Of a stretch of DNA of 64,000 nucleotides, positions 1 to 64,000 are shown piece by piece. Below the pieces are notes generated by a model. That model was not told the DNA's origin, did not search any database, and worked only from the letters and a program-made list of their open reading frames with translations. Every line of letters begins with the position of its first letter. Position 1 is the stretch's first letter. Where the stretch lies: NCBI GenBank assembly GCA_947499555.1, contig CANMOU010000006.1:62001-126000 (forward strand). The letters run 5' to 3'. The DNA is from an uncultured Roseovarius sp. GTDB taxonomy: Bacteria; Pseudomonadota; Alphaproteobacteria; Rhodobacterales; Rhodobacteraceae. The position numbers were made by a program, and so were the translations under genes.

Positions 1-898
1 GCAGGTTTAGCGGGATCTCCCGCTCGGCACCAAGAGGGCGAATTTTGTGATCTTCCAACACGCGCAAAAGCGCCGCCTGCACCTGCTCTGGAAGCTGGGC
101 CACCTCATCAAGAAAGAGCGTCCCGCCGTCAGCATGCAAAAACAAACCATCCTTGCGATGTGACGACCCGTCGGTGACACCAAAGAGTTCTTCAGCAATA
201 CGATCTGTTGAAATGGTGGCACAATTGACCGGAACGAATGGTTTCTCGGCGCGATCAGAAAGACCGTGCAAGGTGCGCGCGGCGATTTCCTTGCCGGTTC
301 CACTGGCACCGGTGAAAAGCACCGGAGCTTGCGTTGGACCCAGTCTTGCGAGCGTTTCGCGCACGGACTGGATCGCAGGCGAATGTCCCAGAAGACGACC
401 AGGCCCACGCGTGCTGCCACCAGACAATTCATGCTTGAGAAGGAAATTCTCCCGGCGCAGGTATTTTCGGTCAAGCGCACGCGCGACAGCGTTCAATATC
501 TGGTTCGCTCGAAAGGGTTTCAAAACGAAATCCGCCACCCCGGTGCGCAGCGCTTTGATGGCCGTATCCAGATCAGCATACGCCGTGATCATGATCGCAT
601 CAGCAAACAGGCCCACGCGTCTTTGTTCTTCTAACCACTCCAGACCGGTTTTCTTAGGCATGATGTTATCAAGGATCACCAGATCGAAATGGGATTGATC
701 AAGAATGCCCGAGGCCTGTTCAGCCGAGCGAGCCTGTTCAAGCCGCTTGACGCGGGGCTCAAGTATCTTTGTTAAGAAATTGCGCATGCCTGGCTCGTCA
801 TCGATCACGAGGACCGAGGCGAACTGCAGGTTCTCACCGTAGTCACCCTCAGTTCGCAACGAAGCCGATGTAGTCGGGCGCGCGGTGGGTTTGTTCAT
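1..898 (-). CDS. NtrC-family response regulator lacking GAFTGA, partial (3' end cut by window)
   Basis: Two-component transcription activator, cut by the window edge. The first ~140 residues form a receiver domain with the acidic pair in VIDDEPG, the phospho-acceptor Asp in VILDNIMP and the Lys in LKPF. An AAA+ domain follows with Walker A GASGTGKE, PVNCATI and Walker B GGTLFLDE. Between ELFG and Walker B, where sigma-54 activators carry GAFTGA, there is only VTDGSSHRKDGLF, so the sigma-54 contact loop is missing. It lies last in the FDH operon direction, two bases after a 43-residue peptide gene, and so probably controls FDH genes (inference). The ATG at 898 was chosen because a receiver domain follows directly. 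The DNA-binding domain is outside the window. Confidence 0.9.
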   Translation of the reverse strand, partial: MNKPTARPTTSASLRTEGDYGENLQFASVLVIDDEPGMRNFLTKILEPRVKRLEQARSAEQASGILDQSHFDLVILDNIMPKKTGLEWLEEQRRVGLFADAIMITAYADLDTAIKALRTGVADFVLKPFRANQILNAVARALDRKYLRRENFLLKHELSGGSTRGPGRLLGHSPAIQSVRETLARLGPTQAPVLFTGASGTGKEIAARTLHGLSDRAEKPFVPVNCATISTDRIAEELFGVTDGSSHRKDGLFLHADGGTLFLDEVAQLPEQVQAALLRVLEDHKIRPLGAEREIPLNL

Positions 899-900
899 CG

Positions 901-1032
901 TCAGCTGTCGCCCAGCCTGACAGCAGGACTGCTGCTGCGATCCCCGGCGGAAAAGCCTATTTCACCAAGCGCATACCATGCGCCAACCGCAATCACGACT
1001 GTTGCCAGAAACGCGGCGTACATCGCTTTCAT
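901..1032 (-). CDS. 43-residue single-pass membrane peptide
   Basis: Short unrecognised gene. It begins with MKAMYAAFLATVVIAVGAWY, which forms one membrane-spanning or signal-anchor helix, followed by a polar tail ending RLGDS. A GGGAGA ribosome site lies 6-7 bases before the ATG. The start falls right at the stop of the WD40-cytochrome gene (TAAGATG) and the stop is 2 bases before the response regulator start, so it is tightly packed in the FDH operon. No family is recognised. A role as a small subunit or anchor for the formate respiratory complex is only a guess from position. Confidence 0.6.
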   Translation of the reverse strand: MKAMYAAFLATVVIAVGAWYALGEIGFSAGDRSSSPAVRLGDS

Positions 1033-1033
1033 C

Positions 1034-2356
1034 TTAGTTCTCCCTCTCTTGCTCGGGCACATTGCCGTTTGCCGCTTGCTTTAGAAACGCAATAAGGTCC
1101 TTGCGGTCTTGCTCACCCGTAATCCGCTGCATCGGCATCTTTGATCCAGGAATATAATGATCCGGCCCGATATCGAACAGAGCGTCAATCGTGTCATCTG
1201 ACCACACAATATCCGATCCATCCAGAATGTCCGAATACGGGTATCCCGCAACGGTACCGGCCTGACGCCCAAAGACTTCGTACAGTGTCGGCCCGGCCTT
1301 GCGGGACGGTGGCGGCGTAAGAGCGTGACAAATCGAACATTTCCGCATGAATTGGCGCTCGCCGTTGGACATCTCTTCGGGATCCTTGAGAAAACTCCGC
1401 ACCGTCCCGCCGGCAGGATCAAACTCATCCAGAAAGGCCACAGGCCAGGCAAATGCCACATCTTCGATGCCACCTGCATAGATTAACGTGCCATCGTTCG
1501 AGAAATCGAGCGCCCAGACAGGGCCATTGCGCATGGCTCTGAAATCACGGGTGATGCGCCAGTCTGATGTATCGATCAACATGATGTAGCCATGACCATC
1601 GCCCGCAGCCAATGCATGGGTTTCCGGGTGATAGGCCATCGAAAGAATCGGACGACGATCAAGCGAGAAATCGCGAAGTGTGTCGCCACTTTCCGGGTCA
1701 ACGACGCGCGTCACGCCGTCAACCGCACCGTAAGCCAACCAGCTTTCGTCTGGCGCGAGAATAAGCTGATTAACACCAAAGCCCTGATTAACAACGATGC
1801 GCGGTGCGCCGTCCGATTCATCAAGCCGCCAAGTCCGGATTGTTCCGTCCGCGGAAGACGTAAAAATTCGTGTGCCATCCGCGGTGAATAGGACGTCACT
1901 GACACCAGAGCCATGACCGGTTAGAAATCGTGGTTCTGAACCATCAAGTGGCCACAAGCCCACGCTGCCATCCCAGCTTGCCGAGGCAATCAGCTTCTGA
2001 TCAGGAGATATGGCAAGCGCTGCAACCTTGCCTTGATGCCCTTCGAGACGTTTGCTTTGCCCGGTTTCAAGCGACCAGATGATGATGTCAAAGTCATCTC
2101 CGCCAGAGACAGCCGTCGCTTCATCAATAAAAGCGATACTGACAACCGCCGCGTCGTGCCCTTCAAGCCATTCAGGGTCACGCTCTGTCCAGAGGCCCAC
2201 GGAATTGTCGAAACTAGACGTTGCAACCTGCCCTGTCTCGGGTTCGACGGCGATTCCCATCACTGGTCCGCCATGACCTTTCAGCGTCGTGAAATCCTGC
2301 GCGGCAAGCGTATTTGCCACGCAGATCATTCCCGCAATTGCGGCCAGCCTGAACAT
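1034..2356 (-). CDS. Periplasmic WD40-repeat protein with C-terminal cytochrome c domain
   Basis: A 440-residue exported protein. Residues 1-19 are a Sec signal peptide ending LAAQ. Residues ~22-305 hold WD40 beta-propeller repeats, recognisable by repeated GH...V..LAISPD...ASASWDGSVGLW blocks. The C-terminal ~110 residues are a class I cytochrome c: the haem-binding CSICH is at 340-344, and KMPM near 406-409 gives the likely Met ligand. The ATG directly follows the TGA of the FDH cytochrome b gene (TGAATG), which implies co-translation. A periplasmic electron acceptor or donor docked to the FDH complex is the likely role, by inference. WD40 plus cytochrome c on one chain is known but uncommon. 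Confidence 0.85.
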   Translation of the reverse strand: MFRLAAIAGMICVANTLAAQDFTTLKGHGGPVMGIAVEPETGQVATSSFDNSVGLWTERDPEWLEGHDAAVVSIAFIDEATAVSGGDDFDIIIWSLETGQSKRLEGHQGKVAALAISPDQKLIASASWDGSVGLWPLDGSEPRFLTGHGSGVSDVLFTADGTRIFTSSADGTIRTWRLDESDGAPRIVVNQGFGVNQLILAPDESWLAYGAVDGVTRVVDPESGDTLRDFSLDRRPILSMAYHPETHALAAGDGHGYIMLIDTSDWRITRDFRAMRNGPVWALDFSNDGTLIYAGGIEDVAFAWPVAFLDEFDPAGGTVRSFLKDPEEMSNGERQFMRKCSICHALTPPPSRKAGPTLYEVFGRQAGTVAGYPYSDILDGSDIVWSDDTIDALFDIGPDHYIPGSKMPMQRITGEQDRKDLIAFLKQAANGNVPEQEREN

Positions 2357-3574
2357 TCACTCGGCGGGCTTTGCCTTGCCCGAAGACGGTGCGCCCTCTT
2401 TTGACTGCACCTCATCAAGCCAAAGCCCGTGGTGTTCCCGTGCCCATTGCTCTTCAACTTCGCCCGAGCCCATGGCGTCAAACGCACCTTCCATGCCGAC
2501 AGAACCGATGTAGATATGCGCGATGATGATGGCCATCAGGACAAAGCTTACGATGGCATGCCAAAGCTGAGCATATTGCATCTCTTCATGCGGCGCGAGC
2601 TGTTCTTGCAAGAGACCAAAGCCAAATAGTTCGGGTAGCCCGGTCTGGTTCAGGATGGCGAAAGTCTTAGCAAACATCGGCAACTCGAAAGGGAACAGCA
2701 GTGAAAGCCCCGAGGCCGAAATCGACGCACCAAGAATGATGACAGACCAGAAAATGAGCTTTTGGCCAGCGTTGAATTTCTTGGCTGGTGGATGAACGCC
2801 TTCTGTGAAGATCCCGCCACCAACCTTTATCCATTTCAGATCCGTGCGATTTGGGATGTTGTGCACGACCCAGAAGACGAAGGCGAGGATCAATCCAAGC
2901 ATGAAGGCCCAGGCAACGTTGTTGTGCACCCATTTTGATGCGATCGCGATTGTCGAAAAAGCTTCATGGCCGAAGGTCGGGATGATCACCTTTCGGCCAA
3001 CCAAGACAAGTAGCCCCGTGATCCCCAAAAGGATGAAGGACCCTGCCATCAACCAATGCGCAAAACGTTCAATGAACTTGAACCGGGTCACGGTCCGCCC
3101 GGTCTTTTCACCATCGATCATGATTTTGCCGCGCACGAGGTAGAACAGTGCCAATGCGAAAAGCGTCCCGATCAGAAGCCAGCTGCCATAGGTGATGAGT
3201 GGCCCTTCACGGAACTGAAGCCACCACATGCCGCGATCCTGAATAAGCACACGGGCCTCTGGTCCGCCAGAAGACACGGTTACATCAGCAGTGCCGTAAC
3301 GTAGCGCACTCCAGACATCCGAGTCTGACGATCCGCCCAATGTTCCCAACTGACCGGCCACCGCGCCGGCACTGTCGGGATCATCGCCATCGCGGGCCCT
3401 ATCGGGCACCTCTTCACCGCGCTGGCGTGCCATAATGTCTTCCAATGTCTGGGCACCGCCGGTTGCAGATCGGTCGGTTTCTGTGGTCTGCGCGACCTCT
3501 TGCGCCGCAAGCGGAGCGGCGAGGGGCAGACCAAGGAAAAAGGAAAGCGTGAGGGTCAGCAGAATACGTGCCAT
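2357..3574 (-). CDS. Formate dehydrogenase gamma subunit (cytochrome b556 type)
   Basis: Membrane subunit that passes electrons from the Fe-S subunit to the quinone pool. The 405-residue form starts at the ATG at 3574 (AGGGA 10-14 bases upstream); a TTG 18 bases earlier is less likely. A signal peptide (LGLPLAAPLAAQE) and a ~90-residue periplasmic stretch precede four hydrophobic helices between about residues 120 and 365. His residues in ERFAHW, KWVHNN, LWHAIV and IIAHIYIG fit the haem b ligands of the FdnI/FdoI family. The N-terminal extension makes it longer than E. coli FdnI (~217 residues), as is usual for this branch. A 136-base gap with a hairpin separates it from the Fe-S subunit gene. 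Confidence 0.9.
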   Translation of the reverse strand: MARILLTLTLSFFLGLPLAAPLAAQEVAQTTETDRSATGGAQTLEDIMARQRGEEVPDRARDGDDPDSAGAVAGQLGTLGGSSDSDVWSALRYGTADVTVSSGGPEARVLIQDRGMWWLQFREGPLITYGSWLLIGTLFALALFYLVRGKIMIDGEKTGRTVTRFKFIERFAHWLMAGSFILLGITGLLVLVGRKVIIPTFGHEAFSTIAIASKWVHNNVAWAFMLGLILAFVFWVVHNIPNRTDLKWIKVGGGIFTEGVHPPAKKFNAGQKLIFWSVIILGASISASGLSLLFPFELPMFAKTFAILNQTGLPELFGFGLLQEQLAPHEEMQYAQLWHAIVSFVLMAIIIAHIYIGSVGMEGAFDAMGSGEVEEQWAREHHGLWLDEVQSKEGAPSSGKAKPAE

Positions 3575-3628
3575 GGCGAGAATCCCTGTCAATCTTTTGA
3601 CGATGTCTTGCGCATCGTCTGGAAAGAG

Positions 3629-3648
3629 GGGCGGCCCGAGAGCCGCCC
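3629..3648 (-). terminator. Hairpin between FDH Fe-S and cytochrome subunits
   Basis: GGGCGGC (3629-3635) pairs with GCCGCCC (3642-3648) over a 6-base loop, in the gap between the Fe-S and gamma subunit genes. No T-run follows on the minus strand, so it is more likely an mRNA-stability or attenuation hairpin than a full terminator. Confidence 0.4.
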
Positions 3649-3710
3649 GCCTATTTCCTCAACCTAGCCCGGCAAGAGAGATCCTTCATCTCGTGCCGGT
3701 CATGAGCGGC

Positions 3711-4307
3711 TTAGCCGCCCTTTTGGTCGTAGGCCGTGCCCCAGCCCCAAGCACCTGAGCCGAAGCCGCGGGAGACGACACGCTCGCGATAGATATTCGC
3801 GACGACATCGCCATCCCCGGCCAGCAGGGCCTTGGTCGAGCACATCTCGGCGCAGATCGGCAACTTGCCTTCTGCGATCCGGTTGCGCCCGTATTTCTGG
3901 AACTCCGCCTGGCTGTGGTTTTCCTCAGGTCCACCGGCACAGAAGGTACATTTGTCCATCTTGCCGCGGGATCCGAAGTTGCCCGCCTGCGGGAACTGCG
4001 GCGCGCCGAAGGGGCACGCATAGAAGCAGTAACCACACCCAATACAGAGGTCTTTGGAGTGAAGCACCACCCCTTCCTCGTTTTGGTAGAAGCAGTCCAC
4101 CGGACAAACCGCCATACACGGTGCATCAGAGCAGTGCATGCAGGCCACCGAGATCGAGCGTTCACCGGGGTTGCCATCTTCGATGGTCACAACCCGACGG
4201 CGGTTGATGCCCCAAGGCACCTCATGCTCGTTCTTACACGCGGTCACGCAGGCGTTGCACTCGATGCAGCGTTCGGCGTCGCAGAGAAACTTCGCTCTAG
4301 CTCCCAT
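3711..4307 (-). CDS. Formate dehydrogenase beta (Fe-S) subunit
   Basis: A 198-residue polyferredoxin carrying electrons from the molybdenum subunit to the cytochrome b. Four [4Fe-4S] motif groups are visible in order: CIECNACVTACKNEHE near the start, CMHCSDAPCMAVCPVDC, CIGCGYCFYACPFGAPQFP, then CTFC with a later CAEMC. There is no signal peptide, so it is probably co-exported with the Tat-bearing alpha subunit, as in FDH-N and FDH-O. It has no C-terminal membrane anchor, unlike E. coli FdnH. It starts 15 bases after the alpha subunit stop, with a GGAGGAG-type ribosome site (ctcctcc on the plus strand) before the ATG. Confidence 0.93.
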   Translation of the reverse strand: MGARAKFLCDAERCIECNACVTACKNEHEVPWGINRRRVVTIEDGNPGERSISVACMHCSDAPCMAVCPVDCFYQNEEGVVLHSKDLCIGCGYCFYACPFGAPQFPQAGNFGSRGKMDKCTFCAGGPEENHSQAEFQKYGRNRIAEGKLPICAEMCSTKALLAGDGDVVANIYRERVVSRGFGSGAWGWGTAYDQKGG

Positions 4308-4321
4308 TCTCTTTCTCCTCC

Positions 4322-7219
4322 TTATGCTGCAGTGATTTTGCAGAGAGTCGCCTTCGTCTCCTGCATTTGGGTCACAGAGTCATAACCATATGTCTGGGCG
4401 GTATTGGTTGATTCACCCAAGACATAAGGGTCGGCACCTTCAGGATACTTGCTCCTTTGGTCCTCGCCCTGGAAATGACCACCGAAGTGGAATGGCATGA
4501 AAGCGACGCCTTCACCCACCCGGTTGGTCACCATGGCCATGACTTTGACTTTGCCGCCTTCGGGTCCTTCGACCCAGACTTGTTCACCATCCCGAACACC
4601 AAGGTTGTTGGCATCGCGCGGGTTGATTTCCACGAACATGTCCTGTTGCAGCTCGGCCAGCCACGGGTTCGACCGCGTTTCGTCACCGCCGCCCTCATAC
4701 TCGACCAGCCGTCCCGACGTCAGGATTATTGGGTAATCCTTGGAGAAGTCGTTTTTCTGGATCGAGGCATAAAGCGTTGGCAGACGATAGTCGTGCCGGT
4801 CCTCGTAGGTTGGATAATCCGCGACCAGATCGCGCCGATTAGTATAAAGCGGCTCGCGGTGAAGCGGGATCGGGTCAGGGAAGGTCCACACAACCGCGCG
4901 CGCCTTGGCGTTGCCAAATGGCGCACAGCCATGCTTGATGGCCACTCGCTGAATACCGCCCGAAAGGTCGGTTTTCCAGTTGGTGTCCGGTCCGGCCACC
5001 GCGTCGATCGCTGCGCGTTCGTCGTCGGTTAGATCGCCGTCCCAGCCGAGGTCCATCAGCATCTGCATGGTGAACTCCGGATAGCCATCCTGGATTTCCG
5101 AACCCACGGATGCCACACCTTCGGCCAGCAGGTTCTCACCATCACGCTCCACGCCGAAACGTGCACGGAAGGTCAGACCGCCATCGGCCACCGGTTTGGA
5201 CATATCGTAAAGGTTCGGCGTACCAGGGTGCTTCATCTCTGGAGTACCCCAGCTTGGCCATGGCAGACCGTAGTAGTCGCCATCTGCCGGACCACCCAGC
5301 GCCTTCAACGTCGTCCTGTCAAAGGTATGCTGGTTCGCCATATGCAACTTCAGACGCTCAGGCGACTGTCCGGTATAGCCGATCGTCCACATGCCGCTGT
5401 TGATCTCGCGCAGCGTGTCTTCGATATTTGGCGTAACGCCATCATCTTCGATCGAGATGTTGCGGAAGATCCGGTCGTGGAATCCAAACTTCTTCGAGAG
5501 AAGACCGATGATTTCATGATCGGTTTTCGACTCAAAGAGCGGATCCATGACTTTCTCGCGCCACTGCAGAGACCGGTTCGATGCAGTCACCGAGCCATAT
5601 GTCTCGAACTGCGTTGTCGCCGGAAGCAAGTAGACACCGTCCGTGCGATCATGCAGCACCGCCGAGACCGTTGGGAATGGATCGATCACGACAAGCATGT
5701 CGAGCTTCTCCATCGCCGTCTTCATCTCGGTCATCCGCGTCTGCGAGTTCGGGGCATGGCCCCAAAGCACCATAGCCCGAACCTTGTTCGGCTGGTCCAT
5801 ATTGGCTTCGTCTTCCAGAACACCGTCGATCCAGCGACTGACAGGAATACCTTTCAGGTTCTGCAAGGACACATCCTTGCCTTCCTTGTCCTTGATCGTC
5901 CCAAAGTTGCTGGAAAGCCACTCGGGATCTTCGCCCCAGACACGCGCCCAGTGACCCCAAGCGCCGCCTGACAGACCGTAGTAGCCTGGAAGCGTGTGGC
6001 TCAGAACACCAAGGTCTGTCGCGCCCTGCACGTTGTCGTGGCCGCGGAAGATGTTCGTGCCGCCGCCGGTGACACCCATGTTGCCCAGCGCCAGCTGAAG
6101 CACACAATAGGCACGCGTGTTGTTGTTGCCGCTGGTGTGTTGCGTACCACCCATGCACCAGATCACGGTGCCCGGACGGTTGTTGGCCATCGTGCGCGCA
6201 ACGCGCTCAAGCTGCGAGCCAGGTGTGCCCGTGACACGCTCGACCTCTTCGGGCGTCCACTTGGCGACTTCGGTCTTGATCTGGTCCATGCCCCACACGC
6301 GGGTGCGGATGAATTCCTGATCTTCCCAGCCGTTCTCAAAAATGTGCCACAGGATGCCCCAGATCAGGGCCACGTCCGTACCAGGACGGAAGCGCACATA
6401 TTCATCGGCATGTGCGGCGGTGCGCGTGAAGCGCGGGTCGCACACGATCAGCGGCGCATTGTTCTGCTCTTTGGCACGCAGCACGTGCAAGAGCGAAACC
6501 GGATGCGCCTCGGCGGGGTTGCCACCGATGATGAAAATCGCACGGCTGTTGTGGATGTCGTTGTACGAGTTCGTCATCGCACCGTAGCCCCAGGTGTTGG
6601 CAACACCCGCAACCGTGGTGGAGTGACAGATCCGTGCCTGGTGATCCACATTGTTTGTGCCGAAATAGGCCGCGAACTTGCGGAAGAGATAGGCCTGCTC
6701 GTTGTTATGCTTCGCCGAGCCGAGCCAGTAGACGCTGTCCGCGCCACTTTCTTCCTTGATTTTCATCATGCCGTCGCCGATCTCGTCGATCGCCTGTTCC
6801 CAGCTGATGCGTTTCCACTCACCACCCTCTTTCTTCATCGGGTACTTGAGGCGACGCTCGCCATGGGCATGTTCACGTACCGCAGCACCCTTCGCGCAGT
6901 GAGCGCCAAGGTTGAACGGGCTGTCCCAGCCAGGCTCTTGCCCGACCCAGACGCCATCGCTCACCTCGGCCACAACGGTGCAGCCGACCGAGCAGTGCGT
7001 GCAAACTGATTTAACTGTCTCTACCGCAGCGGTGGCTGCGGATTGTGCGTTGGCTTGGGTAACAGTGCCCCCCGTTGCGCCAATCGCGGCCAGACCACCA
7101 ATGGCCAGGCCTGAACCACGCAGGAATGCGCGGCGGTCGACGGATTTCCCGGCAACCTCAGACAGGATACTTGTCCGCTGGGGGCGTCTCGCAACCCCGT
7201 TGGTCTTTTTCCTAAGCAT
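4322..7219 (-). CDS. Formate dehydrogenase alpha (molybdopterin) subunit, Cys form
   Basis: Catalytic subunit oxidising formate to CO2, 965 residues. A Tat signal (VDRRAFLRGSG, RR at 29-30) directs export. The [4Fe-4S] cluster cysteines are C73, C76, C80 and C108. The active-site residue is C198 followed by H199 (HQARICHS), at the place where E. coli FdnG has selenocysteine, so no Sec machinery is needed. The rest is the bis-MGD molybdopterin oxidoreductase fold, ending in the dinucleotide-binding domain (FVEINPRDANNLGVRDG). Upstream come the TAT-target peptide and TorD-type chaperone genes; downstream come the Fe-S and cytochrome b genes. Molybdenum versus tungsten cannot be told from sequence. 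Confidence 0.95.
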   Translation of the reverse strand: MLRKKTNGVARRPQRTSILSEVAGKSVDRRAFLRGSGLAIGGLAAIGATGGTVTQANAQSAATAAVETVKSVCTHCSVGCTVVAEVSDGVWVGQEPGWDSPFNLGAHCAKGAAVREHAHGERRLKYPMKKEGGEWKRISWEQAIDEIGDGMMKIKEESGADSVYWLGSAKHNNEQAYLFRKFAAYFGTNNVDHQARICHSTTVAGVANTWGYGAMTNSYNDIHNSRAIFIIGGNPAEAHPVSLLHVLRAKEQNNAPLIVCDPRFTRTAAHADEYVRFRPGTDVALIWGILWHIFENGWEDQEFIRTRVWGMDQIKTEVAKWTPEEVERVTGTPGSQLERVARTMANNRPGTVIWCMGGTQHTSGNNNTRAYCVLQLALGNMGVTGGGTNIFRGHDNVQGATDLGVLSHTLPGYYGLSGGAWGHWARVWGEDPEWLSSNFGTIKDKEGKDVSLQNLKGIPVSRWIDGVLEDEANMDQPNKVRAMVLWGHAPNSQTRMTEMKTAMEKLDMLVVIDPFPTVSAVLHDRTDGVYLLPATTQFETYGSVTASNRSLQWREKVMDPLFESKTDHEIIGLLSKKFGFHDRIFRNISIEDDGVTPNIEDTLREINSGMWTIGYTGQSPERLKLHMANQHTFDRTTLKALGGPADGDYYGLPWPSWGTPEMKHPGTPNLYDMSKPVADGGLTFRARFGVERDGENLLAEGVASVGSEIQDGYPEFTMQMLMDLGWDGDLTDDERAAIDAVAGPDTNWKTDLSGGIQRVAIKHGCAPFGNAKARAVVWTFPDPIPLHREPLYTNRRDLVADYPTYEDRHDYRLPTLYASIQKNDFSKDYPIILTSGRLVEYEGGGDETRSNPWLAELQQDMFVEINPRDANNLGVRDGEQVWVEGPEGGKVKVMAMVTNRVGEGVAFMPFHFGGHFQGEDQRSKYPEGADPYVLGESTNTAQTYGYDSVTQMQETKATLCKITAA

Positions 7220-7333
7220 GTTTCTCTCCTCCCTGAGCCTCTCTCGCTTGAGGCGTGGGTACTAAGTTGTTCCACCGGACGGTCGGGCCTATCGCTACCA
7301 GTTGCCGGCGGTGCGGGTGATTTCGTCCGGGTC

Positions 7334-7525
7334 TTAGAACCGGGCGGAATCGAGGTAAGCGCGCGTGTGCGCGGTGTCCTGCATCTTGTCAGATGACAGA
7401 TCGGGCTCAGCCGCTTCGGCCGTGCCTGTGGACGCGGCTGTTGCGACCGCGACAGCGGGCGCGCCGGCGGCGGCCATTTTCAGAAAATCGCGGCGGCTGC
7501 TGCCGTCCTCAACTTTCTTGGTCAT
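7334..7525 (-). CDS. Small TAT-target protein of formate dehydrogenase loci
   Basis: A 63-residue protein with a clear twin-arginine signal (SSRRDFLKMAAAG at residues ~9-21), an Ala-rich hydrophobic core and a short polar tail ending LDSARF. It matches the 'formate dehydrogenase region TAT target' family, which is found beside membrane FDH operons. It sits between the chaperone and the alpha subunit gene. The function is unknown; a role in assembly or export of the alpha subunit is inferred from its constant position. The start has a GGAGGA site about 6 bases upstream. Confidence 0.85.
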   Translation of the reverse strand: MTKKVEDGSSRRDFLKMAAAGAPAVAVATAASTGTAEAAEPDLSSDKMQDTAHTRAYLDSARF

Positions 7526-7574
7526 GAGAGTCCTCCTCTCGTTGGTGACAGGTCGCCCTGCCGGTTAATGCGGA

Positions 7575-8207
7575 TCACTCCGCGCTCATCCGGAAGCCTT
7601 CGGCCTCAATTTCCATGAACACCCTGCCGACAGCGCCGACAGAGGCATAGAGAACCGAGTTCTTTGCCGCTTCCAAATCCGTAAAAAAGTGGCCGGCCCA
7701 CGGGCCGATATGTTTGTTGTAAAAGCCCTTCTGATCCGCCAGCGACGCGGGCTGACCAAACCGGCCCGTAATCAGGCTTGCCATCATCTCCATGAGAGAG
7801 GCGATATTGTCCTCTGGCTCATAGACATTCGGCGCACGTGTTATGCCGCGCACGGCCATGTCCCGGCGCAGAGCCGCCAGCGGCTTTTCGTTAAGAAACC
7901 CTGTGAGGTAGTAACTCGCGTAAGGCAGCAACTCACCCCGGCCCAGACCAATGAAGAGCGCGTTAAACTCCCGCTCGACTGCCGGGGCCTTGGAATGTTT
8001 GGCAATTCGGGAAAGGGCGGCCACTGCCGTACCCAAATCCGTCTCTGTATCACCCGACAAACCAGCCGTCTTGGACAGCAAAGGCTCAGATGGCGGCGCT
8101 GCAAGCAGGACAGCAAGAAAATCATAGAGGTCCGCGCGAAGACGATCTTCCCCGGCGATCGATTGATTGGGATCGTGTTTCTCCATCAATGCCTCTTGAT
8201 TGCTCAT
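7575..8207 (-). CDS. TorD-family molybdoenzyme chaperone
   Basis: A 210-residue, mostly helical cytoplasmic protein of the TorD/DmsD family, which binds Tat signals of molybdoenzymes and helps cofactor insertion. Recognisable features are the N-terminal RADLYDFLAVLLAAPPSE helix, EFNALFIGLGRGELLPYASYY in the middle, and the YEPEDNIASLMEMM segment typical of the family (usual E-P-x-D-H). Its start overlaps the end of the DUF3306 gene by 4 bases (ATGA), so it is translationally coupled. The partner is almost certainly the FDH alpha subunit encoded two genes downstream (inference from context). Confidence 0.88.
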   Translation of the reverse strand: MSNQEALMEKHDPNQSIAGEDRLRADLYDFLAVLLAAPPSEPLLSKTAGLSGDTETDLGTAVAALSRIAKHSKAPAVEREFNALFIGLGRGELLPYASYYLTGFLNEKPLAALRRDMAVRGITRAPNVYEPEDNIASLMEMMASLITGRFGQPASLADQKGFYNKHIGPWAGHFFTDLEAAKNSVLYASVGAVGRVFMEIEAEGFRMSAE

Positions 8208-8863
8208 GTGGCGCCTCCGACCTGCTCATCAAATGAGAACTGCATCCGGCGACGCTGGGCGGGAACGTAATCCAGATCATCCTGCCACGCGCTCTGATCA
8301 GATTGAGAAGGTGCAGTTTCCTCGGCAGGCTCTGCAAAGTCGGGCTCTGCGAAAGCGACCGTAAGTTCTTCTTCTGAAGCCTCCGCAGCTTCCGAAATTT
8401 CGGCCTCAGCCAGAACAGGTGCTGCATCTTCTGCCTCACCCTCCTCCCGGTCCTGCTGGGCCTGGCGAGCAAGTTCTTCGACATGCGCCAGCATGCCCTT
8501 GCCCACTTGGTATGCGGTTTGGAGATTCTCGATCACCTTGGCGCTGTCGGTGAAATCCTCGCCATAATCGAGCAACCCATCAAGATTGGCCAAGGCCGGG
8601 TTCGACACCCAGAGCTTCCGCAGCGCACGGCGGCGAATACGGTCAGGAACGGCTTTGGCCATAAAGGCACTGAAATCGTCGCCCTTGGTCATCGTGTCGG
8701 GATCGGGCAGTCCAAGTTCTTCAAGAATTTGCGTGTCCGATTTCTCTTCCAGCGCGGCATGATCTTCGGCAAGTTTGGCCGCTTCCACCGCCTCGACCTC
8801 TGCGGCGGTCTCATTGGCAACCCGCGCCTTGCGGCGTGACCAGAAATCGGAACGCTCCGTCAT
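8204..8863 (-). CDS. DUF3306 family protein
   Basis: A 219-residue soluble protein found in FDH loci with DUF3305. The N-terminal half has the family core: SDFWSRRKARV at the start, then DFSAFMAKAVPDRIRRRALRKLW and SNPALANLDGLLDYGEDFTD. The second half is very acidic and Ala/Glu-rich, so probably disordered, and ends with a conserved-looking RRRMQFSFDEQ patch. There is no signal peptide or membrane segment. It overlaps its neighbours on both sides by 4 bases. The function is not established; an assembly role for FDH is inferred from co-occurrence. Confidence 0.82.
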   Translation of the reverse strand: MTERSDFWSRRKARVANETAAEVEAVEAAKLAEDHAALEEKSDTQILEELGLPDPDTMTKGDDFSAFMAKAVPDRIRRRALRKLWVSNPALANLDGLLDYGEDFTDSAKVIENLQTAYQVGKGMLAHVEELARQAQQDREEGEAEDAAPVLAEAEISEAAEASEEELTVAFAEPDFAEPAEETAPSQSDQSAWQDDLDYVPAQRRRMQFSFDEQVGGAT

Positions 8864-9429
8864 TGCAGACGCTCCTTCCGAAGCAAGCCAGGGGAGCGAT
8901 AGATGTCTGCCGCCTGCTTGATACGTGGATCGCCGATACCGTCTTCCTTTCGGTCCACCTTGTGCTTGTCGCGGCGGCGCTTTTTGAATTCCTCTTCCTT
9001 GTGGTAGGTAACGGCAAAGTCACGCACCCATGCCACCAGCCCTTCCGGCATTGGTATCTTTTCGACGATATCTTCACCGTTATCGGCGTAGTCCTGCGCC
9101 TCGTAAGGCGACGCGGTCACAAGCACCGCGTCAAGCGGGCAATCCCGCCCGGTGCTCTGCCGGAAAACCACATAGACAGAGGGTACCCGGGTTGACAGGC
9201 CGTGAAGATACGCCTCGGTTTCGGCACCATGCAGCTCCAGGGTCAGCGTTGCCGCGTGATACTCGATCGCATCTCCCTCTCGACGCAGCTCTCGCCAATC
9301 GGCCGGTCCCGCGCCGGGAAGAACTGAAGTGGCCTTCCACGCCCAAGCCGCCCAGCGTGTCACCCCCGGCGTGCGGCGCATGACAACTCCAAGCGGCATT
9401 GTGGCGTACATGTCCGGATTGTGGATCAT
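8860..9429 (-). CDS. DUF3305 family protein
   Basis: A 189-residue protein, first gene of the minus-strand FDH operon. The family signature is at the start (MPLGVVMRRTPGVTRWAAWAW), followed by an alternating beta/alpha core (LHGAETEAYLHGLSTRVPSVYVVFR) and a C-terminal basic region with EEEFKKRRRDKHK. The ATG at 9429 has GGGAGG 12-17 bases upstream; ATGs 18 and 30 bases downstream are alternatives. No catalytic motif is seen. Together with DUF3306, the chaperone and the divergent ferredoxin-like gene it forms what looks like an FDH maturation set (inference). Confidence 0.8.
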   Translation of the reverse strand: MIHNPDMYATMPLGVVMRRTPGVTRWAAWAWKATSVLPGAGPADWRELRREGDAIEYHAATLTLELHGAETEAYLHGLSTRVPSVYVVFRQSTGRDCPLDAVLVTASPYEAQDYADNGEDIVEKIPMPEGLVAWVRDFAVTYHKEEEFKKRRRDKHKVDRKEDGIGDPRIKQAADIYRSPGLLRKERLQ

Positions 9430-9522
9430 GTGTAGCTATAGTCCTCCCGTTGCCTTCAGCTTGTGAGAAAAGCCGGCGGTTACAAAGGAAAAACTGCATG
9501 CTTTTGTGGACAAAACAGCAAA

Positions 9523-9580
9523 TCGGACAATTTGGGTAAGGTGAGATGCTGCGACATGCTGACACGGTCAAATTGTCCGA
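9523..9580. promoter_or_regulatory. 12-bp inverted repeat in the divergent FDH promoter region
   Basis: In the 347-base gap (9430-9776) between the two divergent FDH operons, TCGGACAATTTG (9523-9534) is perfectly matched by CAAATTGTCCGA (9569-9580), 34 bases apart. Further GGACAAA cores occur near 9508, 9626 and 9771. The spacing (about 4.4 helical turns, centre to centre) suits two operator half-sites bound by a looped or multimeric regulator. No convincing -24/-12 sigma-54 promoter was found, which agrees with the regulator in this locus lacking GAFTGA. The rest of the gap holds no recognisable gene. Confidence 0.5.
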
Positions 9581-9776
9581 ATCAACTGCGCGGTCTGGTT
9601 TGCGCCTTGCAAGCCGGAGCAGTTAGGACAAAGAATCACGCGGTCTGACTGTCGCATTTTTGGCCTTTGGCGGCATGCCTTGCCCAAGTTTTGCGCGTTT
9701 TCTTTTTAACTTGCACGCAGATGCGGCAGGCGCGGCAATAGAGATACGACACACGATGGGGGAGCATAGGGACAAA

Positions 9777-11735
9777 ATGTCTAAGAAATTGATTTTATGC
9801 AATTGTTCTGGCTCGCAAGACCTTGACAAATCTGCGCTTGAACAAGCGACCGGACTGTCCTGCAGTGCGGTCTACTCGGGCCTTTGCACCACCCAAATCG
9901 AAGAAGCCGCCAAAGCCATCTCGACCGGTGACGCGGTCATTTGCTGCCAACAGGAACAAAGGCTTTTCGGCGAACTCGCAGCCGAGGTCGAGGTGGACAG
10001 CCCCCCATTGACCGACCTGCGCGACCGGGCCGGGTGGTCTGATGATCCCAGAAGCAAACTGCCCAAAATGGCCGCCTTGCTGGCCGAAGCATCGCTGACC
10101 GTTCCGGCGGAAAAGACTGTCGATGTCGTCTCCGAGGGCGTGTGTCTGATCATCGGTGCATCGGATGTGGCACTGGATGCCGCGTCAAAGTTAAGAGCGA
10201 TTCTCGGCGTGACCGTCCTTTTGACCGATGATGCCGAGCCGGTCGAAGACCGCGAATTCGACGTCATAAGAGGCGCACTTAAATCGGCAAAAGGGGCACT
10301 CGGCGGGTTCGAGTTGCATATCGACGGCTTGCAACAGGTCGATCCGGCCGGGCGTGGCGCGCTGCGTTGGATGTCGCCAAGGGACGGCGCGCGCACCGAC
10401 TGTGACATCATTCTTGATCTGACCGGTGGAACGCCGCTCTTTCCCGCGCCACAAAAGCGAGAAGGCTACCTTCGGGCTGATCCCCGAAGTCTGACCGCAG
10501 TGAGCGACGCTGTGCTCGAAGCGTCGCAGCTTGTCGGCACGTTCGAAAAACCGCTCTACGTGGCGCTTGAGCCTTTGATCTGCGCGCATTCGCGGGCCGA
10601 AAAAATCGGGTGCAGCAACTGCCTTAACGTCTGCCCAACCGGGGCAATCACACCAGACGGCGACCATGTAAGCATTGACCCCATGATCTGTGCGGGATGT
10701 GGCGCCTGTGCTGCTCTTTGTCCGTCCGGCGCCATCACATATGACGCGCCGAACCCCAGCACGATCTTCCGCCGCATGCAAACGCTGGCCAGCACATATC
10801 TCAAGGCTGGCGGCAAAGCACCGCGACTATTGGTGCATGACCAGGACCATGGCCGGCAAATGATTGCGATGGCCGCACGATATGCCAAGGGCTTGCCAGC
10901 CGATGTGATCCCGCTTGATGTTCCCGCGCTCAGCGGCTTTGGCCACGCCGAAATTCTGGCTGCCTTGGCATCGGGCTTTGCGGAGGTTTCAATCCTGCTC
11001 TCGCCGACAACGGAACGTGATGCACTCGACCGCGAAGTGCCGCTTGCGCGCGCGATTGCCGGGGAAGACAGACTGGCCGTCATCGACATCACCGACCCCG
11101 ACCAGTTTTGCGAACTGCTCTACGACTTTCCGCCAAAACCTGATCCTGTAACAGAGCCGATCCTGCCAATGGGCAACCGGCGTCAGGTCGCACGCCTCGC
11201 CGCCAAGGCTTTGCATGGCGATCAGGATATTCTGCCGCTGCCCGAAGATGCGCCCTATGGTGCGGTTCTGGTCGACACGGATGCCTGCACCTTGTGCCTG
11301 AGTTGCGTATCTCTCTGTCCATCCGGTGCCTTGGTGGAAAACCCTGACAAGCCTGAATTGCGCTTCCAGGAAGACGCCTGCCTGCAATGCGGCTTGTGTT
11401 CGAACGTGTGCCCGGAGACGGCGATCACTTATGAACCGCGCCTCAACCTGACCGACGAAGCCCTGACGCAGGTCGTCCTTAACGAAGAGGAACCCTTCGA
11501 ATGTGTGGAATGCGGCGTGCCTTTTGGTGTGAAATCAACGATCGAGCGCATCACTGAGAAGCTGGCCGGCAAACATTCCATGTTCGGCTCAGATTCCGCT
11601 GCACGGTTGATCCAGATGTGCGACGATTGCCGGGTCAAAGCGCAATTTCATTCGCAGAACAACCCATTCGCAGGTGGCGAGCGGCCAGCTGTTCGCACCA
11701 CTGACGACTATTTCTCAAAACGCAAGGATCACTGA
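9777..11735 (+). CDS. Large ferredoxin-like [4Fe-4S] protein of FDH loci
   Basis: A 652-residue cytoplasmic protein. The ATG at 9777 (MSKKLILCNCSG) is preferred because AGGG lies 6-9 bases upstream; the frame stays open further upstream without a good ribosome site. Two double-cluster ferredoxin units are visible. The first is CSNCLNVCP from residue 279, paired with CAGCGACAALCP. The second is CTLCLSCVSLCP near 504, paired with CLQCGLCSNVCP. The C-terminal part has CVECG and CDDC, possibly another metal site. The N-terminal ~270 residues resemble no fold I can name, apart from the CNCSG start. It is divergent from the DUF3305 gene and conserved in FDH loci; a role in electron supply or sulfur/cluster handling during FDH maturation is an inference. 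Confidence 0.85.
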   Translation: MSKKLILCNCSGSQDLDKSALEQATGLSCSAVYSGLCTTQIEEAAKAISTGDAVICCQQEQRLFGELAAEVEVDSPPLTDLRDRAGWSDDPRSKLPKMAALLAEASLTVPAEKTVDVVSEGVCLIIGASDVALDAASKLRAILGVTVLLTDDAEPVEDREFDVIRGALKSAKGALGGFELHIDGLQQVDPAGRGALRWMSPRDGARTDCDIILDLTGGTPLFPAPQKREGYLRADPRSLTAVSDAVLEASQLVGTFEKPLYVALEPLICAHSRAEKIGCSNCLNVCPTGAITPDGDHVSIDPMICAGCGACAALCPSGAITYDAPNPSTIFRRMQTLASTYLKAGGKAPRLLVHDQDHGRQMIAMAARYAKGLPADVIPLDVPALSGFGHAEILAALASGFAEVSILLSPTTERDALDREVPLARAIAGEDRLAVIDITDPDQFCELLYDFPPKPDPVTEPILPMGNRRQVARLAAKALHGDQDILPLPEDAPYGAVLVDTDACTLCLSCVSLCPSGALVENPDKPELRFQEDACLQCGLCSNVCPETAITYEPRLNLTDEALTQVVLNEEEPFECVECGVPFGVKSTIERITEKLAGKHSMFGSDSAARLIQMCDDCRVKAQFHSQNNPFAGGERPAVRTTDDYFSKRKDH

Positions 11736-12493
11736 TGCTCGACCGGTGCCCCAAGATTGGCCGGCGGAATCACCGCCACATAGGCCAGGATCGCCTCCAG
11801 ATCATCAAGTGTCATTTCCATCGGCACGATCGGCGAGGGCCGGTCGACCGGGAATGGGGGGGTCACCTCTTCAATCTGCGTGAAGGCCGGGTGCGGATTG
11901 AGCACGTAGAAGGACTGAAATCGAACATCCCAGTCCCGCATCGCTCGCAGCGCGAAGAAACTGGGCGTCGAACCGATGGTGTTAATCCTCGTGGCCTCGT
12001 TGACAGCATGACACCGTCCACAATGTGTAATCGACAGGTCTTCGCCTTTAACCGCGTCACCATCGAAGGTCACAGCAGCAACTTCGACCTCATCCTCGGA
12101 TGGCGGCGAAAACGGCGCAACCCCGTCAATCTCAAAACTGGCCACCGTGCGCTGGCCAACCTCGGACCGCAACCACTCGGAAAACCGCACCGCACCGGCA
12201 TGATCCCCGTTTGCCAGGCCCAGCCGCCAGGTGGCCTCTGGCCCGGAGAAGACGCGCGGACCCTCAACATCAGGGGACAACACAAGATCGGCCGCCTCGC
12301 CCTCGCCAACGATACTCAGACGCACGCCCGTCTTAAGAGAGAAGCGGGGCAGCACGTATTTGAGCAAACCGGTCTCAACCAGTCTTTGCGGTGCGCTCAG
12401 CTTGACCGTCTCAGAACCAATAGCTGGATTTGTCCAGAGACCGAAAATAAGGGCTGCAACAGCCAAACAGCATGATAGAAACACCCGGCGCAT
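11729..12493 (-). CDS. Cytochrome c with shortened periplasmic-binding-protein-like N-terminal domain
   Basis: A 254-residue exported protein. Residues 1-26 form a signal peptide (ALIFGLWTNPAIGSE). Residues ~28-125 look like both ends of a tungstate/molybdate-binding protein joined together: SAPQRLVETGLLKYVLPRFSL resembles the start of a TupA-type domain, and AVRFSEWLRSEVGQRTVASF resembles its end, with the middle missing. The C-terminal half has one c-type haem site, CGRCH, around residue 158, and Met residues in VPMEMTLDDLEA near the end. The stop overlaps the 3' end of the convergent ferredoxin-like gene by 7 bases. The link to FDH is positional. Confidence 0.72.
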   Translation of the reverse strand: MRRVFLSCCLAVAALIFGLWTNPAIGSETVKLSAPQRLVETGLLKYVLPRFSLKTGVRLSIVGEGEAADLVLSPDVEGPRVFSGPEATWRLGLANGDHAGAVRFSEWLRSEVGQRTVASFEIDGVAPFSPPSEDEVEVAAVTFDGDAVKGEDLSITHCGRCHAVNEATRINTIGSTPSFFALRAMRDWDVRFQSFYVLNPHPAFTQIEEVTPPFPVDRPSPIVPMEMTLDDLEAILAYVAVIPPANLGAPVEHQ

Positions 12494-12552
12494 GAGGTGA
12501 GGTTAGGAAAACTCACCGCACAGCGTCAACGATCTTGGAAAGGAAGAGGAAA

Positions 12553-12747
12553 ATGAGCGAAGATTTTAACATGTCGATGCGCAAGTTTCTCAAGCAGGTG
12601 GGCGTGACCTCACAACAAGCCATCGAAAATGCGCTGCGCGATGCCGGGAGTACGGCAGGCAAGGAATACAAGGCCAAGGTCGTCTTGACGATTGAAGGGC
12701 TCGATGTCGAACATGTCGTGACCGGAACCATCAAGGGCGGCGAATAA
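12553..12747 (+). CDS. DUF6494 family small protein
   Basis: A 64-residue soluble protein with the family signature NMSMRKFLKQVGVTSQQAIE at the N-terminus, then a predicted beta hairpin (KVVLTIEGLDVEHVVTGTI). The start ATG at 12553 follows AGGAAGAGG closely; an ATG 18 bases upstream is less well placed. It lies 1 base before the ApbC gene start and so forms the head of the plus-strand accessory operon. The function is unknown. Confidence 0.82.
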   Translation: MSEDFNMSMRKFLKQVGVTSQQAIENALRDAGSTAGKEYKAKVVLTIEGLDVEHVVTGTIKGGE

Positions 12748-12748
12748 G

Positions 12749-13813
12749 GTGGCTGTGACAAGAGAGAGCGTGCTCGACGCGCTCAAGACGATAACAGACC
12801 CTGTCAGCGGTGATGACATCGTATCGGCTGGTGTGACACGCGGACTCAATGTTGAAGGGTCTAATATCCGTTTCGTCATGGAAATCGATCCGGCCAAAGC
12901 AGAGCTTTACGAGCCGGTCCGTGCGAGCGCCGAGGCGGCCGTGCAGGCGCTAGATGCAGGCTCGGAGGTGTCAGCGGTGCTGACCGCCCATGCCACCAAG
13001 GCCCCGCCTGACCTCAAGCCACAACGCAAGGCCGAACCCCAAGGCCCACAAGCGGTGCCCGGGGTCAATCACATTGTCGCCATCGCGTCAGGCAAAGGCG
13101 GCGTTGGCAAATCCACAGTTGCGGCCAACATCGCCTGCGCCCTTGCCGCAGAAGGGCGGCGTGTCGGGCTGCTTGATGCGGATGTCTATGGTCCCTCCCA
13201 GCCGCGCATGCTGGGTGTCTCGGGCCGCCCGGCAAGCCCGGACGGCAAGACAATTCTGCCCATGCGCAACCACGGCGTGACGATGATGTCCCTCGGCCTG
13301 ATGACCAATGAGGATCAGGCCGTTGTCTGGCGCGGACCAATGCTTATGGGCGCATTGCAACAAATGCTGATGCAGGTGCAATGGGGCGCGCTTGACTGCC
13401 TGCTCGTCGATTTGCCACCCGGCACCGGCGATGTGCAGATGACCCTGGCGCAAAAGGCCCCCGTAGATGGCGCGATCATCGTCTCGACACCGCAGGATGT
13501 AGCGCTTCTCGATGCCCGCAAAGGCATCGACATGTTCAACCAGCTCAATGTCCCGGTGCTTGGCATGATCGAAAACATGTCGACCCATATCTGCTCGAAT
13601 TGCGGACATGAAGAACATGTCTTTGGCCATGGCGGCGTCAAGGCCGAGGCCGAGAAGATGGGCGTGCCCCTGCTTGCGGAAGTGCCTTTGCATATCGACA
13701 TCCGTCTGGCAGCTGATGGCGGCGCGCCAATCGTTGTGTCAAAGCCGCAGGCGGCGCAGGCGCAGGCATTTCGTGATGTTGCCCGCAAACTCGTTGAAAT
13801 CGGCGTCGCATGA
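12749..13813 (+). CDS. apbC: Mrp/NBP35-family Fe-S cluster carrier ATPase
   Basis: A 354-residue P-loop ATPase that holds and transfers [4Fe-4S] clusters to apoproteins. It starts at GTG 12749. Residues ~1-85 are a MIP18/DUF59 domain (LDALKTITDPVSGDDIVSAG). The ATPase domain begins with the deviant Walker A ASGKGGVGKST near 112-122; the Walker B region is CLLVDLPPGTGDVQ. The cluster-binding CSNC pair follows STHI around residue 275. Its place between DUF6494 and the ligase-like gene in an FDH locus suggests it may serve the Fe-S-rich FDH subunits. Housekeeping use is equally possible, since only one copy is in view. Confidence 0.93.
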   Translation: MAVTRESVLDALKTITDPVSGDDIVSAGVTRGLNVEGSNIRFVMEIDPAKAELYEPVRASAEAAVQALDAGSEVSAVLTAHATKAPPDLKPQRKAEPQGPQAVPGVNHIVAIASGKGGVGKSTVAANIACALAAEGRRVGLLDADVYGPSQPRMLGVSGRPASPDGKTILPMRNHGVTMMSLGLMTNEDQAVVWRGPMLMGALQQMLMQVQWGALDCLLVDLPPGTGDVQMTLAQKAPVDGAIIVSTPQDVALLDARKGIDMFNQLNVPVLGMIENMSTHICSNCGHEEHVFGHGGVKAEAEKMGVPLLAEVPLHIDIRLAADGGAPIVVSKPQAAQAQAFRDVARKLVEIGVA

Positions 13814-14517
13814 CCGAAGCGCCCGCCTTTCCGCCGCTGATGCAGGGCCATGCGGTTGATGCTGGGATTGACCCTTTCGAGAAAGCCGGCGCTATGGCGG
13901 CCTTGGGCTGCGACGCAGGCACGATTGTCTACAGCATCGGTGTAAATCGCCTGGCCGCAGCGCTTGTGATGGCCCCGGAAGTTCCCTTGGAAGAAGCCAT
14001 GGCCATGCTGCCCACTTGCGGTGTCGGTTTCCAGAACGCCCTCGGCGCGCTGGCCCCGCCGGAAGTGGCCGTTCATCTGGAATGGGCAGGCGGCTTGCGC
14101 GTAAACGGGGCCTCCTGTGGTCGGCTGCGCTGCACGGCCGGCACGGACGATCCCAAGGCCATGCCCGGCTGGTTGGTTGTTGGCTTTGAGCTTCCATTGA
14201 TCCTCTTGGGCACAGCCCCGGGCGATCAGCCGGATCAGACGGCGCTATACGAGGAAGGCTGCGCTGATGTCGACCCGACAGACATGTTGGAAAGCTGGGC
14301 CCGCCACACCCTGGTCTGGATCACCCGCTGGGAAGACGACGGTGGGCGCAGCCTTCACAGTGAATGGCGCGGCTTGGCCCATGACATGGGCGAAGAAGTC
14401 GAGATAGATGGAAAGACAGGCACATTTCTGGGTGTGGATGAGAATTTCGGAATGCTCTTGCGCTGCGGCGAAACAACAGAGCTTATTCCGCTGAGCTCTG
14501 TTCTGGAGACTTCATGA
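13810..14517 (+). CDS. Biotin/lipoate ligase-like family protein (DUF4444)
   Basis: A 235-residue protein with a degenerate BPL/LplA-type domain. The central part carries VNRLAAALVMAPEVPLEEAM, VHLEWAGGLRVNGASCGRLR and WLVVGFELPLIL, which follow the biotin-ligase core pattern. The C-terminal ~60 residues (GEEVEIDGKTGTFLGVDENFGMLLR) look like the small SH3-like domain of biotin ligases. The catalytic GRGRxG and K motifs of true BirA are not obvious, so it may not transfer biotin. The start overlaps the ApbC stop (ATGA) and the end overlaps the next gene by 4 bases. Confidence 0.78.
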   Translation: MTEAPAFPPLMQGHAVDAGIDPFEKAGAMAALGCDAGTIVYSIGVNRLAAALVMAPEVPLEEAMAMLPTCGVGFQNALGALAPPEVAVHLEWAGGLRVNGASCGRLRCTAGTDDPKAMPGWLVVGFELPLILLGTAPGDQPDQTALYEEGCADVDPTDMLESWARHTLVWITRWEDDGGRSLHSEWRGLAHDMGEEVEIDGKTGTFLGVDENFGMLLRCGETTELIPLSSVLETS

Positions 14518-14996
14518 TGAAATTGGCACGTGCAATCCATTTCGATGAAAGCGACACACGGGTCTATCACTCCCCCGCCCGCACCGGCGAGTGGTGCATC
14601 TCTGGTGGGTTTGAGTTTTCCAACTGGTCCGAGGCCGATCTCACCGGCAAACAGAGGCAAGCCTTCTCAAACGGCTGGCTGGGGCTGGAGACCTTCGGTC
14701 GGGTGACGTTCGTGGCGGTCACTCAGATCGAGGATGCCGAACGCGATGTGCTGATCGACGCTTTGGCACAGCATTTCGTTGAAATCTTCGGCGCGCCCGA
14801 CCTGGAAACAGCGCGTCCTGTCGCCGCCGATGAATTCACCCAAATGGTCGATCTTTGCGAGGACCACCACGCCAACACGCTTCTGACCGTCGCGCGAGAA
14901 CTGACCGAGGCAGGCGTGCGCGAAACCTACCGCGTCATCGAAGCGCAGGACGCGGGCCTGGAACAGTTTGCCATCCACGGCTCACTCGACGAATAA
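14514..14996 (+). CDS. DUF6505 family protein
   Basis: A 160-residue soluble protein, last gene of the plus-strand FDH accessory operon. Visible features are the N-terminal AIHFDESDTRVYHSPARTGE, the GGFEFSNWSEADLTGKQRQAF segment, and an acidic helical C-terminal half (FTQMVDLCEDHHANTLLTV). No enzyme motif is recognised. The gene starts inside the stop of the ligase-like gene (ATGATGA), so it is co-translated. It is known only as a conserved companion of this operon. Confidence 0.8.
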   Translation: MMKLARAIHFDESDTRVYHSPARTGEWCISGGFEFSNWSEADLTGKQRQAFSNGWLGLETFGRVTFVAVTQIEDAERDVLIDALAQHFVEIFGAPDLETARPVAADEFTQMVDLCEDHHANTLLTVARELTEAGVRETYRVIEAQDAGLEQFAIHGSLDE

Positions 14997-15030
14997 GGCG
15001 ACGGCTGGCGTTATCTGCTGTCCAAATCGT

Positions 15031-16446
15031 TCAGCCGCGCAAGACAGCACCCGGGTTCATAATCCCATGCGGATCAAGCGCCGCCTTGATTGCCCGCATC
15101 GCCGATAGTTTCACCGGATCGCCATACCGCTCCAGATCTTCGACCTTAAGCCGCCCAACGCCATGTTCGGCAGACACAGACCCGCCGATGTCATGAACCA
15201 GATCGTGCACCGTTCGCTTGATCTGATCTCTCTGGGTGACATACGCGTCACGCGTCTCGCCTTTCGGAGGAAAGACGTTGTAGTGCAGGTTCCCATCGCC
15301 CAAATGCCCGAAACAGTTCACCCGGAACGGCCCCAGGCGCGCGATTGCCGAATTGCCTTGCGCAATGAAGTCTGACACCTCGCTGAGCGGCACGGAAATG
15401 TCATGGCTGCTGATCGAGCCGATACGCCGGTTTGCCTCAGGAATGTTTTCCCGGACCGCCCAAAACCCCTGCCGCTGCGCTTCTGATTGTGCGATCAGAC
15501 CGTCATGCACCAGCCCGGCTTCAACCGCCTCGGCAAAAATGGCCTCAAGGGCCGTCGCTGGGTCAAGCCCGCGTGCCAGTCCAAGGTCGATCAGAACAAA
15601 CCAGTCTGGGCAGTCCTCGAACGGCAGCCGCAGGTCCGGCATCGTTTCGTTCAGAAAGTCCAGCCCAGTGCGATGCATGAGCTCAAACGCCGACACCCCC
15701 TCGCCCACATGATCGCGCGCCATCGCCAGAAGCGACAATGCCGCCGCAGGATTTTGGACAGTCATAAGCGCTGTGCCAGCAGAGTCCGGTCTTGGATAAA
15801 GCTTCAACGCAGCCGCCGTAATGATGCCAAGCGTTCCTTCCGACCCAATCAAGAGGTTCCGCAGATCGTAGCCGCTATTGTCCTTCCTGAGCCGCTTCAG
15901 CCCGTTAAAGACAGAGCCGTCCGGCAGGACCGCCTCGATCCCAAGGCACAGATCCCGCGCATTCCCATAGCGCAAGACATTCACGCCCCCTGCATTGGTT
16001 GCAAGATTTCCGCCAATTTGCGCGCTGCCCTTCGCCGCAATACTCAACGGGAAAAGCCGGTTGGCCTCATCGGCGCGGTCATGGATGTCCGACAGAATAG
16101 CGCCTGCTTCGACGACCATGACATTCTCATCCGGCCAAAGCCCGCGCACCGCTCGCATCCGCTCGAGGCTAAGCAGGATCGGCGCCGGACACTCCTGGGC
16201 GATCTGCCCACCGACAAGCCCCGTGCCACCGCCATAGGGAATAACCGCCACGCGCGCGGCATGTGCGGCGCAAACCGTCGTGGCGACCTCATCTGTTGAC
16301 CCCGGCCGCAGCAAAAGGCCCGCCTGCCCCGTCCAGCGCCCTCTTGGTTCCTCGAGATAGGCTTGCGTGACGTCGCCAAAAGCTGCATCCGGCAACTGCG
16401 TGCGCAATACAGCTTCAAGGTCGGGCGTAACAGGGTTCAGCGTCAT
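15031..16446 (-). CDS. FAD-binding oxidase, GlcD / D-2-hydroxyacid dehydrogenase type
   Basis: A 471-residue flavoprotein of the GlcD/D-lactate dehydrogenase family, probably oxidising a D-2-hydroxyacid such as D-lactate or D-2-hydroxyglutarate. The FAD-binding PCMH domain (residues ~40-220) has PYGGGTGLVGGQ and the NLATNAGGVNVLRYG stretch. The C-terminal FAD-oxidase domain has the metal- and substrate-site motifs FGHLGDGNLHYNV and SAEHGVGR, and ends with KAALDPHGIMNPGAV. The exact substrate cannot be assigned. It is convergent with the DUF6505 gene, 34 bases away. Confidence 0.9.
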   Translation of the reverse strand: MTLNPVTPDLEAVLRTQLPDAAFGDVTQAYLEEPRGRWTGQAGLLLRPGSTDEVATTVCAAHAARVAVIPYGGGTGLVGGQIAQECPAPILLSLERMRAVRGLWPDENVMVVEAGAILSDIHDRADEANRLFPLSIAAKGSAQIGGNLATNAGGVNVLRYGNARDLCLGIEAVLPDGSVFNGLKRLRKDNSGYDLRNLLIGSEGTLGIITAAALKLYPRPDSAGTALMTVQNPAAALSLLAMARDHVGEGVSAFELMHRTGLDFLNETMPDLRLPFEDCPDWFVLIDLGLARGLDPATALEAIFAEAVEAGLVHDGLIAQSEAQRQGFWAVRENIPEANRRIGSISSHDISVPLSEVSDFIAQGNSAIARLGPFRVNCFGHLGDGNLHYNVFPPKGETRDAYVTQRDQIKRTVHDLVHDIGGSVSAEHGVGRLKVEDLERYGDPVKLSAMRAIKAALDPHGIMNPGAVLRG

Positions 16447-16477
16447 AAGACGGGCCTAGAACGGGCGGTCTCTCGGG

Positions 16478-18436
16478 TCAATCAAAGAGGTTGCGCAAAC
16501 CACGGCCCAGTTCCTTCTTCAGCGCGTCTTCCGCCGCGTCCTGAAGCGATTGACCCTCCTCTCGCTGCACGCCAAGCTCTTTCTCAATCGCACGGTTCAC
16601 TTCTTCCTTGGCCTTCTCTTCAAGCTCTTTCCTTTCCGCCGCAAGATTGAGATCGATCGCTTTTTCCAAGTCCGGTTGAATACGAATATTCGACCATGGC
16701 CCACGCAGTCGCACGGGAATAGCCAGACCCCGGCCATCTCCGCTATCCAGCAAGACCGGCGTGAACAAGTAATCAATGTCGCGTGGCCCCAGACCGACGC
16801 GACCCGCCCCGCTGGCCGAGGCCTGCGGCAGACGCATGCTCAGATCGTTGTTGAACATGTTGCCGTTTTCCATCCGGAAGGTCGCACTCATCGTGTCAAA
16901 GACCGTGGTTCCGCCCCCCGGCTGACCCCCGCGCATAATCCGGTCAAGATCAAAACCCGCAATCACACCGCGGCCCATGCTCAGCGCACCATCCCCCGCG
17001 AGCGAATTCATGATGGCATGCACCGATCCCCCGGACGCCAGAAAAGACACGTTGCCATTTGCGTTTCCAGAGAGCCGCCTGACATCCATCGCATCGCTTA
17101 GGAACCGCTCCATATCAATGCCGTTGGCCGTCATCTGGCCCCCAACCGACAAGCCAGAGCGGTTGTTCATCACAAACTCGCCCGTGATAAGCCCCGAATA
17201 GGCCTGCACCTCGCGCAGCTGAAATACCAGCCGGGACCGATCAAGCTTGGCAAGCGTGCGCGTCTTGCCAAGCTTAAAATCGCCCAGGTCGATGCTCTCG
17301 GCGACAAGCGCAAATTCCCCATCGACCGCACTAAGACCAGAGGCGTTGATGGGTGATTTTGACCACCCCGATGAGGCATCCGCCGCCTGCCCTGCGCCTC
17401 CGGAGCCCTCGTTGTTGGCACTGCTGAGACCCGTAAGGTCAAGCGCGCCCGCATTCAGTTGCACGTTCAGCCGTGGCTTTTCGCCCGACATATCCACATC
17501 CGCAGCGCCAGTCAGCGTATTGCCATCAAGCTTGAGCGTCGTGTCGCGAAGTGAAAGCCGCCGGTCATTGGCCAAAGTCACATCTGTCTCAAGTTGCGCG
17601 GCCTGACCCAGTCCTCGCGGAATATCCATGGGCCCAAGGCCCAAAGCCACCATCAAAGCAGAGGTGTCTTTGGCATCAAGAGAGAACGTCCCGGCAAATT
17701 CAGGCGCCGACCCGGCCCTGCCGACAAATCGGGCCGTTCCTGCGGATGTCGAAACGTCCGCGACAATGTCGGAAATGCCGCCTGAGATGAAATGCCCAAC
17801 CCGATCCAGCTTGCCTGTCACGTTCACGCGTTCGCCCGCTGGCTGCATTCCAAGCTCGAATTCCGCCGCGCCATCGTAGTCGGGCCAGCGCATGTCAAAA
17901 TCGACGCCCGATTGCTGCGTTGTTGTGCCGTTTAGGTCATCCACGAAGGTAAAGGCCGCATCCTGGATCAGCGCGCGGTCCAACGTGAGCGCCAGCCGCG
18001 ATGAGCGGGCCGGGGCACCTTCATCTGACTGTCCCGAGGGTGCGACGCCTTCCACGCCCAGTTCCCAGTTCACACGGCCCGATTTGTCACGTCGCAGGTT
18101 GATCTTCGGGCCGATTGCCTCGAGGCCGGTGATGCGGATGTCACCGCCAAAAAGCGCTTGCGGCTCGACGCCGATCTTGAGGCTCTCGGCCTGAAACATG
18201 GGTGTATCCCCGGCCCACTCGGCATTCGCCACCGTGACCGCGCCTGTGCTGATACCAAGAACAGGATAGAAACTCACCGTGGTCTCACCGCTCATGGTCA
18301 CCTGTCGGCCGGTCAGGTTGCTGATCTGGTCAGCGGCAATCTTTGCAATCCTGTCGCCGGGCAACAGGAAGACAGATACGACCGCAAGCAACGCCACGAC
18401 GATCAAGAGGCCCAGAAGGCGGATAATCCAACGCAT
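16478..18436 (-). CDS. AsmA family envelope protein
   Basis: A 652-residue inner-membrane-anchored periplasmic protein of the AsmA family, associated with outer membrane lipid transport. It starts at MRWIIRLLGLL (18436; GGAGAG close upstream) with one N-terminal membrane helix. The family signature NLTGRQVTMSGETTVSFYPV follows, and the long body alternates beta strands. The C-terminal AsmA_2-like part contains GDGALSMGRGVIAGFDLDRI and ends in a charged coiled helix. An in-frame ATG 39 bases upstream has no ribosome site and was rejected. It lies between the FAD oxidase and, divergently, rimO. Confidence 0.9.
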   Translation of the reverse strand: MRWIIRLLGLLIVVALLAVVSVFLLPGDRIAKIAADQISNLTGRQVTMSGETTVSFYPVLGISTGAVTVANAEWAGDTPMFQAESLKIGVEPQALFGGDIRITGLEAIGPKINLRRDKSGRVNWELGVEGVAPSGQSDEGAPARSSRLALTLDRALIQDAAFTFVDDLNGTTTQQSGVDFDMRWPDYDGAAEFELGMQPAGERVNVTGKLDRVGHFISGGISDIVADVSTSAGTARFVGRAGSAPEFAGTFSLDAKDTSALMVALGLGPMDIPRGLGQAAQLETDVTLANDRRLSLRDTTLKLDGNTLTGAADVDMSGEKPRLNVQLNAGALDLTGLSSANNEGSGGAGQAADASSGWSKSPINASGLSAVDGEFALVAESIDLGDFKLGKTRTLAKLDRSRLVFQLREVQAYSGLITGEFVMNNRSGLSVGGQMTANGIDMERFLSDAMDVRRLSGNANGNVSFLASGGSVHAIMNSLAGDGALSMGRGVIAGFDLDRIMRGGQPGGGTTVFDTMSATFRMENGNMFNNDLSMRLPQASASGAGRVGLGPRDIDYLFTPVLLDSGDGRGLAIPVRLRGPWSNIRIQPDLEKAIDLNLAAERKELEEKAKEEVNRAIEKELGVQREEGQSLQDAAEDALKKELGRGLRNLFD

Positions 18437-18535
18437 GCTGCTCTCCTTGTTTTTATCCCAGTTTAGGAAGCGCACGGGTCTGCAACAACCGTTTTCGACT
18501 TTCGGTCACAAGGTCGTGCGGCTATATCGCTCAGC

Positions 18536-19924
18536 ATGTCGCCCAACCCGCCAAACCGCCGCCCCGACCGGTCGCAGCCACAGCTCAAAGCTGACCACCA
18601 CGGCGACCAACCTGTCATAGGTATGGTTTCACTTGGTTGTCCCAAGGCCTTGGTCGACAGCGAAAGAATTCTCACCCGGCTGCGCGCCGAAGGCTACGGT
18701 ATTTCGCCCGATTACACCGGTGCTGACGCGGTGATCGTGAACACCTGCGGATTTCTCGACTCTGCCAAGGCCGAAAGCCTTGAGGCAATCGGAGAGGCGC
18801 TGCGCGAAAATGGCAGGGTCATTGTAACAGGATGCCTCGGGGCCGAACGCGACTACATCACCGGCGCCCATCCCAGCGTGCTGGCTGTCACTGGCCCTCA
18901 TCAATACGAGCAGGTGCTTGATGCGGTGCATCAGGCGGTGCCCCCGAAACCAAATCCATTCGTCGATCTGCTTCCCGAGACCGGCGTCAAATTGACTCCC
19001 CGGCATTACTCCTATCTCAAGATATCCGAGGGCTGTAACCACAAGTGCAAGTTCTGCATCATCCCGGATATGCGCGGCAAGCTGGTCTCGCGCCCCGGTC
19101 ATGCGGTTCTGCGCGAAGCCACATCGCTTGTTGAGAATGGCGTCCGCGAACTTCTGGTTATCTCCCAGGACACAAGCGCTTACGGGCTGGATCGAAAGTA
19201 TGACGTGAACATGTGGCGTGATGTCGAATTGCGCAGTCATATCGTCGATCTGTCAAAAGCGCTCGGAGACCTTGGGGCGTGGGTGCGGCTTCATTACGTT
19301 TATCCCTACCCGCATGTGCGCGAGTTGATCCCGCTGATGGCCGATCCCCGGAACGGTCTTCTGCCTTATCTCGACATTCCGTTCCAGCATGCACATCCGG
19401 ACACGTTGCGGCGAATGGCACGCCCTGCGGCAGGGGCGAAAACGCTCGACGAAATCGCCGCGTGGCGCTCGATCTGTCCCGATATCGCCATCCGCTCAAC
19501 CTTTATCGTCGGCTACCCAGGCGAAACCGAGGAAGAATTCCAGACCCTGCTCGACTGGCTAGAGGAAGCCAAGCTCGATCGTGTTGGCTGTTTTCAGTAC
19601 GAAAACGTCGAAGGCGCGCGCGCCAATGCATTGCCGGACCATGTCCCGGATGATGTGAAACAGGATCGCTGGGAACGATTTATGCAAACTGCCCAGGCGA
19701 TTTCGGTGGATAAACTGGCGGCGAAGGTCGGAACAAGGCAAGACGTCATCGTTGACGACATTGACGAAGATGGCATTGCCACCTGCCGGACCAAATCCGA
19801 TGCCCCCGAGATTGATGGATCTCTTTTTATCGATGAGAATACTGAAGGGCTTACCGTCGGTGACATTGTAACCGTCGAAGTGGATGAAGCCGGTGAGTAT
19901 GACCTTTGGGGGAAATTGGCTTGA
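18536..19924 (+). CDS. rimO: Ribosomal protein S12 methylthiotransferase RimO
   Basis: A 462-residue radical-SAM enzyme that adds a methylthio group to the conserved Asp of ribosomal protein S12. The N-terminal UPF0004 domain has [12 protein letters not shown] and [10 protein letters not shown], with cysteines for the auxiliary [4Fe-4S] cluster. The radical-SAM motif CNHKCKFC lies near residue 166. A C-terminal TRAM domain ([17 protein letters not shown] onward) completes the RimO rather than MiaB arrangement. The start carries a Pro/Arg-rich extension of ~28 residues before the core; a start at GMVSLG is not supported by a better ribosome site. The next gene begins within its stop codon. Confidence 0.95.
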
Positions 19925-20778
19925 TCAAGACTCTGTCCGCCGCGCTTCTCGCGTTGTTCTTGCCACTTGCCGCTTTGGCCGAAATGGCCGCACCAACTTC
20001 AATAGGCGACCTACTCAACCTTATGGCAAAGGAACTTCGCGCCGCCGAGACGCCATACACGTTTAATGTGGACTACGAGAACGAACGTATCGAGGTCGTT
20101 ACGGCCTCTGACGAGACTGGTGTAATCTACCCGCACAACCTTTTTCGAACATTGGCCGCCCAGGAAAACGGCACGGAGCGTCAAACTGCGTTCGATTTTC
20201 ATATATCTGCCATACTGGACAGTTATCTCCGCGAAACATCTGCCCTATCAAGCGCCGATCTTGGACGGATTTTTCCAGTCCTGCGGCACGAAAGTTTCAT
20301 TAAATTTGAGGATGCCGGCGAAGGGACACCAGATATTCTTGCCGAAGAATTCTTGGGCGACGTGAAGACCCTCTTCGTGATCGACAGCGAAAACTCAGTC
20401 TCCTACATGACAGCATCTGAACTGGAGGACCTTGGCCTTTCCGTCGAAAAGCTTTCCGAAATTGCCCAGGGTAATCTGCGACTCAAGTATGATAACCTGC
20501 AAATCGAAGGTGGCGGACTTTACTTTCTGGTGTTGGATGGGTTCTACGAATCGTCGTTCGTGACATTTAAACCCCTCTGGCAAACACTGGACCAACAATT
20601 GGGAACCATCCTGATGGCAGCCCCTGCACGCGATCTTGTGGTGTTCGGTGACGCAGACAACCCAGAGCTGGAACCGGCGCTGCGCGACCTTGTGCAGCAG
20701 ATCAATGCTGAAGGAGCATACCCTCTGTCAGAACGATTGTTCAAATGGCAAGGCGAGACTTGGATCGAGCATCCCTGA
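19921..20778 (+). CDS. YtpQ-like (DUF1444) exported protein
   Basis: A 285-residue protein of the DUF1444/YtpQ family. The probable start is TTG at 19921 inside the RimO stop (TTGA), with GGGGGA 8-13 bases upstream; it begins with a signal peptide [20 protein letters not shown]. The body shows the family pattern: [37 protein letters not shown], and [21 protein letters not shown]. subtilis YtpQ is cytoplasmic, so the signal peptide here is notable. The function is unknown. Co-translation with rimO is implied by the overlap. Confidence 0.75.
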
Positions 20779-20951
20779 CCAACTCTGTCGTAATTCGCAC
20801 GTCCGCGTCAGAAATTATTTCTGTTCCGTAACACTTTACACCAATGCGTGCGCTCACGTTTCTGCTTGTTGAAAGTGAGCCTTCGACTGCCGAAGTCCTT
20901 GCCAAGCCAAAATCCCGTCGCATGACCGCGGCTTCAAAAGGAACTCGAATA

Positions 20952-21467
20952 ATGACAGACGCAACCGCTAACGCTTCCCGAGGCTTGTCGCTTCCCACAC
21001 TTTCGGTCAACACACTCATGCTGATCCTGCTCGGTGGCGCCGCTGGCACGCTGGCCTTTGACATCTTTGGACGCGCAATTTCCCCCATCCTCGGCTTTGC
21101 CTCACTCGCCCCTGTTGGCCTTGCCAGAGCCTTCCTGGGAACGCTCGACCTGCCAAATAGCGCGGCATATGGCCATCTGATGCACCTCTTTCTCGTCGGC
21201 GCGCTGGCCTATCCCATCGGCTGGCTCTTTGCGGCCCGTCCGGTCCTGTCACGCATTTTGCCGGGTCTGCACTGGTTTGCCATGTCTGCGCTCTATGGCG
21301 TCGGACTTTGGGTCTTTGCCATCGGTGGCATCGCCACATTCGCGGGCAACCCACCCTTCCTGAATTTCACCGGTATCACGTGGGTGGCGCTTGTCGGCCA
21401 CGTGCTCTACGCCATCGTTGCAGCGACCACGATGACCTATCTGGAACGGCTGCAAAACGCCCGCTAA
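20952..21467 (+). CDS. Four-helix membrane protein, unrecognised
   Basis: A 171-residue hydrophobic protein. About four membrane helices are visible: LMLILLGGAAGTLAFDIF, then LMHLFLVGALAYPIGWLF, then WFAMSALYGVGLWVFAIGG, and VALVGHVLYAIVAATTMTY. The start ATG at 20952 follows AAAAGGAAC; the frame is open further upstream without a ribosome site. A good hairpin terminator follows 13 bases after the stop. No family is recognised with confidence; proteins of this kind are common in roseobacters. Confidence 0.7.
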   Translation: MTDATANASRGLSLPTLSVNTLMLILLGGAAGTLAFDIFGRAISPILGFASLAPVGLARAFLGTLDLPNSAAYGHLMHLFLVGALAYPIGWLFAARPVLSRILPGLHWFAMSALYGVGLWVFAIGGIATFAGNPPFLNFTGITWVALVGHVLYAIVAATTMTYLERLQNAR

Positions 21468-21480
21468 GCGCGATTTTCAG

Positions 21481-21527
21481 CGCACAGGCTACCCAAGCAC
21501 GGCCTGTGCGTTGTTAAACAGTTAATT
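21481..21527 (+). terminator. Rho-independent terminator after membrane protein gene
   Basis: CGCACAGGC (21481-21489) pairs with GCCTGTGCG (21502-21510) around a 12-base loop, followed by a T-rich tract (TTGTTAAACAGTTAATTTT). It separates the membrane protein gene from the PAQR gene. Confidence 0.75.
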
Positions 21528-21639
21528 TTCCGTGTTAAACTTTCTTCAAAAGGAACGCGGAACTCAACAAATTTACGACATTCCTTTGCCATGCTGAGGC
21601 CGGGAAAACCGACTTGGCTCAATGCAGGAGGTTCGCCAG

Positions 21640-22281
21640 ATGTCCTACCCGGACTATTCACGCGCGGAACGCATCGCGGATGGCATTGTCCATGTCGTGG
21701 GCGTCGGGGCCGCTTTGGCTGGCGTGATCCTGGTGTTTTCCTTCGGTTGGGAAAGAATGAGTGGCAGCGTGGCGGCGGCTATGACGGTCTACTGCCTTGC
21801 GCTGGTCCTCATGCTCGGCGCCTCTGCGGCCTATCACATGGCGGCTCATACCCCCGCCCGGCCATGGCTGCGCCGCCTGGACCACGCCGCAATCTATCTC
21901 AAAATCGCCGGAACGCTCACGCCCCTGGGCGTCTTGCTTGGCGGTATCTTCGCTTACAGCATTCTCGCATTGATCTGGCTGTTGGCGCTCAAAGGCGCAT
22001 CGCGCAAGCTGCGCGCGGCACCAGGCGAGATGACAACCGAATGGGTGCCTCAGGTCGCTCTTGGCTGGCTGGGCCTCGCGCTCATCATCCCCCTAAGCCA
22101 GGCCCTGCCGGAAATCAGCCTCTATCTGATCGTCGCAGGCGGCATCATCTATACATCAGCGGTGATTTTCTACTGTTGGGAAAACCTCAGATATGCCAAC
22201 GCCATCTGGCACGCCTTTGTCCTGCTGGCGACAACCTGCTGTTTTCTTGGGATCTCCGGTGCAATGGCAGGCCCGGTTTAG
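21640..22281 (+). CDS. trhA: PAQR / hemolysin III family membrane protein
   Basis: A 213-residue integral membrane protein of the PAQR (YqfA/hemolysin III, TrhA) family, implicated in membrane energetics homeostasis. Seven hydrophobic segments are visible. Family residues include ERIADGIVHVVG at the start (His in the first segment), AAYHMAAHTPARPWLRRLDHAAIYL (conserved Ser/His replaced by AAYH, then RLDH) and the C-terminal NAIWHAFVLLA His. The metal-binding type residues (His, Asp, His) are therefore kept. The start ATG has a strong GCAGGAGG ribosome site. Confidence 0.9.
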   Translation: MSYPDYSRAERIADGIVHVVGVGAALAGVILVFSFGWERMSGSVAAAMTVYCLALVLMLGASAAYHMAAHTPARPWLRRLDHAAIYLKIAGTLTPLGVLLGGIFAYSILALIWLLALKGASRKLRAAPGEMTTEWVPQVALGWLGLALIIPLSQALPEISLYLIVAGGIIYTSAVIFYCWENLRYANAIWHAFVLLATTCCFLGISGAMAGPV

Positions 22282-22306
22282 GCCGTCACGGCCACGGGTA
22301 CGCCTC

Positions 22307-22576
22307 TCATACCCGCTTGCCATGTTTCAGAAGCTCAAAGATATCGCCATTCCGGCACATGACCGGCGCGGTTGCTGCCCCTGTTTCAAGATGTGCATCC
22401 AGCCAAAGATTGCAGCCCTTCGTATCGCTGCACCCGGTGCAGCGCAAAACGGCGTCTGAAAGGCTCATGGGGTCAAGCAACCCCTCCAGCACCTTCTCTT
22501 CCAGATCCAGCCCAAGCGTATCCGCCATCCGGTCAACCAACACCGCATGTCGCTTGATTGTAAGCGTTTCTGTCAT
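22307..22576 (-). CDS. DUF6455 family small protein
   Basis: An 89-residue soluble protein starting MTETLTIKRHAVLVDRMA at 22576, with GGAGAGG 6-12 bases upstream. It carries four cysteines in the family pattern CTGCSDTKGC and MCRN, suggesting a metal or Fe-S site. The function is unknown. It lies downstream of the IMPACT-like gene, 77 bases away. Confidence 0.75.
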   Translation of the reverse strand: MTETLTIKRHAVLVDRMADTLGLDLEEKVLEGLLDPMSLSDAVLRCTGCSDTKGCNLWLDAHLETGAATAPVMCRNGDIFELLKHGKRV

Positions 22577-22653
22577 TTTGACCTCTCCATAACCTGTTGC
22601 ACCAGTGCCATGGTGGTCGAACCGCCGGCAAAGCACCTTGATCTGCGTCAAAA

Positions 22654-23004
22654 TCAAAGCGCGTCGTAATAGGCCTGCACGCAATCCTGAACATGCCGAA
22701 ACCGGTCTCCGCCCAGGTGTTTGCCGCCATACCAGCGGGTGACAACGACGATATGGTCAAACAACTCCGCCCGTTCGAGCATGCGCAAGATCACCATACC
22801 GGCTCCGGCCTCGCCATCGTCGGACTTAAGCGGCAGGCCATCTGACTGGATCACAGCCCATGTGTTGTGGGTTGCTTTCGCGAATTTCTTATCTCGTTTC
22901 AGGCTCTTGAGAAACTCATCGATGGCCCCGCGGTCCTTCACCGGACCACCAGACACCGCATATTTCGAGCCTCGGTCTGATACGACGCCCTTGATTTGCA
23001 ACAT
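22654..23004 (-). CDS. YigZ/IMPACT-family protein, single-domain
   Basis: A 116-residue protein that is essentially only the IMPACT (UPF0029) domain: KKFAKATHNTWAVIQ, the DDGEAGAG signature and HIVVVTRWYGGKHLGGDRF. E. coli YigZ is about 205 residues with a C-terminal DUF1949 domain, which is absent here. The start ATG shares one base with the stop of the M48 peptidase gene upstream (TGATG), so the two are translated together. Confidence 0.85.
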   Translation of the reverse strand: MLQIKGVVSDRGSKYAVSGGPVKDRGAIDEFLKSLKRDKKFAKATHNTWAVIQSDGLPLKSDDGEAGAGMVILRMLERAELFDHIVVVTRWYGGKHLGGDRFRHVQDCVQAYYDAL

Positions 23005-23714
23005 CAGAGTTGGGAATTCACCCGCCGGACCGTTTCAATCCGCTTTGCATTTGGCGGGTGCGTGCCAAGGAATCGGTCACCCGGATCGGGAATTCGGTTG
23101 AAAAACTCAGCGCCCCGCAGTGGATTGTAGCCGGAGCGTTTCGCAATCACGGTTCCCAAGGCGTCCGCCTCCAGCTCAAAGTCCTTGGAGTAAGTCCGCG
23201 CGCCGACAGAGGCACCGACATTCGCCGCTGCGTCCACGGTGCCCGATCCTGCTCCGGCCAGGGATGCCAGACCCCCAAGGATAATGGCACCGGCCGTCGC
23301 GTTCTGCCTTTGCCGTGGAATATGCCCGGCAATGTGATGCGCGGCTTCGTGGCTCAGCACAAATGCAATCTCATCCGAATTCTGCATATTGGCCAGAATC
23401 GCAAGGTTGAACGCCAGAACAGGGCGACCATTCTTATCAATTGTCTGATAGGCGTTTGCGGGCTGGTTCGGACGGCGGTCGATAATGATATTGAAATCAC
23501 AATCCAAATTCTTGGTGCGGCTCCGGCATTGACGTTCGGCCACGGGCTCAACGCGCGCCACGACCTGCCGAAAGCGCGTGATCTGGGCGCTGGTTGGTTG
23601 GGTTGGTGCCTTTCTGGCGGTCTGTTGCGGCGCTGGCTGCTGCGGTGCCGACCCTTCTGTGGTGGTCACACATCCGGCGAGAAACGACAGAAAAATAAGG
23701 CCAATCCAACGCAT
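23004..23714 (-). CDS. M48-family metallopeptidase lipoprotein
   Basis: A 236-residue exported zinc peptidase. The start at MRWIGLIFLSFLAGC (23714) gives a lipobox LAGC; GGGAAGAAAAGC precedes it. An in-frame ATG 24 bases upstream is less suitable. The catalytic HEAAHHIAGH zinc motif lies around residue 122, and the third zinc ligand Glu is in FELEADALG. There is no membrane domain other than the lipid anchor, as in the Oma1/BepA-like periplasmic M48 group. An Ala/Gly-rich stretch follows the zinc motif. A role in envelope protein quality control is inferred from the family. Confidence 0.9.
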   Translation of the reverse strand: MRWIGLIFLSFLAGCVTTTEGSAPQQPAPQQTARKAPTQPTSAQITRFRQVVARVEPVAERQCRSRTKNLDCDFNIIIDRRPNQPANAYQTIDKNGRPVLAFNLAILANMQNSDEIAFVLSHEAAHHIAGHIPRQRQNATAGAIILGGLASLAGAGSGTVDAAANVGASVGARTYSKDFELEADALGTVIAKRSGYNPLRGAEFFNRIPDPGDRFLGTHPPNAKRIETVRRVNSQL

Positions 23715-23882
23715 GCTTTTCTTCCCATTACTGAACATCGCATCTAGTTTAGCAGGGTTTCCAACGCCTGCCAGCCCTGATCGTTCCCATCTTTGTTTTG
23801 CGTCAAGCTTTGCGCATTTGCCGCCGTGACCTTGCCAGACCACTGGGGCATACTCACCCGAAAGTAGAGAAGGGTCCGCAAA

Positions 23883-24122
23883 ATGTTTTCCATCGAGCAT
23901 GAATTTGACGCAACCGTAGTGACGCTCATCGATGAAGGTAAAGCGCCGCTGCTGGAAGATGTGGTGATCAACGCTTTCGAGGAATGCGTCACAATCGAGC
24001 AATTCGACCCGCGCACAGATGGCCTCCAAAAGGTCACGCTAAGTATGGCTCAGCTCCGCGATTTACGGGCAGCGCTGAACCTCCCTGAAGGCGTCTACAA
24101 GTTAGCCGCGCCCAAGGCCTGA
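23883..24122 (+). CDS. Hypothetical 79-residue protein
   Basis: Short acidic protein (MFSIEHEFDATVVTLIDEG at the start, ending YKLAAPKA). Alternating hydrophobics suggest a small alpha/beta fold: VVTLIDE, then a helix LEDVVINAFEECVT, a strand KVTLSMAQL, and a helix DLRAALNL. It reads as a genuine gene from its amino-acid composition, but the ribosome site is weak (GTAGAGAAGGG about 7 bases before the ATG). No family or function is recognised. Confidence 0.65.
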   Translation: MFSIEHEFDATVVTLIDEGKAPLLEDVVINAFEECVTIEQFDPRTDGLQKVTLSMAQLRDLRAALNLPEGVYKLAAPKA

Positions 24123-24208
24123 ATTCGTCAATTTACCGCGATCTCTTGACCTGACTGCATCTTCGCACGACATGAGCAGACAACAATTGCGACGAAAGCA
24201 GGCCTGAT

Positions 24209-24787
24209 ATGCCCGATCCAAACCATGCCGCATTGGACTTTCTCTTGTCGCGGCGCTCGCGCCCGGCAAAAACACTCGGTCCTCCGGTGCCGTCCCGCGA
24301 CGATCTGCATCCTATCCTGACCGCTGCAGGCCGCAGTCCCGATCACGGCAAGCTCGAGCCATGGCGCTTTATCGTGCTTGAGCGCGCGGCGCTTTCACGT
24401 CTGGCTGACCTCGTCGACACGCGCGGGGCCGAACTTGGGCGCACAGCAGAGGAAATCACGAAGGCCCGCACTCAATTCGCAGATGGCCATCTCGCAGTCG
24501 CCGTTATTGAGGTTCAAAAACCCTCCGAGAAAATTCCTGCACTGGAACAGACCTATTCCACCGGTGCCGTTTGCCTTGCGTTGCTGAACGCCGCGCTTGC
24601 GTCGGGTTGGGGCGCAAACTGGCTGTCGGGCTGGCCGTCACATGACCGGGCTTTCCTGAAACAGGGTCTCGGGCTGGCGGATCATGAACGGGTTGCGGGC
24701 TTCATTCATATCGGCACGGAACGAAGCACCCCGCCGGAGCGCCCAAGGCCCGATATCGAAGCAATCACCACCTGGGTCTTGGAATGA
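24209..24787 (+). CDS. Nitroreductase family protein
   Basis: A 192-residue FMN-dependent oxidoreductase of the YdjA-like type. Features are the N-terminal FLLSRRSRPAKTLGPPVPSRD with the FMN-phosphate-binding arginines, AGRSPDHGKLEPWRFIVL, ALLNAALASGWGANWLSGW and the C-terminal GFIHIGT. The natural substrate is not predictable. The start of the next gene overlaps its stop (ATGA). Confidence 0.9.
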   Translation: MPDPNHAALDFLLSRRSRPAKTLGPPVPSRDDLHPILTAAGRSPDHGKLEPWRFIVLERAALSRLADLVDTRGAELGRTAEEITKARTQFADGHLAVAVIEVQKPSEKIPALEQTYSTGAVCLALLNAALASGWGANWLSGWPSHDRAFLKQGLGLADHERVAGFIHIGTERSTPPERPRPDIEAITTWVLE

Positions 24788-25473
24788 TCTTATCGAGTTT
24801 TTTCAAAGCCCTAGGGCAATTCAACGACCCGCGATTCCGCCGCGTCCTGCTGCTTGGCGTCGGGTTGACTGTCGTGCTCTTGATCGCCGCGACAGCGGGC
24901 TTCCTGATGCTGATCCAATGGCTCGCGGGCGACTCCACTCAGGTTTGGCTTATTGGCGAAGTCCGTTGGCTTGACGATCTTTTGGGATGGACGGGGCTTC
25001 TGGCCATGATGGTCTTGTCCATCTTCCTCATGGTACCGGTTGCCTCGGCGATCACATCGATGTTTCTCGACGACGTGGCCCAGGCGGTCGAGGACCGTCA
25101 TTATCCATCGCTGCCCAAAGCCACGAAAGTGCCGCTTGGGGATGCCATTCGAGATACGGTGAATTTCCTGGGCATTCTGATCGGGGCCAATCTCTGCGCC
25201 TTTATCTTCTACGTTTTCTTTCCGCCGCTCATCGTCTTCATCTTCTGGGCCGTAAACGGCTATCTCCTGGGCCATGAGTATTTTCAGCTTGCCGCCATGC
25301 GACGGGTGGGCCGCGCACGGGCCAGGGAGATTCGCAAGGCGAACAGAGGCAGGATCTGGCTTGCCGGTTCACTGATGGCCGTTCCGCTCTCGGTGCCGCT
25401 TGTCAATCTTCTGATCCCGATCCTCGGCGCCGCAACTTTCACGCATATCTTCCACGCCCTCAAAGACCGCTAG
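24784..25473 (+). CDS. EI24-domain (CysZ-like) membrane protein
   Basis: A 229-residue integral membrane protein of the EI24 family, to which the sulfate transporter CysZ belongs. About four to five membrane helices are seen: LLLGVGLTVVLLIAATAGFL, LLAMMVLSIFLMVPVASAI, FLGILIGANLCAFIFYVFF and LAGSLMAVPLSVPLVNLLI. The family segment FWAVNGYLLGHEYFQLAAMR is present. Sulfate transport is possible but not shown by context, since no sulfur genes are adjacent. Confidence 0.85.
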   Translation: MILSSFFKALGQFNDPRFRRVLLLGVGLTVVLLIAATAGFLMLIQWLAGDSTQVWLIGEVRWLDDLLGWTGLLAMMVLSIFLMVPVASAITSMFLDDVAQAVEDRHYPSLPKATKVPLGDAIRDTVNFLGILIGANLCAFIFYVFFPPLIVFIFWAVNGYLLGHEYFQLAAMRRVGRARAREIRKANRGRIWLAGSLMAVPLSVPLVNLLIPILGAATFTHIFHALKDR

Positions 25474-25587
25474 GGCGCATCCCGGCACCAGCTTTCAGAA
25501 GGCGGCAGTCTGCCGTCCTGCATCGCATTTCCGGTCTGTTGGACGCTATGCCAACCCGCTGGCGCGACGCCAGAACTGAAAATCGCA

Positions 25588-25638
25588 CCAACGCAATACC
25601 GACGTGATACCGACGTAATACCGACGTAATACCGACGT
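25588..25638. repeat. Tandem 11-bp repeat, ~4.6 copies
   Basis: Units CCAACGCAATA, CCGACGTGATA, CCGACGTAATA, CCGACGTAATA and a final CCGACGT lie head to tail in the gap between the CysZ-like gene and the XRE regulator gene. A second array of the same unit lies at 58391-58430. It overlaps the region just after the regulator's stop codon. Confidence 0.85.
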
Positions 25639-25650
25639 TTGTTTTTGGCC

Positions 25651-26274
25651 CTAGGACAGGGACGTCACCCAAAGGATCGTCGCGTCCTCATCGCTGACCG
25701 AAACCACGTTATGCCCCATCGTGGCATCGTAGTAAGCACTGTCGCCCCGGCGCATTTCGATAGGCTCGTAGAACTCCGTGTAGAGCCGGATAACCCCTGT
25801 CAAAACATAGAGAAATTCCTCGCCGTCATGGCGCACCCAACCGTCAAACTCCTCGACGCTTCGGGCTCTGATCCGGGCGCGATACGGCAACATCTGCTTT
25901 TTGGAGAGCGCGTCGCCCAAAAGCTCATGCTCATAAGTCGTTGTCGCATGCGTCTTGCCCTGCCCCGTCTTCGTGACCGCCATCCGCCCGCTGATCTGGC
26001 CGGGGCTTGGCGGCGTAAAGAGTTGCGGCACCGAGATTTGCAACCCGGTTGCGAGCTTCTTAAGTGCTTCATAAGTGGGCGACATTTGCCCATTCTCGAT
26101 CTTGCTAAGGGTCGAGCGCGCCAGCCCCGCATGCTGCGCCGCCTGCTCCAAAGTCCAGCCTTTGGATTTGCGCAATTCGCGCACTCTCGAGCCAAGGTTG
26201 AGCGGCTCGGCACTCTCCTCGACCCCACCTTCACGGGCAATTCGGATCAGGTTTACAGGCGATCGATCTGTCAT
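25651..26274 (-). CDS. XRE-family regulator with cupin domain
   Basis: A 207-residue transcription regulator. Residues ~28-85 are an HTH_3 domain (VRELRKSKGWTLEQAAQHAG, then ARSTLSKIENGQMSPTYEAL). Residues ~130-205 form a cupin_2 sensor domain (DGEEFLYVLTGVIRLYTE, MRRGDSAYYDATMGHNVV). The MTDR start at 26274 is preferred over an ATG 36 bases upstream. It is divergent from the acyl-CoA synthetase gene with 66 bases between, so it probably controls that gene and possibly itself (inference). Confidence 0.9.
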   Translation of the reverse strand: MTDRSPVNLIRIAREGGVEESAEPLNLGSRVRELRKSKGWTLEQAAQHAGLARSTLSKIENGQMSPTYEALKKLATGLQISVPQLFTPPSPGQISGRMAVTKTGQGKTHATTTYEHELLGDALSKKQMLPYRARIRARSVEEFDGWVRHDGEEFLYVLTGVIRLYTEFYEPIEMRRGDSAYYDATMGHNVVSVSDEDATILWVTSLS

Positions 26275-26340
26275 GGTCAAGCTATAGGCCAAGGCCTTGC
26301 CATCTTGCAACAGACGCGGGCGCGGCCTAAGCCTTGGGAC

Positions 26341-27867
26341 ATGCTGTCAAAAACCTACTCCGCGCCCTTCCCACCATGCCCGACACCCTTCAACCTGGCA
26401 GCGCATGTGCTGGGGCGCGCGGACGCGCTGGATGACAAGATTGCTCTTGCTGTTGTTGGCCTGTCGGGGTCGGAAAGGTGGAGCTACGGAAAGCTCAAGT
26501 CCGCAGTCCTTGGCACGGGCACTGGTCTTCTTCGGACCGGTTTGAATCCAGGTGACCGGGTTCTCATGCGTCTGGGAAATTGTGTCGAATTTCCAATCGC
26601 TTATCTTGGCGCAATTGCCGTGGGCGTTGTGCCTGTCGTGACATCCTCACAGCTGACCGAACGGGAAACTGAAGCGATCATCGAAACCGTCTCGCCTAAA
26701 CTAATCCTGCGCGATCCAGATGTGCCCTGCCCCAGCACGACCATACCGGAAATCGATGCCGGACAACTTTCTTCGCTGCGCGATCTTGAACCCGCCACAT
26801 GGCAAATGGCAGATCCCAACCGGCCCGCCTACATCATCTTCACCTCTGGCACCGCGGGCGTTCCCCGCGCTGTCGTGCACGCCCACCGCGCCATTTGGGC
26901 GCGACAAATGATGTTCGCTGGCTGGTATGGTTTGACCGAAGATGACCGCCTGATGCATGCAGGCGCATTTAACTGGACCTACACGCTTGGCACCGGCCTT
27001 ATGGATCCCTGGACCATCGGGGCAACTGCACTTATCCCCACCTCCGGGATTGCACCAGAACAGTTGCCGCTCTTGCTCAGACGCCATGATGTAACGATTT
27101 TTGCAGCTGCCCCAGGTGTTTACCGAAAGATCACCAAGGGGAATAAGGCAACCGCCCTGCCCAAGTTGCGCCATGGGCTGACGGCGGGCGAGAAACTTTC
27201 CGAAACCATTCGTGCGAGTTGGAAAGACACCACCGGCACCGAGTTATTTGAGGCTTATGGCATGTCCGAATGCTCGACATTCGTGTCGTCTAGCCCGGAT
27301 CACCCAGCGGCGGAAGGCACACTTGGGCGTCCGCAGCCCGGCAGGCAGATCGCCTTGCTGAACGACGCTGGTCCGGTTGAAATCGGCGCTGAAGGCACCA
27401 TCGCGGTGCACCGGGATGATCCCGGCCTGATGCTGGGCTATCTGGATGCAGAGGATGACACCAATGCCCGAATGCAGGGCGATTGGTTTCTGACCGGAGA
27501 TCAAGGGGTTATGGATGCCGAAGGGAACATCACCTATCTCGGCCGGGCCGATGACATGATGAATGCAGGGGGTTATCGGGTGTCACCGATGGAAGTTGAG
27601 GCCGTGCTCAACGCCCACCCCGCAATCACCCAGTCAGCCGTTACCGATATCGAGGTCAAACAAGACGCCAGGCTCATCATGGCCTTTTATACAGCGTCAT
27701 CCCCGGTTGCCGAAGCTGACCTGACAACCTATGTCGAGAAAAACTTGGCAGCCTACAAGCAACCACGCGGCTTCTTTCATGTTGACGCGCTTCCCACAGG
27801 CGCCAATGGCAAACTCCTGCGTCGCGCGCTGCGGCCCATTTACGAGGCCCTCAATGGTCAAGCTTGA
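26341..27867 (+). CDS. AMP-forming acyl-CoA synthetase, benzoate-CoA-ligase-like
   Basis: A 508-residue ANL-superfamily enzyme activating a carboxylic acid to its CoA ester. Motifs are IIFTSGTAGVPRAVVHAHRA (P-loop, A3), EAYGMSECS (A5), WFLTGDQGVMD (A7), YLGRADDMMNAGGYRVSP (A8) and the catalytic Lys in PTGANGKLLRR (A10). The frame is open for 234 codons upstream, but that part is antisense to the XRE gene; the ATG at 26341 starts the family homology. The substrate may be aromatic or short-chain. The downstream gene overlaps by 14 bases. Confidence 0.9.
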   Translation: MLSKTYSAPFPPCPTPFNLAAHVLGRADALDDKIALAVVGLSGSERWSYGKLKSAVLGTGTGLLRTGLNPGDRVLMRLGNCVEFPIAYLGAIAVGVVPVVTSSQLTERETEAIIETVSPKLILRDPDVPCPSTTIPEIDAGQLSSLRDLEPATWQMADPNRPAYIIFTSGTAGVPRAVVHAHRAIWARQMMFAGWYGLTEDDRLMHAGAFNWTYTLGTGLMDPWTIGATALIPTSGIAPEQLPLLLRRHDVTIFAAAPGVYRKITKGNKATALPKLRHGLTAGEKLSETIRASWKDTTGTELFEAYGMSECSTFVSSSPDHPAAEGTLGRPQPGRQIALLNDAGPVEIGAEGTIAVHRDDPGLMLGYLDAEDDTNARMQGDWFLTGDQGVMDAEGNITYLGRADDMMNAGGYRVSPMEVEAVLNAHPAITQSAVTDIEVKQDARLIMAFYTASSPVAEADLTTYVEKNLAAYKQPRGFFHVDALPTGANGKLLRRALRPIYEALNGQA

Positions 27868-28504
27868 TATCATCTCCGATCCAATCTGTCCCTGGTGCTA
27901 TATCGGCAAGGCCGCTTTGGACAAGGCGCTTACCGAACGCCCGCGCCACCCTTTCACGATTGAATGGCATCCGTTTCAGCTCAATCCCGATATGCCGAAA
28001 GAAGGGATGGATCGCCGCGCCTACCTCGAAGGAAAATTCGGCGGCAAGCAAGGCGCCGTGCGGGCCTACGCGCCTGTTGTTGAACGTGCCGAGGCCGAAG
28101 GGCTGAGCATCAATTTCGAAGGCATCAAGCGGACGCCGAACACCATGGATGCGCATCGCTTGATCCATTGGGCCGGCGTAGAGGACCGGCAAATGCCGGT
28201 CGCGATGGCGCTTTTTCGGGCCTATTTCGAGGAAGGGCGCGATATTGGTGACCGCGAGGTCCTGGGCGATATCGCGGACAGCGCGGGCATGGATGCCGCA
28301 GTGGTTCAAAAATTACTCGCTTCAGATGCCGACATTGAGGACATCTCCAACCGTGACGCCGCATTCCGCCAGATGGGTGTGACGGGCGTTCCATGTTTCA
28401 TCGTGGCAGGAAAACACGCTGTTCCGGGGTGTCAGTCGAAGGAAATGTGGATCAAGGTGATCGATGAAATCACGGCCCAGCTTGGGGCTGAGGTGGAAAG
28501 CTAG
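27854..28504 (+). CDS. DsbA-family oxidoreductase (FrnE-like)
   Basis: A 216-residue cytoplasmic thioredoxin-fold protein of the DsbA/FrnE/2-hydroxychromene-2-carboxylate isomerase superfamily. The redox motif CPWC appears at residues 12-15 (ISDPICPWCYIGK), followed by a helical insertion and the cis-Pro loop GVTGVPCFIV. There is no signal peptide, as in FrnE. It starts at 27854 within the 3' end of the acyl-CoA synthetase gene, so the two are co-translated. Confidence 0.88.
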   Translation: MVKLDIISDPICPWCYIGKAALDKALTERPRHPFTIEWHPFQLNPDMPKEGMDRRAYLEGKFGGKQGAVRAYAPVVERAEAEGLSINFEGIKRTPNTMDAHRLIHWAGVEDRQMPVAMALFRAYFEEGRDIGDREVLGDIADSAGMDAAVVQKLLASDADIEDISNRDAAFRQMGVTGVPCFIVAGKHAVPGCQSKEMWIKVIDEITAQLGAEVES

Positions 28505-28739
28505 GCCGTGACCCTGATCGCAAATCAGTTATTTCAACTTGTGACGACTTGTTTTGTATACCATCGCATACCATCTGGTCAGGATGCGCTGAATAGTCTA
28601 TGACGCGCTCAACACGCGATTCCTCCAACGGCCCATATAGAGCGTCTCATACGCACGCCAAAGAAGTCGCATTACCTCTGCAAAGTGCAGGCCTCCCGCC
28701 TGCATACCGCTTTAGAAAACAGATCATGAGGGACCCCTG

Positions 28740-30944
28740 ATGGCCAAGACCCACACCCCCGACATCATTTACACCAAGGTCGATGAGGCCCCCGAACTCG
28801 CCAGTGCATCGCTTTTGCCGATTATTCAGCGTTTTGCCAAAGCGGCGGGTGTCAGTGTTGGCACCAAAGATATCTCGCTTGCGGGCCGCATCCTGGCCGC
28901 CTTCCCCGATCACCTCGCAGATGACCAACGTATCTCCGATGATCTGGCGGAACTGGGAGAACTGGTCAAAACACCACAAGCCAATGTCATCAAGCTGCCG
29001 AACATTTCCGCGTCAGTCCCGCAGCTTGTGGCCGCAGTCAAAGAGCTGCAAGACAAAGGGTTTTCTGTTCCGGATTACCCTGAAACCCCCAAAACCGATG
29101 CCGAAAAAGAGGCGCGTGCGCGGTTTGACGCCATTAAGGGGTCTGCTGTGAACCCGGTTCTGCGCGAAGGCAATTCAGATCGTCGCGCCGCAACCGCCGT
29201 CAAGAAATACGCGCAGGCTAACCCGCATCGCATGGGAGACTGGAGCGCGGACAGTAAAACACGTGTGGCGTCCATGTCAGGCGACGACTTCTTCTCGAAC
29301 GAAGTCTCTGCCACACTGAAAGAGGCCGCAACGGCAAAAATTGTTCTGCAGACAGAAGCCGGTGAAACCGTCCTGAAAGAGGCTATCGAATTCCCCGCCG
29401 GGACCGTTGTCGATGCCACTTTCATGTCGGCTGCGGCGCTCGATGCCTTCCTCGCCGATGAGATCGCAAAAACGAAATCCGAAGGTGTGCTTTTCTCGCT
29501 TCATATGAAGGCGACGATGATGAAAGTGTCAGACCCGATCATCTTCGGTCATGCCGTGAAAACCTTTCTGGCACCGGTCTTTGAAAAACACGGCGAAGAA
29601 ATGAAAGATCTTGGCGTCAATCCCAACCAGGGCCTTGGTGCGTTGCTCGACAAGGTCTCTGGAAATGCCGCGATTATGGCCGATGTCGAAGCCTGCATGG
29701 CCGAACGTCCGCCGATGTACATGGTGAATTCCGATAAAGGCATCACGAACCTGCATGTGCCATCCGATGTGATCATCGACGCTTCTATGCCTGCGCTCAT
29801 CCGTGCCGGCGGCAAGGGCTGGGGCCCAGACGGAAATGAGGCCGACGCTGTGTGCGTCATCCCCGATAACTCCTATGCGCCCGTCTATGATGAGGCGATT
29901 TCTTTCTTCAAAGCCAATGGCAAACTTGACCCGGCAACCGCGGGCACCGTGCAGAATTTGGGTCTGATGGCGCAGAAAGCCGAGGAATACGGCTCTCACC
30001 CGACAACGTTTGAGATACCAGAAGCCGGTACCGTCAAGATGATCCTCGACGATGGCACTGTTTTGCATCAGCACGAGGTGGCGGCAGGCGATATCTGGCG
30101 CTCGGCGTCAGCACGTAAGGCGCCAATTGAAGATTGGGTTCACCTTGCGATCGAGCGGCAGAAAGCCACCGGGTTCCGCGCGATCTTCTGGCTTGACGCA
30201 AACCGCGCCCATGACGCGGAGCTTATCAAGTACGTCAAGCCAATCCTTGAAGCCAAAGGGGTTGCGGACGAGTTTGAGATCATGGCCCCGCGCGAAGCCA
30301 CCCGCGCGTCGCTTGAAACCATCACGAAGGGCCAATCGACCATCGCGATAACAGGCAATGTGCTGCGCGACTACCTCACGGATCTTTTCCCGATCCTGGA
30401 ATTGGCCACGTCGGCCAAGATGCTTTCCATCGTCAAACTGATGCAGGGGGGCGGCTTGTTCGAGACGGGCGCGGGCGGATCTGCTCCGAAACATGTCCAG
30501 CAACTGCACAGCGAAAATCACCTACGGTGGGATAGCCTTGGAGAGTTCTGCGCACTGGGTGAAAGCCTCAAGTTCCTCGCCGATGCCAAGGGAAATGACA
30601 AAGCCCGCGTGTTGGGCGACGCAGTGGAGACCGCCACACAAGGCATTCTGGATGAGAACCGAAGCCCGGGCCGGAAAGTCGGCCTACCCGACAACCGAGA
30701 CAGCCACTATTGGTTTGCCCGCTATTGGGCCGAGGCTCTGGCGGCGCAAACCGATGATGCCGAATTGGCCACAGAATTTGCGCCCATAGCCAAGGCTTTG
30801 GCCGCAAACGAGGCCAAGATCGTGGACGAGCTTGATGCGGGACAGGGCAAACCGGCTGACACGGGCGGGTACTACCTCAATGACGAAAGCAAGTTGGCCG
30901 CTGTCATGCGCCCAAGTGCGACGCTGAACGAAATCATTGGATAA
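28740..30944 (+). CDS. icd: NADP-dependent isocitrate dehydrogenase, monomeric type
   Basis: A 734-residue monomeric isocitrate dehydrogenase converting isocitrate to 2-oxoglutarate in the TCA cycle. The length and sequence match the IDH-II family (E. coli-type homodimers are ~415 residues). Family blocks include [15 protein letters not shown], the isocitrate-binding [32 protein letters not shown], and [18 protein letters not shown]. It is preceded by a 235-base gap containing a 7-bp hairpin (28686-28704), and the start follows GAGGGACCCCTG. No partner gene is adjacent. Confidence 0.96.
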
Positions 30945-30952
30945 AACACAGC

Positions 30953-30982
30953 GCAGGCACCACGAAACCGAGTGATGCCTGC
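30953..30982 (+). terminator. Probable terminator hairpin after icd
   Basis: GCAGGCA (30953-30959) pairs with TGCCTGC (30976-30982) across a 16-base loop shortly after the icd stop; a weakly T-rich stretch (ATAGTTCCTTTC) follows. Moderate only, because of the large loop. Confidence 0.45.
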
Positions 30983-31009
30983 ATAGTTCCTTTCAGACGG
31001 GGTTTTCCC

Positions 31010-31216
31010 TCACTGCCCCCGGTTATGCGTTTTCGCATACATCTCAGCGATCAACCGGCTCGCCGTTTTTTCAAAGGCGAAGGGCAAAACCGCATGGACG
31101 AGCGCACAGAAACCCGCCGCAAATAGTTTGAGGCTGAACCCGGCCGCAAAGCGGGCATGGGCAAGATAGCTTTCGTCCACGCTGCGTGGATGGTCGAGAA
31201 AAAGTCGCGCGATCAT
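31010..31216 (-). CDS. DUF6356 family small protein
   Basis: A 68-residue protein starting MIARLFLDHPRSVDESYLAH, the family signature, followed by one hydrophobic helix (LKLFAAGFCALVHAVLPFAF) and a short basic tail. It is probably a single-pass membrane protein. The start at 31216 is preceded by AGGAGACTTGCC. It is divergent from the Lrp-type regulator gene, with 115 bases between. The function is unknown. Confidence 0.75.
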   Translation of the reverse strand: MIARLFLDHPRSVDESYLAHARFAAGFSLKLFAAGFCALVHAVLPFAFEKTASRLIAEMYAKTHNRGQ

Positions 31217-31331
31217 GGCAAGTCTCCTGTTCTGCTTGAGCGAACTTATCTCGGTCCGCCAAAGAAAAAGTCCCAATTTTTGCATTAATCGTGTAGTAAA
31301 TTGGATAATTTCCCACTATTGTGCATATTTC

Positions 31332-31787
31332 ATGAAGATAGACACATTTGACCGCAAGATACTCAACATTCTTCAACACGATGGGTCCATCGGGCTGGAG
31401 GATCTGGGCGAAAAAGTCGGGTTGTCCCGCAACGCCTGTTGGCGCCGCATCAAAGCGCTGGAAGACGCAGGCGTTATTCGCAAACGCGTGGCGCTTCTTG
31501 AGGCAGATAAGCTTGGCCTTGGCTTGAGCGTCTTCATCCAGATCAAGGCCGCCGCCCATGACGCCGACTGGCTTGATCGCTTCGCCCGCGCGACGCGCGA
31601 TTTCGAAGAAATCCAGGGAGTCTACCGAATGACGGGTGACCTTGATTACCTGATCCGGGCACGCGTTGCCGACATGGCGGATTACGACCGGCTCTATCAG
31701 GCTTTGGTCGCGCGTGTTCCGATGGGGGATGTCTCTGCCAGCTTTGTCATGGAAGAAATCAAGGAAACAACCGCCCTGCCGCTTTGA
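31332..31787 (+). CDS. Lrp/AsnC family transcriptional regulator
   Basis: A 151-residue regulator. The N-terminal HTH_AsnC domain reads DTFDRKILNILQHDGSIGLE, then GLSRNACWRRIKALEDAGVI. The C-terminal RAM/AsnC ligand-binding domain follows (LSVFIQIKA, VYRMTGDLDYLIRARVADMA, ending with VMEEIKETTALPL). The ligand and targets are unknown; the divergent DUF6356 gene is a possible target. The ATG at 31332 is chosen because HTH homology starts there. Confidence 0.92.
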   Translation: MKIDTFDRKILNILQHDGSIGLEDLGEKVGLSRNACWRRIKALEDAGVIRKRVALLEADKLGLGLSVFIQIKAAAHDADWLDRFARATRDFEEIQGVYRMTGDLDYLIRARVADMADYDRLYQALVARVPMGDVSASFVMEEIKETTALPL

Positions 31788-31790
31788 TCT

Positions 31791-32084
31791 TTACTCGGTG
31801 CCAAGCGTCTCGGGCTCCGGGCCCATTCGCCCGAACATGTCGATATCGCGCACCGTGATGGTGCCTGTGATGATGATATAGGCCGCAATCGCCCAAAGCA
31901 CGGCCGAGATGGCCGTCACGATCTTGAACTTCTTTCGCAGGTGATGCTGCTCTGGGGATCCATGATGCGTGCCCGGCACCGTCGTGCCCGCCTCGCCTTG
32001 CGTCTGAATACGGATAGGCAACACGATCAGAAAGGTCATGAACCAAATTATCAGAAAAAGAACGATGCCCGACGCGACGCCCAT
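31791..32084 (-). CDS. DUF1467 family membrane protein
   Basis: A 97-residue protein with two membrane helices (GIVLFLIIWFMTFLIVLPI and IVTAISAVLWAIAAYIIIT) and a short loop rich in His and Gly between them (TTVPGTHHGSPEQHHLRKKF). It matches the DUF1467 family, which in many alphaproteobacteria follows the methylmalonyl-CoA epimerase gene, as here. The start shares one base with the epimerase stop (TGATG). The function is unknown. Confidence 0.85.
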   Translation of the reverse strand: MGVASGIVLFLIIWFMTFLIVLPIRIQTQGEAGTTVPGTHHGSPEQHHLRKKFKIVTAISAVLWAIAAYIIITGTITVRDIDMFGRMGPEPETLGTE

Positions 32085-32488
32085 CAGACCTGCTCCAGTT
32101 CCACAAGGCAGCCATTGAAGTCTTTTGGGTGCAGGAACAAAACCGGTTTTCCATGCGCACCGATTTTGGGATTACCGTCACCCAGAACGCGTGCACCGGT
32201 CTCTTTCAGATGATCACGGGCTGCCAGAATATCCTCCACCTCGTAGCAGACGTGATGGATGCCTCCCGAAGGGTTCTTTTCAAGAAATCCATTGATCGGG
32301 CTGTCATCACCAAGCGGATAGAGAAGCTCGATCTTGGTATTTGGCAGCTCGATGAAAATAACCGTGACCCCATGATCAGGTTCGTCCTGCGGCTTACCAA
32401 CATTGGCCCCCAATGCACCCCGATACTGAGCGGCGGCGGCCTCGAGGTCGGGCACAGCAATGGCCACGTGATTCAGACGTCCAATCAT
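32084..32488 (-). CDS. mce: Methylmalonyl-CoA epimerase
   Basis: A 134-residue glyoxalase-fold enzyme interconverting (R)- and (S)-methylmalonyl-CoA, used in propionate metabolism. It starts MIGRLNHVAIAVPDL with the first metal His. The second block IHHVCYEVEDI gives another His, and the C-terminal VLFLHPKDFNGCLVELEQ provides the metal Glu. The start at 32488 has AAGG 11-14 bases upstream; an ATG 9 bases further up is less well spaced. It is coupled to the DUF1467 gene. Confidence 0.93.
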   Translation of the reverse strand: MIGRLNHVAIAVPDLEAAAAQYRGALGANVGKPQDEPDHGVTVIFIELPNTKIELLYPLGDDSPINGFLEKNPSGGIHHVCYEVEDILAARDHLKETGARVLGDGNPKIGAHGKPVLFLHPKDFNGCLVELEQV

Positions 32489-32659
32489 GAGTGTCATCCT
32501 TGGTTTGTCATATTGTGGCACGTTATGGGCTGCACAATGCGCCGTGACAAGAGACAGAGCGCCGCAACCAGGTTCCGCGACGAACGGGTGATCTGAGTTA
32601 ACTCTTCATTAGCCAAGCCGCCATAGGTTGACCCCGGGTTTTGAGATGAGGAGGCCCTC

Positions 32660-33376
32660 ATGGACCGCACAGATCCCTTCGCCTTACGCACGTCCCCGAC
32701 CGCTCGACGCCCCCTTCTTGGGCTGACTGTGCTGGTGGTTGAAGACAGTCGGTATACCTGCGAATCCATGCGCCTGATGTGTTTGCGCAGCGGCGCGCGC
32801 ATCCGTCGCGCAGATTGCCTGCGTTCTGCCAGGCGGCATTTGAAAGTGTACCGCCCATCGGTCGTTATCGTCGATATGGGCCTGCCAGACGGGAATGGCG
32901 AAGAGTTGATCCGCGAACTTGTTGCCGCCACACCAAGGGTCAGCGCGCTTTTGGGTCTGAGCGGCGATTATGGTGCCGAGAAACAGGCACTGGCGGCCGG
33001 CGCGGATGGGTTTCTCAACAAGCCTCTGTCAAGCCTCGCCGCCTTTCAGGAAGCTGTACTTGGCGTTCTGCCAGAAGATCAACGCCCCAAAGGCCTGCGC
33101 CCGGTCAGCGATGATGAAATCCTGCCCGATCTTGCGGCCTATCGCGATGATATGACCCACGTGGCCAACCTTCTGGAGGGCGAGACCGACGGCACTTTGA
33201 TCGAGTATATCGCCCAATTCCTGAGCGGCGTCGCGCGCTCAGCACAGGATGCCACATTGGCCGACGCCGCCATGCGTCTCCGGCGGCAAAGTTTGCAAGG
33301 GTCGCCCTCGGCAGAGCTGGTTCAGAAACTTTCGAAAATGGTGCGCGAAAGGGTCAAGCGCAAAATGGCCATCTAA
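32660..33376 (+). CDS. Response regulator with receiver domain and uncharacterised C-terminal part
   Basis: A 238-residue protein. Residues ~22-140 form a receiver domain: LVVEDSRYT acidic site, phospho-acceptor Asp in VIVDMGLPDGNG, and the Lys in FLNKPLS. The remaining ~95 residues are helical (DDEILPDLAAYRDDMTHVAN, then an Arg/Lys-rich end) and have no recognised DNA-binding or enzymatic output domain. GAGGAGG precedes the ATG. Its stop codon overlaps that of the convergent GNAT gene (CTAA shared). No sensor kinase gene is nearby. Confidence 0.85.
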   Translation: MDRTDPFALRTSPTARRPLLGLTVLVVEDSRYTCESMRLMCLRSGARIRRADCLRSARRHLKVYRPSVVIVDMGLPDGNGEELIRELVAATPRVSALLGLSGDYGAEKQALAAGADGFLNKPLSSLAAFQEAVLGVLPEDQRPKGLRPVSDDEILPDLAAYRDDMTHVANLLEGETDGTLIEYIAQFLSGVARSAQDATLADAAMRLRRQSLQGSPSAELVQKLSKMVRERVKRKMAI

Positions 33377-34089
33377 CCCAGGATCGGATCATTGGCACGC
33401 CGCACGAGGCGCGTCAGATCGCTCACGCGCTCCTTTTGCCCACCGTTCTCATCGAAATTCGACGGCGACAACCAAAGTTGGTAGGCCTCTTTTAACGCAG
33501 GCCAATCGCGATCGATCACCGCAAACCAGGCCGTGTCCCGATTGCGCCCCTTCACCACCGTCGCCTGCACGAACACGCCTTCATAGCTGAAACCAAGCCG
33601 TTCTGCCGCCCGCCTGGATGGGCGGTTCAGCGCATCGCATTTCCATTCATAGCGTCGGTATCCGGCTTCAAAAGCCCATTTCATCATGAGATACATGGCT
33701 TCGGTCGCAGCCCGTGTGCGCTGCAGTGACGGGGCCATGGCGATGTAACCCACCTCGATCGAACCAGAGGCCGGCTTCATCCGCAGGAAGGACGCAAACC
33801 CACCAAACCTGCCAGTATCCTTGTCGAGGATCGCAAAAAACAGGATGTCGTCCGCCGCCGTCGCCTCCCGCATCCAGCGGTGGAATTGCGCCGCTGATCC
33901 GAAAGGTCCGGCCGGCATGTAATCCCACACCCAGTCGTGCCCTTCAAACTCGCGGAACAAGAGCGCCGCATGCGCCTCGGCCTCCAGCGGTTCAAGCCGC
34001 GCATACCGCCCTTCAAGAACCATGGGCGTGGGCAAGGGCGGCACCTTCCAGCCTTCCACAACAGGCCCAACCGGACGATCCTGCGCCAT
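33373..34089 (-). CDS. GNAT-family N-acetyltransferase
   Basis: A 238-residue acetyltransferase of the RimJ/RimL-like group. The core motifs are RYARLEPLEAEAHAALLFRE at the start, FGGFASFLRMKPASGSIEVG, an acetyl-CoA loop QRTRAATEA, and NRPSRRAAERLGFSYEG. The start at 34089 (MAQDRPVGP) follows GGGGAGACGCG; 80 further open codons upstream are antisense to aspS-adjacent DNA and lack homology. The substrate is unknown. Confidence 0.88.
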   Translation of the reverse strand: MAQDRPVGPVVEGWKVPPLPTPMVLEGRYARLEPLEAEAHAALLFREFEGHDWVWDYMPAGPFGSAAQFHRWMREATAADDILFFAILDKDTGRFGGFASFLRMKPASGSIEVGYIAMAPSLQRTRAATEAMYLMMKWAFEAGYRRYEWKCDALNRPSRRAAERLGFSYEGVFVQATVVKGRNRDTAWFAVIDRDWPALKEAYQLWLSPSNFDENGGQKERVSDLTRLVRRANDPILG

Positions 34090-34157
34090 TCGCGTCTCCC
34101 CAATCCTCGGCACAACGATAGTGACCCGTGCCAGGAAAGGCAAAGAAAAGCCGTGGC

Positions 34158-35939
34158 TTACTCCTGCGGAATGACGCGCAGCCCAAGCTCCATCAACTGA
34201 TCGCTGGTCGGATCGCTGGGCGCGTTCATCATCAGGTCTTCGGCGCGTTGGTTCATCGGGAACATGATGACCTCGCGGATATTCGACGTGCCTGCCAGCA
34301 GCATGACAATCCGGTCGATGCCAGCCGCGCATCCGCCATGCGGCGGGGCACCATATTGGAAGGCATTGACCATACCGCCAAAGCGCTTGCGGACTTCCGC
34401 CTCGTCGTAGCCGGCCAGTTCAAACGCCTTGATCATGATCTCCAACTTATGGTTCCGGATCGCGCCCGAGACCAACTCATAGCCGTTACAGGCAAGATCG
34501 TACTGATAGCCTTTGACCGCGAGTGGATCAGCAGAAAGGGCCTCCAACCCGCCCTGCGGCATGGAAAACGGGTTGTGGCTGAAATCCACCGCGCCGGTTT
34601 CCTCATCCGCCTCATACATCGGGAAATCCACGATCCAGGCAAAGGCGAAACGATTCTGATCCGTCAAGCCAAGCTCTTCGCCAATCACATCCCGCGCCTT
34701 GGCCGCCACACGTTCGAAAGCCTGCGGCTTGCCGCCGAGGAAAAACGCCGCATCGCCGACACCGAGTCCGAGTTGTTGGCGGATGGCTTCGGTGCGCTCG
34801 GGACCGATATTCTTGGCCAGCGGTCCAGCCGCTTCCATCCCTTCGCCCTGATCGCGCCAGAAGATATACCCCATCCCCGGCAGGCCCTCTTTCTGGGCGA
34901 AGGCGTTCATCCGGTCGCAGAATTTGCGGCTGCCGCCCGTGGGCGCGGGAATGGCGCGGATTTCCGTGCCGTCCTGCTCCAGAAGCTTGGCAAAGATGGC
35001 AAAGCCAGAGCCGCGGAAATGCTCGGACACGTCCTGCATTTCAATCGGGTTGCGCAGATCGGGCTTGTCCGAGCCATATTTCAGCATCGACTCGGCGTAA
35101 GGGATCTGTGGCCAGCTTTCCGGCGCATCCACCGCCTTGCCGCCGCCGAACTCCTCAAACACACCGGCAATCACCGGCGCAACCGTGTCAAACACGTCCT
35201 GTTGCTCGACAAAGCTCATTTCCATATCGAGCTGATAGAAATCCGTGGGCGAGCGATCGGCACGCGGGTCTTCATCGCGAAAGCACGGCGCAATCTGGAA
35301 ATACTTGTCAAAGCCCGACACCATGATCAGTTGCTTGAATTGCTGCGGGGCCTGCGGCAGGGCGTAAAACTTGCCCGGATGCAGGCGCGAGGGCACCAGA
35401 AAGTCGCGCGCGCCTTCAGGGCTTGAGGCAGTGATGATCGGCGTCTGGTATTCCCGGAAACCGGTGTCCCACATCCGCTTGCGGATCGAGGCCACCACAT
35501 CCGAGCGCATTTTCATGTTCTCCTGCATCACCTCGCGACGCAGGTCGAGGTAACGATAGCGCAGGCGGGTTTCCTCGGGATATTCCTGGTCACCAAAGAC
35601 GATCAGTGGCAGTTCTTCTGCCGACCCCAGAACTTCCATATCACGGATGAAGACTTCGATCTCGCCGGTCGGGATCTTGGCATTGACCAGGCTTTCGTCG
35701 CGCGCCTTAACGTTGCCATCAATGCGGATGCACCACTCTGAACGCAGCTTTTCGACCTGCGAAAAAACCGGGCTGTCAGGGTCGCATAGCACCTGTGTCA
35801 CGCCATAGTGATCGCGAAGGTCGATAAACAGCACGCCACCGTGATCGCGGATCCGATGGACCCATCCGGCCAAACGTACGGTTTCGCCTTCGTTGGTTTT
35901 GGTCAGCTCGGCGCAGGTGTGGCTGCGATATGCGTGCAT
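34158..35939 (-). CDS. aspS: Aspartyl-tRNA synthetase
   Basis: A 593-residue class IIb aminoacyl-tRNA synthetase, the usual bacterial length. The start at [14 protein letters not shown] (35939) gives the N-terminal OB-fold anticodon-binding domain ([20 protein letters not shown]). The class II motifs follow: [11 protein letters not shown], the motif 2 region [20 protein letters not shown], the bacterial GAD insertion domain, and motif 3 GIDRIVMLL near the C-terminus. Alphaproteobacteria generally make Asn-tRNA indirectly, so this enzyme may charge both tRNA-Asp and tRNA-Asn (known for the group, not shown here). Confidence 0.96.
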
Positions 35940-36202
35940 TATAAGGCCTCCGGGGCATTTAACGGCCGAACGCGGCCGCACATTTAACGTCCGGGCCGAT
36001 ACACATGTGTGCGCCGGTAAAGTCAAGGCCCGGTGCATGTGCGGGAAACCGCGCAGCCGGGCAAAATCGTTTACAGAAGTGGTAATTTCCGCAAAACTCT
36101 TGCCCAATAATAGACAGCTGGCGTGGGAGCCGGCCTGAAGGCAGGAGCACAGAGGGACCTCGAGACGCGCCGGAATTCGGCGTTGAAAACATGGGGTGGA
36201 CT

Positions 36203-37450
36203 ATGTGGACTAAGATACTCGATGTGTTTGTCACGCATCTCTTTCGCCAGGGCAAGCTGACCCTGACCTATCCAGACGGATCGACAAAAAGCTACGGCGA
36301 CGGCAACGGTGTTTCCGTTGCGGTCACTCTGCATGACGAAACCTTGCCTCGAAAGATTATCCTCTCACCGGAAATGGCCACCGGTGAGGCCTATATGGAT
36401 GAAACGCTGACGATTGAAGATGACGACCTGCACGGGTTTCTCACTTTGGCGGTCAGCAACATCTCAAAGCACGGTCGACCCTGGTTTCACAGGCCACTGG
36501 AGATGTATCGCCATGTCAGTCGGTATCTGAACCAGTTTAATCCGGCAGGCCGCTCCAAGGAAAATGTGGCGCATCACTATGATCTTTCGGGCGAGCTTTA
36601 CGATCTCTTCCTTGACGCGGATCGCCAGTATTCCTGTGCCTATTTCACGGATCCGGACATGTCGCTTGAAGACGCCCAGATCGCCAAAAAACGGCATATC
36701 GCGGCCAAACTCCAAATCGAGCCCGGTATGCGCGTTCTGGATATCGGATGTGGCTGGGGCGGCATGGGGCTTATGCTGGCGCAGGAGTTTGGCGCCGAGG
36801 TGGTCGGTGTGACGCTCTCCGAAGAGCAACATGCCCTCGCCAACAAACGCGCCGCCGACGCCGAGCTATCGGACCGGGTCAAATTCGAATTGATGGATTA
36901 TCGCAAGGTGGAAGGCAAGTTTGACCGGATCGTCTCGGTCGGCATGTTTGAACATGTGGGCGTGCCTCACTACAAGGAATACTTCCGGACGGTGCGGGAC
37001 CTGCTCAAGGATGACGGCATCGCGCTTATTCACACAATCGGGCGCTGCGACGAGCCGGGTGTCACCAATCCATGGATCCTGAAATACATTTTCCCAGGCG
37101 GTTATGTCCCGGCCCTGTCCGAGGCGACCAAGGCCATCGAGGTCGCGGATTTTCACACCTGTGATGTCGAAGTCTGGCGCATGCATTACGCCTATACGCT
37201 GCGTCATTGGTATGAGCGTTTCATGGCGAATATCGAAAAGGCAGAGGCCTTGTATGATGCGCGGTTCTGCCGGATGTGGCGATACTACCTGATCGCCTGT
37301 GAGGTGAGCTTTGTCTACAGCAAGCAGGTCGTGTTCCAGTTCCAGCTTGCCCCGGACCAGGAAGCAGTGCCGCTGACTCGCGACTATCTCTACCAGAGGA
37401 CCGAGACCAAGAAAGTCCGGCAAGCCAAAGTCCGGCACGCCGCAGAGTAG
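36203..37450 (+). CDS. Cyclopropane-fatty-acyl-phospholipid synthase family methyltransferase
   Basis: A 415-residue SAM-dependent enzyme of the CFA synthase family, methylating or cyclopropanating unsaturated phospholipid acyl chains at the membrane. The N-terminal ~110 residues are the family lipid-binding region. The SAM motif VLDIGCGWGGMGLMLA lies near residue 178. Other family stretches are HYDLSGELYDLFLD, DRIVSVGMFEHVG and IHTIGRCDEPGVTNPWILKY. The second ATG (36203) is preferred since GGGGTGG precedes it. Whether it makes cyclopropane or another methyl-branched product cannot be said. Confidence 0.9.
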   Translation: MWTKILDVFVTHLFRQGKLTLTYPDGSTKSYGDGNGVSVAVTLHDETLPRKIILSPEMATGEAYMDETLTIEDDDLHGFLTLAVSNISKHGRPWFHRPLEMYRHVSRYLNQFNPAGRSKENVAHHYDLSGELYDLFLDADRQYSCAYFTDPDMSLEDAQIAKKRHIAAKLQIEPGMRVLDIGCGWGGMGLMLAQEFGAEVVGVTLSEEQHALANKRAADAELSDRVKFELMDYRKVEGKFDRIVSVGMFEHVGVPHYKEYFRTVRDLLKDDGIALIHTIGRCDEPGVTNPWILKYIFPGGYVPALSEATKAIEVADFHTCDVEVWRMHYAYTLRHWYERFMANIEKAEALYDARFCRMWRYYLIACEVSFVYSKQVVFQFQLAPDQEAVPLTRDYLYQRTETKKVRQAKVRHAAE

Positions 37451-37652
37451 ACGCGCACCCGGCCATCGCTTTTCCGGCTCGACGACAGGCGGCTGGGCTT
37501 GATACGGGCAATTTCCTGCGGATTTTCGCGGCGTTTCGGGGCTGGGCAAACCTGACCCACAGGCGGATATTGCTTTACGCGCTGTCTTACCCCTTGCGCT
37601 GCTTGGCCGGGTAGTTATAAGGCCAACAATTTGCGCGGAACCGGGGGGTCAC

Positions 37653-40600
37653 ATGCCGAAAAGAACCGATATCAAATCCATCATGATCATCGGTGCGGGC
37701 CCCATCATCATCGGGCAGGCATGTGAGTTTGACTATTCCGGTGCACAGGCCTGCAAAGCCCTGCGCGAAGAGGGGTACAGGGTGATCCTGGTAAACTCCA
37801 ACCCGGCCACTATCATGACCGACCCCGAACTGGCCGATGCAACCTATATCGAACCCATCACCCCCGAGGTCGTCGCCCGCATCATCGAAAAAGAACGCCC
37901 CGATGCGCTCTTGCCCACCATGGGCGGGCAGACCGGTTTGAATACCGCGCTGGCCGTGGCGGATTTGGGCGTGTTGGAGAAGTTCGGTGTTGAGCTGATC
38001 GGCGCCAATCGCGAGGCCATTGAGATGGCCGAAGACCGCAAGCTTTTCCGCGAGGCGATGGACCGGTTGGGAATTGAGAACCCGAAGGCCACCATTGCCA
38101 ACACGATGGAAGAATGCATGGCGGCGCTGGAAGAGATCGGCCTGCCCGCCATTATTCGCCCGGCATTTACCCTCGGCGGCACTGGCGGCGGCGTGGCCTA
38201 TAATCGCGCGGATTACGAACATTTCTGCAAATCTGGCCTTGATGCCTCACCTGTCAGTCAGATCCTGATCGACGAAAGCCTGCTGGGCTGGAAAGAATTC
38301 GAGATGGAGGTCGTGCGTGACAAAGCCGACAACGCCATCATCGTTTGCGCGATTGAGAACGTAGACCCCATGGGCGTGCACACGGGCGACTCCATTACCG
38401 TGGCCCCTGCCCTGACCCTTACGGACAAAGAATACCAGATCATGCGCAACGGCTCGATTGCCGTGCTGCGTGAGATCGGTGTGGAAACCGGTGGCTCGAA
38501 CGTGCAGTGGGCGATCAACCCTGATGACGGGCGTATGGTTGTCATTGAGATGAATCCTCGTGTGTCGCGCTCCTCGGCGCTGGCCTCTAAAGCCACGGGT
38601 TTCCCAATTGCCAAGATCGCGGCGAAGCTCGCCGTGGGCTATACGCTCGATGAGCTGGACAACGACATCACCAAGGTGACACCGGCGAGCTTTGAGCCGA
38701 CCATCGACTATGTCGTTACCAAGATCCCCCGCTTTGCCTTTGAGAAATTCCCCGGCTCAGAGCCGTATCTGACCACAGCGATGAAATCCGTGGGTGAAGC
38801 CATGTCGATCGGTCGTACCATCCACGAGAGCCTGCAAAAGGCACTGGCGTCGATGGAAACAGGCCTGACTGGTTTTGATGAGATTGAAATCGACGGCGCG
38901 CCAGAGAAGACCGCTGTGGTCAAGGCCATCAGCCAGCAAACGCCAGACCGTCTGCGCACCATTGCCCAGGCGATGCGCCACGGGCTGAGCGACGATGAGA
39001 TTTTCAACGCCACCAAGTTTGACCCATGGTTCCTCGCCCGCATTCGCGAGATCATCGAAGCCGAGGAAGAGGTGCGCGAAAACGGCCTGCCTACCGATGC
39101 TGAAGGCCTTCGCAAGCTCAAGATGCTGGGTTTCACCGATGCGCGCTTGGCCAAGCTGACCGGTTTCAAGGAAGCCGATGTGCGCCGGGCTCGGGTGGCC
39201 AAAGGCGTCACCGCCGTCTTCAAGCGGATTGACACCTGCGCGGCCGAGTTCGAGGCGCAGACGCCTTACATGTACTCGACCTATGAGACCCCGATGATGG
39301 GCGATGTGGAGTGTGAGGCGCGGCCCTCGGGTCGCAACAAGGTTGTCATCCTTGGCGGTGGTCCCAACCGGATCGGCCAGGGGATCGAGTTTGATTATTG
39401 CTGCTGTCACGCCTGCTTTGCGCTCACCGACGCGGGCTATGAGACAATCATGATCAACTGCAACCCCGAGACGGTGAGCACCGATTACGACACCTCGGAC
39501 CGTCTTTATTTTGAGCCGCTGACCTTCGAGCACGTCATGGAGATCCTGACCAAAGAGCAGGAGAACGGCACGCTTCACGGGGTCATCGTCCAGTTCGGCG
39601 GGCAAACGCCCTTGAAGCTGGCCAATGCGCTTGAGACCGAAGGTATCCCGATCCTGGGCACCTCGCCCGACGCGATAGACCTTGCCGAAGACCGCGAGCG
39701 GTTTCAGGCGCTGGTCAATCAGCTGGGCCTCAAACAGCCCAAGAACGGCATTGCCCATAGCGACGCCGAGGCGCTCAAAATTGCCGAGGATATTGGCTTT
39801 CCGCTCGTCATCCGCCCGTCATACGTGCTGGGCGGTCGCGCGATGGAAATCGTGCGGGATATGGCACAGCTTGAACGCTACATTTCCGAGGCCGTAGTGG
39901 TCTCGGGTGACAGCCCGGTTCTGCTGGATGGCTACCTTTCTGGTGCAATCGAATGCGACGTCGATGCGCTTTCTGACGGCACCGACGTGCATGTCACGGG
40001 CATCCTGGAACATATCGAAGAGGCAGGCGTGCATTCCGGTGACAGCGCCTGTTGCCTGCCGCCGCATACCCTGCCCCAGTCCATTATTGACGAGATTGAT
40101 CGCCAGACCCGCGCCCTTGCGCTGGCGCTGAATGTCCGTGGTCTGATGAACGTGCAGTTCGCGGTCAAAAATGACGAGATTTACCTGATCGAAGTGAATC
40201 CCCGCGCCTCTCGCACCGTGCCTTTTGTCGCCAAGGCTACCGATAGCGCCATTGCCTCTATCGCCGCGCGCCTCATGGCCGGTGAAAGCCTGAGCGCCTT
40301 CCCACATCGCGGCGCCTACCCCGCAGACGCCAAACCCGGCACGTTGCCGATGGCCGACCAGATGACACTGGCCGACCCGGCGATGCCCTGGTTCTCTGTT
40401 AAGGAAGCCGTCATGCCCTTCGCGCGTTTTCCCGGCGTTGACACAATCCTCGGACCAGAAATGCGCTCCACCGGCGAGGTCATGGGCTGGGACGTCAACT
40501 TCCCACGCGCTTTCCTCAAGGCACAGATGGGCGCAGGCGTCACCTTCCCGGACAGCGGCAAGGTATTTTTCTCGATCAAGAATGACGACAAGACGCCCCA

Positions 40601-40949
40601 ACTGGTCGAAACCGCCCGCCATCTTGTTGACCTCGGCTTTGCCATTGTTGCAACCCGCGGCACTGCGGCCTTCCTGGAAGGTCATGAGATTGCCTGTGAA
40701 GTCGTCAACAAGGTCTATGAAGGCCGCCCCGATGTGGTGGACATGCTCAAGGACGGGCAGATCAGCCTTGTGATGAACACCACCGAAGGCGCGCAGGCGG
40801 TGGAAGACAGCCGCTCGATCCGCTCGGTCGCGCTTTATGACAAGATCCCCTACTACACGACCGCCGCCGCCGCGCATGCCGCCGCACTGGCCATGAAGGC
40901 GCGGCTGGAAGGGGATATTGTGGTAATGCCGCTACAGGGCGGTACGTGA
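37653..40949 (+). CDS. carB: Carbamoyl-phosphate synthase large subunit
   Basis: A 1098-residue enzyme making carbamoyl phosphate from ammonia, bicarbonate and two ATP for arginine and pyrimidine synthesis. It begins [20 protein letters not shown] and has two homologous ATP-grasp halves; the second starts with [20 protein letters not shown] near residue 566. Each has a glycine-rich ATP loop ([12 protein letters not shown] and [11 protein letters not shown]). The C-terminal MGS-like allosteric domain holds [13 protein letters not shown]. The length is slightly over the E. coli 1073 residues. A 202-base gap precedes it. The carA gene is not in the window. Confidence 0.97.
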
Positions 40950-41166
40950 ACAACGGTTTCCAATAGGGAAACAGGTATATAAATTACTGTTTTTAAAAGA
41001 AAAAATATACTTATGCACAGCTATGCTTTGCGACCATTTCAGGCATGCACAAAACGCATGGATTTTTTGCACGAAAAAGATTGCGCGGTGAAAATTTTAG
41101 ATTATGTGCGGTTCATGGAACAAGTCGCGTTCCGCTGAAATTCATCGCCAACTTAGGGAGGCACCC

Positions 41167-41289
41167 ATGACCCGCGACGAACTGAACCGCGAACTTCGCA
41201 TGCACAGTGCCACCTGGCAAGCTGTTGCTCTCGTATATGGCACAATTGTTGGAACGTTGGTTTTCTCTGCTATGGCCATTGTCGGCTGA
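41167..41289 (+). CDS. Small membrane protein, first of a tandem pair
   Basis: A 40-residue protein: polar MTRDELNRELRMHSATWQ, then one membrane helix (ALVYGTIVGTLVFSAMAIVG). AGGGAGG sits 5-11 bases before the ATG, a strong ribosome site. It is homologous to the next small gene, sharing MTRDEL-RE, W-A, VYG-IV-T-V-SAM-I. An AT-rich 217-base gap separates it from carB and may carry its promoter. No family name is known to me; the pair is described in the findings. Confidence 0.75.
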   Translation: MTRDELNRELRMHSATWQAVALVYGTIVGTLVFSAMAIVG

Positions 41290-41388
41290 CGCTAAGAGAA
41301 CGTTAAGACTTTCCGTCTAGGTGCGGCAGATCACGGCGTTAAACGGGGGACACTCGTTTGACGCTTCCGTTTTTTTGGAGTGACCGCA

Positions 41389-41508
41389 ATGACACGCGAC
41401 GAACTGATCCGCGAAATCCAGTCCCGGCGCGGCTCCTGGCCCGCCCTGCTCATCGTTTACGGAATCATCGTGGCGACGATGGTCGTCTCGGCCATGAGCA
41501 TTCTGTAA
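41389..41508 (+). CDS. Small membrane protein, second of a tandem pair
   Basis: A 39-residue protein reading MTRDELIREIQSRRGSWPAL followed by a membrane helix with VYGIIVATMVVSAMSI. GGAG lies 9-12 bases before the ATG. It is a clear paralogue of the gene 100 bases upstream (roughly half the residues identical by eye), so the pair probably arose by duplication. A strong bidirectional terminator follows 6 bases after the stop. Confidence 0.75.
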   Translation: MTRDELIREIQSRRGSWPALLIVYGIIVATMVVSAMSIL

Positions 41509-41513
41509 AAGAA

Positions 41514-41541
41514 ACGGCGGGTCAATTTCTTAACCCGCCGT
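41514..41541. terminator. Bidirectional terminator between small protein pair and ABC operon
   Basis: ACGGCGGGT (41514-41522) pairs perfectly with ACCCGCCGT (41533-41541) over a 10-base loop. On the minus strand it is followed by TTTCTTTT, giving a good terminator for the ABC transporter operon ending at 41565. On the plus strand the tail is weaker. Confidence 0.8.
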
Positions 41542-41564
41542 CACATTCTTGATGGTTGCGCGAC

Positions 41565-43262
41565 TTACGCGTTGGTGCCCTGCACCTTCGGATCGTTCGG
41601 ATCGATCTTGGCGGCAGCCGCATCCCCCACATTGTCCACGCCACGTTCTTCAAGCAGCGTTGTTAACCAGTTGGGGTCCATCTCGGGCACCGAACTCAGA
41701 AGCAGGTCGGTATAGGGATGGTGCGGTGGTGTGAACATATCGTCCTTCGGTCCCTGCTCCACAACACGGCCTTGCTGCATCACGATCACCTCGTCAGCAA
41801 TCGAGCGCACGGTCGCAAGGTCATGGGTGATGAACATGTAGGCCAGGTTCAGCTCATTCTGCAGCCGGTCCAGAAGTCGCAGGATACCTTCCGCCACAAG
41901 CTGGTCCAGCGCCGATGTCACCTCGTCACAGACGATAAAGGTCGGCTCAGCCGCCAGCGCCCGCGCAATCCCGATCCGCTGCTTCTGACCGCCCGACAAC
42001 TCCGACGGATAGCGATTGTAGAACTTCGACGGATCAAGCTCGATCAGATCGAGAATTTCGTCCACCCGGTTCTTCAGGTCCGCGCCTTTCAGGCCCGAAT
42101 AGAACTGCGCCGGCCGGCCAATGATCTCCGAAATCTTCACCTTCGGATTAAGCGCGGTATCCGCCATCTGGTAGATCATCTGGCACTGGCGAAGCTGATC
42201 TTTGGTTCGGCTTCGGTAGTCTGGCGGGAACGGATCACCGCGGAACAGCACCTCACCTTTTGAAGGTGGCAGAAGCCCGGTGATAACCCTGGCCGTCGTG
42301 GATTTGCCCGAACCGGATTCACCCACAACCGCCACTGTCATCCCCTCATAGATGTCAAAAGACACGTCATCGAGGATCTTGGGCCCACCGGTATAGGCCG
42401 CATCGACATTCTTCACCGAAATCAGCGGCGTGGCGTCTTTCGGACGATGCCGTTGCGGGCTTTCAAAGCTGCGCACCGCCCAAAGCGACTTGGTATAGTC
42501 CTCTTTGGGGTTGTTCAGCATCTCTTCGGTCGAAGCTTCCTCGACCTCGTTGCCTTTCAAGAGCACCTTGATTGTGTCGGCCATCTGCGCCACCACCGCG
42601 AGGTCATGCGTGATGTAAAGCGCCGCCGTGTTGAACTGATCCACGATATCGCGGATCGCGGCCAGAACCTCGATCTGCGTAGTCACGTCCAAAGCGGTGG
42701 TCGGCTCATCAAAGATGATGAGATCCGGCCGGCAGGACATGGCCATCGCGGTCATTGCCCGCTGCAACTGGCCGCCAGACACTTGGTGCGGATAGCGGAA
42801 GCCGATTTCCTTGGGGTTCGGCAAGCGCAGTCGCTCATAGAGGTCCATCGCATCTTCCTGCGCTTCCATGCGTTTTTGGATGCGATAATGCAGTGGCGCC
42901 TCGGTGTGCTGATCAATGATCTTGTGCGCCGGGTTAAAGGACGCCGCCGCCGACTGCGCCACATAGGCGATCCGAGAGCCGCGCAAGGCGCGTTTCTCAG
43001 ATTCGGAGGCGGTGGTCAGTTCCATCCCGTCAAACTCGATCTTCGAGCCTTCAACGATGCGCGTGCCATCCCGGGCATAGCCCATGGCCGCAGCACCGAT
43101 CGTGGATTTACCCGCACCGGATTCCCCGATGAGGCCCATGACCTCGCCGCGATGTAGGGTTAAATCAACACCCTTGATGATGGGCACCCAGGTTTCGTCT
43201 GAGTACCCTTCAATCTTGAGGTCTGCTATTTTAAGAAGGACTTCTTTTTTCTTACTAGCCAT
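41565..43262 (-). CDS. Peptide-type ABC transporter, fused double ATPase
   Basis: A 565-residue protein with two complete ATPase domains, equivalent to DppD plus DppF in one chain. Domain 1 (~1-275) has GESGAGKST, signature VSGGQLQRAM and Walker B LIIFDEPTTALD. Domain 2 (~285-525) has GESGSGKSTTARVI, LSGGQKQRIGIARAL and FIVCDEVTSALD. It energises uptake through the two permeases encoded just upstream; the gap to the second permease gene is 2 bases. It is the last gene of the operon. The ligand may be a peptide or another small solute; nothing in the sequence fixes it. Confidence 0.92.
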   Translation of the reverse strand: MASKKKEVLLKIADLKIEGYSDETWVPIIKGVDLTLHRGEVMGLIGESGAGKSTIGAAAMGYARDGTRIVEGSKIEFDGMELTTASESEKRALRGSRIAYVAQSAAASFNPAHKIIDQHTEAPLHYRIQKRMEAQEDAMDLYERLRLPNPKEIGFRYPHQVSGGQLQRAMTAMAMSCRPDLIIFDEPTTALDVTTQIEVLAAIRDIVDQFNTAALYITHDLAVVAQMADTIKVLLKGNEVEEASTEEMLNNPKEDYTKSLWAVRSFESPQRHRPKDATPLISVKNVDAAYTGGPKILDDVSFDIYEGMTVAVVGESGSGKSTTARVITGLLPPSKGEVLFRGDPFPPDYRSRTKDQLRQCQMIYQMADTALNPKVKISEIIGRPAQFYSGLKGADLKNRVDEILDLIELDPSKFYNRYPSELSGGQKQRIGIARALAAEPTFIVCDEVTSALDQLVAEGILRLLDRLQNELNLAYMFITHDLATVRSIADEVIVMQQGRVVEQGPKDDMFTPPHHPYTDLLLSSVPEMDPNWLTTLLEERGVDNVGDAAAAKIDPNDPKVQGTNA

Positions 43263-43264
43263 TT

Positions 43265-44488
43265 TTATTGCTCCTTCAGACCGGAGGACCGGAACAGCAT
43301 CCAGTCAACCACGAAGTTGACCGCCACCGTCAACAGCGCGATGGCTGCCGCCGGAATAAGTGGCGTGATGTCACCAAACGAGATCAGCGTCGCATTCTCC
43401 CGCACCATCGAACCCCAGTCCGCCGTGGGCGGCTGAATGCCAAGGCCAAGGAAGCTGAGACCCGCGACAAGCAGGAACACAAAGCAGAACTCCAGACCAA
43501 ATTCAGCGATCAGAGGCGCTGTTGAGTTTGGCAGAATTTCCCGCCGGATCAGGTATCCGGTGCCTTCACCACGTAGCTTGGCCGCTTCGATATAGTCCAT
43601 CACCACAACGTTGCCCGCGACCGCCCTTGTCAGGCGGAACACGCGCGGGGCATAGATGATAGCAACGGCACAGATGATGACGAACGTGCTGGGTCCAAAG
43701 ATCGACAACATCAAAAGCGCGAAGATCAGGGACGGAATTGACATGATCACATCAGCAATCCGGCCCATCAGCTGATCAAACCAGCCACCTTTGGTGGCAG
43801 CCAGAAGGCCGGCACCTGCCCCAAGCACAAACGCAGCCACGGTCGCGGTCAGTGCGAGGCCAACCGAGTTGCGTGCGCCATAGACAATGCGGCTGAACAT
43901 GTCTCGACCAAGCTGATCCGCGCCCAGAAGCATGGATTCATCGGCCGGCGCAAAGGCGGACGATATCACCGCTGCCTCGCCATGCGGAGCGATGTAGGGT
44001 GCGAAGATGCCGGCAATCGCATAGGTGAAGATCACGAACATCCCAAACGCCGCCGTCATCGGCGCAGTTCGAAGCTCCTTGGCGGTTTCGCTGTTCATCC
44101 CGATTAGGATGATCACCAGAATGAGCGCGGCAAGCGCAAACTCCGTGATTGGCCACTCAAGCAAGCGAGACAGCACAATCAGCACAATCGGGATGATGAT
44201 GCAGCCATACAGCACTGGCGGATTGTTGGTGAAGGACAGTCCGATATTACTTTCGGCCATCTGGATGAGGAATTCGCGGAACGCGTAGGACACCATCCCG
44301 GTCAAAAGCAACAGGCCGGCACAAATAGCCACAGCCCGCAAAGCACCTGGCCCACCAACGATCCCAAGGACAAATGAAACCAAGGTCAGCGAGAAGGCCA
44401 GCAGAAAGACCGTCTTCTTGTTAAAGTAAGCTGCCAGGCACGAAACCGCCAGCAGCAGGGTGTAGTATCCGATGACGAATAGGCTCAT
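43265..44488 (-). CDS. ABC transporter permease, DppC-like with extended N-terminus
   Basis: A 407-residue integral membrane protein. The C-terminal ~270 residues are a normal DppC/OppC permease: LLGADQLGRDMFSRIVYGAR, the EAA-type loop YIEAAKLRGEGTGYLIRREI, and a final GSMVRENATLISFG region. The first ~135 residues add about four extra hydrophobic helices (starting LFVIGYYTLLLAVSCLAAYF), which typical DppC proteins of ~290 residues lack. GGGGGTAG precedes the ATG. The added helices may be a fused membrane module of unknown purpose. Confidence 0.9.
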   Translation of the reverse strand: MSLFVIGYYTLLLAVSCLAAYFNKKTVFLLAFSLTLVSFVLGIVGGPGALRAVAICAGLLLLTGMVSYAFREFLIQMAESNIGLSFTNNPPVLYGCIIIPIVLIVLSRLLEWPITEFALAALILVIILIGMNSETAKELRTAPMTAAFGMFVIFTYAIAGIFAPYIAPHGEAAVISSAFAPADESMLLGADQLGRDMFSRIVYGARNSVGLALTATVAAFVLGAGAGLLAATKGGWFDQLMGRIADVIMSIPSLIFALLMLSIFGPSTFVIICAVAIIYAPRVFRLTRAVAGNVVVMDYIEAAKLRGEGTGYLIRREILPNSTAPLIAEFGLEFCFVFLLVAGLSFLGLGIQPPTADWGSMVRENATLISFGDITPLIPAAAIALLTVAVNFVVDWMLFRSSGLKEQ

Positions 44489-44500
44489 GTCTCTACCCCC

Positions 44501-45457
44501 TTACTTCGGATGCCGCAGACGCGGGTTGGTAAGAATTGCACCAACGTCGGCTGCCAGATTGAGAAGGATGAAAGTCGCCGCAAAGATCAGACAGCAGGCT
44601 TGCACGACCGGGAAATCCCGTTTCGAAACCGCGTCCACAAGCGCCTGACCGATACCCGGGTAAACGAACACCACCTCGACCAAAACCACACCTGTGATCA
44701 GGTAGGCCAGGTTCAGCGCCACAACGTTGATGATCGGGGCCCAGGCGTTGGGCAGAGCGTGCCGAACAATAACCTTCCACGGCGGTGTACCCTTCAGCCG
44801 TGCCATCTCGATATAGGGCGAGGCCAGAAGGTTGATGATCGCGGCTCGGGTCATCCGCATCATATGCGCCACAACGACAAGAACCAGCGTCAGGGCTGGA
44901 AGGAAGGTCCGGTTGAGAAGCTCACCAAACGACATCCCTTCACTCAAACTCGAGATCGCCGGGAACATGCCCCATTTGACAGAGAAATAGAGGATCAGGA
45001 TGTAGCCAAGGAAAAACTCAGGCGAAGAGATCGACGTCAACGTGGCCACGTTGGCCACCCTGTCGAAGATAGAATTGCGCAGAAGGGCGACGAGCACGCC
45101 CAGAACAATCGCCACTGGAACAGCGATCACCGCAGCGTAGGCCGCAAGAAAGAGCGTATTCATGAACCGCTCTCCGATGATCTCGGTGACCGGAGTTTTC
45201 GTCACGATCGAACTGCCAAAGTCGAACGTTACCGCATCCTTGAGCCAGGCCAGATATCTGACGATGGCGGGTTGATCCAATCCCATTTCCTTACGCAATG
45301 CCGCAAGGTTTTCTTCCGTCGCCCCCTGACCAAGAACTGCCTGCGCGATATCGCCAGGCAGAAGTTCGACCATAAAGAAGATGATGACGGAGATAACTAA
45401 CAAAATGATCAACCCGAGACCAAGACGCTGGCCTACGAGTCGTGCAATGTCACCCAT
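44501..45457 (-). CDS. ABC transporter permease, DppB-like
   Basis: A 318-residue permease. The start at MGDIARLVGQRLGLGLIILL (45457) has GGAGGG 6-11 bases upstream; the frame extends 9 codons further without support. Six membrane helices, the LLPGDIAQAVLGQGATEENL loop between the first two, and the ATPase-contact loop YIEMARLKGTPPWKVIVRHA are typical of DppB/OppB. It pairs with the DppC-like permease encoded 12 bases downstream. Confidence 0.92.
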   Translation of the reverse strand: MGDIARLVGQRLGLGLIILLVISVIIFFMVELLPGDIAQAVLGQGATEENLAALRKEMGLDQPAIVRYLAWLKDAVTFDFGSSIVTKTPVTEIIGERFMNTLFLAAYAAVIAVPVAIVLGVLVALLRNSIFDRVANVATLTSISSPEFFLGYILILYFSVKWGMFPAISSLSEGMSFGELLNRTFLPALTLVLVVVAHMMRMTRAAIINLLASPYIEMARLKGTPPWKVIVRHALPNAWAPIINVVALNLAYLITGVVLVEVVFVYPGIGQALVDAVSKRDFPVVQACCLIFAATFILLNLAADVGAILTNPRLRHPK

Positions 45458-45610
45458 GTGTCCCTCCTGCTGTTGTGCTGACATCCGCCGACACGCGGTC
45501 TGTCGATTCTCAGCATTTTTGTTGTGAGGTCTTTATGAACTCGACCGTCCATTATGCCCCCTGTTTGCATCTGACACAGCTTTGTCCAAAAAAGCCATGC
45601 CCAAAATGCG

Positions 45611-45636
45611 TGCCCCGGCACCTGGGTGCCGGGGCA
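45611..45636 (-). terminator. Intercistronic hairpin after the binding-protein gene
   Basis: TGCCCCGGCACC (45611-45622) pairs with GGTGCCGGGGCA (45625-45636), a perfect 12-bp stem, 7 bases after the binding-protein stop. The minus-strand tail is ACGCATTTTGGGC, so termination would be partial. This is the usual way to keep binding-protein mRNA in excess over permease mRNA. Confidence 0.7.
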
Positions 45637-45643
45637 AAGTGTT

Positions 45644-47251
45644 TTAAGCGAACCACCAGCGCTGTGCTGCGCGGGCGCCGTCCATTGGCCAGCTGGCCGC
45701 GAGTTCACCTGTGTGCTCCAGGTTGCCGCGACGTGCGTAGACGAAGTTCGGGAAGTACGGAATGACCGTGCCGCCATCGTCTCGTGCGATCTGACCCATC
45801 TCGGTGTAGATCTCTGCACGAACCGCATCGTCCAGTTCGGCCTTGCCCTGACGCAGAAGCACGTTGAAGCGCTCGTTCTGCCAGAACGACTCGTTCCAGG
45901 ACGCGTCATCCTTGTATGCCAGCGAGTACATGACGTCCGGCGTTGGGCGTGCGCCCCACTGAACCATGCACCATGGCTTCTTGAGCCAGACGTCTGAGTA
46001 ATAGCCGTCATTGGCTTCACGGACGACATTGATCGTGATCCCCGCCGCCTTGGCGTGCTCGGCATAAAGAACAGCCGCGTCAACCGCACCGGATGTGACC
46101 GAGTCAGCCGTGCTGAGGTTGACGGTGAGCCCTTCGGCACCTGCTTTCTTGAGCAACGCCTTCGCCTGCTCAGGATCATAGGGGCGCTGTTCGATGCTCT
46201 CCGGGAAATACGGCATTGCCGGCGAATGGTGGAAGTCATTGCCGATTGTAGCCGCGCCGAACTGGATCTTCTCAATCAACTCTTCGCGGTTCACCGACAG
46301 CTTCAGCGCATTGCGCACATCCGGATTGTCAAACGGTGCCGCGTTGGTGTGCATAGGCATCGTCACCGCCGCCGCAGAGGCCACGTTGTCAATCTTGATG
46401 TCCGGGTTGCGCGACAGCAGGCCAAGCGTTTTGTTCTCGAGCTGGCTGGCGGCATCCACATCCCCGGTGATCACGGCCGTTTGGCGCGCGTTGGGGTCGT
46501 TGATGATCAGGATTTCGACCTCATCAAAATATGCCCCTTCACCATGCCAACCGTCGTGACGGACAAGGCGCGAGCCGACACCAAACTCGTTTTCAACGAG
46601 CTTATACGGGCCAGAGCCATCGCCGCTTTGCCAGTTGGCCGAGCCATCTTCGTTCGCCGGTACAATTGCCAAGTGATAGTCCGTCATCAGCCATGGCAGG
46701 TCCGCATTGGGCGAATTCAGCTTGAACGTGACGCTATTGTCGCCATTGTCGACAACGTCAGCAACATCCGCCAACAGCGCAGCTGCGGCCGATGTATTGC
46801 CCTCACCACGGTGGTGATTCATTGAGGCAAGAATATCGTTCGCTGTGACTTTTGCACCGCTGTGGAATGACGCTTTGTCCGTCAGCTTGAACGTCCACTC
46901 TTTTGCGTCCGGTGTCGCCGACCACTCGGTGGCGATATCACCGCCCAGCGACTGATCAGGCTCGATCTGCGTGAGGTAGGATCGGTATGTGTGCGCCAAG
47001 TTGATCATGGCGAATGTGATGTACGTACCGGGGTCATGCGTATCCGATGAGTTACCATCGTGTTGCGCAAGACGATATGTGCCGCCACGCTTGGGTTCTG
47101 CCTTGGCCGAGCTGGTCCACAGCCCGGTTGCGGTTGTGCTTGTGACACCAGCCACGGCCGCGTAATGCATAAACGAACGACGGGAAATTTTCCCCTCGCG
47201 CGCAGCATGGGCCAGCTTGTCAAGCAAGACTTGGTCTTTTGCGTTTGTCAT
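45644..47251 (-). CDS. ABC transporter substrate-binding protein, peptide/SBP_bac_5 family
   Basis: A 535-residue periplasmic binding protein, first gene of the operon. Its N-terminus holds a Tat-type signal (KISRRSFMHYAAVAG, residues ~21-35). The body is SBP_bac_5: GGTYRLAQHDGNSSDTHDP, FHSGAKVTANDILASMNHH, DNPDVRNALKLSVNREELIE and ALLKKAGAEGL. GGGAGAAATC precedes the ATG. The ligand is not predictable. Tat export of a binding protein is unusual in general but common among roseobacter peptide-type transporters. Confidence 0.9.
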   Translation of the reverse strand: MTNAKDQVLLDKLAHAAREGKISRRSFMHYAAVAGVTSTTATGLWTSSAKAEPKRGGTYRLAQHDGNSSDTHDPGTYITFAMINLAHTYRSYLTQIEPDQSLGGDIATEWSATPDAKEWTFKLTDKASFHSGAKVTANDILASMNHHRGEGNTSAAAALLADVADVVDNGDNSVTFKLNSPNADLPWLMTDYHLAIVPANEDGSANWQSGDGSGPYKLVENEFGVGSRLVRHDGWHGEGAYFDEVEILIINDPNARQTAVITGDVDAASQLENKTLGLLSRNPDIKIDNVASAAAVTMPMHTNAAPFDNPDVRNALKLSVNREELIEKIQFGAATIGNDFHHSPAMPYFPESIEQRPYDPEQAKALLKKAGAEGLTVNLSTADSVTSGAVDAAVLYAEHAKAAGITINVVREANDGYYSDVWLKKPWCMVQWGARPTPDVMYSLAYKDDASWNESFWQNERFNVLLRQGKAELDDAVRAEIYTEMGQIARDDGGTVIPYFPNFVYARRGNLEHTGELAASWPMDGARAAQRWWFA

Positions 47252-47565
47252 GATTTCTCCCTGTGACTTTGTTTATCGCTCCAACCCTTACCGGCAAGGA
47301 GTCACAACAGCTTCGCGTTGTTTCCCGCAAGCGGTCGGCTTGTTTGCGACATAAAGTTAACAAATCACGAAATTTTCCACGCATCCAGTCTCTAACTGCA
47401 AACACAGCGAAAGTTTCGATTTTTTTCGCGTATTGAACGGTTTAGTTTGATCTTGTCTGGTTTTAGCTGAATTGTCTTTCAGGAAATCTGAAAAGTCCGT
47501 CAGTTTTATGGTCCAAAAACGACATAAACGTCGATTCGAAATGGGGTCTGGCAATTCAGAATCGT
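47252..47565. other. 314-base gene-free gap upstream of the ABC operon
   Basis: This AT-rich stretch lies between the binding-protein start and the 3' end of rarA. It presumably contains the ABC operon promoter on the minus strand and the end of the rarA transcript. No gene, repeat or convincing operator could be made out, only several short T-rich runs around 47415-47530. Confidence 0.6.
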
Positions 47566-48885
47566 TTAGGTCGAACCCCCGTCGCGTTGCAAACGCAACT
47601 TTTGAAAATAGTCCAACCGCTTCTTGAGCTCGCGTTCAAAGCCACGTTCGACCGGCTGATAAAGAAGCGCGCGTTCCATACCGTCGGGAAAGTAGTTTTG
47701 GCCCGAAAACCCGTCTTCGGCGTCATGATCATACGCATAGCCTGCGCCATAGCCCTGATCCTTCATCAGCCGCGTTGGCGCATTCAGGATGTGCTTGGGT
47801 GGCGGGGTGCTGCCGGTCTCTTTCGCCGTGCGCATGGCCGATTTGTAGGCGACGTAAGCTGCATTCGATTTGGGTGCCAAGGCCAGATACAACACCGCCT
47901 GCGCCAGCGCCAGTTCTCCTTCCGGGCTGCCCAGGCGCTCATACGTCTCCCAGGCCTGCAGGCATTGCGCCTGGGCTTGCGGGTCTGCCAACCCGATATC
48001 CTCGACGGCCATCCGCGTGATCCGCCGCGCCAGATACCGCGGGTCTTCCCCGCCCTGCAGCATGCGCGCCAGCCAATAGATCGCCGCATCCGGATCAGAA
48101 CCACGCACCGATTTATGCAATGCAGAGATCAGGTTGTAATGCTCATCACCGGATTTGTCGTATTTCGCCGCCCGCCGCATCAGCCGCGCAGACAAGGCCT
48201 CTGCGTCCAGCTTGCCCTCAACGCTCCAGGCTGCGACCTGCTCAATCAGGTTCAATAGCGCCCGGCCATCACCATCAGCCATTTCCAAAAGCGCCTCACG
48301 CGCCGAACCCTCAAGCGGCAGGGCCACGCCAAGTTCTTTCTCGGCGCGCTGTGCCAGGCGTTCCAGATCGGCCAACTCCAGCCGTTCCAGAACCAGAACC
48401 TGCGCCCGGCTCAGCAAGGCGGCGTTCAACTCGAAACTCGGGTTCTCCGTCGTCGCGCCCACCAGAAGGATCGTGCCATCCTCCATATGCGGCAGAAACC
48501 CGTCTTGCTGGGCTTTGTTGAACCTGTGGATCTCATCCACAAACAACAGGGTCCCGCGCCCGTTGCGGCGCCGCATCTTGGCCTCTTCGAACACCTTACG
48601 CAGGTCCGGCACACCTGTGAAAATCGCACTGATTTGCACAAAATGCAGGTCTGTCTCATCCGCCAGCAGCCGCGCGATGGTTGTCTTGCCCACGCCGGGC
48701 GGCCCCCAAAAAACAAGTGAAGACAAACTGCCCGACGACAGCATGACACCCAAAGGGGCCTCAGGCCCCAGAACCTGATCCTGTCCAATCACGTCCGAAA
48801 GTTTCTTCGGCCTCAGCCGGTCGGCAAGCGGTCTTGGGGCCGTGTCGGGAACGGCATCCGGGGACTGATCGAAAAGATCAGCCAT
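47566..48885 (-). CDS. rarA: Replication-associated recombination protein A (RarA/MgsA)
   Basis: A 439-residue AAA+ ATPase related to clamp-loader subunits, acting at stalled replication forks. It starts MADLFDQSPDAVPDTAPRPL, followed by LRPKKLSDVIGQDQVLGP, Walker A GPPGVGKTTIARL, Walker B LLFVDEIHRFNKAQQDG, and sensor 1 LVGATTENPSFEL. The C-terminal tetramerisation domain has SVRGSDPDAAIYWLARMLQG and DQGYGAGYAYDHD. It starts 3 bases after the HtrA-type protease stop, so the two are co-transcribed. Confidence 0.95.
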   Translation of the reverse strand: MADLFDQSPDAVPDTAPRPLADRLRPKKLSDVIGQDQVLGPEAPLGVMLSSGSLSSLVFWGPPGVGKTTIARLLADETDLHFVQISAIFTGVPDLRKVFEEAKMRRRNGRGTLLFVDEIHRFNKAQQDGFLPHMEDGTILLVGATTENPSFELNAALLSRAQVLVLERLELADLERLAQRAEKELGVALPLEGSAREALLEMADGDGRALLNLIEQVAAWSVEGKLDAEALSARLMRRAAKYDKSGDEHYNLISALHKSVRGSDPDAAIYWLARMLQGGEDPRYLARRITRMAVEDIGLADPQAQAQCLQAWETYERLGSPEGELALAQAVLYLALAPKSNAAYVAYKSAMRTAKETGSTPPPKHILNAPTRLMKDQGYGAGYAYDHDAEDGFSGQNYFPDGMERALLYQPVERGFERELKKRLDYFQKLRLQRDGGST

Positions 48886-48888
48886 CCC

Positions 48889-50274
48889 TCAAAGCCGGAA
48901 GCGCAGGGTGGAACGCTGGCCACCCCTTTGCACCGTCAGGGTCAGCCACCGGCCGCCCTGAGACAAAAGCGCCTGCGCTTCCTTTGTGCTGCGCACCGTT
49001 TCCCCGTTGATTTCACGCAGGATATCGCCTCGCCGAAGCCCCGCTCGAAGTCCGATGCGGCCTGGGGCCTCAACAATCACACCTTGCGATGTCAAGGGCA
49101 GGTTCAGCTCGGCGATTACAGCCGGGTTGATGGTTGATATCGTGACACCCGGCATCACCGTCTCGCTGCTGGTCTCGCGCGTGTCGCGCGGTGGCTCATC
49201 CGGTGCCGGAACAAGCGGAATCATGACAGTCTCGGGCTCACCCTGTCGGACCAGCGCGATTTCAGCTTCTTCCCCGAGGCCCGCAACCGACATGCGGTAG
49301 ATCATATCGGCAGCGGCATTCACCGGCTGGCCATTGACATGGGTGATCACGTCGCCGGGCCGCACGTCAGCGGCGGCAAAAGGGCTTTGCGGGTGCACAT
49401 CCGACACAACCACGCCCTCTGGCCCGGACAATCCAAGCGCCTCGGCCATATCCGCAGCAACAGCCTGACCGCTCAGACCCGCCCATGGGCGTTCAAACTC
49501 CGTCTTCCCGGCCTGCGCCTGCGCCACGAACTGCGCCACCAAATCCGACGGAATCGCGAACCCGATACCATTCGACCCGCCCGAGCGGCTCAGAATACGG
49601 GTATTGATGCCGATAAGATCTCCATTCACATCAACCAGCGCACCGCCGGAATTGCCGGGATTGATCGGCGCATCGGTCTGAATGAAATAGCCCCGAGCAT
49701 TGCCCGTCGCCGTACCCGACCGGGCCAGGCCCGAGACGATGCCACTTGTCACCGTCTGCCCAACACCAAAGGGATTGCCAATGGCCAAAGCCAGTTCGCC
49801 CACCTGCAATGTGTCGCTCTCTCGCAACCGAAGCGCAGGCATGCCTGTCACCCCGTCTATTTTCAGGATCGCCAGATCGCTCTCCTGATCTGCCAGCAAG
49901 ACGCGTGCCGAAAACTCGCGGCGATCATTCAGAACAACGCGAATATCTGTCGCCATGCCAACAACATGGTAGTTCGACACCACGATCCCGTCGCCGCTGA
50001 GGATCACACCTGAGCCGAGGGAGTTCTGAACCCGCTGCTGCGGCGCACCAAAATCGCGGAAAAGATCACTGAAGAACGGGTCATTTCGAAAGGGGCTGGA
50101 CCGCACATTCACGATGCGCTTGGCATAGATGTTGACCACGGCCGGGGCGGCCTCTTGAACAACCGGGACAAATCCCATGCTGATCTCGGCCTGGCTTTGC
50201 GGCACGCGCATCTCCGAGGCCAGAGCAGGCCCGCTCAGCGCAAGAAGCAAAGCAAATAGTAAGCGCAGGATCAT
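48889..50274 (-). CDS. HtrA/Deg-type periplasmic serine protease
   Basis: A 461-residue exported protease/chaperone. The start at MILRLLFALLLALSGPALAS (50274) is favoured because GGGGG lies 6-10 bases upstream; an ATG 6 bases earlier abuts the same site. The catalytic triad is His in VVSNYHVVGMA, Asp in DQESDLAILK and Ser in NPGNSGGALV. Two PDZ domains follow (ADMAEALGLSGPEGVVV and the C-terminal RIGLRAGLRRGDILREINGE). It belongs to the Do/DegQ group. rarA follows immediately downstream. Confidence 0.92.
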   Translation of the reverse strand: MILRLLFALLLALSGPALASEMRVPQSQAEISMGFVPVVQEAAPAVVNIYAKRIVNVRSSPFRNDPFFSDLFRDFGAPQQRVQNSLGSGVILSGDGIVVSNYHVVGMATDIRVVLNDRREFSARVLLADQESDLAILKIDGVTGMPALRLRESDTLQVGELALAIGNPFGVGQTVTSGIVSGLARSGTATGNARGYFIQTDAPINPGNSGGALVDVNGDLIGINTRILSRSGGSNGIGFAIPSDLVAQFVAQAQAGKTEFERPWAGLSGQAVAADMAEALGLSGPEGVVVSDVHPQSPFAAADVRPGDVITHVNGQPVNAAADMIYRMSVAGLGEEAEIALVRQGEPETVMIPLVPAPDEPPRDTRETSSETVMPGVTISTINPAVIAELNLPLTSQGVIVEAPGRIGLRAGLRRGDILREINGETVRSTKEAQALLSQGGRWLTLTVQRGGQRSTLRFRL

Positions 50275-50362
50275 CCACATCCCCCAAAAGACGTTACCTG
50301 CCTGATATGCTCAGCCTCTGGATCAAATGCAAGCGGCTGAAACCCGTGGCCTCGTCCCGCGC

Positions 50363-50393
50363 AAAAAGAAAACCCCCGCAGCATCTGCGGGGG
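50363..50393 (-). terminator. Rho-independent terminator of the alpha operon
   Basis: CCCCCGCAG (50373-50381) and CTGCGGGGG (50385-50393) form a perfect 9-bp stem with a 3-base loop. On the minus strand it is followed by TTTTCTTTTT (50363-50372). It lies 27 bases after the rplQ stop and is the best terminator in the window. Confidence 0.92.
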
Positions 50394-50419
50394 CTTGATC
50401 CTTCGCCATGGGCGAAAGC

Positions 50420-50845
50420 CTATTCTTCGTCGGCTTCGATTTCTTCTGTGGCCATTCGCGCCCGGTCGGAGGCCCCTTTGGCATCCAGATCACGATCCAC
50501 GAATTCGATAATTGCCATGGGCGCCATGTCACCATAGCGGAACCCGGCTTTGAGCACGCGCACATAGCCGCCATTGCGCTCTTTGTAGCGCGGGCCAAGC
50601 ACGTCAAAAAGCTTGGTCACATACTGGTCCTGCTTGAGCTGCGAAGCCGCCTGACGGCGCGCATGCAGATCACCGCGTTTGCTCAGCGTGATCAGTTTCT
50701 CAACAACCCGGCGCAGTTCCTTGGCTTTGGGCAGCGTTGTTTTGATTTGCTCATGTTCAATGAGCGAACCCGCCATGTTGGCCCAAAGCGCCTTGCGGTG
50801 CTCATGGGTCCGGTTCAGGCGGCGGTAGCCTCTTGCGTGACGCAT
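50420..50845 (-). CDS. rplQ: 50S ribosomal protein L17
   Basis: A 141-residue ribosomal protein, last gene of the alpha operon. It begins [20 protein letters not shown], with the L17 signature [20 protein letters not shown]. The C-terminal tail is acidic (TEEIEADEE) and slightly longer than in E. coli (127 residues). It is separated from rpoA by 158 bases containing two hairpins, and followed by a strong terminator. Confidence 0.97.
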
Positions 50846-50949
50846 TTTCTTGTCTCCTATTGCCCGTCGAGGGGCTTACTTTGCTTTGTCCGACCGGCGA
50901 TGCGTGTCACCGGTTCTCCTTGGGGCACCATGCCCGGTCTTGTGGGGCC

Positions 50950-50993
50950 GATTTCTTTACAAGAAATCAGGCCGGAACCTTACAAAGGTTCCG
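50950..50993 (-). terminator. Twin hairpin module between rpoA and rplQ
   Basis: Two perfect hairpins: GATTTCTT/AAGAAATC (50950-50968, loop TAC) and CGGAACCTT/AAGGTTCCG (50973-50993, loop ACA), right after the rpoA stop. The same pair in the same order follows rpmD. No T-run is present, so RNA processing or attenuation is as likely as termination. Confidence 0.6.
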
Positions 50994-51003
50994 TCCCCGT
51001 CAA

Positions 51004-52020
51004 TCAAAACTGATCTTCGAACTTCTTCGCCAGATCCTCGATATTGTCCGGCGGCCAGTCCTCGACATCCATGCCAAGGTGCAGACCCATGCCAGACAGT
51101 ACTTCCTTGATCTCGTTCAGAGATTTCCGACCAAAGTTCGGCGTACGCAGCATTTCGGCCTCGGTCTTCTGAATAAGATCGCCAATATACACGATATTGT
51201 CGTTCTTCAGGCAGTTGGCAGACCGCACCGACAGTTCCAGCTCATCCACTTTCTTCAGAAGCAGCGGGTTGAATTCAAGGCCATCGTCTTCATCCTGACG
51301 CGATGCGCTTTCCGGCTCTTCGAAATTCACGAAGATCGACAGTTGATCCTGCAGAATGCGCGCGGCAAACGCCACCGCATCTTCCGGCGTGATCGAGCCG
51401 TCGGTTTCGAGCTTCATGGTCAGCTTGTCATAGTCCAGAACCTGACCTTCCCGTGTTGGCTGAACGTCGTAGCTCACCTTGGTGACCGGCGAATAGATCG
51501 CATCAATCGCAATCAAACCAATCGGCGCGTCTTCCGGCTTGTTCTTGTCCGCCGCCACATAGCCTTTGCCTGTGTTGACGGTCAGTTCCATGAAAAGATC
51601 GGCCCCATCATCGAGGTGACAGATCACATGGTCCTTGTTCAGGATCTCGATGCCCGCGCTGTCCGAGATTTCACCCGCAGTGACAACACCCGGCCCTTTG
51701 GCCGAGATCGACAGCCGCTTAGGTCCATCCACATCCATGCGAAGCGCCACACCCTTGAGGTTCAGCACGATGTCGGTGACGTCTTCACGTACACCGGCCA
51801 CGCTTGAAAACTCGTGCAGTACGTTGTCAATCTGCACAGATGTGATCGCCGCACCTTGCAGCGAAGACAGCAGCACGCGCCGCAGCGCGTTACCCATCGT
51901 CAGACCAAAACCGCGCTCAAGCGGTTCGGCCACGACAATCGCCTGGCGAAGCGGGTCATTTCCCGGCTTCACTTCAAGCTGTGTCGGTTTGATCAATTCG
52001 GCCCAGTTCTTATGGATCAT
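51004..52020 (-). CDS. rpoA: RNA polymerase alpha subunit
   Basis: A 338-residue subunit that dimerises to nucleate RNA polymerase assembly and contacts UP elements and activators. The N-terminal domain has [20 protein letters not shown]. After a linker, the C-terminal domain has the helix-hairpin-helix-like [20 protein letters not shown] and [14 protein letters not shown]. The length is normal for alphaproteobacteria. It is preceded by rpsK (112-base gap with a GAGGCCG/CGGCCTC hairpin at 52093-52118). Confidence 0.98.
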
Positions 52021-52132
52021 GCGGTCCCTCCATTCCTGTTCCTAGCCCCATGTCCAATGGCCCGGAACGCCCGAGGTTTAAAATGACGGAATGAGGCCGT
52101 GCTAAACCACGCGGCCTCACTCAAAAATTCGG

Positions 52133-52522
52133 TCAGACCCGACGACGCTTCGGCGGGCGGCAGCCATTATGCGCAATCGGTGTCACATCGCGGATCGACG
52201 TGATGTTGAAACCAACCGCCGCCAGAGCCCGCAGCGCGCTTTCGCGACCAGAGCCAGGACCCTGCACTTCGACTTCCAGGGTCTTCATACCGTGTTCCTG
52301 CGCCTTGCGGCCCGCATCTTCTGCGGCCATCTGAGCGGCATAAGGCGTCGACTTCCGCGAGCCTTTGAAGCCCATGGTGCCTGCCGACGACCACGCAATT
52401 GCGTTGCCCTGCACATCCGAGATCAGGATCTTGGTGTTGTTGAACGAGCTGTTCACATGCGCCACGCCTGTGGCGATGTTCTTGGAAACCTTACGCTTGG
52501 TGCGTTTTGTATCACGTGCCAT
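52133..52522 (-). CDS. rpsK: 30S ribosomal protein S11
   Basis: A 129-residue ribosomal protein of the 30S platform. It begins [20 protein letters not shown] and contains [20 protein letters not shown], and the conserved C-terminal [18 protein letters not shown]. It lies 15 bases after rpsM in the usual S13-S11-alpha order. Confidence 0.98.
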
Positions 52523-52537
52523 TGGTTCAGCCCTCCC

Positions 52538-52906
52538 TTATTTCTTTTTGCCAGCGATGGGTTTCGCCGGGCCCTTGCGGGTGCGCGCATTGGTGTGCGT
52601 GCGCTGACCGCGGACAGGAAGGTTGCGACGATGACGCAGACCACGGTAGCAGCCCAGATCCATCAGGCGCTTGATGTTCATCTGCACCTCACGGCGCAGG
52701 TCACCTTCGACCATGTAGTTGGCGTCGATATGCTCGCGTACGGCAAGCACTTCGGCATCGCTCAACTCATTGACGCGACGCGAGGCGTCAATATTTACCG
52801 CTTCGCAGATGGCCTTGGCTGAAGATTGGCCAATTCCGGTGATGTATGTCAGGGCAATCGGGACCCGTTTATGGGTCGGAATGTTAACGCCGGCGATACG
52901 TGCCAC
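52538..52906 (-). CDS. rpsM: 30S ribosomal protein S13
   Basis: A 122-residue ribosomal protein of the 30S head, contacting the P-site tRNA and 50S bridge. It begins [20 protein letters not shown], with the signature [20 protein letters not shown] and the basic C-terminus [17 protein letters not shown] 219-base gap separates it from adk; a TTGACA-like box (rc at about 53027-53032) there has only a poor -10 partner. Gene order secY-adk-rpsM is normal for alphaproteobacteria. Confidence 0.98.
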
Positions 52907-53125
52907 GTGTCATATCCTTTCGTTGCGGGTCCGTAGTTCCAGACCCTTTTTTCACAACGTAGGCCCGAGGCATTTGCTCCGGGCCGCAGCTGAATTCAGG
53001 TGGTCGATTCTGTCGACAGGAGCGACCTGTCAAGAATCATCTTACTCTTCCAAGATGGTGCGTGTTAGAAGGCTTTCAGAAAGGCGTCAAGGTCTACAGA
53101 GCAAATAAGACAAAGCTAATGAAAA

Positions 53126-53767
53126 TTAGCCCAAAACCTCTGCAATCTCCGCCTTCACCTCGTCAATCTCGCCCAGCCCGTTGACCCAGGCAAGTTGCCC
53201 TTTGGCGTGGTAATAGCCGATCAGCATCGAGGTCTTCTTGTAGTATTCCATCAGCCGGTTCTTGAGGCTTTCCTCATTGTCATCCGCGCGGCGCTTAAAC
53301 TCGGTGCTGCCGCAATTGCTGCACTTTCCGTCTGCAGGGATGGGCTTGGTGATATCGTTATAGACCTCGCCACACCCAGCACAGGTCGAGCGCGCGGTGA
53401 TGCGCGCCACAAGTGCGTCGTCATTGACTTCCATGGCGACAACCTTGTCGAGCGTCTCGCCGGTCTCTTCCAGCAACTCCGCCAAAGCATCGGCCTGCGC
53501 CAGCGTGCGCGGGAAACCATCAAAGATGAAACCGCCCTTCTTGTCGCCCTGCAGTTTTTCGCGAATAAGCCCGATCACGATCTCATCGGTCACCAGATCA
53601 CCGCGCGCCATGACATCGGCCACGATCTTGCCCATCTCCGATCCGCTGTCCTTGGCCTCGCGCAACATGTCGCCCGTGCTGAGCTGGATCATGTTGCGGT
53701 CTTCAACCAGGAAATGCGCCTGCGTGCCTTTGCCCGCGCCCGGCGGTCCAAGAAGAATGATGTTCAT
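53126..53767 (-). CDS. adk: Adenylate kinase, zinc-lid type
   Basis: A 213-residue enzyme interconverting ATP, ADP and AMP. The P-loop is [11 protein letters not shown], the AMP site [10 protein letters not shown], and the core [14 protein letters not shown]. The lid contains four cysteines (CAGC at ~130, then CSNC), so a structural zinc ion is expected, as in Gram-positive long-form kinases. The start overlaps the secY stop by 4 bases (ATGA). Confidence 0.97.
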
Positions 53768-55128
53768 CGACGTGCTGTCCCTTTTCTGCGCGCCCGTTTC
53801 CGACCTTTGCCACCGAGCTGCGATTTCTCGATCAGGTCCTCATATTGATGCGCCAGAAGGTGGGATTGCACCTGTTGGATCGTGTCCATGGTCACCGACA
53901 CAACGATCAGAACCGAAGTCCCGCCAAAATAGAAAGGTATCGCGAATTGGCCACGCAGAATCTCCGGGAGGAGACAAACTGCCGCAAGATAGGCCGAACC
54001 AAGCACCAGGATACGTGTCACCACATATTCAAGATACTCCGCCGTTTTCTTGCCCGGACGAATGCCAGGAACAAAACCGTTCTGGTTCTTCAGATTGTCG
54101 GCCACGTCATCAGTTTTGAACGATACGTTGTAGGTATAGAAATACGTGAAGAACACGATCATCAGCGTGAAGAACAGCAGATAAGCGGGTTGTCCGGGGC
54201 CGAAATAGGCCAGCACTGTGGACATGAACGGCCCGGTATTGCCGCCCGAGAACGTGCTGACGGTTGCGGGCAACAGCAGCAGCGAAGAGGCAAAGATCGC
54301 CGGGATCACGCCAGCCGGATTCACCTTGATCGGCAGGTGGCTAGACCCGCCATCATAGACTTTCATCCCGACCTGACGGCGCGGATACTGAATATGGATC
54401 TTCCGCAGACTGCGCTCCATGAAGACCACGAATGCAATCGTCGCGACCACCATCACGATCACGCCGATGATCACCGCAGGGCTCAGCGCACCGGAGCGGC
54501 CCGAGGCAAAGAACTGCGCCAGCGCAGCAGGCAGTTCGGCAATGATGCCCACGAAGATGATGAGCGAAATGCCGTTGCCCACGCCGCGCGCCGTGATCTG
54601 CTCGCCCAGCCACATGAGGAACATGGTGCCCCCAACAAGCGTGATCATACAGCTGGCGATAAAGAAGAAGCCCGGATCAGAGGCCAGCCCACCACTTTGA
54701 AGCGAGGCCGCCAGACCATAGGATTGCAGCGTTGCCAGAAACACGGTGCCGTACCGCGTATACTGGTTGATCTTCTTGCGCCCCTGCTCGCCTTCTTTCT
54801 TGAGCTGCTCAAGCGCCGGCACCATGGCCGTCAGAAGCTGCACGATGATCGAGGCCGAGATATAGGGCATGATCCCCAGCGCAAAGATCCCCATCCGGCC
54901 CAGCGCGCCGCCCGTGAACATCGACAGCATCCCGCCAATCGAAGCCTGAGCGCCCTCCATGAACTGGCGAAGCTCAGCCCCATCAATGCCCGGAACCGGA
55001 ATGAACGTGCCAATCCGGTAAACGATCAAAAGGCCGATGGTGAAGAGGATACGCTTGCGAAGCTCTGTTGCTTTGCCAAGGGCCGACCAGCTCGTGTTGG
55101 CCGCCATCTGTTCTGCTGCAGATACCAT
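53764..55128 (-). CDS. secY: Preprotein translocase subunit SecY
   Basis: A 454-residue protein-conducting channel with ten membrane helices. It begins [20 protein letters not shown]; the plug helix region is near [20 protein letters not shown]. Conserved cytoplasmic loops include [20 protein letters not shown] and [20 protein letters not shown]. The C-terminal tail is basic ([16 protein letters not shown]). A hairpin in the 110-base gap separates it from rplO, and adk overlaps its end. Confidence 0.97.
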
Positions 55129-55150
55129 GCGTGGTCTCTTTGTTATGTCA

Positions 55151-55187
55151 AACGCCGCCCGGGGCCGTTTTCCGGCCAGGCGGCGTT
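55151..55187 (-). terminator. Large hairpin between rplO and secY
   Basis: AACGCCGCC (55151-55159) pairs with GGCGGCGTT (55179-55187), with an inner GGCC/GGCC (55163-55166 with 55174-55177). There is no T-run, so it is probably an attenuator or processing hairpin within the operon. Confidence 0.5.
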
Positions 55188-55238
55188 CAATGGAAAACTA
55201 GGTGAGTATGTAAGGGGCGAAGCGCCCGCTCACAAGTT

Positions 55239-55712
55239 TTATTCAGCCGCCTGTGCCGCGGCAACGGTCAGCGAACCGCCCGCTTTCTCGACCGCCTCGA
55301 TGGCCGATTTCGACGCACCGGTCACTTCCAGCTTGAGCTTGGCTGTTACCTCGCCCTTGGCCAGAACGCGCACACCGTCAAGCTTGCGCCGCACCAGACC
55401 GCTTTCGACAAGCACGTCTTCGGTGATGGCTTTCTTGGCATCCAGCTTCTTCGCATCGACGAATTTCTGGATCAGACCCAGGTTCACAACGGCAAATTTC
55501 TTGCGGTTTGGCTTGTTAAAGCCACGCTTTGGCAGCCGTTGGTAAAGCGGCATTTGCCCGCCTTCATACCCACCGATGGCCACACCTGAACGGGACTTCT
55601 GACCTTTGATACCGCGACCGGCGGTTTTGCCCATACCAGAGCCGGGACCACGGCCAACGCGTTTCTTGCGTTTCGTGGCGCCGGGATTGTCGCGCAATTC
55701 ATTGAGTTTCAT
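55239..55712 (-). CDS. rplO: 50S ribosomal protein L15
   Basis: A 157-residue ribosomal protein, first gene of the downstream half of the split spc cluster. It begins [20 protein letters not shown] and continues with [20 protein letters not shown], then [19 protein letters not shown]. The C-terminal ~25 residues end in an Ala-rich tail. GGAGAAGCG precedes the ATG at 55712. Normally it follows rpmD directly; here about 5 kb intervenes and it has its own promoter candidate upstream. Confidence 0.97.
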
Positions 55713-55806
55713 ATCGCTTCTCCTAAGCCGGATGTGACCCCCGAAGCGTAACGGGCCAACCACGGCATTTCTTGATTTGAGTCGTGTGATCTTTGACCAC
55801 CGGGGG

Positions 55807-55835
55807 CGTATAGACCCGAACCGCCATCTGATCAA
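55807..55835 (-). promoter_or_regulatory. Candidate sigma-70 promoter for rplO-secY-adk-rpsM-rpsK-rpoA-rplQ
   Basis: On the minus strand TTGATC (plus-strand 55830-55835) and TATACG (55807-55812) are spaced by exactly 17 bases, close to the consensus TTGACA-17-TATAAT. It lies ~100 bases upstream of the rplO start, beyond the stop of the CBU_0592-type gene. It would restart transcription of the essential genes downstream of the insert. Confidence 0.6.
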
Positions 55836-55844
55836 GAGCGAAGG

Positions 55845-56228
55845 CTACTGCAATCGCGCCTGTGGCCCGACGGGCTCTCGCCCGCTGACAAAAGTCGGCG
55901 TCGGGCTCTTGGCGACACGCAGGCCCGGCATGCCATCCACAACACCTTGCGCCCGTACAAACCGCCGGCGCCGTCGCCAGACACCACAAAGCGACATGAC
56001 GATATAAAAGCCCTGTATGAGGGCAGAGCTCAGATTGAAATCCACGCTCAGCGACACCATCACACAGGACGCAGCACAGAAGTTCAGGAGGAAATACACC
56101 GGGGTCGAGCTGGTCAGACGTCCCGTGCACAGGGCGAAAAAACCCAGCACATAAATCGAAACGCCAACCAGCCCCACCGCGCGGCACACAAACACACCGT
56201 CAATTGTCGAAACATCGTACCCAATCAT
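55845..56228 (-). CDS. CBU_0592-type small membrane protein
   Basis: A 127-residue membrane protein. Three helices are visible: VCRAVGLVGVSIYVLGFFAL, then TPVYFLLNFCAASCVMVSLS, then LSSALIQGFYIVMSLCGVW, ending in a run of arginines and a ~40-residue polar tail. The pattern (NLLGA-like NFCAAS, then FNLSSALIQ) matches the CBU_0592 membrane protein family. The start ATG at 56228 follows AGGAG at a rather long 13-base distance; GTG 56279 is an alternative. It sits in the spc insert, on the ribosomal strand, divergent from the retron. Confidence 0.65.
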   Translation of the reverse strand: MIGYDVSTIDGVFVCRAVGLVGVSIYVLGFFALCTGRLTSSTPVYFLLNFCAASCVMVSLSVDFNLSSALIQGFYIVMSLCGVWRRRRRFVRAQGVVDGMPGLRVAKSPTPTFVSGREPVGPQARLQ

Positions 56229-56387
56229 ACCACGCACCCGGCTCCTTACAGGCGCGCCCCGGCCGAAATTGCCTGACACGCCATGACCTTAGCCTGAATG
56301 GCCCGCGTCAACGCCGCGTGAGAATAATCGTTAATGCTTCGTAAAAAGCATCGGGCAGGACGTTAAAATTCATAGGAGAAAATCACG

Positions 56388-56639
56388 ATGGCGACTGCCC
56401 CTTTCCCGAACGTGCCCGGTATTCTGCCTTGCCAGCGCCCCCTTCTCTTTGCATCATCACCCCACAACGGCGGCCTCTGGATAACCCGCTGCATCATGCT
56501 AAGGGTTGGGCGGGGCATCCCCGCCTTCGACTTTGACCAAGCCAAACACGGCGCAACCGTAACTGGGCTTCACCCAGGACCGGTTACGCAGATCACAGAT
56601 AAGCAGAGGCCGTTCGTTGTATCCGGTCACGCCCAATGA
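56388..56639 (+). CDS. Doubtful 83-codon frame overlapping the retron RNA
   Basis: An open frame with a convincing ribosome site (AGGAG 9-13 bases before ATG 56388) and a stop that overlaps the reverse transcriptase start (ATGA), which is typical of a coupled upstream gene. Against coding: the translated sequence has no recognisable family, uses rare codons (AGG, ATA, CTA), and covers the paired arms and hairpins of the msr-msd candidate. It may be a leader frame whose translation sets RT expression, or simply chance. It is kept as low confidence. Confidence 0.3.
   Translation: MATAPFPNVPGILPCQRPLLFASSPHNGGLWITRCIMLRVGRGIPAFDFDQAKHGATVTGLHPGPVTQITDKQRPFVVSGHAQ
56464..56620 (+). ncRNA. Candidate retron msr-msd RNA
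   Basis: This region lies directly upstream of the retron reverse transcriptase. Arm a1 CGGCCTCTG (56471-56479) pairs with a2 CAGAGGCCG (56604-56612), and a further ACAACG (56464-56469) pairs with CGTTGT (56615-56620) across a small bulge. Inside are an msr-like hairpin AACCC/GGGTT (56483-56487 with 56503-56507), a tight hairpin GGCGGGG/CCCCGCC with a CAT loop (56509-56525), and an msd-like long hairpin (56551-56589: GCG, AACCG and CTGGG arms, loop CTTCA). This order matches retron RNAs. The branching G is probably 56479 or 56480, but this is not certain. Confidence 0.7.
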
Positions 56640-57940
56640 ATAGAAAGCACCTGGCCGAAAACCTCGCACAAAGCCTGTGCCATGCAGACTGGTCGAAAGA
56701 AACTCTGCAAGCCACGCTTGCGCGCAGGCTTCCCCCGCCCCTGCGCAAGATGGCAGGGGCGCTCAGCAATGCCTTGGTTCAGGACATCGTCAAACCCTAT
56801 GCCCCTGCCCCGGCGATTGTCGCGAAAGCGCTTTTGGGAAACCCGAATTTCGAGCGCCTCTTCAGGTTTTGTCAGAAAAACAATGTCTGGCCCGACCCAG
56901 ACCTGACACCTCCTGCGATGGCCCCTCTGCGCGCCTTCGCTGATTTGAACCTGCCGCAACTCACCACGCCGGATGCCCTTGCCGATTGGGCAGGTCTGCC
57001 AGCCAGTCAACTCGCCTACCTGTCGGATGTTCAGAACCGCTTCGAGGAACATGGCGACACGGCTGTCAACCATTACCACTACCTCATGAAGCCAAAAGCT
57101 TCAGGCGCCCTGCGGGTGATCGAAGCACCCAAAAAGCGCCTCAAGACCGTCCAGCGCCGCATTCTGGCCGGCATCCTCAACCAGATACCACCCCATCCAG
57201 ACAGCTTTGGCTTTGTCAGGGGGCGCGATTGCCTGTCCGGGGCGAGCCGCCATGCAGCCGAAGAGACCCTGCTGTGTTTTGATCTGAAGGATTTCTTTCC
57301 CTCCGTCGGCTATGCGCGTGTGTTCGGGATGTTCAGATCTCTTGGATACCCACACACTGTAGCGCGTCACCTGTCGGCACTTTGCACAAACGTGACGCCG
57401 TCACGCATCATCGAACAGTTGCGCCCCGAAGAGCGCCCAGTTTTCAGAATGCCGCATCTGCCGCAAGGCGCGCCCACCTCCCCCGCGCTTGCCAACCATG
57501 CCGCGTTCACACTCGACAAACGTCTCTCTGCCCTGGCGAGACGTCTGAATGCCAATTTCAGCCGTTACGCCGATGACATGGCCTTTTCCGGAGACCGCTT
57601 CATCGCGCGGGTTTTGCTGCGCGCCGTGCCCGCAATCATCGAGGAAGAAGGGTTCGTGCTCAATCCGGCCAAAACCCGTCTGGCGTCCAAAGCCGCAAGA
57701 CAATCCGTCACCGGCATTGTGGTCAACGAACACCTCAACATCGACCGTAGCACGTATGACACCCTGAAAGCTGTCATTCACGCTTGCGGCAAACCAGACG
57801 ACGACCGGCTCCATGATCCGGCCTTCTGCGCGTCGCTTATCGGTCGGCTGGACTGGTGCGAACGCGTGAACTCCGGACGCGGCAAGAAGCTCAAGACGCT
57901 GCTGTCCAAAAGCATCGCCCGCAAATCTGCAGGCCGCTAG
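56636..57940 (+). CDS. Retron-type reverse transcriptase
   Basis: A 434-residue reverse transcriptase. It has an extra helical N-terminal ~105 residues, then the polymerase core: RT1 region SGALRVIEAPKKRLKTVQRR; GFVRGRDCLSGASRH (197-206 area, corresponding to the retron NAxxH element with G for N); FDLKDFFPS (215-223); LPQGAPTSP (275-283); catalytic YADD (311-314); and the retron-specific VTG (358-360), which contacts msr RNA. No maturase or endonuclease domain is present, which excludes a group II intron. The ATG overlaps the stop of a short upstream frame. No toxin-like effector is fused to it. Confidence 0.93.
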   Translation: MNRKHLAENLAQSLCHADWSKETLQATLARRLPPPLRKMAGALSNALVQDIVKPYAPAPAIVAKALLGNPNFERLFRFCQKNNVWPDPDLTPPAMAPLRAFADLNLPQLTTPDALADWAGLPASQLAYLSDVQNRFEEHGDTAVNHYHYLMKPKASGALRVIEAPKKRLKTVQRRILAGILNQIPPHPDSFGFVRGRDCLSGASRHAAEETLLCFDLKDFFPSVGYARVFGMFRSLGYPHTVARHLSALCTNVTPSRIIEQLRPEERPVFRMPHLPQGAPTSPALANHAAFTLDKRLSALARRLNANFSRYADDMAFSGDRFIARVLLRAVPAIIEEEGFVLNPAKTRLASKAARQSVTGIVVNEHLNIDRSTYDTLKAVIHACGKPDDDRLHDPAFCASLIGRLDWCERVNSGRGKKLKTLLSKSIARKSAGR

Positions 57941-58054
57941 AGACCAATTGGCCCGTTTCACCGCAGGCGCGCAGGTTCGGCTTACGAGCTCAGCAAACTC
58001 TTGGCCGACAGGAAAACCTTCTTCGCAGCGACCTCAGCGGTCGAAGATCAGGGG

Positions 58055-58174
58055 TCAATCTCCGCCTTCAAATGAACCGGAACTGTATGCCCCCAGGGGA
58101 TCCTCTGACTGATCACAACCAGCCGGAAGGGCCAAAATGGCGATCAGTAAAAATAAAACTCTGTGTGTGCGCAT
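58055..58174 (-). CDS. 39-residue lipoprotein
   Basis: Reads as a signal peptide with lipobox: MRTHRVLFLLIAILALPAGC, then DQSEDPLGAYSSGSFEGGD, so the mature peptide would be only 20 residues, lipid-anchored at Cys20. Asp follows the Cys, which in enterobacteria favours retention in the inner membrane. GAGG lies 7-10 bases before the ATG at 58174. It resembles entericidin-like mini-lipoproteins in size only. It is convergent with the reverse transcriptase gene, 114 bases away. The function is unknown. Confidence 0.6.
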   Translation of the reverse strand: MRTHRVLFLLIAILALPAGCDQSEDPLGAYSSGSFEGGD

Positions 58175-58390
58175 GAATAACCTCAATTCTTTCGAATATG
58201 ATGAGCCTAAACCTCTTTGGAACATTCGCGCAACAGTTGTGGTGGTCCCTTTCCGAACCAACCCAGGCCCAAACCGAAAAACCGCCTTTCGGATCGCGGC
58301 TGAACCATCCTGCGCAAATCTTAACGAATGCAAAACGCCTCGCGCGCCGGGCTAACAAGTCATCTCCGGCGGCCTCTGACCGACCCGGCA

Positions 58391-58430
58391 CCGACGCAAT
58401 ACCGACGTGATACCGACGCAATACCGACGT
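58391..58430. repeat. Tandem 11-bp repeat, ~3.6 copies
   Basis: Units CCGACGCAATA, CCGACGTGATA, CCGACGCAATA and a final CCGACGT. They are of the same family as the array at 25588-25638. It lies in the 315-base gap (58175-58489) between the lipoprotein gene start and the ectC stop; nothing else was recognised in that gap. Confidence 0.85.
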
Positions 58431-58489
58431 CTGGATCCCAGCAAAATAAGGGCATTAACCTTTGCGTTGCCAAAACGGACCACAACCGC

Positions 58490-58873
58490 CTACTCAGGCG
58501 CTGCATAGCTCCCGTCGGCATCATGGGTTTCCTGCCCGCTCAGGGCCGGGGTGAAGATGCAGATGAACCGCAAATCCGTCTCCGCACGAATGATATGCGG
58601 GTCATGCATATCAAGCACATACATCACCCCCGGCTCCAGCCGCCAGACCTGCCCTGTTTCGGCATTCTCAACCTCCCCTGTCCCCTCGATGCAATAATTC
58701 GCCTCGATATGGTTCTTGTAGTGCAGATGCTGGGTGCTTCCCGCTTTGACAATCGTGTCATGAAAAGAATAGCCCAGCCTGTCTCGTGCCAGTAAAATCC
58801 GCCTGCTTTCAAAGGCTTCTCCTGTCGCATGGTCTGCAGTGCCGAGCACGTCAGAGAGCGTTTTGACCAACAT
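58490..58873 (-). CDS. ectC: Ectoine synthase, orphan copy
   Basis: A 127-residue cupin enzyme closing N-gamma-acetyl-diaminobutyrate to ectoine, a compatible solute. The family length is ~128-130. Metal residues expected at E57, Y85 and H93 are present in HYKNHIEANYCIEG and VMYVLDMHDPH. R25, T40, Y52, H55, C105, F107, E115 and H117 are also kept, while positions 21 and 38 are Phe and His, where I recall Trp and Asn in the best-studied enzyme. No ectA, ectB or ask gene is adjacent. It may use imported or promiscuous substrate, or have another ligand. It is divergent from the VWA pair. Confidence 0.9.
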   Translation of the reverse strand: MLVKTLSDVLGTADHATGEAFESRRILLARDRLGYSFHDTIVKAGSTQHLHYKNHIEANYCIEGTGEVENAETGQVWRLEPGVMYVLDMHDPHIIRAETDLRFICIFTPALSGQETHDADGSYAAPE

Positions 58874-58934
58874 CTTTCAGGTCCTCGCGGTGGTTTGAGT
58901 TGATTTTGGAAGTCGTGAGATATGTTATGGCAGC

Positions 58935-59633
58935 ATGAGCCGTAGAAAGACAATCCTGGCGACCTGCCTTGCCACCAGCCTGACCTTCAGCGGTCCGGCC
59001 TACGCCGCCGACTGCGCCCGCGACGCGATGCTCGTCTTCGATGGCTCGGCATCCATGGCCGAGCTGGGCCTGAACCTGTCCGATCCCAAACGCATTGATG
59101 ATGCCCGCACCGCGCTGCAACTGGCCATGCCGCAGATCGCGCCGGTCCGGCGCATCGGCCTTCTGACCTACGGCCCGGGCCCCGAGAATTCATGCGAAGG
59201 GATCAACCTCAAATTCACACCCGTCGCCAATGCCGCGCAACCCATTTTGGAGGCCATAGAGCTGTTGGATCCCAATGGCTTAACACCTCTGACCGAAGCT
59301 GTCCGCACGGCGGCGGATGTGCTGAATTACCGCGCCGAGCCGGGCATTGTCGTACTGGTGACCGATGGAAACGAAACCTGCGGTGGACGGCCCTGTGCCT
59401 TGGGCGCAGAGCTGGCCGCCACCGCGCGTGACCTGACCGTGCATGTCATCGGCTTTCGTGTCGTGACTGACCGCTTTGCCTGGGACAGCCCCGAGGCCAA
59501 TGTCTACCCCGATGGCATTTCAGTCGCCAAATGTCTCTCGGACCAGACCGGCGGCATGTATGTCTCAACCGAGACCATCGATGAGCTGTCACAGGCGCTT
59601 CGCCGCACCCTGGGATGTGCACTCATTGGGTAA
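58935..59633 (+). CDS. Secreted VWA-domain protein, first of a tandem pair
   Basis: A 232-residue exported protein. The signal peptide covers ~1-24 (TILATCLATSLTFSGPAYAA). The rest is a von Willebrand A domain with a complete MIDAS: DGSAS (D-x-S-x-S), Thr in GLTPLTEAV, and Asp in VLVTDGNET. Paired cysteines (ADCARD, NSCEG, ETCGGRPC, KCLSD, LGCALIG) suggest disulfides. The second copy begins within its last codons. Both are probably metal-dependent binding proteins at the envelope; the ligand is unknown. Confidence 0.82.
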   Translation: MSRRKTILATCLATSLTFSGPAYAADCARDAMLVFDGSASMAELGLNLSDPKRIDDARTALQLAMPQIAPVRRIGLLTYGPGPENSCEGINLKFTPVANAAQPILEAIELLDPNGLTPLTEAVRTAADVLNYRAEPGIVVLVTDGNETCGGRPCALGAELAATARDLTVHVIGFRVVTDRFAWDSPEANVYPDGISVAKCLSDQTGGMYVSTETIDELSQALRRTLGCALIG

Positions 59634-60315
59634 GCCCTTGAAAGTCCTGACATCGATAGGCCTTGCGCTTTGCCTGGCCACGCAAAGCGCGGCACAGACC
59701 TGCAGCCGGGATGCCATGTTGGTCTTCGACGGCTCCGCCTCCATGGCCGAGCTTGGCTTCGGTGCCAGCGGCCCCTCTCGCATAGAAGAGGCCCGCGCGG
59801 CGGTGGCCGAAGTCATGCCCCAGGTCGCACCCGTGCGACGGATCGGGCTTTTGACCTATGGGCCCGGCGCGGCAGACAGCTGCCGTGGCATCCAGGTCAA
59901 GTTTGCGCCGGCGGAAAATGCAGACAGGGCTGTGATTGCCGAGGTTGAGGCGCTCAGCCCCGCAGGCCTCACACCGCTGACCGATGCCGTGCGCGAGGCG
60001 GCTGAGGTGCTGAATTACCGCACCAGCGCGGGCATTATCGTGCTGGTCACGGACGGCTCGGAAACCTGTCGCGGCCAGCCCTGCCGCCTGGGTCGGGACC
60101 TGGCGGCATCAGGCCGCGATCTGACCGTGCATATCATCGGCTTCAGGCTGGTCTTCGACCCGTTTTCCTGGAATAGCGTCGAGGCATTTCAAGCGGCGGC
60201 CGCGGATGTGCAATGCCTGGCCGATCAGACGGGTGGAAGCTATGTCACGACCGAGACGGTGGATGAACTGGCCGATGCTTTGCGCCGGACATTGGGGTGC
60301 GCGCTGGTGGGGTGA
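59626..60315 (+). CDS. Secreted VWA-domain protein, second of a tandem pair
   Basis: A 229-residue paralogue of the preceding gene. No ATG is available; the start is probably TTG 59626 overlapping the previous stop (TTGGGTAA), or TTG 59638. A signal peptide follows (VLTSIGLALCLATQSAAQ). The MIDAS residues are the same: DGSAS, GLTPLTDAV, VTDGSET. Large identical blocks with the first copy (MLVFDGSASMAELG, VRRIGLLTYGPG, LNYR) show tandem duplication, with divergence enough to imply both are kept by selection. Confidence 0.8.
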   Translation: MGKPLKVLTSIGLALCLATQSAAQTCSRDAMLVFDGSASMAELGFGASGPSRIEEARAAVAEVMPQVAPVRRIGLLTYGPGAADSCRGIQVKFAPAENADRAVIAEVEALSPAGLTPLTDAVREAAEVLNYRTSAGIIVLVTDGSETCRGQPCRLGRDLAASGRDLTVHIIGFRLVFDPFSWNSVEAFQAAAADVQCLADQTGGSYVTTETVDELADALRRTLGCALVG

Positions 60316-60337
60316 GGTCGGCCATTAGACTAGTAGG

Positions 60338-60652
60338 TCAAAAACCACCGGCAAATCTGAACATTACAACGGAGTACGCTGCCAAAATCCAAAAGGCGGC
60401 AACTATCCATCTTCGCTCACTTGCCGGTATAACCGCGCCAGTCTTGCGCTCAACAGTTGCACACAATTCCTTGAAGATCTTCAAACTTATTAATGAGATA
60501 ACGGTAACAAGCAGCCACGGCCAAGAGAGCACCTCCAACACGCGATCTTCGTCTGGCCGAAGGAACAGAGCCCGCGCTAAGCCGGCGAATAGTGCCTCAG
60601 AAACATCATCAATCACCAAAGTAGCTACCTTCGGGTAGAGCTTGGTCCACAA
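60338..60652 (-). CDS. Hypothetical two-helix membrane protein
   Basis: A 104-residue frame in a locally AT-richer stretch. It contains an amphipathic N-terminal region (VIDDVSEALFAGLARALFLR) and two hydrophobic helices (WPWLLVTVISLISLKIF and WIVAAFWILAAYSVVMF). No ATG start exists; TTG 60652 is used, with a stop not far upstream, so the gene could be a remnant or begin at another weak codon. It lies downstream of the rpmD terminator hairpins. No family is recognised. Confidence 0.4.
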   Translation of the reverse strand: MWTKLYPKVATLVIDDVSEALFAGLARALFLRPDEDRVLEVLSWPWLLVTVISLISLKIFKELCATVERKTGAVIPASERRWIVAAFWILAAYSVVMFRFAGGF

Positions 60653-60690
60653 TCCAAAAATATGCTTTCACGGTCAGTATGCAATAAGAA

Positions 60691-60773
60691 CACCCCGGCC
60701 ATCTCTGACCGGGGTGATTGTTAGATCACCGGAAACTTCAAAAGTTTCCGGTCAGTTTTCTTTTCAAGAAAAC
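60691..60773 (-). terminator. Three consecutive hairpins after rpmD
   Basis: In minus-strand order: GTTTTCTT/AAGAAAAC (60755-60773, 3-base loop), ACCGGAAACTT/AAGTTTCCGGT (60728-60752, 3-base loop), and CACCCCGG/CCGGGGTG (60691-60716, 10-base loop), the last followed by TTCTTATT. The last works as a rho-independent terminator. Together they end the upstream half of the spc cluster. Confidence 0.78.
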
Positions 60774-60778
60774 GGCGC

Positions 60779-60967
60779 TTAGCCCTTTTCTTCGACGATC
60801 TCCACCAGATGCGGGATCTTGTTGATCATGCCGCGCACGCTGGGCGTGTCTTCCAGCTCGCGGGTCTTGTGCATCTTATTGAGGCCCAGACCAACAAGCG
60901 TGGCGCGCTGGTCCTTGGGACGGCGGATCGGGGAGCCGACTTGCTTGACGACGATGGTTTTTGCCAT
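60779..60967 (-). CDS. rpmD: 50S ribosomal protein L30
   Basis: A 62-residue ribosomal protein: [20 protein letters not shown], then [20 protein letters not shown] and a final IVEEKG. The start is 12 bases after the rpsE stop. It is the last gene before the insert; in most bacteria rplO would follow at once. Confidence 0.97.
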
Positions 60968-60979
60968 GGGTCCGTCTCC

Positions 60980-61555
60980 TTACGCTTCTGCGGCTTCGCT
61001 GGAAGCCTCGGCAGCCGGTGCCTCATCCTTGCGCAGGATGTCGGCAACCTTCTTGCCACGGCGTTGCGCGACCATACGGGGGCTGGCTTCTTTCTTCAGC
61101 CCGTCGATTGTGGCGCGGATCATGTTGTAGGGGTTGGCCGAGCCGATCGACTTGGCCACAACGTCCTGCACGCCCAGCATCTCGAAGACAGCCCGCATCG
61201 GACCACCAGCGATGATACCGGTACCGGTGGGTGCTGTGCGCATGACCACTTTACCAGCGCCATGACGGCCTTCGATATCGTGGTGCAGCGTCCGCCCCTC
61301 GCGAAGAGGTACGCGGATCATCTGACGCTTGGCCTGCTCGGTGGCCTTGCGAATGGCCTCGGGCACCTCTTTGGCTTTACCCTTGCCAAAGCCAACGCGG
61401 CCTTTCTGGTCGCCGACGACAACGAGCGCGGCAAAGCCAAAGTTCTTACCACCCTTGGTGGTTTTCGATACGCGGTTGATCGCAACCAGGCGATCGGCGA
61501 ATTCCGGGGCTTCGTCGCGATCGCGACCGCCACGGCGGTTGTCTTCTCTTGCCAT
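60980..61555 (-). CDS. rpsE: 30S ribosomal protein S5
   Basis: A 191-residue ribosomal protein involved in translational accuracy. It contains [39 protein letters not shown] and [20 protein letters not shown]. The N-terminus ([17 protein letters not shown]) is basic and Gly-rich, and the C-terminus carries an Ala/Glu tail ([14 protein letters not shown]), both usual in alphaproteobacteria. Confidence 0.98.
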
Positions 61556-61633
61556 ATTCGGCGTCCTTTATTTTCGGCGCAACACGCCTGTTTTGTCCAA
61601 TCCCAGTGAGCCCACAGACCCCCGGATCATCGA

Positions 61634-61660
61634 GAGGCCCCGGACATAATCCGGGGCCTC
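61634..61660 (-). terminator. Hairpin between rplR and rpsE
   Basis: GAGGCCCCGGA (61634-61644) and TCCGGGGCCTC (61650-61660) form an 11-bp perfect stem with a 5-base loop in the 110-base rplR-rpsE gap. There is no T-run, so it is probably an attenuation or processing signal inside the operon. Confidence 0.55.
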
Positions 61661-61665
61661 TGCGC

Positions 61666-62025
61666 TTATATTTTCATGCCACCTTCGCGTGCGGCATCTG
61701 CCACGGCTTTCACCTTGCCGTGAAAGAGGAAACCGCCACGATCAAAATAGGCCTCGGTCACGCCCGCTTTCTTGGCGCGTTCCGCGATTGCCGTGCCCAC
61801 TTTGGCCGCAGCTTCAACGTTGTTCTTGCCTACGACGCCCAGGTCTTTTTCCAGGGTCGAGGCCGAAGCCAGCGTGACGCCATTGACGTCGTCGATAAGC
61901 TGCGCGCTGATGTTCTTGTTTGAGCGGTGAACCGACAGGCGCGCACGCCCGGCGTTGACCTTGCGAAGTTTGTTCCGGACGCGCAGGCGGCGTTTGAGGA
62001 ACAGTTGTCTTTTGCTGTTTGCCAT
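61666..62025 (-). CDS. rplR: 50S ribosomal protein L18
   Basis: A 119-residue 5S-rRNA-binding protein: [40 protein letters not shown], and the C-terminal [20 protein letters not shown]. It lies 12 bases after rplF. Confidence 0.98.
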
Positions 62026-62037
62026 CTTTTCGCGTCC

Positions 62038-62571
62038 TTACTTCTTCTTGCCTTCCTTCTGGAAGATGTACTCGTCCTTGTAGCGAATGCCTTTGCCCTT
62101 GTAGGGCTCTGGCCGACGCCAGTCGCGGATATTGGCCGCGACCTGACCGACGAGCTGTTTGTCATGGCCTTCCACGATAAGTTCCGTGGGCTTGGGCGCC
62201 GTGACAGTCACACCTTCCGGAACCGGGAAATCCACGTCGTGCGACAGGCCGAGGTTCAGTTTCAGGACATTGCCCTGCATCTGCGCCCGGTAGCCAACGC
62301 CGCGGATTTCCAGCTCTTTCTTAAAGGTCTCTTTTGACCCATGCACCAAGTTCGCGATGATGGTGCGGGTCATGCCCCACTGTTGGCGAGCGCGTTTGGA
62401 TTTACCGCGCGGTTCAACAGACACAGTGCCATCCGCAACCGTCAACGTCACGTCATCCGTGGCGGTAAAGGATTTGGTGGCCTTGGGACCTTTGATCTCA
62501 ATTGTCTGGCCACTCAGTGTCGCGGTGACACCATCAGGCAGAGCAACCGGTTGTTTTCCGATACGAGACAT
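62038..62571 (-). CDS. rplF: 50S ribosomal protein L6
   Basis: A 177-residue protein at the base of the factor-binding stalk. It begins [20 protein letters not shown]. The C-terminal repeat has the signature [20 protein letters not shown]. Length and position (rpsH-rplF-rplR) are standard. Confidence 0.98.
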
Positions 62572-62585
62572 ATCTCAAAGCCTCC

Positions 62586-62978
62586 TTAGAATACGGTGCA
62601 AAGCACTTCGCCGCCCACATTGGCCGCGCGTGCATTTGCATCCGACATCACACCTTTCGAGGTGGAGACAATCGACACACCCAGGCCCTGACGAACGCTG
62701 GGGATGTCATTGACGCTCATGTAAACCCGGCGACCGGGCTTGGAGACCCGTTTCATTTCACGGATCACAGGAGCGCCTTCGAAATACTTCAGGCTGACTT
62801 CGATGGCCGGGTGGCCATTCTCACCCGTGGTGTTTTCAAACCCACGGATGTAGCCTTCGTCGGCCAGCACATCCAGAACGCGCACACGCATCTTGGAGGC
62901 AGGCACCATGACGGTGGACTTGCCACGCATACCCGCGTTGCGGATACGGGTGAGCATATCGCCGATAGGATCGTTCAT
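62586..62978 (-). CDS. rpsH: 30S ribosomal protein S8
   Basis: A 130-residue 16S-rRNA-binding protein. The start [20 protein letters not shown] (62978) follows GGAGGGATATGA; a longer upstream frame lacks homology. The C-terminal signature [20 protein letters not shown] is present. In E. coli S8 is the translational repressor of the spc operon. Confidence 0.98.
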
Positions 62979-62991
62979 TTCATATCCCTCC

Positions 62992-63297
62992 TTACCAGCT
63001 CGACTTAACCATGCCCGGAAGCTGGCCGGCGGAGCCAAGCTCGCGCAGGGCAATCCGGCTGATTTTCAGCTTGCGGTAATAGGCATGCGGCCGGCCGGTG
63101 AGCTGGCAGCGGTTGTGCAGGCGGGTGGCCGAGCTGTTGCGCGGCAGGTTCGCCAGTTTCAGGGAAGCGCGGAAGCGGTCTTCCATCGGCTTTTCCTGAT
63201 CGTTGATGATCTCTTTCAAAGCGGCGCGCTTGGCGGCGTATTGCTTCACCAGACGTTGACGCTTCTTTTCGCGTTCGATCATTGCTTTCTTAGCCAT
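62992..63297 (-). CDS. rpsN: 30S ribosomal protein S14, zinc-free form
   Basis: A 101-residue ribosomal protein with [20 protein letters not shown] and the signature [17 protein letters not shown]-type segment (here [14 protein letters not shown]). Only one Cys is present, so it is the long, zinc-independent form. It is flanked by rplE and rpsH in the usual order. Confidence 0.97.
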
Positions 63298-63315
63298 GTC
63301 TAAATTCCCTCGCGA

Positions 63316-63879
63316 TTAGCTGCTGAAGGGCATGTTGAAATGCTTCAACAGCGCCTTGGCTTCAGCGTCGGTCTGCGCCGTGGTTCCGATAACAACGTCC
63401 ATGCCCCAAACTTCGTCGACCTTGTCGAAGTTGATCTCGGGGAAAACGATGTGTTCCTTGATGCCCATGGCGTAGTTGCCACGACCATCAAACGATTTGT
63501 CCGACACGCCACGGAAGTCGCGGATACGGGGCATGGCCACTGTGATCAGACGGTCAAGAAATTCGTACATCCGATCACCGCGCAGGGTCACCTTGGCCCC
63601 CATAGGCATGCCGTCGCGGACGCGGAAGCCAGCGATAGAATTTTTCGCCTTGGTGACAACCGCGTGCTGGCCTGCGATGGTGGTCAGGTCTTCCTGGGCC
63701 GATTTGGCCTTCTTTGAGTCCTTCACCGCTTCGGCACCGCAGCCGATGTTCAGGACAATCTTGTCCAGGCGCGGGATTTGCATGTCGTTCTTGTAGCCGA
63801 ATTCCTCTTTCAGGGCGGCACGGATGCTGTCCTTGTAGGCGGCCTTCAGGCGCGGGGTGTAGTTTGCGGTATCAAGCAT
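63316..63879 (-). CDS. rplE: 50S ribosomal protein L5
   Basis: A 187-residue 5S-rRNA-binding protein: [20 protein letters not shown], the signature [20 protein letters not shown], and [20 protein letters not shown] near the end. The start overlaps the rplX stop by 8 bases. Confidence 0.98.
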
Positions 63880-64000
63880 CGATCACGTCCCCCGTGGTCT
63901 TGGCGTAACGCACCTTCTTGTCGCCTTCCATCTTGAAGCCAACGCGGGTGGGTTTGCCGTTTGCATCAACAAAAGCCAGGTTCGAAAGGTCAATCGGCAT
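63872..64000 (-). CDS. rplX: 50S ribosomal protein L24, C-terminal part (5' end beyond window)
   Basis: The last 42 codons before the stop, reading [20 protein letters not shown], then [12 protein letters not shown] at the end, which is the standard L24 C-terminus. The reading frame continues off the window; the ATG at the edge is an internal Met. L24 starts 50S assembly. Confidence 0.93.

What the first reader, a model, noticed from the sequence alone, without database searches (positions are those of the whole stretch)
56464..57940. A retron with a recognisable msr-msd RNA inside the ribosomal spc cluster
Seen: a reverse transcriptase with YADD, LPQGAPTSP and VTG motifs, preceded by paired arms a1/a2 (9 bp, plus 6 bp across a bulge) enclosing two msr-like hairpins and a 39-base msd-like hairpin ending 24 bases before a2-RT spacing begins. 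Known: retron RTs recognise msr through the VTG region and make branched RNA-DNA; studied retrons act in phage defence with an effector. Inferred: this is an active retron of an alphaproteobacterial branch with a ~105-residue N-terminal extension and a G in place of N in the NAxxH element. No known effector gene is next to it, so either the RT's own N-terminal part, the divergent membrane protein or the mini-lipoprotein serves, or the role is different.
Basis: partly seen in the sequence, partly recalled or inferred. Interest (0 to 1): 0.88.

Follow-up and report, generated by a model that had tools for sequence, protein, structure and literature searches.

The report
Solitary retron with conserved RNA partner
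A bacterium carries, between two ribosomal-protein genes, an intact gene pair (a reverse transcriptase and the folded RNA it should copy into DNA) of a widespread retron lineage for which no partner toxin gene was found nearby, unlike the studied anti-phage retrons.

Summary
In an alignment of 30 loci, 28 of 32 pairs show compensatory changes; 91.6% of cells pair, against 35-50% when slid. A covariance model finds the RNA beside the reverse transcriptase (RT) in 75 of 80 related loci, 48 of 53 outside its training set. In 198 genomes of the host's family it occurs in 6, each time beside this RT; it is absent from 67 viral loci with other RTs. The predicted priming guanosine, G56480, is kept in 71 of 72 loci. 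The RT best matches PADLOC's RT_other and RT_outgroup, with dN/dS 0.12. It is a genuine retron.

It appears solitary. The membrane-protein gene also sits in two relatives lacking the retron; the mini-lipoprotein is missing from the relative with the retron at the same site. No family recurs in more than 5 of 130 flanking ORFs. msDNA synthesis is inferred; function is open. The spc-cluster site is shared by two species and is not a family rule. Novelty: a new variant of a known kind.

The parts
56429..56457 (+). promoter-like TTGCCA-N17-CATCAT, 6 bases before a1
   Evidence: A TTG(G/C/A)C(A/T)-N16..18-(C/T)A(T/C)NNT pattern placed just before the RNA occurs in 23 of 72 loci, the window among them. 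Consensus match only; no background count was made.
56464..56479 (+). arm a1
   Evidence: MFE fold. Helix 1: all 11 modelled pairs have changes on both sides in 30 loci, 86.6% of cells paired; 96.4% in 72 loci on a model-fitted alignment.
56480..56480 (+). predicted priming (branch) guanosine, first base 3' of a1
   Evidence: G in 71 of 72 loci; 44 of 45 rows not named in the model's training set. Role inferred from known retrons.
56483..56507 (+). msr hairpin 1 (variable)
   Evidence: MFE fold; variable in length and sequence among relatives; not among the pairs tested for covariation.
56508..56526 (+). msr hairpin 2, GGGG-NNN-CCCC core
   Evidence: GGGG/CCCC in 30 of 30 loci; helix 99.3% paired in 72 loci.
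56551..56589 (+). msd hairpin (template of the RT-DNA)
   Evidence: MFE fold; helices 3 and 4, all 13 pairs with changes on both sides in 30 loci.
56603..56603 (+). predicted first templating base, next to a2
   Evidence: G in 69 of 72 loci; role inferred.
56604..56620 (+). arm a2
   Evidence: As for a1.
56636..57940 (+). retron-type reverse transcriptase, 434 aa, with about 105 residues before the part shared with most other retron RT profiles
   Evidence: RVT_1 2.3e-20; PADLOC RT_other 1.5e-121 over residues 3-424, RT_outgroup 8.6e-115; dN/dS 0.12 against the 74%-identical copy.

Best explanation
This is an intact, solitary retron: one transcription unit made of an msr-msd RNA and its reverse transcriptase. 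The RT binds the folded RNA, primes from the 2'-OH of G56480 and copies the msd from about G56603 back towards 56527-56550, leaving an RNA-linked single-stranded DNA of roughly 55-75 nt bound to the RT. [Shown: conserved RNA fold, conserved candidate priming G, RT with catalytic motifs under purifying selection, near-constant RNA-RT pairing. Inferred: transcription as one unit, synthesis, priming chemistry, product length.] No effector gene was found that belongs to the locus. My most likely reading of function is that the RT-RNA-DNA particle still works as a sensor or holding complex, as in tripartite retrons, but acts through its own N-terminal region or a host protein encoded elsewhere. I give about 45% to a defence or stress-arrest role of that kind, 25% to a non-defence regulatory role, and 30% to something else or unknown. 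In this genus it looks like a settled chromosomal resident (two species share the site), while the family as a whole is gained or lost patchily.
For: RNA fold and covariation. Model R1 hits 75 of 80 related loci (48 of 53 outside training, counting two same-record pairs as trained) and 10 of 10 further full-length homologues (some of them trained or the same records). It gives none at E up to 1 in 28 other-RT or fragment loci, 8 further RT loci (XIII-like ones among them) or 7 retron-free spc sites. Genome-wide, 6 of 198 genomes hit, each beside this RT; in G138 the RT gene is cut by the contig end. Priming G 71 of 72. PADLOC RT_other and RT_outgroup match 71 of 71 aligned RTs. dN/dS 0.12 whole and 0.16 for the first 140 codons, window against L002. 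Same-site copy in G032 and retron-free sites in G008 and G055. RT GC3 0.68 against 0.65-0.76 for eight nearby genes. No recurrent partner.
Against: msDNA was not observed. Region X lacks the N of NAxxH (also substituted in the known retron RT-Mxa2). The effector of tripartite defence retrons is missing. Distribution is patchy: near-full-length homologues in 4 of 60 genus genomes and 8 of 295 family genomes, own genome counted in both, which suits a dispensable defence element better than housekeeping. R1 missed L100, L109 and L115 (wrong strand only) and the Tsukamurella relative L261. A member with a weak RNA match lies on a 46.8-kb Dietzia plasmid, so the family is not purely chromosomal.
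Confidence: 0.8

Rival explanations
1. An ordinary tripartite defence retron whose effector is one of the neighbours in this window (membrane protein, lipoprotein, ectoine-synthase-like protein or VWA proteins).
For: Retrons are typically encoded alongside effector genes (PMC8867640, passages). Unknown small ORFs flank the RT.
Against: The membrane-protein, ectC-like and VWA genes are all present in two relatives without the retron, and the lipoprotein ORF has no match in G032, which has it. None matches PADLOC at E up to 1. Other loci have unrelated neighbours.
Confidence: 0.06
2. The RT's N-terminal region (about residues 1-105) is itself the effector or the docking part for a host target, making this a fused one-protein retron.
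For: Present in 71 of 71 aligned members (137-167 residues before Y147) and covered by PADLOC's RT_other profile. Constrained between window and L002.
Against: It is the least conserved part (mean pairwise identity 24% in 1-50 and 18% in 51-90, against 51-53% in 141-370). Its dN/dS in the closer pair L053-L068 is 0.29, twice that of the whole RT. No convincing match: Pfam one member at 0.005, PDB best 0.029, PHROGs one member at 0.009. Myxococcal retron RTs also have extended N-termini of unknown function (PMC6868368, passages).
Confidence: 0.35
3. The RNA-DNA product has a cellular, non-defence role (regulation, stress or anaerobic physiology).
For: Housekeeping settings in some loci: spc cluster here, EttA-like gene within 2.5 kb in 7 loci. 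No place covering 80% of the RT in any phage record, and only other RTs without the RNA in 67 viral loci. A role of msDNA in intestinal colonization has been reported (PMC4569332, listing and start of abstract only).
Against: Patchy presence within genus and family.
Confidence: 0.25
4. A dead or decaying retron remnant.
For: No effector found; reduced region X.
Against: Open 434-codon frame, dN/dS 0.12, intact catalytic and RNA elements, promoter-like sequence.
Confidence: 0.03

Closest known systems
PADLOC retron classes RT_other (PDLC02949) and RT_outgroup (PDLC03740)
   Same: Best and near-full-length match of the window RT (residues 3-424), and matched by 71 of 71 aligned RTs.
   Different: The library's text gives these RT profiles no effector. 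The RNA described here has no Rfam 15 match.
Type XIII retron RTs (PADLOC RT_XIII)
   Same: Third-best profile (9.3e-91), also matched by 71 of 71 aligned RTs; XIII-like RTs also have a long N-terminal part.
   Different: The match starts at residue 102. Three XIII-like RTs from two myxobacterial genomes branch outside the clade, and R1 finds no RNA in their loci.
Myxobacterial retrons Mx162/Sa163/Mx65 (RT-Mxa1, RT-Sau1, RT-Mxa2)
   Same: Extended RT N-terminus (RT-Mxa1, -Sau1, -Mxa2); host-like codon use and vertical inheritance (Mx162, Sa163); a substituted N in NAxxH (RT-Mxa2) (PMC6868368, passages).
   Different: No authentic Mx162 sequence was compared. Two XIII-like RTs found in a Pyxidicoccus genome, which also holds a member of the present clade (L101), are separate from it.
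Retron-Eco1 (Ec86), Eco2 (Ec67), Ec78 and other solved retron RTs
   Same: Best PDB sequence matches, 2.9e-31 for 7v9u over residues 155-389.
   Different: Those studied systems have fused or adjacent effectors (recalled for Ec86 and Ec78; Eco2 in the abstract of PMC12405507); here none was found. The N-terminal part has no convincing PDB counterpart.

Membership tests
Retron (RT + msr-msd RNA) | RT with catalytic YxDD and retron region Y (VTG) | tested here: met
   YADD and VTG in the window; in 71 aligned RTs DD 71, V/L/I 70, T/A 65, G 69 at the VTG columns.
Retron (RT + msr-msd RNA) | Region X NAxxH | tested here: inconclusive
   GASRH here; N 4 of 71, A 66, H 71. NAxxH was in 14 of 16 validated retron RTs, with N substituted in the other two (PMC6868368, passages).
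Retron (RT + msr-msd RNA) | a1/a2 inverted repeats enclosing msr and msd upstream of the RT | tested here: met
   Fold and covariation; model hits in 75 of 80 loci.
Retron (RT + msr-msd RNA) | Conserved priming guanosine next to a1 | tested here: met
   G56480, 71 of 72. Context TGGA here, commonly AAG(C/A) in the clade; known contexts include TAGC, CAGC and CAGA (PMC6868368, passages). That this G primes is inferred.
Retron (RT + msr-msd RNA) | Makes branched RNA-linked DNA (msDNA) | not testable with these tools
   Needs isolation of msDNA from cells.
Tripartite anti-phage retron | Adjacent or fused effector | tested here: not met
   No known effector domain in the RT and no recurrent neighbour in 130 scanned flanking ORFs. 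A novel effector in the N-terminal part is not excluded.
PADLOC RT_other / RT_outgroup | Best profile match over full length | tested here: met
   405 and 382 bits; 71 of 71 aligned RTs match.
PADLOC retron type XIII | Best profile match and shared RNA | tested here: not met
   303 bits, residues 102-427; R1 absent from three XIII-like loci.
Group II intron RT | TIGR04416 above cut-off | tested here: not met
   41.6 bits against a cut-off of 300.

The most novel reading that the evidence does not exclude
A large, ancient class of effector-free retrons, mostly chromosomal and absent from the viral sets searched, in which one conserved RNA and one RT with a private N-terminal domain form the whole system across at least six phyla, acting through the RT's own N-terminus or a core host protein instead of a dedicated toxin.
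Probability: 0.4. Interest if true: 0.75.

Novelty: new variant of a known kind. Interest (0 to 1): 0.55.

Why it matters
Retrons are now read mainly as tripartite toxin-antitoxin defence. A lineage that keeps RNA and RT together across six phyla, with a catalytic RT under purifying selection and no recurrent partner gene, makes the old question of what msDNA does without an effector directly testable. The covariance model and the conserved priming G also give a way to find and annotate these elements, for which Rfam 15 gave no match. It could supply compact one-protein RT-DNA producers from non-enteric hosts.

Tried and rejected
Rfam, gathering threshold over the window and permissive threshold over 56300-58100: no match. 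uORF 56388-56639 as a gene overlapping the RNA: its tblastn match in the G032 region (L151) is in two overlapping pieces in different frames, so the similarity is that of the RNA; rejected. Neighbours as effectors: rejected. 'Retron linked to translation genes' (spc cluster, EttA, QueA, an RluA-family synthase, a CCA-enzyme relative and RtcB seen next to some RTs): two further batches of ten neighbours gave mixed functions (mechanosensitive channel, aminotransferase, hydrolases, RuvB, urocanase, DUF3375 and others), so it is not pursued; no formal control was run. Phage or plasmid carriage: no phage record covers 80% of the query (30 records matched, 10 listed); 67 viral loci are other RTs, 26-37% identical, without the RNA; of 182 plasmid records matched (15 listed) the best are Burkholderia replicons of 0.9-1.3 Mb, and one relative with a weak RNA match is on a 46.8-kb Dietzia plasmid. 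Literature: nine searches listed no paper that I recognised as describing this clade's RNA; I opened passages of six papers only. The two surveys most likely to hold it (Mestre 2020, Khan 2024) are not held, so I do not claim it is unpublished.

Full report
Observation. The ORF 56636-57940 (+) encodes a 434-residue reverse transcriptase with LPQGAPTSP, YADD and VTG. Pfam finds RVT_1 only. PADLOC ranks it RT_other (1.5e-121, residues 3-424), RT_outgroup (8.6e-115), then RT_XIII (9.3e-91, residues 102-427); the best solved relatives by sequence are retron RTs such as Ec86.

Is the RNA real? I aligned the upstream regions of 30 loci, the window among them; their RTs range from 74% down to 37% identity with the window's. 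RNAalifold recovers a1/a2, the GGGG-CCCC hairpin and the two-part msd stem. Of those 32 pairs, 28 have changes on both sides, 91.6% of 958 cells are paired, and sliding the partners gives 35-50%; no shuffle of 500 reaches any observed value. The structure was derived from the same alignment, which favours it in the slide control, but a covariation score of 0.59 against 0.10-0.17 is a wide margin. A covariance model (R1) was then tried on the window and 80 loci fetched by RT similarity. It hit on the + strand just upstream of the RT in 75 of 80 loci (E from 6e-27 to 0.003; L101 and L112 match only model positions 48-146) and in the window. Of the 80 loci, 25 were in the training alignment and two more (L043, L059) appear to be the same records as trained rows, which leaves 48 of 53 found. 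Misses: L044 and L097, where the contig starts in the RT; L100 and L109; and L115, with a weak hit on the wrong strand only. A few weaker hits lie on the opposite strand of the palindromic msd hairpin. One search was given 72 sources (window, L002 and 70 of the 75 loci; L048, L080, L088, L101 and L112 left out) and made alignment A7. In its 45 rows not named in training, 95.8% of 1423 cells pair and the priming G is present in 44; this alignment is fitted to the model, so those figures lean towards the structure.

Specificity. R1 hits 10 of 10 further full-length homologues, some of them trained. It gives nothing at E up to 1 in the other 43 loci of that call: 28 other-RT or fragment loci found in family and genus genomes, 8 further RT loci (type XIII-like among them), and 7 retron-free spc-cluster sites. 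Over 198 genomes of the window's family, searched with Infernal's stricter filters, it hits six, and each hit lies beside this RT: G000, G220, G225, G230 and G158, plus G138, where the RT gene runs off the contig end. In 67 viral loci with related RTs it gives none at E up to 0.1. RNA and RT are thus almost always found together in what was searched. Exceptions are L100, L109 and L115, and the Tsukamurella relative L261 with no RNA match; the Dietzia relative L263 matches weakly at 28.6 bits.

Anatomy. The first base after a1, G56480, is G in 71 of 72 loci, and G56603, the base before a2, in 69 of 72. G56480 sits where known retrons have the priming guanosine (known anatomy, PMC6868368 passages); its role here, and that of G56603 as first template base, are inferred. 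C56547 and G56598 are in 72 of 72, with no role that I know. A TTG-C(A/T)-N16..18-hexamer pattern lies just before a1 in 23 of 72 loci, the window among them, without a background count. The RT start, chosen by a mechanical rule that itself demands a start no more than 30 nt before the RNA model's end, lies between -24 and +37 nt of that end in 72 of 75 loci; L080, L088 and L119 lie further off. The ORFs are 428-468 aa in 70 of 75; L048 is broken at 120 codons, L083 runs off its contig, and L056, L080 and L119 come out shorter by the rule.

Kinship. In a quick ML tree the clade's rows group by phylum far better than shuffled labels (6 changes, least possible 5, shuffled mean 17.4; Planctomycetota alone need 3). 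R1-bearing members are, by record titles and many of them metagenome bins, in Pseudomonadota, Acidobacteriota, Planctomycetota, Myxococcota, Gemmatimonadota and Actinomycetota. Two fragmentary outgroup rows, L033 and L035, fell inside the clade on long branches, and 34 of 81 inner forks are drawn open, so fine order should not be trusted. The window RT pairs with L002 (same genus). G014, a genome of the same genus group, has the contig length of record NZ_CANLER010000001.1, an uncultured Roseovarius, so the host is probably a Roseovarius (inference).

Site. G032 carries the retron at the same place: rplO, CBU_0592-type membrane gene, retron, ectC-like gene, two VWA genes, rpmD. G008 and G055 lack the retron. 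Their DNA matches the window up to 56247 and again from about 58379; in G008 a CDGSH-like ORF (by eye, recalled) and a Rieske-oxygenase-like ORF (NCBIfam hits below cut-off) lie in between. So the membrane gene is not tied to the retron, and the spc gap is a local variable site. No relative among the 80 loci has the tested ribosomal or secY genes, the ectC-like, CBU_0592-type or VWA gene in its fetched DNA at E 1e-10. In a sister Rhodobacteraceae group an EttA-like ABC-F gene lies within 2.5 kb downstream in 7 of 8 loci (L055, L063, L058, L061, L057, L060, L059; not L056), 63-130 bp away in the first four; the gene was checked as EttA by NCBIfam in L055, L058 and L063.

No effector. Clustering ORFs within 4 kb of the RT gave, in the 40 largest clusters printed, mostly overlapping-frame artefacts and taxon-local synteny; two broad groups recur, an ABC-ATPase group in 15 loci (the EttA genes among them) and a sensor or GGDEF-like group in 10, at scattered distances and on both strands. 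Of 75 loci with a downstream ORF, 25 have one in the same direction within 150 nt (ORFs picked mechanically). Of 130 nearest flanking ORFs scanned (proteins over 600 aa and three loci left out), no PADLOC family matches more than 5 and no Pfam family more than 4. Single defence-type neighbours exist, such as a DUF3375 (JetA-like) protein beside L113. The N-terminal part has no convincing match in Pfam, PDB or PHROGs.

Constraint. Window against L002 dN/dS is 0.12 for the RT and 0.16 for its first 140 codons, with synonymous sites near saturation. The closer pair L053-L068 gives 0.15 and 0.29; for the whole RT, L090-L095 gives 0.09 and L107-L118 0.26. GC3 of the RT is 0.68 against 0.65-0.76 for eight nearby genes.

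Reading. The anatomy is that of a working retron lacking the third component. Retrons that seem to lack proximal effectors are already noted in print (PMC8867640, passages), so the kind is known. What is added is the covarying RNA of this clade, its close coupling to one RT lineage across six phyla, the absence of recurrent partners, and the tested exclusion of the window's neighbours. I could not read Mestre 2020 or Khan 2024, so priority of the RNA is not claimed. Function remains inference: a defence or arrest particle acting through its own N-terminus or a host protein is my leading guess, with a regulatory role next.

Noticed in passing
window 55704-60778: The spc ribosomal cluster is split between rpmD and rplO by about 5 kb of unrelated genes. 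The gap is about 0.4 kb in G034 (L156) and holds ectC/VWA-like genes without the retron in G027 and G014 (L155, L157).
   Followed up: partly
L152 3512-3706 and 5633-6010 (G008); L153: In two retron-free relatives a second insert beside the ectC-like gene is flanked by a repeated 3' end of that gene; in G008 glycosyltransferase- and methyltransferase-like ORFs (by eye) lie between.
   Followed up: partly
window 58935-60315: Two tandem VWA-domain protein genes, about 61% alike as proteins when each is compared with the other's copy in G032, next to an ectoine-synthase-like cupin gene.
   Followed up: no
L055, L057-L061, L063: An EttA-like ABC-F gene lies within 2.5 kb downstream of the RT in 7 loci (78-100% identical by tblastn; only a part in L059) of a sister Rhodobacteraceae group.
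   Followed up: partly
G353 (Pyxidicoccus; L101, L174, L180): One myxobacterial genome holds three retron-type RTs: a member of this clade and two XIII-like ones.
   Followed up: partly
L261 (NZ_LR134447.1): A record labelled Tsukamurella 'plasmid 5' carries polA and rpsA near the RT, so it is probably a chromosome piece. No R1 RNA was found there at E up to 1.
   Followed up: no
L006 / L192 (G040): A 143-codon open frame matching only RT residues 353-425 at 52% identity, with no RNA match better than E 0.43: perhaps a remnant of a lost copy.
   Followed up: partly
window 56547 and 56598: C56547 and G56598, both unpaired in the consensus, are invariant in 72 of 72 loci without a known role.
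   Followed up: no
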